Source: Pseudofrankia coriaricola (GTDB lineage: Bacteria; Actinomycetota; Actinomycetes; Frankiales; Frankiaceae). From it: a stretch of DNA of 33,882 bases. The position numbers and the translations under genes are program-made. Position 1 is the stretch's first letter. Every line of letters starts with the position of its first letter. A model generated the notes under the pieces. That model was not told the DNA's origin and did no database searches. It worked only from the letters and a program-made list of their open reading frames with translations. Shown one piece after another: positions 1-33,882 of this stretch. The DNA lies in assembly GCF_001854805.1 (NCBI RefSeq), contig NZ_MBLO01000065.1:1-33882 (forward strand), given 5' to 3'.

Positions 1-94
1 CGGCGGCCGTTGTCCCCAGGATCACTAGAGGGCCAAAGGGTGTGCGAAAATGATCTTCCTTCGCACGCCCGGCGGCCGTTGTCCCCAGGATCAC
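1..94 (+). repeat. 69-bp hairpin repeat, one full and one partial copy
   Basis: Positions 26-94 are a complete 69-bp unit, and 1-25 are the last 25 bases of a preceding unit cut by the window edge. The same unit occurs twice in tandem at 9807-9944. Each unit carries an inverted repeat with 11-bp arms (GGGCGTGCGAA and TTCGCACGCCC) around an 11-nt loop; here it lies at 38-70 with one C-to-T change in the left arm, leaving a G-T pair. The block lies about 30 bp beyond the stop of the minus-strand binding-protein gene, as the second block lies at the end of the ABC ATPase gene, so a terminator or REP-like role is plausible. Function is inferred. Confidence 0.85.
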
Positions 95-125
95 TGATGG
101 GTGGATCGATGTCGGGCGGGGCGTG

Positions 126-1466
126 CTAGCCCTCGATCGGGGTGTTGCCGAGGACCTTGTACTCGGCGGGCTGGCCCTTGCTGTCCAGGGTCGTCGTCAG
201 GCCGCCGCGGACGCAGACGGCCGGAGTGGCCGGGTAGGCCTTGCCGTTGCAGCGGAACTTCAGCCCGGCGCCGCCGGGAACCTCGGTCTCCTTCATCGCC
301 TTCATGGCGGCCGTGATGGTCGCCGGGGTGACGTCGCCCGTGAGGCCGTCCAGGGACGCCTGGAAGCCGGACATGATCATAAACATGATCATGCTGTCCT
401 GGAAGCTGAGGTCGATGTCCTTGCCGTAGGTCTCGGCGACCTTGGTGTAGAGCTGCATCGACGGGCTGTCCGGGCCGAGCGGGGCGGTGGCGCTGACGAC
501 CATGCCCTTGAGGGTGGCGCCGGGGACCGACTTGCGGGTGGAGTCGGTGATGCACTGGGAGATGGCGCTGATGGTGCCGGTGAAGCCGACGGCCTTGAGG
601 CCGTTCATGGCGCTGATGCAGAACGAGTCGTTGCCGATGATGAAGACCTCGTCCGACTTGTTCGAGACGATCTGCTGCATCTGGGGCGTCATGTCGGCGG
701 TGCCGGGCGCGACGCGGACGAGCTCGTAGCCGATGCCGGCCTTCTTGAACAGCGGCGGCGCGATGTCCTGGGCGGAGTGCAGGGCTGCCGGGACGTCGAT
801 GACGATGGCGGTGACCTTCTTGTTGCCCTTGTCCTTGGCGACCTGGATCGGCAGGTCGATCACGGGGAACTCCGGGTCACCCAGGGTGAAGGTCGTCGGG
901 CTGGCCAGCAGCCCGGGGTCGCTCGAGCCGTAGGACACGACGGGGATCTTGGCGTCGTTCAGGGGCTTCCAGGCGGCCTCGACGACGCCGGAGGTGCCGA
1001 TGAGGACGGCGGAGACGCCCTTCTCGACCATCTGGTTGCCACAGTCGCCGGCCTTGGCCAAGTCGCCGAGGGTCTCACAGATCGTGACCTCGATGGGCCG
1101 GCCGCCGATCCCGGACTTGCGGTCGTTGAGGTACTTGGCGGTGGCCTCGGCGACCTTGTTGTCGTTGGTGTGGTCGGCGGTCGGGCTGGCCCCGTCCGTG
1201 ATCACACCGATCTTGACAGCCGCGCCGGTGGCCTTGGCGATGGGGCCGAGAATGTCCTCGGACCCGGCGGAGCCGCTCGCCGTCGTGGTGGAGCCGTTGT
1301 CGTCGGAGCCGCCGCCACAGGCCGAGACGAAGGCCAGGCTCGCGGCCAGGACGGCGACGCCAGCCAGCCTTAACGCGGTCGGGCGGGTGGACGACTGCGT
1401 GGACGCGACGGACCGGAGCGGCTGCTCGGGCGATCGCCGCCCGGCCAGCCTCCAGGGATACGACAT
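126..1466 (-). CDS. ABC transporter substrate-binding lipoprotein, branched-chain amino acid type
   Basis: A 446-residue protein of the type I periplasmic binding fold (Peripla_BP_6/LivK-like), which captures a small substrate outside the membrane for an ABC importer. The chosen ATG at 1466 has an AAGGTGG ribosome-binding site just upstream; the reading frame stays open for another 73 codons, but that part has no protein-like character. The N-terminus has a long arginine-containing leader, a hydrophobic segment at about residues 33-47 and a lipobox VSAC with Cys50, so the mature protein should be a lipoprotein. The body begins with a typical IGVITDG strand and has a GTSGVVEAAWKPLND segment. 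No permease or ATPase genes for this importer lie beside it, so it is an orphan here and its substrate cannot be deduced. An odd MIMFMIM run lies near residue 365. Confidence 0.85.
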   Translation of the reverse strand: MSYPWRLAGRRSPEQPLRSVASTQSSTRPTALRLAGVAVLAASLAFVSACGGGSDDNGSTTTASGSAGSEDILGPIAKATGAAVKIGVITDGASPTADHTNDNKVAEATAKYLNDRKSGIGGRPIEVTICETLGDLAKAGDCGNQMVEKGVSAVLIGTSGVVEAAWKPLNDAKIPVVSYGSSDPGLLASPTTFTLGDPEFPVIDLPIQVAKDKGNKKVTAIVIDVPAALHSAQDIAPPLFKKAGIGYELVRVAPGTADMTPQMQQIVSNKSDEVFIIGNDSFCISAMNGLKAVGFTGTISAISQCITDSTRKSVPGATLKGMVVSATAPLGPDSPSMQLYTKVAETYGKDIDLSFQDSMIMFMIMSGFQASLDGLTGDVTPATITAAMKAMKETEVPGGAGLKFRCNGKAYPATPAVCVRGGLTTTLDSKGQPAEYKVLGNTPIEG

Positions 1467-1833
1467 GTTTCCCACCTTGTCGTCGGACGTTGTGTCATCG
1501 CGAAGATCGCCAAACCCGTTTGCGAGGCGTAACTGGCTGAGGGGCAGGCCTCCCGGGCACCTGTTCGTTCGGGTACGACTCGCTACGGGTTCGCCGATGG
1601 TTCGCCGATGGAACTGAGCGTGCAGCGACCAGGCGGTCGCAACATGGTGCTGCATGTGAATACTTGATTCCGACGTCGGCGTCAACAGATGCCTCTCGTG
1701 ACGACACGATGATCATGAGCGCTGCCGGTCGGGCGGGTGTTGATGATCACTGGTGGTGTAAGGGAACCGGCGTCGGTGGATCCGCCGAGAGCACCGCCCG
1801 GAAGATCCACAGGAAGGGCCCGGCAGCCGTGGC
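1467..1833. other. Divergent intergenic region, no gene seen
   Basis: This 367-bp gap separates the minus-strand binding protein from the plus-strand kinase remnant and should hold the promoter of the binding-protein gene. I see a near-palindrome at 1508-1524 (CGCCAAACCCGTTTGCG) and an 11-bp tandem duplication at 1588-1609 (GGTTCGCCGAT twice). No clear -35/-10 pair was identified and no open frame has credible coding character. Confidence 0.4.
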
Positions 1834-2562
1834 ATGGCTGGTGCTGGACCGCACGCCGTCGGCGCGGTCACGCAGGTCGTGCACACCACGGCCAGGGGAT
1901 TTGGCTCGCCAAGTACAGCATTCAGCGCGGGGATGACCGGTTCGGCGCCGTACATCCCCGCGCTGCCCTACCTGGGAGTGATCGCCGCCGCCGCTCTTCT
2001 GGTCCTGCTCACGTCCCGCACCATGGACGTCGGCCGCGGGGCGCTTACCGATCCCCTTCGGGGAGGAGCGCGCATCCGCCGCGAAGGGGACGACGCGGGC
2101 TGGCGCCCTTCCCTTTCGCTGCGCTCGCTGGTCGCCGCGCTGCCGCCAGGTCTCACCGTCGACCTGGACGTCCCCGAACCGGTGGGGCGGCCATCGGAGG
2201 CCAGGTTGGACCGGGCCGCCGCGGAGACGCTGCGCCGGGTCGTCCAGGAGTCGCTGACCAACGTCCTGCGCCATGCCGGGCCGGACACCCATGTCCGGGT
2301 CACGCTGACGGTGGACGCCACGCACGCGGAGGTGGAGGTGGAGGTGGTCGACGATGGTGCCCGCGCGTCGGCCGCGCCGACGCCGACCATGGTCCCGCCG
2401 TCACAGCGGCCGTCGACGCCGCCGCTGCCGGATGGCGCCGGCGGCCGCGGCTTGGTTGGCATGCGGGAACGGGTGGCCCGGCTCGGCGGGACCTGCCAGG
2501 CCGGACCGGTCGAACCCACCGGCTGGCGGGTGCGCGCCCGCCTCCCGGCGAAGGCGGTCTGA
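1834..2562 (+). pseudogene. Truncated sensor histidine kinase (NarL/LiaS type) lacking the phosphoacceptor domain
   Basis: The C-terminal part is a clear histidine-kinase ATPase domain: N box ESLTNVLRHAG with Asn143, a G1-like DDG at about residue 180, and G2 box GRGLVGMRERV. Before it, residues 100-120 match the short linker that normally follows the dimerisation/phosphoacceptor helices. Those helices and their H box are absent: only one hydrophobic segment (about residues 43-60) and about 40 residues of unrelated-looking sequence precede the linker. Kinases of this family usually have several membrane segments and a HisKA_3 domain and run to about 400 residues. The 242-residue frame is therefore probably a deletion remnant unable to autophosphorylate. 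It ends one base before the GTG of the response regulator, so it may still serve for coupled translation. The start at 1834 is uncertain. Confidence 0.7.
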
Positions 2563-3261
2563 GTGATCCGCGTTCTGCTGGCCGACGACGAGGAGCTCAT
2601 GCGGGCCGGGCTCCGGATGATGTTGCACACCCAGCCCGACCTGACCGTCGTCGGTGAGGCCGGGGACGGCCGCGAGGCCGTGCGCCAAGCCCGGATCTGC
2701 GCAGCGGACGTCATCCTGATGGACGTGCGGATGCCGGTGATGGACGGCGTCGCCGCGACTCGTGCCATCCACGCCGACGCCGACGCCGCCGGGGACGGGC
2801 GCGTCCCTCGTGTGCTGGTGCTCACCACGTTCGAGTTGGACGAATACGTGTTCGCCGCGATCCGCGCCGGTGCAGCTGGGTTCCTGTTGAAGCGCACCCC
2901 ACCGGAGGCCCTCATCGAGGGCATCCGTACCCTCGCCGCCGGCGACGCTCTGCTCGGCCCCTCGGTGACCCGGCGCCTGCTGGCGGAGTTCGCGCGGGCC
3001 ACTCCCGCAAGCCCCGGCCCCGAGATACGCCACCGTCTCAACAAGTTGACCGAGCGCGAACACGAGGTGCTGCTCCTACTGGGACGAGGCCTGTCCAACG
3101 CGGAGATCTCCGCCCGGCTGCACGTCGGCGAGGCGACGGCCAAGACCCACGTCAGACGGATCCTGGACAAGCTCGGGCTACGTGACCGCATACAGGCCGT
3201 GGTGTTCGCGTTCGATCACGGTCTGGTGAGGCCGGGCCAGGGTCCGGTTCCCGGGACCTGA
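2563..3261 (+). CDS. NarL/LuxR-family response regulator
   Basis: A 232-residue DNA-binding response regulator. The receiver domain (residues 1-120) has the acidic pair Asp8/Asp9, the phosphoacceptor Asp54 in VILMDVRMPVMDG, the conserved Thr in LVLTTF and the Lys in FLLKRTPPE. The C-terminal LuxR-type helix-turn-helix (about 158-222) reads LTEREHEVLLLLGRGLSN followed by the KTHVRRILDKL recognition region. The GTG start directly abuts the TGA of the truncated kinase, the normal arrangement of a kinase-regulator pair. Since the partner lacks its phosphoacceptor histidine, the regulator is probably orphaned, or fed by another kinase or acetyl phosphate. Its targets are unknown. Confidence 0.92.
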   Translation: MIRVLLADDEELMRAGLRMMLHTQPDLTVVGEAGDGREAVRQARICAADVILMDVRMPVMDGVAATRAIHADADAAGDGRVPRVLVLTTFELDEYVFAAIRAGAAGFLLKRTPPEALIEGIRTLAAGDALLGPSVTRRLLAEFARATPASPGPEIRHRLNKLTEREHEVLLLLGRGLSNAEISARLHVGEATAKTHVRRILDKLGLRDRIQAVVFAFDHGLVRPGQGPVPGT

Positions 3262-3262
3262 C

Positions 3263-3361
3263 GTCCGCCAGGCCCGCGGGCCTCTGTACTACGACGATCT
3301 CGAGGCCATCGACCGCGGCGTATTCCACATCGCCGACTGGTTCACCAGGCACCTGGCGTGA
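3263..3361 (+). pseudogene. C-terminal gene scrap (about 32 codons), family not identified
   Basis: Directly after the response regulator an open frame reads RGPLYYDDLEAIDRG and then IADWFTRHLA before TGA. It looks like a real protein C-terminus (mixed helical composition, natural ending) but has no start codon or upstream part in the window. I cannot name the parent family with confidence; the ending resembles alpha/beta hydrolases or small oxidoreductases. It supports the view that 1834-4224 is a graveyard of rearranged genes. The next 160 bp up to the HxlR gene holds nothing I can support. Confidence 0.35.
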
Positions 3362-3521
3362 GGGAACTCGGCCAACGTCATCGGCGCTGCGGCTGCCGGG
3401 GTAGCCGGGCACCAACTCTGCCTGCTCCGCCGGCACCCACCTGACTACATCGAACTCATCGCCGTGCCGGCCAGTGGGATGGGGCGAGATCATCGCTCGT
3501 CGCGGCGAGGTGGCGTCCGGG

Positions 3522-3914
3522 TCACGGGAGTGGCTTGTCGCTGTGGTCGTACTCCTCGCGTGCGGTGTCGACCTCGGTGAGATGGCCTGTGGACCAGGTG
3601 ACGAGGGAGGCGAAGACGGGGGCCAGGCTGCGGCCGAGGTCGGTGATCTCGTACTCCACGCGTGGGGGGATCTCGCCATACATCGTGCGGGAGACCAGGC
3701 CGTCGCGCTCGAGCTGGCGCAGGCGTTGGGTGAGCACCTTCGGGGTGATGCCGCCGACCAGCGCACGCAGGTCGCTGAAGCGTTGGCGGCCGTGGGTGTT
3801 GAGCTGCCACAGGATCGGCGTGGTCCAGCGACTGAAGACGATGTCGACCACGGGGGTGATCGGGCAGGACGCCAGGGTCGGCGCCGCCGTGGCTTCGGAT
3901 GTCATGCGCCGCAC
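3522..3914 (-). CDS. HxlR-family transcriptional regulator
   Basis: A 130-residue winged-helix regulator of the HxlR/MarR-like group, which often senses aldehydes, quinones or disulfide stress and controls a neighbouring oxidoreductase gene. The family's CPI motif is present (SCPITPVVDIVFSRWT), with the invariant W in a W-x2-PILWQL context, followed by RFSDLRALVGGITPKVLTQR (helix-turn-helix) and a wing region VEYEITDLGRSL. The single Cys near residue 17 is the usual redox or ligand-sensing position. The GTG at 3914 has GAGGAA about 10 nt upstream; an in-frame ATG at 3905 has GGGAG about 8 nt upstream and is an equally good start. A perfect palindrome lies just upstream, and the plus-strand gene it faces appears truncated. 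Confidence 0.9.
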   Translation of the reverse strand: MRRMTSEATAAPTLASCPITPVVDIVFSRWTTPILWQLNTHGRQRFSDLRALVGGITPKVLTQRLRQLERDGLVSRTMYGEIPPRVEYEITDLGRSLAPVFASLVTWSTGHLTEVDTAREEYDHSDKPLP

Positions 3915-3930
3915 TCCCGATAGTTTCCTC

Positions 3931-3940
3931 TAGGTACCTA
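3931..3940. promoter_or_regulatory. Candidate HxlR operator (perfect palindrome)
   Basis: TAGGTACCTA is a perfect 10-bp palindrome located 16 bp upstream of the HxlR start. It lies between that gene and a well-formed ribosome-binding site and ATG on the opposite strand. Its position and symmetry suit autoregulation by the dimeric HxlR protein. Binding is inferred. Confidence 0.4.
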
Positions 3941-4000
3941 ATGTCGCAGTGTAACTAACGTGGCGTCGTCCCGGTCCCAAGAACCTGGAGGAGACGACCG

Positions 4001-4063
4001 ATGACGACCCTCGACCTCGCCGCGGCCACCGACGACCGGCCAGCCGCCTCGCCGGCTGGATGG
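4001..4063 (+). pseudogene. N-terminal scrap of a gene divergent from the HxlR regulator
   Basis: A strong ribosome-binding site (GGAGGAG) precedes the ATG at 4001, and the first codons read MTTLDLAAATDDRPA, a natural-looking N-terminus. After about 20 codons the frame becomes Arg/Gly-rich and loses coding character, running into the start of the nuclease gene. The signals suggest the start of a former HxlR-controlled gene whose body was deleted. Its product cannot be identified. Confidence 0.35.
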
Positions 4064-4224
4064 GCCGCGACCCGGCGCCATGGCGATGACCGGGCTCGAA
4101 ACCGGATCGGCGACGATCGCCGTGCGGGCGGGCCGTGCGCAGGCCATGGCGCGGTATCCGTCAGGATCAGGTCTGACGGAGCAGGGCGGCGCCGAGGCTG
4201 GCGTCGGCGCGCGGAGGGCGGCCA

Positions 4225-5406
4225 ATGCGGCACGAGGGGAAGACCGAGGCGCGGCTGTCCCGCATCCGCGGATCCGAGCCGCCGCGGCGGCACAACGCGC
4301 GGACGATCGCGGCGCTGACCAGCAATCCGGGGTGCGCGCGGCGGGCGGTGCTGGACGCCGCTGGGGTCGACAAGGAACGGCTCGCGGAGCGGGTCGGCTT
4401 CCCGGCGGCGTTCGGTCAGTCGCGGTTCGCGATCGTGCGAGGCAACGCGTTCGAGCGTCAGGTCAAGGCTGACGGCTGCGCCGAGCTGCTGCGGCTGCTG
4501 CGCGACCTGCTCGCGCTGGACCTGCGCGACGCGGCGTACACCGACCTCGGCGCGGACGGTTCCGGGGAAGGCCTGGACGCCCGGCACGTCGCGGCGCGGG
4601 AGCGGCTGACCCGCGCGCCGGGCGGCGAGGACGGCGAGGGCAACCCGGGCGGCGAGGGCAACCCGGACGGGGCCCTGTTCGACCATCCGCTCCTGCGGCT
4701 GGAGGTGGCCGGGCAGGCGGTCTACCTCGAGCCCGACCTGGTGGCGTTCCAGCACGGCGGAGCGTTCCACGTCGTCGAGATCAAGTCGTTCCCGGTGATC
4801 GACGGGCAGGCGGACGCGGAGAAGGTCGCGGCGGCGGCGGTCCAGTCGGCCGTCTACGTCCTGGCGCTGCGCCGGCTGCTCGGCCGCGACGACGCCGTCT
4901 CGCACGAGGTGGTGCTCGTCTGCCCGAAGGACTTCTCCAATGTGCCGGTCGCGGTGCGCCTCGACGTCCGTCGCCAGCTCATCGTGCTGGAGCACCAGCT
5001 CGCGCGACTGACGCGGATCGACACCCTGCTCGACGCCCTGCCGGACGACCTGGCGCTCGATCTCGGGCAGGACGGTGCCGGGACGCCGGTGATGGCGGTG
5101 GACGCGCTGACGGCGGCACTCGGCCGGGTGACGGCGCGCTACGCGCCCGGGTGCCTGTCGACCTGCGAGCTGGCCTTCTTCTGCCGGCGGGAGGCCTCGG
5201 GGCGCACCGCCGCACTGGGGATCGGCGTCCGGGAGGAGCTGGGCGGGGTGGAGACCGTCGCCGAAGCGCTCGGGCTCGCGCACGGGACGGCGACACCCGA
5301 CGACGACCAGGCCGAGTCGGCGGCGATGCTGCGGACCACCGCGCGGGTCTACGCCGAGGCGCTCGGAGCCATGCCGGAGACGCCCGCGGGCGGGGCGGCT
5401 GGATGA
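4225..5406 (+). CDS. PD-(D/E)XK nuclease with Fe-S-type cysteines (RecB/Cas4/Dna2-like)
   Basis: A 393-residue protein starting at an ATG with GGAGGG about 6 nt upstream. The nuclease core is seen as EPDLV (Asp171) followed by VVEIKSF (Glu185, Lys187), the D...ExK signature of RecB-family exonucleases, with a GNAFERQV helix near residue 80 that fits the upstream conserved motif. Four cysteines frame the core: Cys37 near the N-terminus and C310-x3-C314-x5-C320 near the C-terminus. This is the layout of the [4Fe-4S] cluster in AddB, Cas4 and Dna2 nucleases (established for those families). A low-complexity Gly/Glu insert lies near residues 130-150. Its stop overlaps the next gene (ATGA), and an SF1 helicase lies two genes downstream, so it probably acts on DNA ends or flaps with that helicase. 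No cas genes or CRISPR are nearby, so it is not called Cas4. Confidence 0.75.
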   Translation: MRHEGKTEARLSRIRGSEPPRRHNARTIAALTSNPGCARRAVLDAAGVDKERLAERVGFPAAFGQSRFAIVRGNAFERQVKADGCAELLRLLRDLLALDLRDAAYTDLGADGSGEGLDARHVAARERLTRAPGGEDGEGNPGGEGNPDGALFDHPLLRLEVAGQAVYLEPDLVAFQHGGAFHVVEIKSFPVIDGQADAEKVAAAAVQSAVYVLALRRLLGRDDAVSHEVVLVCPKDFSNVPVAVRLDVRRQLIVLEHQLARLTRIDTLLDALPDDLALDLGQDGAGTPVMAVDALTAALGRVTARYAPGCLSTCELAFFCRREASGRTAALGIGVREELGGVETVAEALGLAHGTATPDDDQAESAAMLRTTARVYAEALGAMPETPAGGAAG

Positions 5407-7211
5407 GCGTGATCGGCGCGTACGCGCGGGCGCTGGCGGTGCGGACCGGGTTCGCCCAGCCGGTCGCGTCGGTTCGGCACATCCACCTCGCCGAGGCGCC
5501 ACTGGTGCTGGTGCCGCTGAGGATGGCCGGCGAGGCGAACGCGCCGCTCGCGGCCATGGCCGGCACCGACGAGCTCAGCGGGACCTTGCTCGTCGTCCCA
5601 CAGCCGCGCGACCGCGATCTGCGGTTCGCGTTCGCCGGCCTGCTCGGGGACCTTCTCCTCGGTTACGTCGAGCGGTGCGCGGCCGCGGGCAGCGAGCCGG
5701 TGAAACCACCGAGGACGCCGAGGCAGCCAGCCGGTAGGCCTCTGCCCGACAGCCTCCTGTCCGGCAGTCCCTCGTCCTCACCGGGTGGTGCCGGCGGTGC
5801 GGCGGTCGCGGCCGGGCCCGAAGGGACCGCCGGCGCCGCCGACGGAGACCTGCGCGCCGACGAGGACGCGCTGGCGGCGGCGGAAGCCACCGGGCCGGAG
5901 CGGTTCCTCGACGCGCCCCAGGTGCTGGTGCCCAACCGGGCCGGCGTCGAGTTCGCGCGGCTGTTCGGCCGGTCCACGCGGTTTCGCTCGACACTCGGGG
6001 AGTACGCGGTTCCGGCCGGGGTGCCGCTGCTGGGCCGGTGGCTCACCTTCCTCGCCCAGCGGGCCGAGCATCCGGGCTCGTCGGCGCTGGTGGCGATGAC
6101 GGAGGCGCTCACGCTGCACTGGGCGACCGGCCAGAGCGCGCTGGAGGACGCGAACCTTGCCGCGCTGATGGCCTGGATCGACCCGCCGGACGGCCTGTCC
6201 GGCCCCGAGGCCGCCCGGTTGGCCGAGGACCCGCGGACCTGGCCGCCGGCGGGTCCGACGACCGACCCCCAGTTCGACAACCGGGTGCTCGCGCCCGCCA
6301 TCGCGGCATACGACGAGGCGATCGCGCTGCTGCGGGAGCAGGCAGGGCTCGCCGGCGCTCCCGACCCGTTGCTGGCGGATCCGGACGTGATCGACAGCCG
6401 CTTCCGAGCCGCGGACCTCGGTGCCGCGCGGGTGTGGCCGGGGGCGCCCGACGCGCCGGTTCAGTCGTGGCTGCGCGCCCGGGACGAGGTCGAGCGCGCG
6501 GTGCGCGGGCAGATCGAGCCGACGTGGCGGCTGATGTGGCGGGCGGTGCGGCGGCTGCGCGAGCTGCCGGATGCGGCGTCCGTGCCGCGGCGCTGGGAGC
6601 AGGACAGGACGCGGTTCACCTCTTACTACGCCTACCTGCGGGACGAGGACGGCGGGCTGCCGCAGGCGCGACGCGACGGCGCGGTCGCCGCGGCCCGCCG
6701 CCTCGCCGTGCTGGAGCGAGAGCTCGCCGCGTACGAGGCCGACCAGGCCTTTGACGACCCGCTGGTGCTCGCGAACCAACGGGTGACCGGCGACGCCTTC
6801 GTAGGCACGGTGGTCGCCGCCGAACGGGACCGCCGGATCGCGAACGAGCGCGGAACGCTCGTCACCAGGCCCCTCGTCGAGGTGGTCACGGTGGACCCGG
6901 TCCGGCTCCCGATCGGTACGAAGGTCTGCTCACCCGCGCGGGTCGGCCAGACCGGGGTGATCATGTCGCTGGAGCCGGCGGCGGACGGGCTGCTGGTGTC
7001 GCTGGAGCTCAGCGGCGGGATGGGGCGGGCGAAGGTGCCGCCGCCGGGCAGTGTCCCGGACATGGACGAGGTGATCAGCTACACCAGCGTGCTGCCGGAC
7101 GGCGCGTTCTCCGCCGCGCTGCCCGCGCCCGAGGACACTCCCTGGACCCACGGCGGGCCGCCGACACCCTATGAGCCTACCGACGGCGACGCCGAGGAGA
7201 CCTGGGCGTGA
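5403..7211 (+). CDS. Protein of unknown function in the nuclease-helicase operon; possible helicase accessory (stalk and barrel) module
   Basis: A 602-residue protein whose ATG overlaps the stop of the nuclease gene by 4 bp, implying coupled translation. No enzymatic motif, Walker motif or membrane segment is visible. An N-terminal mixed alpha/beta part (residues 1-95) is followed by a Pro/Gly/Ala linker (about 97-150). A long helical part follows, with Trp-containing charged stretches and a likely coiled segment at 415-455. A beta-rich piece lies at about 485-550 (VEVVTVDPVRL, GTKVCSPARVGQTGVIM) and the tail is acidic. In UPF1/Dna2-type helicases a stalk and beta-barrel (domain 1B) precede the Walker A motif. 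The end of this protein could supply that missing piece for the next gene; this is inference from order and composition only. Confidence 0.7.
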   Translation: MSVIGAYARALAVRTGFAQPVASVRHIHLAEAPLVLVPLRMAGEANAPLAAMAGTDELSGTLLVVPQPRDRDLRFAFAGLLGDLLLGYVERCAAAGSEPVKPPRTPRQPAGRPLPDSLLSGSPSSSPGGAGGAAVAAGPEGTAGAADGDLRADEDALAAAEATGPERFLDAPQVLVPNRAGVEFARLFGRSTRFRSTLGEYAVPAGVPLLGRWLTFLAQRAEHPGSSALVAMTEALTLHWATGQSALEDANLAALMAWIDPPDGLSGPEAARLAEDPRTWPPAGPTTDPQFDNRVLAPAIAAYDEAIALLREQAGLAGAPDPLLADPDVIDSRFRAADLGAARVWPGAPDAPVQSWLRARDEVERAVRGQIEPTWRLMWRAVRRLRELPDAASVPRRWEQDRTRFTSYYAYLRDEDGGLPQARRDGAVAAARRLAVLERELAAYEADQAFDDPLVLANQRVTGDAFVGTVVAAERDRRIANERGTLVTRPLVEVVTVDPVRLPIGTKVCSPARVGQTGVIMSLEPAADGLLVSLELSGGMGRAKVPPPGSVPDMDEVISYTSVLPDGAFSAALPAPEDTPWTHGGPPTPYEPTDGDAEETWA

Positions 7212-7302
7212 CGGCCGGAGCGAGTGCGGCGACGGAGCGAACCCGAGATGCGGCGAGCGCCGCCGCGCGGGTGCCGCCGACGCCTCGGAAGGGGACCCGG
7301 GC

Positions 7303-8724
7303 ATGCTGACCGTCCGGCCCGGTCCGCGCGACTCGCCGGCGGCCCTGGCCGCGCGGGTAACGGACGCGATCCTGGCGGACCTGCGGTCGCGGCGGCACCG
7401 GGGAGTGGTCGTCGACTCGCCGCCGGGGGCCGGCAAGTCGACGCTGGTGGTGCGGGCCGCGACCGAGTTCGCGCTGGCCGACGAGCCGCTGATGATCGTC
7501 GCGCAGACGAACGAGCAGGTCGACGACCTCGTCGAGCGGCTCGCCGCGGACCTCGCCGACAAGGCGCCCGAGGCGCGGGTCGGCCGGCTCGGCCGCGCCG
7601 GCTACGTCCCACCGCCGCGGATCGACGGGCTGCCGAACGTCGCCGTCGGCAGCGACCTCAGGACGCTGGGAGATCCGCACCTCGTCGTCGCGACCGCCGC
7701 CAAGTGGGCCTACGTGAAGGACCGGGCCTGGCGGTGGGCGATCGTCGACGAGGCCTACCAGATGCGCTCGGACGCCTTGCTGGCGATCGCGAGGCTGTTC
7801 GAGCAGGCGCTGTTCGTCGGCGACCCCGGCCAGCTCGACCCGTTCTCCACCGTCGACAACGACCGCTGGCGCGGCCTGACGTGGGACCCGATGCAGAGTG
7901 CCGTCGCCGTTCTGCTGCGCAGCAACCCGGACCTGCCCGTGCACCGGCTGCCGGTGTCGTGGCGGCTGCCGCGCAGCGCGGAGCGGGTCGTCGCCGACGC
8001 GTTCTACCCGTTCACCGGCTTCCAGACCGGCAACGGACCGGGCGATCGTCTGCTCACCTTCACCGGCACGTCCCGCCCCGGCGCGGCTGGCCCCGGCACG
8101 GCGCGTGCCCGCCCTGGCGGCTCGGGCGGGACGCTGGGCCGCGCGCCGGCCGGAGCGGTCGACGACGTGCTGGACATGGCGGCGGCGACCGGATGGGGAC
8201 TGCTGGAGCTGCCCGCCCGGCACACCCTGCGGACCGACGCCGAAGCGGTGCGCGCGGTCGCGGACGTCGCCCGGCGGCTGGTGGCCCGCGGCGCCGTGGC
8301 CCGCTCGCTCGACCGCGGCGGCGAGGAGCATCCGGTGACGGCGAGCCGGATCGCGATCGGCACCGCTCACCGCGACCAGGCGGCGGCGGTGCGCGCCGCG
8401 CTCGGCGACGACCTGCCGGGTGTCGTCGTCGACACCGCCAACCGGCTGCAGGGCCGGGAGTACGACGTGACGGTCGTGCTCCACCCGCTGTCGGGCCGCC
8501 GGGACGCGACGGCGTTCCACCTCGAGGCCGGCCGGCTGTGCGTGCTGGCGTCGCGGCACCGCCAGGCGTGCGTCGTCGTCGCCCGCGCCGGCATCCGCGA
8601 CCTGCTCGACACCCACCCGTCCGGCGAGCCCGTCCACCTGCACGAGCCGGTCCGTTTCCCCGACGGCTGGGCCGCGAACCAGACCGTGCTGGCCCACCTG
8701 GAACGCCACGCGGTCCGGCTGTGA
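7303..8724 (+). CDS. Superfamily 1 helicase core (UPF1/Dna2-like)
   Basis: A 473-residue ATPase. The ATG at 7303 is chosen because GGAAGGGG lies about 8 nt upstream and the helicase starts at once. Motif I (Walker A) is PPGAGKST with Lys45, motif II is IVDEA (Asp149, Glu150), and motif III is GDPGQLDPF (residues 173-181), the Q-L form typical of SF1. Motif IV is VSWRLPRSAERV, motif V is ANRLQGREYD, and motif VI is VLASRHRQA with arginines 418 and 420. The two RecA-like domains are nearly bare: there is no N-terminal barrel or accessory domain, and a Gly/Ala-rich insert lies near residue 265. It sits 91 bp after the unknown protein in the same orientation. With the Fe-S nuclease two genes upstream, the set recalls Dna2, in which both activities share one chain. 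Confidence 0.8.
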   Translation: MLTVRPGPRDSPAALAARVTDAILADLRSRRHRGVVVDSPPGAGKSTLVVRAATEFALADEPLMIVAQTNEQVDDLVERLAADLADKAPEARVGRLGRAGYVPPPRIDGLPNVAVGSDLRTLGDPHLVVATAAKWAYVKDRAWRWAIVDEAYQMRSDALLAIARLFEQALFVGDPGQLDPFSTVDNDRWRGLTWDPMQSAVAVLLRSNPDLPVHRLPVSWRLPRSAERVVADAFYPFTGFQTGNGPGDRLLTFTGTSRPGAAGPGTARARPGGSGGTLGRAPAGAVDDVLDMAAATGWGLLELPARHTLRTDAEAVRAVADVARRLVARGAVARSLDRGGEEHPVTASRIAIGTAHRDQAAAVRAALGDDLPGVVVDTANRLQGREYDVTVVLHPLSGRRDATAFHLEAGRLCVLASRHRQACVVVARAGIRDLLDTHPSGEPVHLHEPVRFPDGWAANQTVLAHLERHAVRL

Positions 8725-8963
8725 CGCCGTCGGGCACAGCCGGTGGGGTGGACCGCCGACGTGCTGGACGTCGGGCGGCGGACACCGCGGCTCGGCGGAG
8801 GGCTGGGTAGGGTCGTGCCTTCCCCACCGATTGGCTACTCGAGGGCTTGGCTCGCGCCGGAACGTTCACCCTCACGCGACCATTGAGCCAATCGGCGGGG
8901 ACCCCGCGGAGGAGTCAGGGCAGAAGAGCCGCCCCCGTGGTGGCGAGGCGGAGGTGGCAGACA

Positions 8964-9809
8964 GTGGATGGGACGGGCACGGCGCCGGTGGAGGTGCTGC
9001 GCGCCGAGGGCGTCGACCTGGTGCGGGGCGGGCGGTACCTGCTGCGCGGGCTCGACCTGACCGTGCGGGCAGGGGAGCACTGGACGCTGCTTGGCTCGAA
9101 CGGGGCGGGCAAGAGCACCCTGCTGGGCCTGCTCGGCGCCGTGAACCACCCGACACGCGGCACGGTGCGCGTGCTGGGCCGCCAGCTCGGCAAGGTCGAT
9201 GTCCGCACGCTGCGCGCCGACATCGGGCACGTCAACCCGCGCCACCCGCTGCTGTCGCCGCTGACGGTACGTGAAGTCGTCCTCACCGGTGCGACGAGCA
9301 CGATTGACCTCGTTCCCCGCTGGACGCCGTCCGCCGAACAGGAGGGCGACGCCGACGAGCTGATCGACCTGCTTGGTATCGATGGCCTCCGGGACGCGCG
9401 CTGGCCGGACCTGTCGCAGGGCGAGCGCGGGCGGGCGCTGATCGCCCGCGCGCTCATGCCCCGCCCCCGGCTGCTGCTCCTCGACGAGCCGACGACCGGC
9501 CTGGACGTGGCCGCCCGTGAGCAGCTGCTCACCGGGCTGGACGAGCTGCGCGCCGAGCACCCCGACCTCGCGAGCGTCCTCGTCACCCACCACCTCGAGG
9601 AGATCCCGGCGAGCTCCACGCACGCCGTGCTGCTGCGGGCCGGCGAGGTGGTCGCCTCCGGCGACATCGACGAGGTGCTGACCACCGACCGGGTGAGCGC
9701 CTGCTTCGGCCACCCGATCCGGGTCGCGCGCCTCGACGGCCGCTTCGTCGCCCGCGCCCAGCCCGGCCGTTCCCTCACGGACCGCCGCTCCCGGCCCGCA
9801 CAACGCTAG
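8964..9809 (+). CDS. ABC transporter ATP-binding protein, stand-alone
   Basis: A 281-residue ABC ATPase. Walker A is GSNGAGKST (Lys50), the Q-loop region reads DIGHVNPRHPLL, the signature is LSQGERGRA rather than the usual LSGGQ, Walker B is LLLLDEPTTGLD, and the H-loop His lies in VLVTHHLEEI. The GTG at 8964 has GAGGTGG about 7 nt upstream; the frame is open further up to 8847, but that part looks non-coding. No permease or binding protein is adjacent. The altered signature and HHLEEI ending resemble single ATPases of the YlmA/ModF-like group. The substrate is unknown. The gene ends exactly in the first copy of the 69-bp repeat, whose initial TAG is its stop codon. Confidence 0.88.
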   Translation: MDGTGTAPVEVLRAEGVDLVRGGRYLLRGLDLTVRAGEHWTLLGSNGAGKSTLLGLLGAVNHPTRGTVRVLGRQLGKVDVRTLRADIGHVNPRHPLLSPLTVREVVLTGATSTIDLVPRWTPSAEQEGDADELIDLLGIDGLRDARWPDLSQGERGRALIARALMPRPRLLLLDEPTTGLDVAAREQLLTGLDELRAEHPDLASVLVTHHLEEIPASSTHAVLLRAGEVVASGDIDEVLTTDRVSACFGHPIRVARLDGRFVARAQPGRSLTDRRSRPAQR

Positions 9810-9944
9810 AGGGCCAAAGGGCGTGCGAAAATGATCTTCCTTCGCACGCCCGGCGGCCGTTGTCCCCAGGATCACTAGAGGGCCAAAGGGCGTGCGAAAA
9901 TGATCTTCCTTCGCACGCCCGGCGGCCGTTGTCCCCAGGATCAC
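9807..9944 (+). repeat. Two tandem copies of the 69-bp hairpin repeat
   Basis: Identical units at 9807-9875 and 9876-9944, each with the perfect 11-bp-arm hairpin (9819-9851 and 9888-9920). The TAG opening the first unit is the stop codon of the ABC ATPase gene. The period of 69 is divisible by three, so the minus strand reads as a repeated 23-residue peptide, which I consider incidental. A further block at 1-94 is in the same orientation, so 26-9944 is flanked by direct repeats. A transcription-termination or REP-like role is inferred from position. Confidence 0.9.
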
Positions 9945-10037
9945 TGAGGGGCGTCCCGGCGCGTGGCCCCGCGGGCACGCGTGTCAGGGAGGGCGCCTGC
10001 CAGCGCAGGGCGGGCCCGTGCCAGGGCAGGGGCGGCG

Positions 10038-10277
10038 TCAGCTGGCGGGGCCGCAGGCAAAGGCGGGGTCTTCGGCGGCCGGGCCGGGCGCCGCCGCCCG
10101 CGCGGCGGCAGGCTGGGGAGCGTGGGCGGCGGGGGCCGCCGCGGCACAGGTGCGGTAGGACGGAGCGCCGACGCCGGCACAGGCCGCCCAGGTCAGGAGG
10201 CAGCCGGCGGCGACGGCGACCAGCCAGAGCAGCTGCGTGCCGCCTGGCTCAGGGGCGCGGGCACGGTCATTGGTCAT
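10038..10277 (-). CDS. Small single-pass membrane or secreted protein, Ala/Pro-rich
   Basis: A 79-residue protein with GAGGAG five bases upstream of its ATG. A charged N-terminus (MTNDRARAPEPGG) is followed by one hydrophobic segment at about residues 15-35, LLWLVAVAAGCLLTWAAC, then a low-complexity Ala/Pro tail containing two more cysteines, in a YRTC segment and a FACG segment near the end. This suggests an anchored or exported small protein with a tail outside the membrane. The family is not recognised. The good ribosome-binding site and natural topology support it, but compositional bias means it could be spurious. Confidence 0.5.
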   Translation of the reverse strand: MTNDRARAPEPGGTQLLWLVAVAAGCLLTWAACAGVGAPSYRTCAAAAPAAHAPQPAAARAAAPGPAAEDPAFACGPAS

Positions 10278-11133
10278 CGCGGCTCCTCGGGGACTGGCTG
10301 GGACGTGGCGGGTGGGGCCGCCAAGCGGTCCGTGGCGCGTCCCGCTCGACGCTGGGTGGGGTACTGGTGCGGACGCCGGGTATGTGGGGTGATGACAGAG
10401 ATGTGGATCGCCGTGGGTTTGACAACGGCGGCGAGGCGGACGGGGAAAGCCGTTGGCTGAAACCTGAAATCGGGCCGCGGCGCGTAACCCGGGCGATAGG
10501 CGCGGCCTCGGCATGGCGGCGCCCCGGCGCGTCGCGCGAAACGGTGGAACGCCAGGTGGTGGGGAATGGCGCGCCTGACGGCCGTCGCGCCGGACAGATA
10601 TCTCGCTGGACAAACATCGCGCCACACCAGGCCGTCGGTTGTCAGGTGCGCGCCCTGGGGTGCGGTGTGGAGGCGACGATAGCCGGGGTCGGGGAAACCG
10701 GCAAATGGCGGCGTTTGCGCGCGGGGACCGCGCCGACCACGCCGGATAGGTAGGCAGAGCCGCCTGAGCGGCGGGGCCCGGTGACGGTATGTGGCGTCGC
10801 GGCGCGGTCGGCGCCGGGATGGCGGGCTGCGCGGCCCGACGGGTGCCCGATCGGGTAGGTGTCCGCTCGGCGGGGGCCCCAGCCGTGGCGGCGCCCCCGC
10901 GGCCGTCGGCGGGGGCGGTGAGTCGGGGAGGACACCGCTGGTTGGCCGTGCGACGGCGGGGCTGGTCGGATGTGTTCTCCTCGTTACCGTTGGCAGGCAT
11001 CGGAGGGTGACCAAGCGGCCGGGACGTTCGGGCGGGACGTAGAGCTTTCGATCGATCACTTTATGTGATCTTCGTACGGGTGGTTCCCTCGATCGGCGCG
11101 CGATACTTGGTTGGCGCGCCCCGATCCGGCACG
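10278..11133. other. Long intergenic region without a supported gene
   Basis: About 850 bp between the small membrane protein and the NYN gene. Several frames are open because of high GC content, notably a 262-codon frame on the minus strand, but they are Pro/Arg-rich without domains or ribosome-binding sites. Local features are an AGATATCT palindrome near 10593-10600 and the GATCAC/GTGATC inverted repeat at 11054-11070. The region may hold regulatory RNA or degraded genes; I see no proof of either. Confidence 0.4.
11054..11070. promoter_or_regulatory. Inverted repeat upstream of the NYN gene, candidate operator
   Basis: GATCACTTTATGTGATC has perfect 6-bp arms around TTTAT and lies about 65 bp upstream of the chosen NYN start, in locally AT-rich sequence unusual for this window. 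It could be an operator or part of the promoter. The binding factor is unknown. Confidence 0.35.
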
Positions 11134-13077
11134 ATGGCCGACATGAACGCGGTGGGTGAGGGACAGCAGGGCCCGTTACGGGTCCGCAGCGCCCTGTTCG
11201 TCGACTTCGAGAACATCCACATGGGGCTCCAGCGGCTGGATCCCGCCGCCGCCAACCGGTTCGCGGTCAATCCGCAGGGCTGGCTCGGCTGGCTGGAGAA
11301 GCTCGGCTATCCCGCACTGGCATCGGACGACTTCCGCCGCGATCTTCTTATTCGGTATTGTTATCTCAACCCGGTGAGCTCGGCCCGTTACCGAGCCTAT
11401 TTCACGCGGGCGGGCTTCCACGTCGTCGACTGCCCGCCGCTCACCGCCGCGGGGAAGAACTCGGCCGACATTCACATCGTCATCGATGTTCTGGACATCC
11501 TCGTTCATCCGACCCGGTTCGACGAAGTCATCCTGCTGTCGGCCGACGCGGACTACACCCCGGTCATGCTTCGACTGCGCGCCCACGACCGCCGAACGGT
11601 GATCATCACGAGTGGGCCGTCGGCCCGGGCGTTCCGCGCGGCCTGCGACCACGTGGTCGGCGAGGACGCGTTTATCGACGAGGCGCTGTCCGCCGACTCC
11701 CGGCCGCTCAGCAGCAACGGCGGCGCGCATGGCTACAGCGGTACACAGAGCTACAGCGGTACACAGAGCTACAGCGGTACACAGAGCTACAGCGGTACGC
11801 ATGGCTACGGCCACGACGCCACCCCCGCGCTGAACGGGGTCGGCCACGCGGCCGGCCATGTCGCCAGTCCGCCGGGCATGGCGGTGCATCCGGGCGAGGC
11901 GGGCGCGCTCGTCCACGCTGGCCAGGCGACACCCGAGGCGGCGGACCCCGCCCCATCCGCCGCGGACCGGCCGGCGAGCGACCCGGCGGCCGGCAACCCG
12001 GCCGGCGCCGGCGCGGTGCCCGACAGGCAGTGGGAATCCCACGCTGACGGCCCCGTGCGGTCCTTATCCACGTCCACCGACGTCACCACGGGGCACTTAT
12101 CGGTGCCCCCGCGCTACCTCGCGTCCCCGCGGCCGTCGCCCGCATCGCCCCCGCACTCCCCGGCGTCGCTGCCGGTGCCGACGCACCCGCCAGTGCCGAC
12201 GCATCCGGCCCTCCCCGGGTTCGTACCGATTCCGGCACCGCCGAACGGCCAGTACGACGGCCAGCTGCGCCGCGTCATCGCCGCGAAGGTCGGCGGACTG
12301 GTCGCCGCGTCCGACCGGCCGATCACGCTGGCGTCGGCCGCCCAGCTGGTGCGCGCCGACCTCGGCCAGGACGTCACCGACGGCTGGGCGGGCACCGGCT
12401 CGTTCAAGAAGCTGCTCGCCCAGGCCGACCTGCCGGGGCTCGCGATCTCCGCCGCGCCGGAGTACATCTACGACCCGCGCAGGCACAGCCCCCCGCCCAG
12501 CGGCCAGACCTCCGGCGCGGGCCAGCCCGACCAGGACGGCCCGCGCTTGGACCTCGTCAACCGGATCTCGCAGGTCACCGACATTCCGCGGCTGTCCGCG
12601 CGCGAGTTCCGGGCGCTGTTCGAGGAGCTCGCCGCCGAGGTCGCCGAGCACGGCTTCAGCCGCACCGGCACCTCGCGCGCCGTCCGCGACCGATGCGCCG
12701 AGCGCGGTGAGCACGTCGGCCGGGGCGCGGTGAACTTCGTCCTCAACGGTCTGCTCTACGCCGGCCGCCCGCCGCGCCCGGGCGACGACGCGGGCACACT
12801 GGCCTGCGCGTTCGCCGACAACGCCATCGTCCTGTGCCAGAACGCGCGGATGGAGCTGTCCGCCGACGAGGTCGCCCACCTGCGCGCCTGGATCGTCGAC
12901 GCGCCGGTCGTCGTCGCCGACGCCCCCACCGAGCGTGCTGAGCCGGCTGAGCCCGCCGTTCCCGCCGGGCCGATGTCCGCCGCTGAGCCGGCGGCCCCTG
13001 CCGAGCCGGCCGCCCTCGCCGAGCCGGCTGTCCCTGTCGAGCCCAGCGCCGATCTGGTCGGCCAGGCCGGCGCGTGA
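11134..13077 (+). CDS. NYN-domain ribonuclease-like protein with LOTUS/OST-HTH-like module
   Basis: A 647-residue protein. The NYN (PIN-like) domain at residues 17-185 shows FVDFENIH (Asp24, Asn27), the central acidic cluster NSADIHIVIDVLD (Asp112, Asp118) and LLSADADYTPVM (Asp138, Asp140), the metal-binding acidic residues of this nuclease fold. A linker rich in Ser/Pro/Ala follows and includes four copies of a GYSGTQ-like hexapeptide. Residues 376-450 (LRRVIAAKVGGLV through GSFKKLLAQADLPGL to PEYIYDP) match the pattern of LOTUS/OST-HTH RNA-binding modules that accompany NYN domains in LabA-like proteins. A further helical domain (485-600) and a Pro/Ala/Glu repeat tail end the protein. It likely cleaves or binds RNA in the cytoplasm. 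The start is uncertain: the ATG at 11134 lacks a strong ribosome-binding site, and the frame is open from 11065. Confidence 0.8.
   Translation: MADMNAVGEGQQGPLRVRSALFVDFENIHMGLQRLDPAAANRFAVNPQGWLGWLEKLGYPALASDDFRRDLLIRYCYLNPVSSARYRAYFTRAGFHVVDCPPLTAAGKNSADIHIVIDVLDILVHPTRFDEVILLSADADYTPVMLRLRAHDRRTVIITSGPSARAFRAACDHVVGEDAFIDEALSADSRPLSSNGGAHGYSGTQSYSGTQSYSGTQSYSGTHGYGHDATPALNGVGHAAGHVASPPGMAVHPGEAGALVHAGQATPEAADPAPSAADRPASDPAAGNPAGAGAVPDRQWESHADGPVRSLSTSTDVTTGHLSVPPRYLASPRPSPASPPHSPASLPVPTHPPVPTHPALPGFVPIPAPPNGQYDGQLRRVIAAKVGGLVAASDRPITLASAAQLVRADLGQDVTDGWAGTGSFKKLLAQADLPGLAISAAPEYIYDPRRHSPPPSGQTSGAGQPDQDGPRLDLVNRISQVTDIPRLSAREFRALFEELAAEVAEHGFSRTGTSRAVRDRCAERGEHVGRGAVNFVLNGLLYAGRPPRPGDDAGTLACAFADNAIVLCQNARMELSADEVAHLRAWIVDAPVVVADAPTERAEPAEPAVPAGPMSAAEPAAPAEPAALAEPAVPVEPSADLVGQAGA
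11732..11803 (+). repeat. 18-bp in-frame tandem repeat in the NYN gene
   Basis: The unit GCTACAGCGGTACACAGA occurs three times perfectly and a fourth time with two changes near its end. It encodes a Tyr-Ser-Gly-Thr-Gln-Ser type hexapeptide repeat in the linker after the nuclease domain. Near-identity at the DNA level implies recent expansion, so copy number may vary between strains. Confidence 0.9.
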
Positions 13078-13114
13078 CGCCCGGCCGCGGTCCCGGGAGG
13101 GAACGGCCCGACAG

Positions 13115-13152
13115 CCCTCGGCCCCGCCCGGTGGCCGGGCGGGAGCCGAGGG
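13115..13152. terminator. Bidirectional hairpin between convergent genes
   Basis: A 17-bp stem interrupted by a single bulged A: left arms CCCTCGGC and CCCGCCCGG, loop TGG, right arms CCGGGCGGG and GCCGAGGG. It lies between the stop of the plus-strand NYN gene (13077) and the stop of the minus-strand racemase gene (13163). There is no T tract, as is common in high-GC actinobacteria. Confidence 0.75.
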
Positions 13153-13162
13153 GGCCATGGCG

Positions 13163-14023
13163 TCAGTGGGACGGCTGCGCGGCGACGCCGAACTGCGCCA
13201 GCAGACCGGTGTAGGGCTTGGGCGGCGGCGTGGCGTACTCGCCGCGCGGGCTGGTGACCAGGCCGAGGCGGATCAGGCCCTCGACGAGGACGGTCGCGGC
13301 GGCCACGCCGTCGATGACGGGGACACCGAGCTCCGCCGTGAGCGTCTGGCACAGGTCGGCCATGCCAGCGCAGCCGAGGAGGATCACCTCCGCCTCGTCG
13401 TCGGCCACCGCCGCGCGGCACTCCGCGAGGATCTTCGCGCTCGCCAGTGGATCGGTCTCCAGTTCCAGTACGGGCACCTCGCAGGCCCGGACGCCGCGGC
13501 ACAGCGCCCGCAGACCGTACCGGTCGGCCAGGTCCCACGTCCGGCCGCGGGAACGGGCAAGCGTGGTCACCACGCTGAACGACCGGCCGAGGAGGCTCGC
13601 CGCGTGCATCGCGGCCTCGGCGATCCCGACCACCGGGCCGCGGGCCAGTTCCCTGGCCGCGTCGAGGCCCGGGTCGCCGAAACAGGCGATGACGTAACCG
13701 GCCGCCCCCGCCGCCTCGCCGCGCGCGATCTCGGCCAGCACGCCGGGCACGGCGAGCGCCTCGTCGTAGTGGCTCTCGATCGACGCCGGCCCCATCGCGG
13801 GGCTGGTCGCCTCGACCCGGGTGCCCGGCCCGGCCACCTGCCGGGCGCTGGTGCCGATCAGTTCGGTCATCGCCCGCGAGGTGTTCGCGTTGATGAGCCG
13901 GATGAGCGGCCCGGCCGGGGTGGTCGGGATCGCCGCCAGGCCCGTCGTGGCCGCGGGGTGTGTCCCGGCCGCGGGAACGGCCCCCAGGGTCAGGGCGGGC
14001 TGCTCTTCCTGCGTCGTGGGCAT
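13163..14023 (-). CDS. Asp/Glu/hydantoin racemase family protein
   Basis: A 286-residue member of the Asp/Glu/hydantoin racemase family, which inverts a chiral centre with a pair of cysteines acting as acid and base. Both are present: Cys114 in VIACFGDPGL and Cys218 in LLGCAGMADL. The family N-terminus appears as IRLINANTS near residue 41; the preceding 40 residues are a low-complexity extension, so a later start is possible. The gene begins 9 bp after the stop of the NCS1 permease and is surely co-transcribed with it. Linked to a hydantoin/allantoin-type permease, the likely substrate is a hydantoin or allantoin. No hydantoinase, allantoinase or carbamoylase gene is present in the window. 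Confidence 0.88.
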   Translation of the reverse strand: MPTTQEEQPALTLGAVPAAGTHPAATTGLAAIPTTPAGPLIRLINANTSRAMTELIGTSARQVAGPGTRVEATSPAMGPASIESHYDEALAVPGVLAEIARGEAAGAAGYVIACFGDPGLDAARELARGPVVGIAEAAMHAASLLGRSFSVVTTLARSRGRTWDLADRYGLRALCRGVRACEVPVLELETDPLASAKILAECRAAVADDEAEVILLGCAGMADLCQTLTAELGVPVIDGVAAATVLVEGLIRLGLVTSPRGEYATPPPKPYTGLLAQFGVAAQPSH

Positions 14024-14032
14024 CGGGGGCGG

Positions 14033-15688
14033 CTACGCCTCGGGCGTGACCGGCGCCGCGTTCGGCGCCGGCTGCGCGGGGATGCTCGCGGTGGCGGTGG
14101 CGGTGGCGGTGGCGGCGGCGGCGTCGAGGGCGGGGTCGCCCGCCGGCCGCAGTGACGTCGCGGTGATCGGCGAGCGGCTAGCGAGCAGGTAGTAGACGAC
14201 GAAGCCCAGCCCCATCCCGATGAACCAGCTGTACTGGGCCGCCGTGCCCATCCAGCCGACCGCCGAGTCGGGGACCACCACGGGGATGACGGCGATGACG
14301 GCGCCGACGGCGGTCGCGATGACCGCGGGCGGGTTCACGCCCTTGCGGTAGAAGTAGGTGCCGCGCGGGCTGAGGGTGAACAGGTCGTCGACGACAACCA
14401 CCTTCTTGCGGATCAGGTAGAAGTCGCAGATCAGCACGCCGAACAGGGGGCCGATGAAGGCGCCCAGCGTCTCCAGCGTGTAGTGGATGACATCCGGGTT
14501 GTTGTAGAGGTTCCACGGCGTGATGAGGAACGAGCCGACCGCGGCGATCATGCCGCCGGCGCGCCAGCTGATCCGCTGCGGGCTGACATTCGAGAAGTCG
14601 AACGCGGGGGAGATGAAGTTCGCCACGATGTTGATGCCGATGGTGGCGATGGTGAAGGTCAGCGCGCCGAGGACGATCGCCGTCGTCGAGTCGATGCGGG
14701 CGACGGTCTCCACCGGGTCGGTGATGAGCTCGCCGTACACCGGGACGGTCAGCGAGGCGGTGAAGACGACGAGGAGGGAGAACAGCAGGAAGTTCACCGG
14801 CAGGCCGAGGAAGTTGCCGGTGCGCACCGAGCCGAAGTTCTTCCCGTAGCGGGAGAAGTCGCCGAAGTTGAGCATCGGGCCCGAGAAGTAGGAGACGACG
14901 AGCGCGATCGCGCCGAGCATCAGGGAGAACGTCGAGTCGCCGCCCTTCCTGGCCCCGCCGAGGTTCAGCGACAGCTCGCCCCAGCCGGCCTTGTAGATGA
15001 GGTAGCCGGTGAGCGCGAACATGACGACGTAGACCGCCGGGCCGCAGAAGTCGATGAACCGGCGGATCGTCTCCATGCCGGTCCAGAACACCGCCGCCTG
15101 CAGCACCCACAGCACCGCGTAGGTGATCCAGCCGAGCGTCGACAGGCCGAGGAAGCCGTGCTGGTCGACATCGGCGTACGGGGTGAGGCCCGACCACAGC
15201 TTGATCAGCACGACGTTGAGCGCGGCCGAGGCGAGGTAGGTCTGGATGCCGTACCAGGCGACCGCGATCAGTCCGCGGATGATGGCCGGGACGTTCGCGC
15301 CCAGCACACCGAACGGCGCCCGGCAGATCACCGGGTAGGGAACCGCCGCCTGCTGGCTCGGCCGGGCGACGAGGTTGCAGAAGAAGTTCACGATCGTGAT
15401 GCCGACGACCAGCGCGACGAGCACCTGCCAGCCGGCGAGGCCGAGGGCGAACAGGCTGCCGGCCGTCACGTACCCGCCGACGCTGTGCACGTCGGACATC
15501 CAGAACGCGAAGATGTTGTACCAGGACCAGGTCTGCTTCCGCAGCGGGGCCAGGTCCTCGTTCGACAGCCGTGGGTCGTACCCGGGCTTGAGAAGGCCCG
15601 CGCCGATGGGCATTCCCGCGGCCTCCGCCAGGTCGTCGTGTCCGGCGGTCGCGCCCGGCGGGCCGGGAATCGCGGCGAGCTCGCTCAT
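14033..15688 (-). CDS. NCS1-family nucleobase/hydantoin/allantoin permease
   Basis: A 551-residue integral membrane transporter of the nucleobase:cation symporter-1 family (Mhp1/PucI type), with about 12 membrane segments. Family landmarks include WSWYNIFAFWMSDVHSVGGY at residues 54-73, the AVPYPVICRAPFGVLGAN loop near 115-132 and WYGIQTYLAS near 145, where the Trp and Gln correspond to substrate-contacting residues in Mhp1. GGDSTFSLMLG and SYFSGPMLNFGDFSRYGK follow as expected. The ATG has AAGGAAG about 9 nt upstream. The C-terminal tail is a low-complexity Ala/Thr run encoded by a GGTGGC microsatellite at about 14089-14122. It leads a two-gene operon with the racemase and probably imports its substrate. 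Confidence 0.92.
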   Translation of the reverse strand: MSELAAIPGPPGATAGHDDLAEAAGMPIGAGLLKPGYDPRLSNEDLAPLRKQTWSWYNIFAFWMSDVHSVGGYVTAGSLFALGLAGWQVLVALVVGITIVNFFCNLVARPSQQAAVPYPVICRAPFGVLGANVPAIIRGLIAVAWYGIQTYLASAALNVVLIKLWSGLTPYADVDQHGFLGLSTLGWITYAVLWVLQAAVFWTGMETIRRFIDFCGPAVYVVMFALTGYLIYKAGWGELSLNLGGARKGGDSTFSLMLGAIALVVSYFSGPMLNFGDFSRYGKNFGSVRTGNFLGLPVNFLLFSLLVVFTASLTVPVYGELITDPVETVARIDSTTAIVLGALTFTIATIGINIVANFISPAFDFSNVSPQRISWRAGGMIAAVGSFLITPWNLYNNPDVIHYTLETLGAFIGPLFGVLICDFYLIRKKVVVVDDLFTLSPRGTYFYRKGVNPPAVIATAVGAVIAVIPVVVPDSAVGWMGTAAQYSWFIGMGLGFVVYYLLASRSPITATSLRPAGDPALDAAAATATATATASIPAQPAPNAAPVTPEA

Positions 15689-16018
15689 TCTCGCTCACTT
15701 CCTTACTTGGCGTCTGGTGGCGTCCCCGCCGCGGGTCTCCGTGTCATCTCGGTCGCCGCCCGGCCGTAGAGGGGCGGAATTCCCCGCGGGTGGGCGCGCG
15801 GAGAAGCCGCCCGCGCACGGATTTCCGGGGCGGCCGGCGGAACTGGGAAAGGAAGGCGGAAACCCGCTCAGGGGACCGGTGTTCGGACGTGTGGGGATGG
15901 TCAGGCGGGGCGGCCGGCATGCCTGGAATCAGGCTAGGATCTTGCTGTTTCGCCACCGTCACCGGCGAGATATATCTGCGTCGGCAACTGTCCACCGGCG
16001 CCGGGGCGCCGGCCACGA
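15689..16018. other. Upstream region of the NCS1-racemase operon
   Basis: No gene is supported here. The region should hold the promoter of the minus-strand permease operon. It contains a perfect AGATATATCT palindrome at 15968-15977, conspicuous in such GC-rich DNA, but no clear -35/-10 pair. Confidence 0.4.
15968..15977. promoter_or_regulatory. AT-rich palindrome, candidate operator
   Basis: AGATATATCT is a perfect 10-bp palindrome about 280 bp upstream of the permease start and between it and the GntR gene. It could be an operator or promoter element for the permease operon; the distance is long, so confidence is low. Confidence 0.25.
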
Positions 16019-16044
16019 TGGTGACGGCGCATCAGCGCGGCGCC
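16019..16044 (+). repeat. Dispersed 26-bp repeat, copy A
   Basis: A 26-bp sequence beginning TGGTGACGGCGCATCAG and ending GCGGCGCC is repeated perfectly at 21577-21602 in the same orientation. Both copies are intergenic. It contains GGCGC/GCGCC arms that can form a small hairpin. The flanks differ, so it is not part of a larger duplication. Confidence 0.8.
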
Positions 16045-16049
16045 CGGGT

Positions 16050-16110
16050 CCTGCCGGATCGGCGACAGATCCCTGCCGGATCGGCGACAGGGTCCCTGCC
16101 GGATCGGCGG
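16050..16110 (+). repeat. Tandem array A, about 22-bp period, three copies
   Basis: CCTGCCGGATCGGCGACAG starts at 16050 and 16072, and a third, shortened copy starts at 16095. The third copy runs into a perfect hairpin at 16102-16118, GATCGGC-GGA-GCCGATC. The array lies downstream of the minus-strand GntR gene and upstream of the permease operon. Confidence 0.85.
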
Positions 16111-16113
16111 AGC

Positions 16114-16161
16114 CGATCTGGGAGGTAAGCGATCTGGAAGGTAAGCGATCTGGGAGGTCTG
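16114..16161 (+). repeat. Tandem array B, 16-bp period, three copies
   Basis: Three head-to-tail copies of CGATCTGGGAGGTAAG start at 16114, 16130 and 16146. The second has one change and the third diverges in its last bases. The array follows array A directly but has an unrelated sequence, and it ends 17 bp from the GntR stop codon. Confidence 0.85.
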
Positions 16162-16177
16162 TGGCGCACCGCCAGCC

Positions 16178-16891
16178 TCAAGCGGGGAAACGGGCCGATT
16201 CGTCGGGGAGCGCGGCGACGACGGTCTGCAGGCGGGAATGGTGCGCGCGGGAGGCGGCCAGCAGAGCCCCGACGTCGCGGGCGACGAAGGCGCGCAGCAT
16301 TCGTTCGTGGTCGGTGACCAGCGCCTCGACGGCGTCCCTGGACGCGTAGTCCATCGGCCGCACGGGCTCGGTGACGTTCCAGGCCGAGACATACATGTGC
16401 TCCAGCCGGGCCATCCCGGCGGGACCGACCAGCGCGAGGTGGAAGCGGCGGCTTTCCCGGTGGTGGCCGCGCGAGTCGCCCGTCTCGACCGCCAGTGCCA
16501 TCGCCTCGTGCGCGGCGAGCGCCCGGGCGTCGTCCTCGGCGGTCGCCTGCCGCACCGCCGCCGTCAGCGCCGCCGCCTCCAGCACCTCCCGCACGACGTA
16601 GAACTCGCGCATCTCCGCCGGGGTGAGCGCCGCGACCGTGTAGCCACCGCGGGCGCGGTGCACGACCAGCCCCTCGCCGACCAGGCTCATCAGCGCCTCG
16701 CGGACGGGGATCCGGCTCACCTGGTAGTGCGCGGCGACCTCGTCGACGGGGATAGGGGAGCCCGGCGCCGCCGCGCCGTCCAGGATGACCCTCTTGACCT
16801 CGCGCAGGATCACCTCGCGGACGGAGCCGCATCCCCGCGCGTCGGTGTTCAGCGTCCCGGCCCACGCCGCGCTCGGCCGTGGCATCCGCAT
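16178..16891 (-). CDS. GntR-family (FadR/FCD subfamily) transcriptional regulator
   Basis: A 237-residue regulator. The N-terminal winged helix-turn-helix spans residues 24-88, with IPVDEVAAHYQVSRIPVREA as the recognition part and EGLVVHRARGGYTVA as the wing. The C-terminal FCD ligand-binding domain (95-230) shows MREFYVVREVLEAAAL, the metal/ligand histidine region ESRRFHLALV and DHERMLRAFVARD. The ATG at 16891 is chosen for its GGAAGGA about 8 nt upstream; an in-frame ATG lies two codons later. It is codirectional with the permease-racemase genes but separated by about 490 bp, so it likely controls them from its own promoter, with a hydantoin- or ureide-type ligand as the natural guess. Confidence 0.9.
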   Translation of the reverse strand: MRMPRPSAAWAGTLNTDARGCGSVREVILREVKRVILDGAAAPGSPIPVDEVAAHYQVSRIPVREALMSLVGEGLVVHRARGGYTVAALTPAEMREFYVVREVLEAAALTAAVRQATAEDDARALAAHEAMALAVETGDSRGHHRESRRFHLALVGPAGMARLEHMYVSAWNVTEPVRPMDYASRDAVEALVTDHERMLRAFVARDVGALLAASRAHHSRLQTVVAALPDESARFPA

Positions 16892-17412
16892 CTCGCCCGT
16901 CCTTCCGCTCGGGACTCCTCCGGCGGGCGCGTCCCCGGTGCCGGCGCCGTCCGGCCGGACCATCCGCCCCCGACTGCCCCCGACCTTCGGTACGCGCACG
17001 TGCGGCGGGACGATAGTTGCCGACTGTTTCGGACTGTCGGCGATCCGATATCCGCCGGTTGACATCCCTCGGGGCGTGGCGGAGTTCGGCCGCCCGGACG
17101 GGGGCGCCGGCGCGACGCCGCGGTCCAGACGTGTTCCCGCAGGGCGGCCCGGCGGGCTCTCGGCCCGGAACGCCGGACGGCCGTCGAGGGGGAACACCAG
17201 TGGTGCCGGACCGGGTGCGCTCCGGGGCGGTTCGCGTCGGCGCCCCGGCGGTAATGTGACCACGAACAGCGCGGAACGGGGCCGGGGCACGACGGCGGAA
17301 GGCACGGCGCCGACGGGTGGGCCGCCGCGCGGCGCGGTGGGCCGCCGCCGCGCCGGCGCGAGGCGACGGTCGGGACAACGGCGGGTCTAGACAGCATCGG
17401 AGAGCGGTCGGC
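16892..17412. other. Divergent promoter region between GntR regulator and kinase
   Basis: A 521-bp non-coding gap between divergent genes. A 21-bp imperfect inverted repeat at 17020-17040 (arms CCGAC and GTCGG, with GACTGT twice) is a candidate GntR-type site. A TTGACA hexamer occurs near 17058 but has no convincing -10 partner. Open frames through here are Arg/Gly/Pro-rich and not believable. Confidence 0.4.
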
Positions 17413-19764
17413 GTGCAGGACATCGCGTTGCCGGTGCGGCTGGGGCCGACGACGCTGATGGCGCGGATCGGCGCCGGCGGAATGGGCATCGTCTACTACG
17501 GCCTACTCGGGCAGACGCCGGTGGCGGTGAAGGTGATCCGCGCGGAGCTGGCCGACGCGCCCGAGTTCCGCGCCCGGTTCCGCCGCGAGATCGAGCTGAT
17601 GCGCCGGGTGGGCGGCGTGTGCACCGCCCGGGTCCACGCCGCCGACCCCGACTGGTACCCGCCCTACCTCGCCACCGAGTTCCTCGCCGGGCCCACGCTC
17701 GCCGACTGGATCCTGCGCAACGGCCCGGTCACCGGGCCGTCGCTGCGGACGCTGGCCGTCGGGCTCGCCGAGGCGCTGCTGGCCGTGCACCGCGCCGGCG
17801 TCGTGCACCGCGACCTGAAGCCCGGCAACGTGCTGCTCACCCAGGCCGGCCCGAAGGTCGTCGACTTCGGGATCGCGCTCGCCACCGACGTCACCGTCCT
17901 CACCCGGGTGGGCACCCCGGTCGGCACCCCCGGCTACATGAGCCCCGAGCAGCTCAACGGCATCGACGTCGTCGGGCCGCCCGCCGACGTGTTCGCCTGG
18001 GGCTGCACCGTGGCCTACGCGGCGACCGGGCGCACCCCCTTCGGCGCCGGCCCAACCGACGCGGTGCTGTTCCGGGTGCGCCACGACCCGCCGAACCTGG
18101 CCGGGATCCCGGACGACCTCGCCGGGCTGGTGGACGAGACGCTGCGCAAGGATCCGGCGGCCCGCCCGGACGCGGCCGAACTGCTGCGCCGGCTGCTGGC
18201 GCTCGTCCTCGGCCCGGACTGGGCCAGCGCCAGCCCCGCGCGCACGGGCGGCCCGGCCGCTGGCGACGTCCTCGCGGACGCCGGCGCCGCGGGCGACGGG
18301 GAGCGGGGCTGGACACCCGAGACGGACGCGGATCTGGCCCGCGGCGTGCTGCTCGTGCTCGATCGACACTGGCCGATCCGTACCTACCTGCCTCCGCCGG
18401 TGGTGGCGCCGGCGCCCGCGGCCGGCGGCCCGGCGCGCCCCACGCCCGCCGCGCCGCCGGCGGCACCGATGGCTCCCGCCGCGCCACCAGGACCCGTGCC
18501 CGCCTCTCGGCCCGCTCCCGGCCCTGGCCAGGCTCCCGGCCCCGGTCTGGCACCCGGTCTCGCGCCCTGGCCCGCCCGTCAGTGGCCGCCTCCGGTCGGC
18601 CCGCCGGTGGGTCCTCTGCCGGTCCTCGGCCGGCCGGCGGCTCCGCTATCGGCCGCGGGGCCGGTGCCGACCGGTGCCCCACCGCAGACGGGTGCTCCAC
18701 CGCTACCGCAGCCGCCCGTGCGGACGGGGATGCCGCTGCCGCCGGGCGCGCGGGGTCCGCTGGGCCCGCCCCCGACGTCCGGCCCCCCGTCGTCCCCGTT
18801 GGCCCCGGCGCAGCGCGGGCCGGGCGGGCACGGGCCGGGCGGGCGTGGGCCGAGCAGCCCTCCCTCCGGGCCGCATCGCCTGCCGACGGGCGTGCCCGCG
18901 TCGGGTGGTCCTCGGGCCTCGGGCGGCGTCTGGCGACGCCCTCGCCACGGCCTGGTCGGCGCGGGTTTCGTCGCGGTGGTGGCGGTCGTGGTGGTGTTGG
19001 TGCTGGTAGCCGTCTCGCTGGTGGCCCTGCGGCTCTTCACCCATGACGACGACGGCGGGACGCCCAGCTCGACGCACACGCAGCAGGGGCCAACCGCCCC
19101 GGTAAGCACGAACCCCGTCTCCCCAGGGGACGGCGCGACGCCACAGGCCGGGCCGAAGACCGCGGACGGACCCGGCGCCGTGAGCTCCGCGGGGCCGTGC
19201 CGGTACGTCGCCACAGACGCGCGCGGCCCCGCCGCGCCCATCCCGCCGTCGGTCGGGCACCTGCCGACCGGCACCGCGACGATGACCATCCAGACCAACG
19301 GCGGCATCATCACCGCGGAGCTCGACGCGGCGCTCGCCCCGTGCGCCGTCTACGCGCTGCGGCATCTCGCCGGCGAGGGCTACTACGACAACAGCCTCTG
19401 CCCCCGCCAGACGGACGGGCCGAACCAGGCCTACTACATCCTCCAGTGCGGCGACCCGACGGGAACCGGGTCGGGCGCGCCGGGCTTCGCCTACGACGCG
19501 GAGCACCCTCCCAGTGACTTCCGCCGAGGCGTGATCGCGGTCGTCCACGGCTCGTCCGGCGCGAACGGCGCCCAGTTTGTCATCAGCTACGCCAACCCGA
19601 GCCAGGAGGGCCGGGAGGAGATGGCCGACCGCTACACCCCCGTCGGCCGGGTCGTCGACGGGTTCGACGTCCTCGACGACCTCGTCGCTCCCGGCGCGGA
19701 TGGCGGCTACGACGGGCCGCCGGCCAGCGACGCGCGCATCCTGTCGCTCACCGTCGAGCCGTAA
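17413..19764 (+). CDS. Transmembrane Ser/Thr protein kinase fused to an extracellular cyclophilin-type prolyl isomerase
   Basis: A 783-residue fusion. The GTG at 17413 follows GGAGAG by about 8 nt. The kinase domain (10-265) is complete: glycine loop GAGGMG (19-24), Lys40 in VAVKVI, catalytic HRDLKPGN (Asp134), DFG (Asp151), GTPGYMSPEQL and DVFAWGC. A Pro/Gly/Ala linker of about 200 residues follows, then one membrane segment (about 516-542). A Ser/Thr/Pro stretch leads to a cyclophilin domain (624-783), recognised by NGGIITAELDAALAP, GYYDNSLCPR, ILQCGDPTGTGSGAPGF and GANGAQFVISY. The usual FHR catalytic Arg region reads CPRQ here, so catalysis is likely but unproved. PknB-type kinases usually carry PASTA or beta-propeller sensors; a prolyl isomerase in that place is unusual. 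It could sense or fold secreted proteins and signal inward. Confidence 0.93.
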   Translation: MQDIALPVRLGPTTLMARIGAGGMGIVYYGLLGQTPVAVKVIRAELADAPEFRARFRREIELMRRVGGVCTARVHAADPDWYPPYLATEFLAGPTLADWILRNGPVTGPSLRTLAVGLAEALLAVHRAGVVHRDLKPGNVLLTQAGPKVVDFGIALATDVTVLTRVGTPVGTPGYMSPEQLNGIDVVGPPADVFAWGCTVAYAATGRTPFGAGPTDAVLFRVRHDPPNLAGIPDDLAGLVDETLRKDPAARPDAAELLRRLLALVLGPDWASASPARTGGPAAGDVLADAGAAGDGERGWTPETDADLARGVLLVLDRHWPIRTYLPPPVVAPAPAAGGPARPTPAAPPAAPMAPAAPPGPVPASRPAPGPGQAPGPGLAPGLAPWPARQWPPPVGPPVGPLPVLGRPAAPLSAAGPVPTGAPPQTGAPPLPQPPVRTGMPLPPGARGPLGPPPTSGPPSSPLAPAQRGPGGHGPGGRGPSSPPSGPHRLPTGVPASGGPRASGGVWRRPRHGLVGAGFVAVVAVVVVLVLVAVSLVALRLFTHDDDGGTPSSTHTQQGPTAPVSTNPVSPGDGATPQAGPKTADGPGAVSSAGPCRYVATDARGPAAPIPPSVGHLPTGTATMTIQTNGGIITAELDAALAPCAVYALRHLAGEGYYDNSLCPRQTDGPNQAYYILQCGDPTGTGSGAPGFAYDAEHPPSDFRRGVIAVVHGSSGANGAQFVISYANPSQEGREEMADRYTPVGRVVDGFDVLDDLVAPGADGGYDGPPASDARILSLTVEP

Positions 19765-19855
19765 CCCGGCGTATCCCGCCGGCCCCGTGGCGGCGTCACC
19801 GGGAGCTCTGATGTCCGTCAGCGCGCCGGGGACACAACCGATCGGCAACGCTGAC

Positions 19856-19870
19856 CCCCCTTAACGGGGG
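19856..19870. promoter_or_regulatory. CCCCC/GGGGG inverted repeat upstream of the FtsX-like permease
   Basis: Arms CCCCC and GGGGG surround TTAAC, about 135 bp upstream of the permease ATG and 90 bp after the kinase stop. It could be an operator or weak terminator hairpin. The 240-bp gap around it should also hold the promoter of the ABC operon; no clear hexamers were identified. Confidence 0.3.
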
Positions 19871-20004
19871 ATGAGCCGTACTTAAGCAGTCACACAGCAG
19901 GGCTTCCTAGTGTCCCGGACGGCTCACACGCCCGACCCGTCCGCGATCCCCGCGGGTCCGGCCAAGGCCCTATCCGGACCCCCACCTGGACCGCAGGGAG
20001 ACCC

Positions 20005-21543
20005 ATGCTGTTGACGTACGTCCGCCGCGAGCTCAGGGGGCGACTCCGGCAGACCGCGATCGTGGCGGTCGGCCTCGCGCTCGCAGTCGCCCTCATCCTC
20101 GCCGTCACCGCCGCCTCCTCGGGGGTGCGCAACGCGCAGTCGAGCGTGCTCGACTCGATCTACGGCGTCGGCACCGACATCACGGTCACCCAGTCCGCGC
20201 AGCCAGGGCAGGGCGGGGGCGAGCAGTTCACGTTCGGCGGGCAGGCCCCTGGCAGCACCTCCTCCGACGCCAACACCAACGTGTCCTCGGACAACCTGCG
20301 CCTCGCTCCCGGCTCGGCCGCGATCAAGGACGCCTCGGTCAACTCGGTGCGCTCGACGCAGGGCGTCGCCGACGTGACGGCGACGCTGATGCTGCGCCAG
20401 ACCAACTTCAGCGGCCAGGTCTCGGGGCAGAACCTCGACGACCTGCGCCAGCAGTTCCGTGCCCAGCGCGGCGGAGGCGTCACCGGCCCGCAGGGCTTCA
20501 CCGGCTTCGGCGGCGGCGACTTCAACGTCAACAGCCTCACCGTCGAGGGTGTCCAGCCCGGCGCCACCGCCCTCGGGCCGCTGTCGGGCGCCGAGGTCGT
20601 CAGCGGCGGCCGCGCCTTCACCGCCGCGGACGCGAAGGCCAACGTCGCGTTGCTGTCCAAGAGCTACGCGGACACGAACAAGCTCGCCGTCGGCGGCACC
20701 GTGACGGTCAAGGGCACGGCGATGAAGATCGTCGGCCTGCTCGACTCCGGCACGTCCGGCACGTCGCTGTCCGACGTCTACCTGCCCCTCGGCGTCGCCC
20801 AGAGCCTCGCCGACCTGTCCGGCCAGGTGACCAACCTCTACGTCCAGGCGAGCTCCTCCGGCTCCGTCGACACCGCCGCCGCCGCGATCAAGAAGGTGCT
20901 GCCGGACGCCACCGTGCAGACGCAGTCCGACCTGGCCAACGGCATCTCCGGCTCGCTGTCGAGCGCGTCGTCGCTGGTGAGCAAGCTCGGCAAGTGGCTG
21001 TCGATCGCCGTTCTCGCGGCCGCGTTCGTGCTCGCGATCCTGTTCACCATCTCCGGGGTCACCCGGCGCACCCGGGACTTCGGCACCCTGAAGGCGATCG
21101 GCTGGAGCAACGGCCGGATCGTCCGCCAGGTCGGCGTCGAGTCGCTCGTGCAGGGTGCGATCGGTGGCCTCGTCGGTCTGGGGGCGGGCCTGATCGGGAT
21201 CTGGGCGATCAACTCGTCGCACATCAAGCTTGCCGGCACGACCAGCTCGGGCGCGTTCAGCGTGGCCCGGGGGGCGGCCTTCGACGGCGGCGCGGAGGGC
21301 GGCGGCCCGTTCGGCGGTGGCGGTGGCGGGTATGGCGCTGGCGGCGCCGGCACCGGTGGTGGCGGCGGCGCTCGGCGGACCGCGAGCAGCACGGTCGACG
21401 TCCTGCTGCACGCGCCCGTGCACTGGTCGGTCATCGGACTCGGCATCGGCCTGGCGCTCGTCGGCGGCCTGCTCGCCGGGATGTTCGGCGGCTGGCGCGC
21501 CTCCCGCCTGCGCCCCGCGGCCGCGCTGCGCAGCCTCGACTGA
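20005..21543 (+). CDS. ABC transporter permease, FtsX/MacB type
   Basis: A 512-residue permease with the MacB/FtsX topology. One membrane helix lies at about 17-37, a large extracellular domain spans 40-330, and three more helices follow (LSIAVLAAAFVLAILF near 332, QGAIGGLVGLGAGLIGIW near 385, IGLGIGLALVGGLLAGMFGG near 478). It ends with the family signature WRASRLRPAAALRSL. RTRDFGTLKAIGWSN near 353 is the coupling region that contacts the ATPase. A Gly-rich insert of about 35 residues (425-460) in the last outer loop is unusual. GGGAG lies four bases upstream of the ATG. The ATPase follows 113 bp later. Such pairs extrude lipids, peptides or drugs, or transmit force to envelope proteins; the substrate is unknown. 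Confidence 0.92.
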   Translation: MLLTYVRRELRGRLRQTAIVAVGLALAVALILAVTAASSGVRNAQSSVLDSIYGVGTDITVTQSAQPGQGGGEQFTFGGQAPGSTSSDANTNVSSDNLRLAPGSAAIKDASVNSVRSTQGVADVTATLMLRQTNFSGQVSGQNLDDLRQQFRAQRGGGVTGPQGFTGFGGGDFNVNSLTVEGVQPGATALGPLSGAEVVSGGRAFTAADAKANVALLSKSYADTNKLAVGGTVTVKGTAMKIVGLLDSGTSGTSLSDVYLPLGVAQSLADLSGQVTNLYVQASSSGSVDTAAAAIKKVLPDATVQTQSDLANGISGSLSSASSLVSKLGKWLSIAVLAAAFVLAILFTISGVTRRTRDFGTLKAIGWSNGRIVRQVGVESLVQGAIGGLVGLGAGLIGIWAINSSHIKLAGTTSSGAFSVARGAAFDGGAEGGGPFGGGGGGYGAGGAGTGGGGGARRTASSTVDVLLHAPVHWSVIGLGIGLALVGGLLAGMFGGWRASRLRPAAALRSLD

Positions 21544-21576
21544 CGGCGGCGTCGACCGGCGGCGGCCTCGACCCGC

Positions 21577-21602
21577 TGGTGACGGCGCATCAGCGCGGCG
21601 CC
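21577..21602 (+). repeat. Dispersed 26-bp repeat, copy B
   Basis: Perfect copy of the 26-bp sequence at 16019-16044, same strand, in the 113-bp gap between the permease and ATPase genes. A weaker look-alike occurs near 22675. The element may form a small hairpin in the transcript linking the two ABC genes. Confidence 0.8.
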
Positions 21603-21656
21603 AGCCACCTTCTCGACCAGTTCTCTCGGCGCGACGGAAGAGACAAACAGACGATC

Positions 21657-22532
21657 ATGTACACACTTACCGGCGTCACGAAGACGTACTTGAACGGCAA
21701 GAAGGCGGTCAACGCCCTGCAGGGCATCGACCTGAACATCCCCGACGGGCAGATGGTCGCGGTCCAGGGCCCGACGGGCGGCGGCAAGTCGACGCTGCTG
21801 CAGATGCTCGGCGCGCTGGACCGACCCACCTCCGGCTCGGTCCTGCTCGGCGACGAGGACCTGGCCAAGTCGTCCAACTCGCGGCTGACGAAGCTGCGGG
21901 CCAGCAACGTGGGCATCGTGTTCCAGAGCTTCAACCTCATCGCGACGCTGACGGCACTGGAGAACGTCGAGGCCGCACTGGTCCCGCTGGGCGTACCCAA
22001 GGCACAGCGCCGCGAGCGTGCCACCGCGGCGCTCGCCTCGGTGGGGCTCGCGGACCGGATCGGTCACCGGCCCGCCGAGCTGTCCGGCGGCCAGCAGCAG
22101 CGGGTGGCGATCGCCCGCGCCCTGGTGAAGGACCCGAAGGTGCTGCTCGCCGACGAGCCGACCGGGAACCTCGACGAGGAGACACGCGACGAGATCATCG
22201 CGCTGCTCGAGGGCCTGTGGCGGGACCAGGGCCTCACCCTGGTGATCGTCACCCACGACTCCCAGGTCGCGGCCCGGGCGCAGCGGCGGCTGCACATCGC
22301 CAAGGGCAAGCTGCGCGACACCACGCCCGCGTCGAAGACCCCCGCCCAGGCGCGGCCGCCCGCCGACGAGCAGCCCACCTGGGCAAAGCCCGCCGACGAT
22401 GCCTCCCCGCCCGCCGATGCCTCCCCGCCCGCCGAAGCCGCCGCGGCCTCTCCAGCTGCTGCCGCCTCTCCAGCTGCTGCCGAGTCCCCGGCCGCTGCCG
22501 TCTCCCCGGCCACACCGGCCGACGAGGCATAG
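21657..22532 (+). CDS. ABC transporter ATP-binding protein, LolD/MacB type
   Basis: A 291-residue ATPase partner of the upstream FtsX-like permease. Walker A is GPTGGGKST (Lys44; GPSGSGKST is more usual), the Q-loop is VFQSFNLIATLTALENV, the signature is LSGGQQQRVAIARAL, Walker B is VLLADEPTGNLD and the H-loop His is in VIVTHD. The ATPase domain ends near residue 225; the last 65 residues are a low-complexity Pro/Ala/Ser/Asp tail of imperfect repeats, unusual for this family. The ATG at 21657 begins MYTLTGVTKTYLNGKK; GGAAGAG lies rather far upstream (about 14 nt). It powers the permease at the inner face of the membrane. Confidence 0.93.
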   Translation: MYTLTGVTKTYLNGKKAVNALQGIDLNIPDGQMVAVQGPTGGGKSTLLQMLGALDRPTSGSVLLGDEDLAKSSNSRLTKLRASNVGIVFQSFNLIATLTALENVEAALVPLGVPKAQRRERATAALASVGLADRIGHRPAELSGGQQQRVAIARALVKDPKVLLADEPTGNLDEETRDEIIALLEGLWRDQGLTLVIVTHDSQVAARAQRRLHIAKGKLRDTTPASKTPAQARPPADEQPTWAKPADDASPPADASPPAEAAAASPAAAASPAAAESPAAAVSPATPADEA

Positions 22533-23131
22533 CTCCACGCCGCCCTGACATCGGCCTGCCCCGCGCCGATCCGCGCCGGACCCCAACCCGGCGCACGCGG
22601 CCCCGTGGCTCGATCCGGCGCCTCCCCCCGACCGGACCGGGCTGCGGGGCCGCCGTCTGCCCGTTGGCGACGGACGCCGTCAGCGCGGCACCGCGCCCCG
22701 GACATCGATCACAGGCCGTGACCGGCTCGGCCATCCGGGATCTCGCCCACATCCGCCATACCCGCGCGCCGGTTCGGCCGTCCACCGCCAGCGACCGGGG
22801 CGGACTTGCCAGGGCCCACGGTCGGGACATGCGTGACTGATCAGGACCACCCGTCGTTCTCTCCGCCGCGAGATCATCGGATTGAATGCCCACATACGTA
22901 CCGTGACGGCGAAACCGTTCTTCGCCACCGGAGTGACGCATCGCCTGGCCGTCGCGCGGCGGCGTGCACCATCGTCCGCCGGCGCTTTCACTGGCGAACT
23001 CGACGGACCAGGCCGGTCATGTTACGTCGGGGTGTCGGATACGAGCATCTTGCACCGCTCTGCTACACTTTGCGGCAAGGCGACGGGAAGACGAGGTACT
23101 ACCGGGGGGGAGAAGAAGCCCGGAGGCTACC
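22533..23131. other. Intergenic region upstream of the redox operon
   Basis: About 600 bp without a supported gene. Its right end (after about 23000) is less GC-rich and carries an extended -10-like element TGCTACACT at 23062-23070 without a clear -35, followed by a purine-rich leader and the GGAGG site at 23122-23126. It most likely holds the promoter of the downstream three-gene operon. Confidence 0.4.
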
Positions 23132-23818
23132 TTGCCGCGTGCGACGTCAATACTCGATGTGGTATCGCCACGCAATGTGCACGGTATAGCAATGCACCAA
23201 GCCGCGGATCCGGCGGTCCGGCCAGGCGTCACCACTGATGCGACCCTGGGTCACATCGCCGGCATATTTGGTTACACCGCGTTTTTCTTCATGGCGGCCA
23301 CCGTCATCTGGGGCCTGTTCCTCATCACCCGGCTGCCGGAGCGGCATATCCGCAGGCAGACGCTGTACGGCGGCCACATGATGCTGGCGATTCTGGCGCT
23401 CGCCGCGTCGGTGGTACACGCCCAGGTGCACTACTTCCGGCACGACGCTTACTACACCGAGAGCCGGATCTGGTTGGTCTGGGGCGGAGCCAAGGCGGAC
23501 GTCCTGCCCGGCATCCTTGGCCTTGAGGTCCTCGTGCTGGTGGCGTTCTCGATCTGGTTCCAGCGTCGCATCGGCTATCGGCGGTGGCACCGGTTCCACT
23601 GGTTCGCGTACCCGGGATTCGTCCTGATCGCGATACACAGTGCCTGGGCTTCGCGGGAGCAGCACTTCGGTGTCATCTGGGCGGCCATGGCGGCCGCGAT
23701 GTTCGTTCCCCTGGCGCTGTTCGTGCTGCGAGTGCTCTCGCCAGCCGGGCGCAGGGACGAGGCCGACCCCTGGTTCGACGTCGTGGAGGCATTCGAAGAT
23801 GGCATCTACCGCCGGTAA
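23132..23818 (+). CDS. Ferric reductase-like membrane heme protein
   Basis: A 228-residue membrane protein with about five helices: IAGIFGYTAFFFMAATVIWG, MMLAILALAASVV, ILGLEVLVLVAFSIWF, FHWFAYPGFVLIAI and AAMAAAMFVPLALFVL. Histidines occur in pairs in the second and fourth helices (GGHMM with VVHAQVH, and RWHRFHW with IAIHSAW), the arrangement for b-type heme in ferric reductase-like domains. A TTG at 23132 is chosen because GGAGG lies five bases upstream; an ATG at 23192 is the alternative (208 residues). It overlaps the next gene by 20 bp. With ferredoxin and reductase genes downstream, it probably accepts electrons at the membrane; the final acceptor is unknown. Confidence 0.8.
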   Translation: MPRATSILDVVSPRNVHGIAMHQAADPAVRPGVTTDATLGHIAGIFGYTAFFFMAATVIWGLFLITRLPERHIRRQTLYGGHMMLAILALAASVVHAQVHYFRHDAYYTESRIWLVWGGAKADVLPGILGLEVLVLVAFSIWFQRRIGYRRWHRFHWFAYPGFVLIAIHSAWASREQHFGVIWAAMAAAMFVPLALFVLRVLSPAGRRDEADPWFDVVEAFEDGIYRR

Positions 23819-24995
23819 CGACAACCAGCCTCACGATTTCCGGCAGACTGCCTGGGACTCGCGGTGGATGCGGCCCCCGTCGCCGGGCGAGGACCTTCGC
23901 CAGCCCGGGCCGCGCACTCCGCCCGACCCGGGTTTCACGGTGACGGGCCCGGCCTGGTCGCTGCCTCCGGAGCCTTCACCGGGGGAGTGGCAGGCCGCGT
24001 CAGCAACGTCGCCGCCGGTACCGGGGCAGTCCCCGCCACCGGGATCCGGTCCGTCGGGGCCGGCCGGGCCGCCCTGGTCCTGGCCGCCGTCGCCGCCGTC
24101 GGTGCTGCCGCCGGGAGAGGGGCGCGTTTCCGCGGGATCGCCCGGCGACTGGCGCATGGTCCCGCCACCGCCGCCCCCGCGTTTCGACGAGTCGCACCCG
24201 TCCTGGCCGCGTGACGCGATCGCCCCGGTGCCGTTCACCGGCCCGGCTCCCGTGCCGTCGGTGCTGCCGCCGGGAGAGGGGCGCGTTTCCGCGGGATCGC
24301 CCGGCGACTGGCGCATGGTCCCGTCACCGCCGCCCCCGCGTTTCGACGAGGCGCACCCGTCCTGGCCGCGTGACGCGATTGCCCCGGTGCCGTTCACCGG
24401 CCCGGTTCCCGTCACCGGCACCGTCACCGGCTCGATGCCCATACCGGCCACCGGGCCGCGGTACCCCTTCGCGAGCCAGGCCACGCACGTCGACCCGGCG
24501 CCGATGACCGGGCCGGTACCGACCGCCGGCCTGGCGCCGAGCCTGGGCCCGGCCAGGTCGGACACCGGGCCTGGCGTCGTCGTGCCGAGTTCCTCGCTCC
24601 CGGTGCCCGCGGAGCGCACCGGCCCGCTCGCGACGGGAGCCGGGACCGGCCCCCGTCCCGCGATGGGCACCGGCCCACTGGACGTCACGCCGCTGGCCCG
24701 CCTCGGCGGCTCGGCCGTGGGCCGGCAGGCTGGCCGGCCCGCGTTCCAGCCCAACCTGCGGCGAAGGCCCGGCGGCCCGCGGCGCCGGTCCGAGCCGGCG
24801 GTGGTGAGTGTCGACAACAACCGCTGCCATCTTTACGCCATCTGCCAGCAGGAGGCGCCGTCGAGCTTCCTGCTGGCAGATGACCACCGGCTCTACTACG
24901 ACGCGTCGCCGCCGTCGCACCAGATGGCGAGCGTCCGGCAGGCGGCCCGCCTGTGTCCCATGCAGGCGATCACTCTCGAGAACGGCGCGAGATGA
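23799..24995 (+). CDS. Proline-rich protein with C-terminal [3Fe-4S]-type ferredoxin domain
   Basis: A 398-residue protein whose ATG lies inside the preceding gene, with GGAGG nine bases upstream. Residues 1-330 are Pro/Gly/Ser/Thr-rich and probably unstructured, including two nearly identical 53-residue repeats and several TGPxP-type motifs. The last 70 residues form a P450-type ferredoxin: Cys343 and Cys349 in NRCHLYAICQQEAP, and Cys386 in ARLCPMQAI. This C-x5-C...CP pattern binds a [3Fe-4S] or, with a fourth ligand, a [4Fe-4S] cluster. Such ferredoxins are normally about 65 residues long, so the N-terminal extension is unusual and may tether the electron carrier to the membrane partner. 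Its stop overlaps the reductase start (ATGA). Confidence 0.85.
   Translation: MASTAGNDNQPHDFRQTAWDSRWMRPPSPGEDLRQPGPRTPPDPGFTVTGPAWSLPPEPSPGEWQAASATSPPVPGQSPPPGSGPSGPAGPPWSWPPSPPSVLPPGEGRVSAGSPGDWRMVPPPPPPRFDESHPSWPRDAIAPVPFTGPAPVPSVLPPGEGRVSAGSPGDWRMVPSPPPPRFDEAHPSWPRDAIAPVPFTGPVPVTGTVTGSMPIPATGPRYPFASQATHVDPAPMTGPVPTAGLAPSLGPARSDTGPGVVVPSSSLPVPAERTGPLATGAGTGPRPAMGTGPLDVTPLARLGGSAVGRQAGRPAFQPNLRRRPGGPRRRSEPAVVSVDNNRCHLYAICQQEAPSSFLLADDHRLYYDASPPSHQMASVRQAARLCPMQAITLENGAR
24096..24413 (+). repeat. 159-bp in-frame tandem duplication in the ferredoxin gene
   Basis: Copy one is 24096-24254 and copy two 24255-24413, differing at about five positions. The 159-bp unit is 53 codons and encodes SVLPPGEGRVSAGSPGDWRM followed by a PPPPRFDE segment and HPSWPRDAIAPVPFTGP. 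High identity suggests a recent duplication. Confidence 0.92.
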
Positions 24996-26347
24996 CGAGG
25001 CCTCGGCCCAGGCCCGACATAGCGCACGCACTGGCACGCGTCGGCTGGGCCAGGATCGAGCACCGGCCGCGGCCGCACTCCGTCGTCATCGCGGGTGCGG
25101 GCATCGCCGGGCTGCGCGCCGCGGAGCGCCTGCGCGAGCGCGGTTTCGACGGGCAGATCGTGTTCGTCGGCGAGGAGCCCCACAAGCCCTACAACCGCAC
25201 CCCGCTCTCCAAGCAGCTGCTCGCCAGGACGGGCCGCCTCGGTGACCTGAAGCTGCCCGTCTTCAGCGACCTGGACGCGATCTGGCGGCTCGGTACCAGG
25301 GCACTCGGCCTGGACGTCGCCCGCAACCGGCTGCTGCTGGCCCGCGGCGAGGAGGTCGAGTACGACGGCCTGGTGATCGCCACCGGGGTCGAGGCCCGGC
25401 ACCTCCCCGGCACGCCCCTCTGGTCCGACCACGTCTGGACGCTTCGTGACATGACCGACGCGCGCGGCCTGAGCCGGCGGCTGGCCGACGGTGCCCGGCA
25501 CATCGCCGTGATCGGCACCGGCTTCATCGGCTGCGAGATCGCGTCCAGCCTCCGCGGCCGGGGCCTGGACGTCACCGTCATCGGCAGAGGCGGGGCGCTG
25601 ATGTCGTCCGCCATTGGTAAGCAGGTCGGCGGCCTGATGACGCGCCTGCACCGGAACAACCAGGTCGCCCTGCTGCTCGGCCGCAACCCGGTGCGCTGGG
25701 CGACCGCGGACTCGCTCACGGAGCGGCCGCGGTCCGGCGCCGGCGTCAGCATCTGGCTGGATGACGGCGGCCGCGTCGACGCGGACGTCGCCGTCGTCGC
25801 GGTCGGTGCGCTGCCGGCGACGCGCTGGCTGCAGGGCTCCGGCCTGGACGTCACCGACGGCGTGCTCACCGGGCCGACCACCCACGCGGTCTACATGGAC
25901 GGCACCACTCCGGTGCTCGCGCCGTCGGTGGTGGCCGCGGGCGACGTCGCTCGCTGGCCGAACCTGCTGTTCGACTGGACGCCTCGGCGCGTCGAGCACT
26001 GGATCACGGCGTCCGAGCATGGCCAGGCGGCCGCCGACGCGCTGCTGCTCGGCCCCGACCAGGCGTCGGCGTTCACCCCGACCCCCCGGTTCTGGACCGA
26101 GCAGTTCGGCGTCCGCCTGCAGGGTGTCGGCCGCCCCGGCCTGGCCGACGCCTGCTGCCTGGCGGAAGGCTCGACCAAGTCCCTCGAGTTCGTCGCCGTC
26201 TACACCCGCCAGGGCGTGGTCGTCGGCGCCGTCAGCGCCAACGCCGGCGTGCGCCTCCTCGAGTACGCCGACCTCATCGGCTGGCCGCTGGACGCCCCGA
26301 CCCCGGCTGGCATGCCCGCCCCCCGAACACCGATGGCCACGGTCTGA
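24992..26347 (+). CDS. FAD-dependent ferredoxin reductase (rhodocoxin/putidaredoxin reductase type)
   Basis: A 451-residue flavoprotein that should move electrons from NAD(P)H to the ferredoxin encoded just upstream. The FAD-binding motif is VVIAGAGIAGLRAAERL (glycines 35, 37, 40), the dinucleotide site for NAD(P)H is AVIGTGFIGCEIASSL, and the second FAD motif reads SVVAAGDVARW. The KPYNRTPLSKQLL loop near residue 68 and LVIATGVEARHLPG are typical of this family. The C-terminal domain ends with the EYADLIGWPL segment. The ATG overlaps the ferredoxin stop by four bases; an in-frame ATG 13 codons earlier lies inside the ferredoxin gene and is less likely. It closes the operon, only 10 bp from the convergent SNF2 gene. 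Confidence 0.92.
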   Translation: MTRPRPRPDIAHALARVGWARIEHRPRPHSVVIAGAGIAGLRAAERLRERGFDGQIVFVGEEPHKPYNRTPLSKQLLARTGRLGDLKLPVFSDLDAIWRLGTRALGLDVARNRLLLARGEEVEYDGLVIATGVEARHLPGTPLWSDHVWTLRDMTDARGLSRRLADGARHIAVIGTGFIGCEIASSLRGRGLDVTVIGRGGALMSSAIGKQVGGLMTRLHRNNQVALLLGRNPVRWATADSLTERPRSGAGVSIWLDDGGRVDADVAVVAVGALPATRWLQGSGLDVTDGVLTGPTTHAVYMDGTTPVLAPSVVAAGDVARWPNLLFDWTPRRVEHWITASEHGQAAADALLLGPDQASAFTPTPRFWTEQFGVRLQGVGRPGLADACCLAEGSTKSLEFVAVYTRQGVVVGAVSANAGVRLLEYADLIGWPLDAPTPAGMPAPRTPMATV

Positions 26348-26357
26348 GCGACGTCTC

Positions 26358-29300
26358 TCAGTCGAAGAGGTGGCGGACGTCGTCCTCGGTGAGGGTGGCG
26401 CCGAAGGCGGCGCCGTCGTCGATGACGCTGGTGAACAGGTGCGCCTTGCGGGCGGCCAGCGACATCACCTTGTCCTCGATGGTGTCACGGGCGACCAGCC
26501 GGTAGACCATGACGTTGCGGGTCTGACCGATGCGATGCGTGCGGTCGACGGCCTGCGCCTCGGTGGCCGGGTTCCACCACGGGTCGAGCAGGAAGCAGTA
26601 GTCGGCCTCGGTGAGGTTCAGGCCGAAGCCGCCAGCCTTGAGGCTGACGAGGAAGACGCTCGCGTCGCCGGACTTGAACCGTTCCACCACCGTCGCCCGG
26701 TCGCGGGTCTTGCCGTCGAGATAGCAGTACTCGACGCCCGCGGCGGCAAGCCGGTCGCGGATCTTGCCAAGGAAGCCGGTGAACTGGCTGAACACGAGCG
26801 CGCGGTGGCCGCCCCCGACGACGTCGGTGAGCTGCTCCAGCAGGCTCTCGATCTTGGCGGACGGCAGGTCGGCATGGTCGTCGTCGACGAGGCCGGCGTG
26901 CAGGCTCAGCTGGCGCAGCAGGGTGAGCGAGCGCAGGATCGTGAACCGGTTGCGGCCCAGGTCGCTGACCAGGCCGAGGACCTTCTGCCGCTCCCGCTGC
27001 AGGTGAGTCTGGTAGAGCCGGCGGTGGCGCGGATGCAGGTCGACCTCGAGCACCTGTTCCTGCTTCAGGGGGAGCTCGGGGGCGGCCTGTTCCTTGGTGC
27101 GGCGCAGCATGAGCGGCCGGATCCGCCCGCGCAGCCGGGCGAGCAGCTCCGGGTCGTGCCTGCGCTCGATCGGCTGGGCGTAGTAGTCGCGGAACCGGGC
27201 CGGATTCGGGAACAGCCCCGGAGCTGTGATCGACAGCAGCGACCACAGCTCCATCAGGTTGTTTTCCATCGGCGTGCCGGTGATCGCGAGCTTGAACGGC
27301 GCGGGCAGCCGCCGGGCGCACTGGTAGGCCTTGGACTGGTGGTTCTTCACCATCTGCGCCTCGTCGAGCACCAGGGCCGACCAGTCGAGCGTCGCGTAGT
27401 CGTCGATCTCGAGGCGGAACAGTGTGTAGGACGTGACGACGATGTCAGCGCCGGCCGCGACGTCGCGCAGCGCGGCGCCGCGACGCTTCGCCGTGTCGAC
27501 GATGGTGACGGCCCGCAGGTCCGGCGCGAACCGGCGCGCCTCCGTCGCCCAGTTGGCCACGACGCTCGTCGGCGCGACGACGAGGAACGGCGCGAACGTC
27601 TGGGCCGGCCCGGCCGCCGGGTGCGGCCCGTCCTCGGTGCTGGAACTGGCGTCGGCGCCCTCCGGGGCGTCGGCGGGCGTCGCCGCGGCGGCAGAGGTGG
27701 TGGTGGCACCGCCTGTGGTGGCACCGGTAGTGGCGGCGGCGGTGGCGGTCTCGCGGGCGTGGCAGATGAGGGCGAGGGTCTGCAGGGTCTTGCCGAGCCC
27801 CATGTCGTCGGCCAGGATCCCACCCAGCCGGTTCTCCCAGAGGAACGCCAGCCACCGGAAGCCGTCGAGCTGGTACGGGCGCAGCGTCGCGGCCAGCGCC
27901 GCCGGCGCCGCGAGGTCCGCGCGCGGCGCCGTGACCGCGAGCAGCCCGCCGACCTGCTCGCGCCAGGCGGCGGCCTGCCGCTCGACGACGCCGAGCGTGG
28001 CCAGCTCCTCCCACAGGCCGGCCTGGAACCGGCTGATCCGCGGGCTCTCGCCCGACCAGTCCCCGAGCGCCCTGGCCTCCTCGATGAGCCGGCGCAGCGC
28101 CGCGAGCTCTGGCTTCTCCAGGCTGAAGTAGGCGCCGTCGGGCAGCAGCAGGTACTCGTCACCCCGGTCCAGCGCGACGAACAGGTCGCGGAAGCTGACC
28201 TGGCGGCCCTCGACGGTGATGGTGACGCCCAGGTCGAACCAGTCGTTGTCGCCCTCGACGTCGTCGACGGACAGCGCGATGCGCAGGCTGTCACCGGCCT
28301 CCCGGTAGTCGGCCGCCTCGCCCTCGACCTCGACCCGCAGCCCCGGCCGTCCCGCCAGCAGCGGGAGCACCTCCGTCGTCACCCGCATCGTCTCGGCCCC
28401 GCGCAGCCGGGCGGTCCCTGGCGCCGGCAGCGACGACTGGCCGGCCACCCCGGGCGCGTCGCCGGGCCCGGCCAGGAACCGCTCCGCCTCGGCGGCCTCC
28501 GTGGCCGCGGCCAGCAGTTCGGCGGCGGCGGGCGGCAGGTCGAGCGCGGCGAGCACCCGCTGCTCGGCGCGGACATCCCGCGGCCCGGCCAGTGCCCCCG
28601 CCGCCAGGTCGCCCTCAGCCGCCGTGCCGCCGGGCGGACCGGCGGGCAGCAGCGGGGCGCGGACCTCCTCGCCGCCGATCTCGTACGCCCACTCCCAGAA
28701 CAGGTCGAGGTCGTGGTCGTCGCCGTAGGCCGCCCGCAGCACCAGCGTGGGCGGGGACACCTCGGGCACGTCGAACGAGCCGTCGCTGGAGACGACGGGC
28801 GCCAGGCGGCGCAGACGCGGGTAGAACTCGGCGAGGAACCGTCCCTGCCCGGCCGCCGGCACGACCAGCCGCCGGCCCTCGAGCGTCATCCGCCGCAATG
28901 GCGGTGCGACGGGCTCGGCGAGGCGGGCGAGGTGGATGTGCCAGTCGCGGCGGTCATCGGTCGCGCGGGCTTCCGCCCGGTCGACGTAGACGACCCCGTG
29001 GCCGTTCTCGCCGATGAAGCAGAACGGCGCCAGCTGAGGGGCGAGCTCGCCGTCGAGGCGCAGCACGGGGACGATCGTCAGCGCCCCCGGTCCGCCGCCG
29101 TCACCACCACCGCGGCCGTCGTCGCTGCTCGGCTCGCGGGTGACGTCGAGGACCAGCTCGCCGTGACGGTAGGGCGCGACGTCGCCCAGTTTCTTGCGGC
29201 CGTGGACGAACCGCAGCCCGACCGTCTCGGCCTCGTCCAGCAGCGCCCACAGCGCCCTGCTGTCGAACGTCGACAGGTCGAGCCGCCTGCCGTCACCCTG

Positions 29301-30152
29301 GCGGTAGCCGTAGGGGTACGACGACTGCCGCGCCCTGGACAGCGCGAACATCTCCCGCAGCAGCTGGACGTGGGCCGGGGCGTAGTCGGTGACATGGTGC
29401 CAGGCGGTCAGCTGGTCCCAGCTGACGGCGTTCACCCAGCCGGTCCTGCCCTGCCTGACGAGCCGCGCGGTCACCCGAGGGTCCGCACCGGCGTCCGACA
29501 CGAGGCTCAGCTCCACGGCGAGCGGTGTCGCTCCGGCGAGCGGCGGCGGCGTCCACCCGGCGCCGTGCCGGGCGTGCGGGTCGTCGTCCGCCTTGAGCTC
29601 GAGGAGCTCGCCGAGGGACCGCTCCCAGGAGGGCGGCGCCGCGGCCCGTCGTGCGGGCCTTTGCGTCGCGGCGGCGCCCGGCTGCTTCCTGGCGGTGCCC
29701 GGCCGTGCGGCGTTCACGCCCACGGAGACAGTGCCCGCCCGCCGTGCCGCCGCGGCCAGCGTCTCCAGCGCCTGCGTGGCCGCCCGCGCGGCGGAGGATG
29801 CCGACGCGGCCGGGCCGCCGCCGGCCTGGTCGCCGCCGGCGGCCAGAACCAGCGCGACGACGTGCTTGCAGTCGGCACCCACCGGGCAGGAACAGAGGCC
29901 CGTGCCGAAGCGGCGCGACGCCCCGTCGCCCTCGAACCGGACTATCGTCGAGTAGGGCCTCAGCCCGCTGCCGCGCACCCGGCCGAGCAGCTCACCCGCG
30001 GCCTCGTCCCAGCGGATGTCGACGACGTTGCCGCGCAGCGCGTACGACGAGCCCCGGGCGTAGGTCGCGTCGGAGACGGCCTCGCGCAAGCCGACGACGG
30101 TGGGTCCTAGGTTCGGCCCGGCGGCGGGGGAGCGCCGTGACAGGGGAGCCAT
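26358..30152 (-). CDS. SWIM zinc-finger and SNF2-family helicase-like ATPase
   Basis: A 1264-residue SWI2/SNF2 ATPase. A SWIM zinc finger lies at the N-terminus: C87-x-C89-x5-C95-x-H97. A long middle region (about 200-740) has no recognised motif but matches the large N-terminal part of bacterial SNF2 proteins. The ATPase half follows: motif I DDMGLGKTLQTL (Lys788), motif II LVLDEAQMVKN (about residue 930), motif III ITGTPMENNLMELWSLL, the VFSQFTGF segment, motif V LKAGGFGLNLTEADY and motif VI DRTHRIGQTRNVMVYRL. A Thr/Ala-rich insert sits after motif I. Such proteins translocate on double-stranded DNA and remodel DNA-bound proteins or polymerase. The ATG at 30152 is the first credible start; its ribosome-binding site is weak. 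It lies 85 bp downstream of the XRE regulator on the same strand. Confidence 0.92.
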   Translation of the reverse strand: MAPLSRRSPAAGPNLGPTVVGLREAVSDATYARGSSYALRGNVVDIRWDEAAGELLGRVRGSGLRPYSTIVRFEGDGASRRFGTGLCSCPVGADCKHVVALVLAAGGDQAGGGPAASASSAARAATQALETLAAAARRAGTVSVGVNAARPGTARKQPGAAATQRPARRAAAPPSWERSLGELLELKADDDPHARHGAGWTPPPLAGATPLAVELSLVSDAGADPRVTARLVRQGRTGWVNAVSWDQLTAWHHVTDYAPAHVQLLREMFALSRARQSSYPYGYRQGDGRRLDLSTFDSRALWALLDEAETVGLRFVHGRKKLGDVAPYRHGELVLDVTREPSSDDGRGGGDGGGPGALTIVPVLRLDGELAPQLAPFCFIGENGHGVVYVDRAEARATDDRRDWHIHLARLAEPVAPPLRRMTLEGRRLVVPAAGQGRFLAEFYPRLRRLAPVVSSDGSFDVPEVSPPTLVLRAAYGDDHDLDLFWEWAYEIGGEEVRAPLLPAGPPGGTAAEGDLAAGALAGPRDVRAEQRVLAALDLPPAAAELLAAATEAAEAERFLAGPGDAPGVAGQSSLPAPGTARLRGAETMRVTTEVLPLLAGRPGLRVEVEGEAADYREAGDSLRIALSVDDVEGDNDWFDLGVTITVEGRQVSFRDLFVALDRGDEYLLLPDGAYFSLEKPELAALRRLIEEARALGDWSGESPRISRFQAGLWEELATLGVVERQAAAWREQVGGLLAVTAPRADLAAPAALAATLRPYQLDGFRWLAFLWENRLGGILADDMGLGKTLQTLALICHARETATAAATTGATTGGATTTSAAAATPADAPEGADASSSTEDGPHPAAGPAQTFAPFLVVAPTSVVANWATEARRFAPDLRAVTIVDTAKRRGAALRDVAAGADIVVTSYTLFRLEIDDYATLDWSALVLDEAQMVKNHQSKAYQCARRLPAPFKLAITGTPMENNLMELWSLLSITAPGLFPNPARFRDYYAQPIERRHDPELLARLRGRIRPLMLRRTKEQAAPELPLKQEQVLEVDLHPRHRRLYQTHLQRERQKVLGLVSDLGRNRFTILRSLTLLRQLSLHAGLVDDDHADLPSAKIESLLEQLTDVVGGGHRALVFSQFTGFLGKIRDRLAAAGVEYCYLDGKTRDRATVVERFKSGDASVFLVSLKAGGFGLNLTEADYCFLLDPWWNPATEAQAVDRTHRIGQTRNVMVYRLVARDTIEDKVMSLAARKAHLFTSVIDDGAAFGATLTEDDVRHLFD

Positions 30153-30237
30153 GGTCGGCAACTTAGCAGCGGCGCCGTTTCCGCCGGCTAGGTGCTTTTG
30201 CTCCCGCGGCCACGGCCCACCACTGGCCCACGCACTC

Positions 30238-31161
30238 TCACGCTTCCGCGGGCCCGGGGTGTAGGCCACTGGCGGCCGGCGTGGCCTCGGGGTCGGAAGT
30301 GAGCCGCTGGGTGCCGACGACGCGTAGGAGGGCGAGAGCGTCGGCCTCGGGGGTGCCGGGCGGCGCGGAGTAGACGACGACGGACTGGTCGACGTCGGGG
30401 ACGTGCAGCGCGTCGCAGTCCAGCGTCAGCGGGCCAAGCGACGGGTGGACGACGGTCTTGCGGTGGCTGCGCCAGCCGCCGGCCTGCCCGCTGGCCCAGA
30501 GGCGGCGGAAGTCGGCCGAGCCGGCGCGCAGCCGCGCGAGCAGCTCCGCCAGGCCCGGGTCCCGGGGGTACCGGGCCGCGGCGGAGCGCAACGCGGCGAC
30601 CGCCTGCGCCGCGGTCGACTCCCGCTCCTCCTCCGTCTCCCCGACGCGGCTGCGGCGGGCGTCGAGCTCCGGGCCGGGCAGGAACCGCAGCAGGTTGATG
30701 TTGCGCCACTCCGGCGGGACGGCCGACCAGTCGCCATGCAGGGCACTGGCCATGGCGTTCCAGGCCAGCACGTCACCCTTGGCGCTCACCACGACCGTCG
30801 GCAGGTCGACGAACCGGTCGATGAGGCGCAGCACGCTCGGCCGGACATGCATCTCGATCATCCCCGGCGCGGGCGGTGCCCACCCGGCGAGGTGGAGCAG
30901 CTCGTCACGGCCCGCGGTGTCGAGGCGCAGCGCCCGCGCGAGCGCCTGCAGGACCTGCGTCGAGGGCCGCGGCCCGCGGCCCTGCTCCAGCCGGACGAGG
31001 TAATCGACGCTGATCCCGGCGAGCAGGGCGAGCTCCTCGCGGCGCAGCCCGGCGACCCGCCGGGACGCCCGCGGCCCGGCGGGCAGTCCGACGTCCTCCG
31101 GGCCGACCCGCTCCCTCGCGCGCCGGATCGCCGCGGCCAGCCCGGCACGGTCGACAGTCAC
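30238..31161 (-). CDS. XRE-family regulator with MmyB-like ligand-binding domain
   Basis: A 307-residue transcription factor. An N-terminal Cro/C1-type helix-turn-helix (about residues 34-85) reads LRREELALLAGISVDYLVRL followed by EQGRGPRPS, the signature of the actinobacterial MmyB group. The C-terminal part (110-290) is the MmyB-like PAS-related domain, with LPTVVVSAKGDVLAWNAMA and NINLLRFLPGPE. Members commonly repress a divergent short-chain dehydrogenase and bind a fatty-acid-like ligand; here a short-chain dehydrogenase is indeed divergent, 121 bp away. The GTG at 31161 is the likeliest start, but the GGGAG before it is too close to act as a normal ribosome-binding site, so the message may be leaderless. 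Confidence 0.92.
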   Translation of the reverse strand: MTVDRAGLAAAIRRARERVGPEDVGLPAGPRASRRVAGLRREELALLAGISVDYLVRLEQGRGPRPSTQVLQALARALRLDTAGRDELLHLAGWAPPAPGMIEMHVRPSVLRLIDRFVDLPTVVVSAKGDVLAWNAMASALHGDWSAVPPEWRNINLLRFLPGPELDARRSRVGETEEERESTAAQAVAALRSAAARYPRDPGLAELLARLRAGSADFRRLWASGQAGGWRSHRKTVVHPSLGPLTLDCDALHVPDVDQSVVVYSAPPGTPEADALALLRVVGTQRLTSDPEATPAASGLHPGPAEA

Positions 31162-31282
31162 GCTCCCAGCATGCTCCCGCGCGGCGCGGTGAGGCCGGCC
31201 GTGGACGGGATGAAGGTGGTACCGCCGGTCCCACGACCGCGCGGCCCTCCTGCCCACCGCGCGGCCGCCGGATGCTGGTCCC

Positions 31283-31993
31283 ATGACAACCGCGCTGATC
31301 ACCGGGGCCAACAAGGGCCTCGGCCTGGAGACCACCCGCCGCCTCGCCACCCTCGGCTGGACCGTCTGGCTCGGCTCCCGCGACGCCGACCTCGGCGAGA
31401 AGGCGGCGGCGTCGATCGCCGCCGACCAGCCCGGCGCCGACGTCCGGGCCCTGCCGCTCGACGTCACCGTCGACGACTCCGTCGCCGTGGCCCTCGCCGC
31501 CGTCCGCGACGCGGGCACCGGGCTGGATGTCCTGGTCAACAACGCCGGTCTCGCCGGCGCCCGCAAGCCGCCGGCTGAGACGGTGCCGGCCGACTTTCTC
31601 GCGGTCTTCGGCGTCAACCTGCTCGGCCCGGTCCGGATGACGCACGCCTTCCTGCCGCTGCTGCGCGAGTCGGCGGCGCCCCGGCTGGTCATGGTGTCCA
31701 GCGGCATGGGCTCGTTCGGGATCACGACGGACCCGGACCGGCTCGAGTCGACCCTGCACGGCCTCGTCTACCCGTCGTCCAAGGCGGCGCTGAACATGGT
31801 CGCGACGATGTACGCGAAGTCGCTCTCCGACATCGACGTCCGCGTCGTCGACCCCGGCTACACCGCGACCGGTCTCAACGGCTTCAGCGGCCACCAGACC
31901 GTCACCGAAGGCACCGACGCCATCGTCGAGGCCTGCACCGCGGCGACCGCCCCCGCGCTCTTCTTCGACCGAAACGGCGCCGTTCCCTGGTAG
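31283..31993 (+). CDS. Short-chain dehydrogenase/reductase
   Basis: A 236-residue classical SDR, an NAD(P)-dependent oxidoreductase. The nucleotide-binding TGANKGLG is at residues 7-14, NNAG at 86-89, and the catalytic Ser140, Tyr163 and Lys167 (YPSSK) are all present. The PGYTATGLN segment near 195 is the usual substrate-loop region. The gene is divergent from the MmyB-type regulator, which probably represses it. The start codon begins MTTALITG, directly before the first strand, so there is little room for another start. The substrate is unknown; proteins of this kind next to MmyB-like regulators often act in stress response or secondary metabolism. Confidence 0.93.
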   Translation: MTTALITGANKGLGLETTRRLATLGWTVWLGSRDADLGEKAAASIAADQPGADVRALPLDVTVDDSVAVALAAVRDAGTGLDVLVNNAGLAGARKPPAETVPADFLAVFGVNLLGPVRMTHAFLPLLRESAAPRLVMVSSGMGSFGITTDPDRLESTLHGLVYPSSKAALNMVATMYAKSLSDIDVRVVDPGYTATGLNGFSGHQTVTEGTDAIVEACTAATAPALFFDRNGAVPW

Positions 31994-32123
31994 CCGTCCG
32001 GGACCGCCCGGCCGGGTGGGCGGCGGTGCGCCGGCATCGGGCCGAACCCGTGGGAACAGCTCCGCTGAGTCCGGTGGGTCAACCGTCGACGTCAACTGAC
32101 GCCAAAGTCCCGGAAGAGCGCTC

Positions 32124-32158
32124 AACAAGCGCTCGTCTCGCGTTTTCGAGCGCTTGTT
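32124..32158 (+). terminator. Strong hairpin terminator after the SDR gene
   Basis: A perfect 12-bp stem (AACAAGCGCTCG and CGAGCGCTTGTT) around an 11-nt loop, followed by TTCGCTTTT, a Rho-independent-like T-rich tail. It lies 130 bp after the SDR stop. The intervening 31994-32123 and the remaining gap up to 32338 hold no supported gene. Confidence 0.75.
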
Positions 32159-32338
32159 TTCGCTTTTCGGTCGCGATGGATACTGCACTCGAACCTCCCT
32201 TGCTCTCGGCGGGTATTAGAGGACCCTTCCGGTGGTCTTCCCGCAGGCCGGCGGGTTGGTGGAGGAAAAACGCCAGAATAAAGCGTCAACCGCTGGCCGA
32301 TTTGTCGCATGCTGGTCGAGTTCCGTATGGTTGGCGGC

Positions 32339-33209
32339 ATGCCGAGCGGGGCGCATGAAGCGCCGATCGAGATGGCCACCATGGGCCCGGACGTGGTGGT
32401 CAAGCTGCTGCCGAGATTCGGGCACCCGGCACCCGGCTCCCGAGTCTCGAGATGTCATCGAGCCGGGAACGGCGATGCGGATGATGGCGCCCCGCACCTA
32501 CCATGCCGACGGGGCACAGCTGTTCCGCCATCCCAACGGCAGCGCGGAGCTGGGCGTCGTGCTCGAGGTGCAGCGTCGCTGGGACCCGGAGAAACAGTGG
32601 ATCTGGCTGCTCTATGTGGCACACATGACCGTCAGGCTGCGGGTCAGGACGGTGCTGCTGGTCTATTGTTCCGACCCTGCGGTCGCTGCGCGCTACAAGA
32701 AGCTGTTCGACCCTGAGGACCGCTCCGTGCCGCTGCGGCCTATTATCTTCTCACCGCTCGACGTGCCGCGGGTCGTCGATGTCGAGGAGGCCAGGACGGA
32801 CCCGGTGTTCGCGGTGTTCTCGGTGATCTGCCACGGCGGGGATGCCGACATCGATGACCTCTTCCCCGCACTGGCGGCGGCGCTGGAAACGGTTAGCACC
32901 GAGACCGGGACCTCGTACGATGACATAGTTCGCGCCGGGCTGCCGCCGGATGCCCGAGCACGTTGGGAGGCCTACATGGTCAAGACCGATGGCCACAGGT
33001 TCTACAGCGACTACTACCGTGAGCTCGACGCCCGGTCGCGAGCTGACGAGAGGAGTCGCTCGGTGCTGGCTGTGCTGGAAGAGCGCGGCGTGCCCGTGTC
33101 CGACGCCGCCCGCGAGCGGATCCTCGCCTGCGGCGACCTGGACCGGCTCGATACCTGGCTCCGCCGCGCGATCACCGCCACCTCTGTCGACGACGTCATC
33201 CGCGACTGA
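32339..33209 (+). pseudogene. Frameshifted member of a Frankia-type paralogue family (Rpn/PD-(D/E)XK-like, function unknown)
   Basis: Two reading frames together make one protein of about 288 residues. The first (from the ATG at 32339) gives MPSGAHEAPIEMATMGPD and VVVKLLPRFGHP; the second gives IEPGTAMRMMAPRTYHADG through to VDDVIRD. The switch falls in a 7-bp tandem duplication at 32421-32434, and removing one unit restores a continuous frame. The body contains LGVVLEVQRRWDPEKQWIW, whose E-x-Q resembles the catalytic motif of Rpn-type nucleases. It also has a charged coiled stretch (ELDARSRADERSRS) followed by a conserved helical C-terminus. I recognise the layout from multi-copy families in Frankia and Streptomyces genomes; their function is not established. 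The downstream frame may still start at an ATG near 32475. Confidence 0.7.
32421..32441 (+). repeat. 7-bp tandem duplication causing the frameshift
   Basis: GGCACCC occurs twice in tandem (32421-32427, 32428-32434) and is followed by the related GGCTCCC. Deleting one copy gives the continuous reading RFGHPAPESRDVIEPGTAM. It may be a plain mutation, a slippage site, or a sequencing error. Confidence 0.75.
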
Positions 33210-33300
33210 ACCGGTACCGAGAGTGCACACCCAGACACCCAGGCAGCGGCAACTCGATCATCGCAACCCACCTCGGCGAACGTAGGTGGCCAGCGCGCTA

Positions 33301-33882
33301 GTGCGCTGTCCGTGAACGTCTGCCGGGCGAGGTGTGGCGATCTCGGTTTGCGGTGATGCGCAGGTATCTGCTCCTGCTCGTGGGAGGGGTCTGCGATGGC
33401 GAAGCCGGTGCATGTCCGTCGGTTGACGGACGAGGAGGGACAAGCCCTGCTGCGGATCGTGCGGCGGGGTCGGCACGACGCGGTGAGGATCCGCCGGGCG
33501 ATGATGATCCTGGCGTCGGCGTCAGGAAACACCAACGAGGCGATCGCCGCCCTGGTCGCCGCCGATCCCGACACGGTCCGGGACGTCATCCACGCGTTCA
33601 ACGACCGCGGGCTGGACTGCCTGGACCCGCGGTGGGCAGGTGGCCGTCCGCGGCGGATCACCGCAGACGGCGAGGCCCGCATCCTCGAGGTCGCCCGCAC
33701 CAGGCCAAGGGCGCTGGGGCTGCCGTTCACCCACTGGAGCCTGCGCAAGCTGTCCGACTACCTGCGCCACCCCCCGGCCGGGGTACCCCCGGTCATCGTG
33801 GGCCGCCAACGCCTCGGCGAACTGCTGCACCAGCACCGGATCTCCTTCCAGCGCACCCGCACCTGGAAAGAGACCTCCGACC
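33301..33882 (+). mobile_element. IS630-family insertion sequence, left part (cut by window edge)
   Basis: The transposase frame is preceded by about 95 bp of leader starting at a TA dinucleotide (33299-33300), the target duplicated by IS630/Tc1-type elements. The next bases, GTGCGCTGTCCGTGAACG, are a plausible terminal inverted repeat. The right end lies beyond the window, so the boundary is inferred. Confidence 0.6.
33396..33882 (+). CDS. IS630-family transposase, N-terminal part
   Basis: An open frame from the ATG at 33396, with GGGAGGGG about 6 nt upstream, running off the window after 162 codons. It begins MAKPVHVRRLTDEEGQALL and shows the helix-turn-helix domain of IS630 transposases: RIRRAMMILASASGNTNEAI, then DTVRDVIHAFNDRGLDCL and GGRPRRITADGEARILEVA. 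A second helix-turn-helix region follows (FTHWSLRKLSDYL, GRQRLGELLHQHRISFQRT), ending in the TWKETSD segment just before the catalytic DDE domain, which is outside the window. It mobilises the insertion sequence by cut-and-paste at TA targets. Confidence 0.88.
   Translation, partial: MAKPVHVRRLTDEEGQALLRIVRRGRHDAVRIRRAMMILASASGNTNEAIAALVAADPDTVRDVIHAFNDRGLDCLDPRWAGGRPRRITADGEARILEVARTRPRALGLPFTHWSLRKLSDYLRHPPAGVPPVIVGRQRLGELLHQHRISFQRTRTWKETSD

Follow-up and report, generated by a model that had tools for sequence, protein, structure and literature searches.

Organization of the locus

The window, by which we mean the whole 33,882-nucleotide stretch of Pseudofrankia coriaricola DNA that was analysed, carries three successive open frames on its forward strand: gene 1 at 4225-5406 (393 aa), gene 2 at 5403-7211 (602 aa) and gene 3, which in its longest form spans 7171-8724 (517 aa). 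An earlier note on this DNA had described them as an operon in the order nuclease, middle protein and helicase, and all three frames are indeed open as claimed. The first two genes, which that note had already described as overlapping, have four bases (ATGA) in common, and the same overlap recurs in 71 of 114 related loci, with starts chosen automatically. Genes 1 and 2 are adjacent and conserved at the protein level in all 114 loci, and the helicase gene is present in 93 of these; therefore, the three genes are not a product of chance. The operon had further been placed among gene remnants and flanking repeats, which is only partly correct. One 69-bp tandem pair does lie downstream (9806-9943), but the repeat is dispersed, with 57 matches in the genome, partial ones counted, and in close relatives the genes around the operon are the same.

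Gene 1 encodes a RecB-family nuclease

Conserved active-site and cysteine residues, with fold matches of the predicted model at weaker E values, mark gene 1 (4225..5406, forward strand; 393 aa) as a RecB-family PD-(D/E)XK nuclease of the iron-staple type. The predicted metal site, formed by D171, E185 and K187 (LEPD ... EIK; 4735..4785), is conserved in 113, 112 and 112 of 114 sequences, respectively, and is followed by Q207-x3-Y211 (4843..4857; both residues in 114 of 114), which we take to be the motif of the RecB family; it is this combination of the D and ExK active site with Q-x3-Y that characterizes such nucleases. The cysteine pattern described earlier, C37 and C310-x3-C314-x5-C320, is present exactly as stated. 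Variation of these residues among homologues had been named beforehand as something that would refute the proposal, but the four cysteines were retained in 113-114 of 114 distinct sequences: C310, C314 and C320 (5152..5184) in all of them, and C37 (4333..4335) in 113, with one sequence unreadable (X) at this position. With one cysteine N-terminal and three C-terminal of the core, the arrangement is that of an iron staple, and gene 1 is predicted from its sequence to carry an Fe-S cluster with these four ligands. The classic iron-staple pattern contains C-x2-C, whereas gene 1 has C-x3-C; the most distant aligned relative (L051, 35% identity) shows C-x2-C-x5-C instead.

In the fold comparison of the gene 1 model (mean pLDDT 91.3, pTM 0.88), ranks 1-8 were occupied by Cas4 (SSO0001), MGME1, RecE and Dna2, with probabilities of 0.84-1.00 and E values of 2.4e-3 to 9.2e-3; there was no fold match at E <= 0.001. 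Gene 1 of the window matched nothing in Pfam, NCBIfam or PADLOC, and a search of PADLOC-DB gave no model for it. Among 26 relatives, Pfam PDDEXK_1 was weakly recognized in six (best E 0.0024), beside other scattered weak matches. PDB sequence searches with gene 1 hit a pair of designed proteins and, less strongly, a viral envelopment protein; these matches were judged to be due to chance. Actinobacteria also possess single-chain nuclease-helicases (P0004 and P0005), which we take to be of the TM0106 type, and the profile alignment of gene 1 with such a relative was not significant.

Gene 3 encodes a helicase core

The SF1 motifs ascribed to gene 3 are all present (SPPGAGKST, DEAYQ, GDPGQLDPF, VDTANRLQGRE and GRLCVLASRHR), with Walker A (PPGAGKST) at 7420..7443 and motif II (DEAYQ), placed by sequence and alignment, at 7747..7761, both on the forward strand. 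The best PDB profile matches are SMUBP2 (4.5e-13) and DNA2 (5e-13), Pfam AAA_11 and AAA_12 score above cut-off, and the protein aligns with the helicase of a single-chain TM0106-type relative (probability 98, E 6e-14). Judging by its SF1 motifs and nearest relatives, gene 3 encodes the core of a UPF1-like SF1B helicase.

The start at 7171, which the longest frame had suggested, is to be revised. Because most of the resulting N-terminal extension is missing from related proteins, the start is most likely the ATG at 7303, after GGAAGGGG, which gives a protein of 473 aa (7303..8724). With this start, 39 residues precede Walker A; among the aligned members, the number is 27-54 in 13 of 18 and 65-116 in the other five (automatic start choice). 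About 39 residues leave no room for a stalk and a barrel, so the description of gene 3 as a bare SF1 core lacking an N-terminal barrel is borne out, and gene 3 differs in this from UPF1-like helicases, in which one chain carries stalk, beta-barrel, 1A and 2A.

The middle protein

Gene 2 (5403..7211, forward strand; 602 aa) was studied through family searches and a predicted model (mean pLDDT 85.1, pTM 0.84). The protein of the window matched nothing in Pfam, NCBIfam or PADLOC, and PADLOC-DB again gave no model; a family scan of its relatives gave scattered weak matches, PDB sequence searches gave none, and helicase motifs are absent from its sequence. In the model, long helices at residues 350-462 (6450..6788) are followed by the strands of a beta-barrel at residues 465-561 (6795..7085), and we propose that these are the stalk and domain 1B, respectively. 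Four of the best six PDB fold matches are Setx or Sen1, which are UPF1-like helicases (E 0.06-0.13, probability 0.85-0.91); among the 50 PDB fold matches listed, five have a probability >= 0.80, and four of these five are again Setx or Sen1. No match reached E <= 0.001, either here or in the viral fold library, where no helicase occurred among the 50 matches listed. The split reading would have been undermined by a middle protein that folds as something unrelated to helicase accessory domains, but UPF1-like helicases predominate among the best folds, so that this did not come about.

Profile comparisons were less favourable. The earlier note had proposed comparing the barrel region with helicase domain 1B; hhalign of gene 2 against a 30-sequence alignment of domain 1B from TM0106-type helicase-nucleases gave E 0.04, which is not significant, and its score was reached by one of 60 block-shuffled decoys. 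Alignment of gene 2 with a single-chain TM0106-type relative was likewise not significant. Thus, of the suggestion that the middle protein supplies stalk and barrel, the helices, the barrel and the UPF1-like folds are found in the model, whereas the E values are weak and the profile score is borderline. We infer from the model that the C-terminal part of gene 2 corresponds to the stalk and domain 1B. Inter-protein covariation (91 sequence sets, Neff 48) placed 37 of the top 50 middle protein-helicase pairs in this C-terminal part, versus 26 expected; the nuclease-middle protein pairs showed a similar excess (31 versus 26), so the signal does not discriminate between the two. Beyond the barrel, the tail at residues 573-587 (7119..7163; block pLDDT 61-69) contains a near-invariant TPWTHGGPP motif, T579-P587, with 95-98% identity across 58 sequences; it is possibly a docking peptide.

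Alternatively, gene 2 may encode an unrelated protein that binds DNA or serves as a scaffold, and gene 3 a self-sufficient, barrel-less SF1B helicase resembling RecD2; the three would then form a complex, but one unlike Dna2. The weak E values in the fold and profile comparisons fit this explanation, as do the N-terminal 345 residues of the middle protein, which had no match in the sequence, PDB, fold or profile searches made, and the RecD2 helicases themselves, which according to PMC4716839 lack barrel and stalk. However, a barrel is present in SMUBP2 and DNA2, the best solved relatives of gene 3 (same source), and Sen1 and Setx dominate the best folds of gene 2 despite its lack of helicase motifs. 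We therefore regard this alternative as unlikely.

Co-occurrence and linkage of the three genes

The earlier reading also depended on the three genes being conserved together, and they are: nuclease, middle protein and helicase occur in the identical 69 of 393 genomes of the class. Unfiltered counts were 70, 70 and 69, respectively, the extras being short marginal matches (nuclease in G171, E 7.8e-4; middle protein in G109, E 3.8e-4). All three genes have copies at two places in the same five genomes (G119, G139, G208, G251 and G349); the remaining match counts above one come from fragmented single genes, except in G391, where a short marginal match to the nuclease is responsible. In the samples, the set was confined to one class of Actinomycetota, other phyla being unevenly sampled. 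Many soil actinomycetes carry the three neighbouring genes.

Among the 93 loci with the helicase in the retrieved stretch, 82 have it within 1 kb after the middle gene and in the same direction. If gene 2 is the barrel and stalk part, the operon order in these loci equals the domain order of Dna2. Operon linkage is not universal: in the two genomes searched of a genus that is presumably Micromonospora (g65), ~36 and ~49 kb separate the helicase from the middle gene, and seven Actinoplanes/Paractinoplanes loci have the helicase on the opposite strand. Such separation is what would be expected if the three genes were mere neighbours with separate functions; nevertheless, the identical set of genomes, the matching two-copy genomes and the retention of the helicase where it has moved away (two of two genomes tested) make this highly improbable.

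Genomic neighbourhoods and the origin of the copy

The operon had been thought to lie in an island of the kind that carries defence or DNA-processing genes. This does not hold for the window's locus, although it does for some copies in other genomes. The nuclease is present in 13 of 41 relatives, comprising all eight genomes of the same genus and all five of a sister genus in that sample, and the neighbours of the operon are common within genera. Genes 1 and 2 had no relatives in pattern scans of viral contigs, which are sensitive only to close ones, and gene 1 had none in a phage search. An island or prophage origin is therefore rejected, and the window's copy is inherited with the genus.

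No SbcCD or Wadjet gene was found beside the window's copy, nor in the stretches retrieved for its genus, the sister genus and most of the other loci. The set adjoins SbcC and SbcD in 11 of the 114 loci, where two arrangements occur. Gene 2 also occurs in three plasmid records; plasmid records annotate genes 1 and 2 as 'hypothetical protein'. Seven additional copies, namely those of two plasmids and the copy bearing a fourth gene (C3, with no Pfam family above cut-off) in each of the five two-copy genomes, are accompanied as follows. Three adjoin genes of the anti-plasmid system Wadjet I (both plasmids and G349), two adjoin SbcCD and an HA-domain helicase (G119 and G251), and two (G208 and G139) adjoin a divergent gene and a ResIII- or SNF2-type helicase. 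The divergent gene encodes a PD-(D/E)XK nuclease in G208 and is recognized in G139 only by its like N-terminus; a type III-like methylase also lies beside the G208 copy. The only copy in G257 adjoins SbcCD and Wadjet II genes.

These neighbourhoods raise the question of whether the whole family, the chromosomal copy included, is a restriction-like defence system and not a repair enzyme. The company of the seven additional copies and of the G257 copy would be consistent with such a role, as would the type III-like methylase beside the gene for Bad, the bacterial DNA2-like helicase-nuclease of Geobacillus stearothermophilus, described in PMC7430649. Against it stand the neighbours shared within genera, with no SbcCD or Wadjet gene found in the stretches retrieved for most loci, the lack of relatives in the viral contig and phage searches, and the lack of PADLOC-DB models for genes 1 and 2. 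We consider defence by the whole family rather unlikely. In our reading, the chromosomal copy is probably a housekeeping enzyme for DNA-end processing, and the recruitment of some further copies, with the fourth gene, into defence islands is the best explanation of their surroundings.

Discussion

Our characterization suggests, with reasonable confidence, a Dna2-like helicase-nuclease whose parts are encoded as separate chains by the three genes of the operon and which acts at DNA ends. The split-Dna2 reading of the earlier note is thus retained in part: the genes are co-conserved, the cysteines are constant, the gene order agrees and the folds are UPF1-like, whereas the link to the barrel is weak by E value and profile and the island setting fails for the window's locus. 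In the mechanism that we propose, gene 1 would provide the Fe-S nuclease, gene 3 the motor made up of 1A and 2A, and gene 2 a scaffold whose end forms the stalk and the beta-barrel (domain 1B) of a UPF1-like helicase; the three chains would assemble as Dna2 does. The motor may run 5'->3' on single-stranded DNA, and the strand would be fed past the barrel into the nuclease tunnel and then cut. The enzyme could thereby act on DNA ends and 5' flaps by resection or degradation, and in some lineages it may work together with SbcCD (Mre11-Rad50).

A bolder version, speculative and in our view less probable than not by a good distance, is a modular actinomycete DNA2 whose UPF1-type motor is cut between 1B and 1A. 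It would serve as a three-chain machine for chromosome repair, in places with SbcCD, while a duplicated four-gene version would finish immunity by destroying linear DNA just opened by Wadjet or a restriction system; in one branch, where the Fe-S nuclease has lost E and K, the neighbouring PD-(D/E)XK enzyme would cut.

To our knowledge, Dna2-type enzymes are known as single chains. If the enzyme is split into nuclease, barrel scaffold and motor, the parts could be separately removed, swapped or inactivated, permitting a direct test of the function of the barrel and of why the nuclease hides the helicase of Dna2. An unannotated helicase-nuclease would be added to Streptomyces and its relatives, and the recurrence of SbcCD and Wadjet beside the set suggests, in a form that can be tested, what becomes of DNA after Wadjet linearizes it.

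No description of a split Dna2 or of the three-gene operon was found in the open-licence PMC literature, and no fusion of any two genes was found among the 114 loci (each open frame matched at most one model), so that nuclease and helicase in one polypeptide, as in Dna2 and Bad, are not seen there. AddB, Cas4, MGME1 and EXO5 share the PD-(D/E)XK core of gene 1; we know of no link of these nucleases to a split helicase of the three-gene type. The TM0106-type proteins are similar in combining a cysteine-bearing N-terminal region with a UPF1-like helicase that aligns with gene 3 (E 6e-14), but they are one chain with another central domain, and their profiles align non-significantly with those of genes 1 and 2. 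Bad was compared by its description: according to PMC7430649, it joins a four-cysteine iron-staple RecB-family nuclease, the arrangement common to Cas4, AddB and Dna2, to an SF1B helicase, in the order nuclease, central region without known relatives, and helicase, and its methylase neighbour recalls the G208 copy; however, Bad is a single chain, whereas the three-gene set consists of separate chains. Eukaryotic Dna2 differs in the same respect, gene 2 has an extra N-terminal part of ~345 residues, and an OB domain was not recognized in gene 1 by the general searches. In both, nevertheless, an Fe-S nuclease, predicted for gene 1, would be combined with a helicase part of ~450 residues in the order nuclease, barrel and stalk, and 1A-2A helicase, as described for Dna2 in PMC4716839, and the three-gene set sometimes lies beside SbcCD, the homologue of Mre11-Rad50.

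Results

As the earlier note had proposed for 4225-8724, three genes on one strand make up the operon: gene 1, encoding a RecB-family PD-(D/E)XK nuclease (4225-5406), gene 2, encoding a middle protein of 602 aa (5403-7211), and gene 3, encoding a UPF1-like SF1B helicase core (7171-8724 in its longest frame). Comparison with relatives favours a gene 3 start at 7303, an ATG preceded by GGAAGGGG, and we therefore take the helicase to be 473 aa long. Genes 1 and 2 adjoin in all 114 loci compared (34 + 80, a few contigs being counted in both sets). The 80 are the best of at least 578 relatives confirmed among 598 candidate stretches in a scan of GTDB contigs, and among these 80 the nearest named one is from Pseudofrankia asymbiotica (L057; 88% in the best segment). 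The helicase gene lies inside the fetched stretch at 93 of the 114 loci and outside it at 21, some of these stretches stopping at a contig end. At 82 of the 93 it shares the orientation of the middle gene and follows it by no more than 1 kb; it is on the opposite strand at seven and behind a larger gap at four, one of which (L024) is an artefact of start choice. The helicase is also present in both g65 genomes that were tested (G114 and G206, presumably Micromonospora), separated from the middle gene by about 36 and 49 kb; genus names of such sampled genomes were deduced, for example by matching their arrangement to that of named loci.

The nuclease matched 13 of 41 relatives, namely all eight of the window's genus and all five of a second genus (probably Parafrankia), with no match in the other 28 searched. 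In an even sample of 393 genomes of the class, the nuclease was found in 70, the middle protein in 70 and the helicase (E <= 1e-60) in 69. Once one short marginal match each is dropped for the nuclease (G171, E 7.8e-4) and the middle protein (G109, E 3.8e-4), all three genes occur in the same 69 genomes, and the co-conservation by which the earlier note would have its operon judged is thus seen. Five genomes (G119, G139, G208, G251 and G349) carry all three genes at two places each; the remaining counts above one reflect fragmented genes (for example, in G002, G007, G008, G023, G078, G306 and G356) or, for G391, a nuclease match that is short and marginal. Among 396 genomes of the phylum, the middle protein occurs in 14, each of which belongs to the window's class.

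The predicted cysteine pattern of the nuclease does not vary among 114 distinct sequences, some of which differ by start choice alone: C310, C314 and C320 are invariant, as are Q207 and Y211, and C37 is a cysteine in 113, the remaining one being unreadable. D171 is kept in 113 of the 114, and E185 and K187 in 112; the homologues of L050 (4974-6092) and L220 (9020-10135) carry L and R at the latter two positions yet have lost none of the four cysteines. AlphaFold2 gave a confident model of the nuclease (mean pLDDT 91.3, pTM 0.88). Foldseek returned no match at E 0.001 or better; its first eight places hold Cas4 SSO0001 (E 2.4e-3), MGME1, RecE and Dna2 (8.7e-3), with the Cas4 of a Cas4/1/2 complex at place 16, EXO5 at 41, and TDP2 and viral cap-snatching endonucleases intermixed at lower places. 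Gene 1 probably carries an Fe-S cluster.

The Pfam families above cut-off for gene 3 include AAA_11 and AAA_12, and an 18-sequence profile searched against the PDB gave SMUBP2 (4.5e-13) and DNA2 (5e-13) as top matches. Walker A lies 39 residues from the likely start in the window and 27-116 across the 18 sequences; because it is so near the start, the stalk and barrel, which precede 1A in this helicase subfamily, are absent from the chain, in agreement with the earlier description of a helicase without an N-terminal barrel.

Gene 2 has no family match in Pfam, NCBIfam or PADLOC, and Pfam matches of its relatives are weak and scattered. In its model (pLDDT 85.1, pTM 0.84) an alpha/beta N-terminal half is followed by long helices at 350-462 and a beta-barrel at 465-561; the tail is less confident and contains a TPWTHGGPP motif that is 95-98% identical in 58 sequences. 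Against the PDB, Foldseek ranked Setx first (8ftm_B, E 0.061, probability 0.89) and Sen1 third, fourth and sixth (5mzn, 0.90; 8rao, 0.91; 8ram, 0.85), with unrelated folds second and fifth (0.05 and 0.13). A probability of at least 0.80 was reached by five of the 50 matches listed of 406, four being Setx/Sen1 and the fifth riboflavin synthase. Because the alignments span 140-166 columns and gene 2 is without helicase motifs, the match would fall in the modelled helices and barrel; the low TM-scores (0.13 or less) are expected for a match to part of a large chain. Against a 1B profile, the barrel aligned in the expected register at E 0.04, which is not significant, and one of 60 decoys did as well, a borderline result. 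In line with the earlier proposal that the middle protein could supply the stalk and barrel, we read the barrel as a putative domain 1B.

At 69 of 114 loci the gene immediately ahead of the nuclease is C3, a fourth gene encoding about 255-290 aa, for which no Pfam family was reported above cut-off. Its N-terminus is helical and an SLRRDEERS region in it is conserved; one example is L055 10721-11563. C3 was not found in six of 12 genomes searched, the window's among them, and in the other six it is the operon's own copy. Elsewhere, three loci of a single genus (L046, L048 and L052) have a Prim-Pol domain gene after the operon, in L048 at 9725-10480. Downstream of the operon in the window is an NYN-domain gene for a predicted RNase (11065-13077), kept near the operon in the window's genus at the other loci whose fetched stretch is long enough. 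A 69-bp repeat with an internal 11-bp inverted repeat (GGGCGTGCGAA / TTCGCACGCCC) forms a perfect tandem pair at 9806-9943 and recurs at 25-93; it is dispersed, with 57 matches in the window's genome, of which 47 cover 64-70 bases with an identity of 97-100%; several matches are in tandem or at contig ends.

SbcC and SbcD adjoin the operon in 11 of the 114 loci, divergently upstream in L043, L045, L047, L051, L054 (in pieces) and L055 and co-directionally downstream in L059, L063, L081, L093 and L111. Wadjet genes follow the operon in L043, L047, L054 and L055, the last two being Streptomyces plasmid records with annotated DUF3375, DUF4194, SMC-like and JetD products; both operon copies lie near the ends of these records, beside the Wadjet and SbcCD genes. 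The G349 copy of L047 (L224; 4965-18947 with its neighbours) is likewise beside Wadjet and SbcCD genes, 14-19 kb from the end of the genome's single, chromosome-sized contig of 8.87 Mb, with JetA, JetC and JetD called beyond it, and the sole copy in G257 (L223, the L043 copy) has JetA2, JetB2 and JetC2. SbcCD and an HA-domain helicase are neighbours of the C3-bearing copies in G119 and G251 (the helicase scanned was that of G119). In G208 (L222, the same place as L050), where the operon's nuclease looks inactive, the neighbours are a divergent PD-(D/E)XK gene, a ResIII helicase and an N6/N4 methylase that scores as type III; the divergent gene in G139 (L220) has nearly the same first residues as that of G208, and the downstream gene is a SNF2/NOV-type helicase. 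In the locus comparison, no SbcCD or Wadjet genes adjoin the window's copy.

Discussion

The comparisons establish the domain identities of genes 1 and 3, the common distribution of the three genes across genomes, their conserved residues and order, and their genomic contexts. We consider it probable that the three proteins form a split Dna2-like complex; we infer a single assembly of the three proteins, as well as its polarity and substrate. The core copy may serve in repair and the further copies in defence. A bolder reading, which we regard as rather unlikely, is that some operon copies clear DNA opened by Wadjet.

In Dna2 the barrel sits on a two-helix stalk between nuclease and helicase, and the strand leaves the helicase, passes the barrel and enters the nuclease tunnel (PMC4716839); the operon has the same order, held by separate genes. 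Bad is described as a bacterial counterpart in one chain, which combines an Fe-S nuclease with a central domain of unknown structure and has 5'->3' motor activity as well as unwinding that its own nuclease hides (PMC7430649). Bad and Dna2 are single chains, whereas the operon proteins, when tested for this feature, are not, and they are therefore not strict members of that group; by analogy, the three proteins would nevertheless act like Bad and Dna2.
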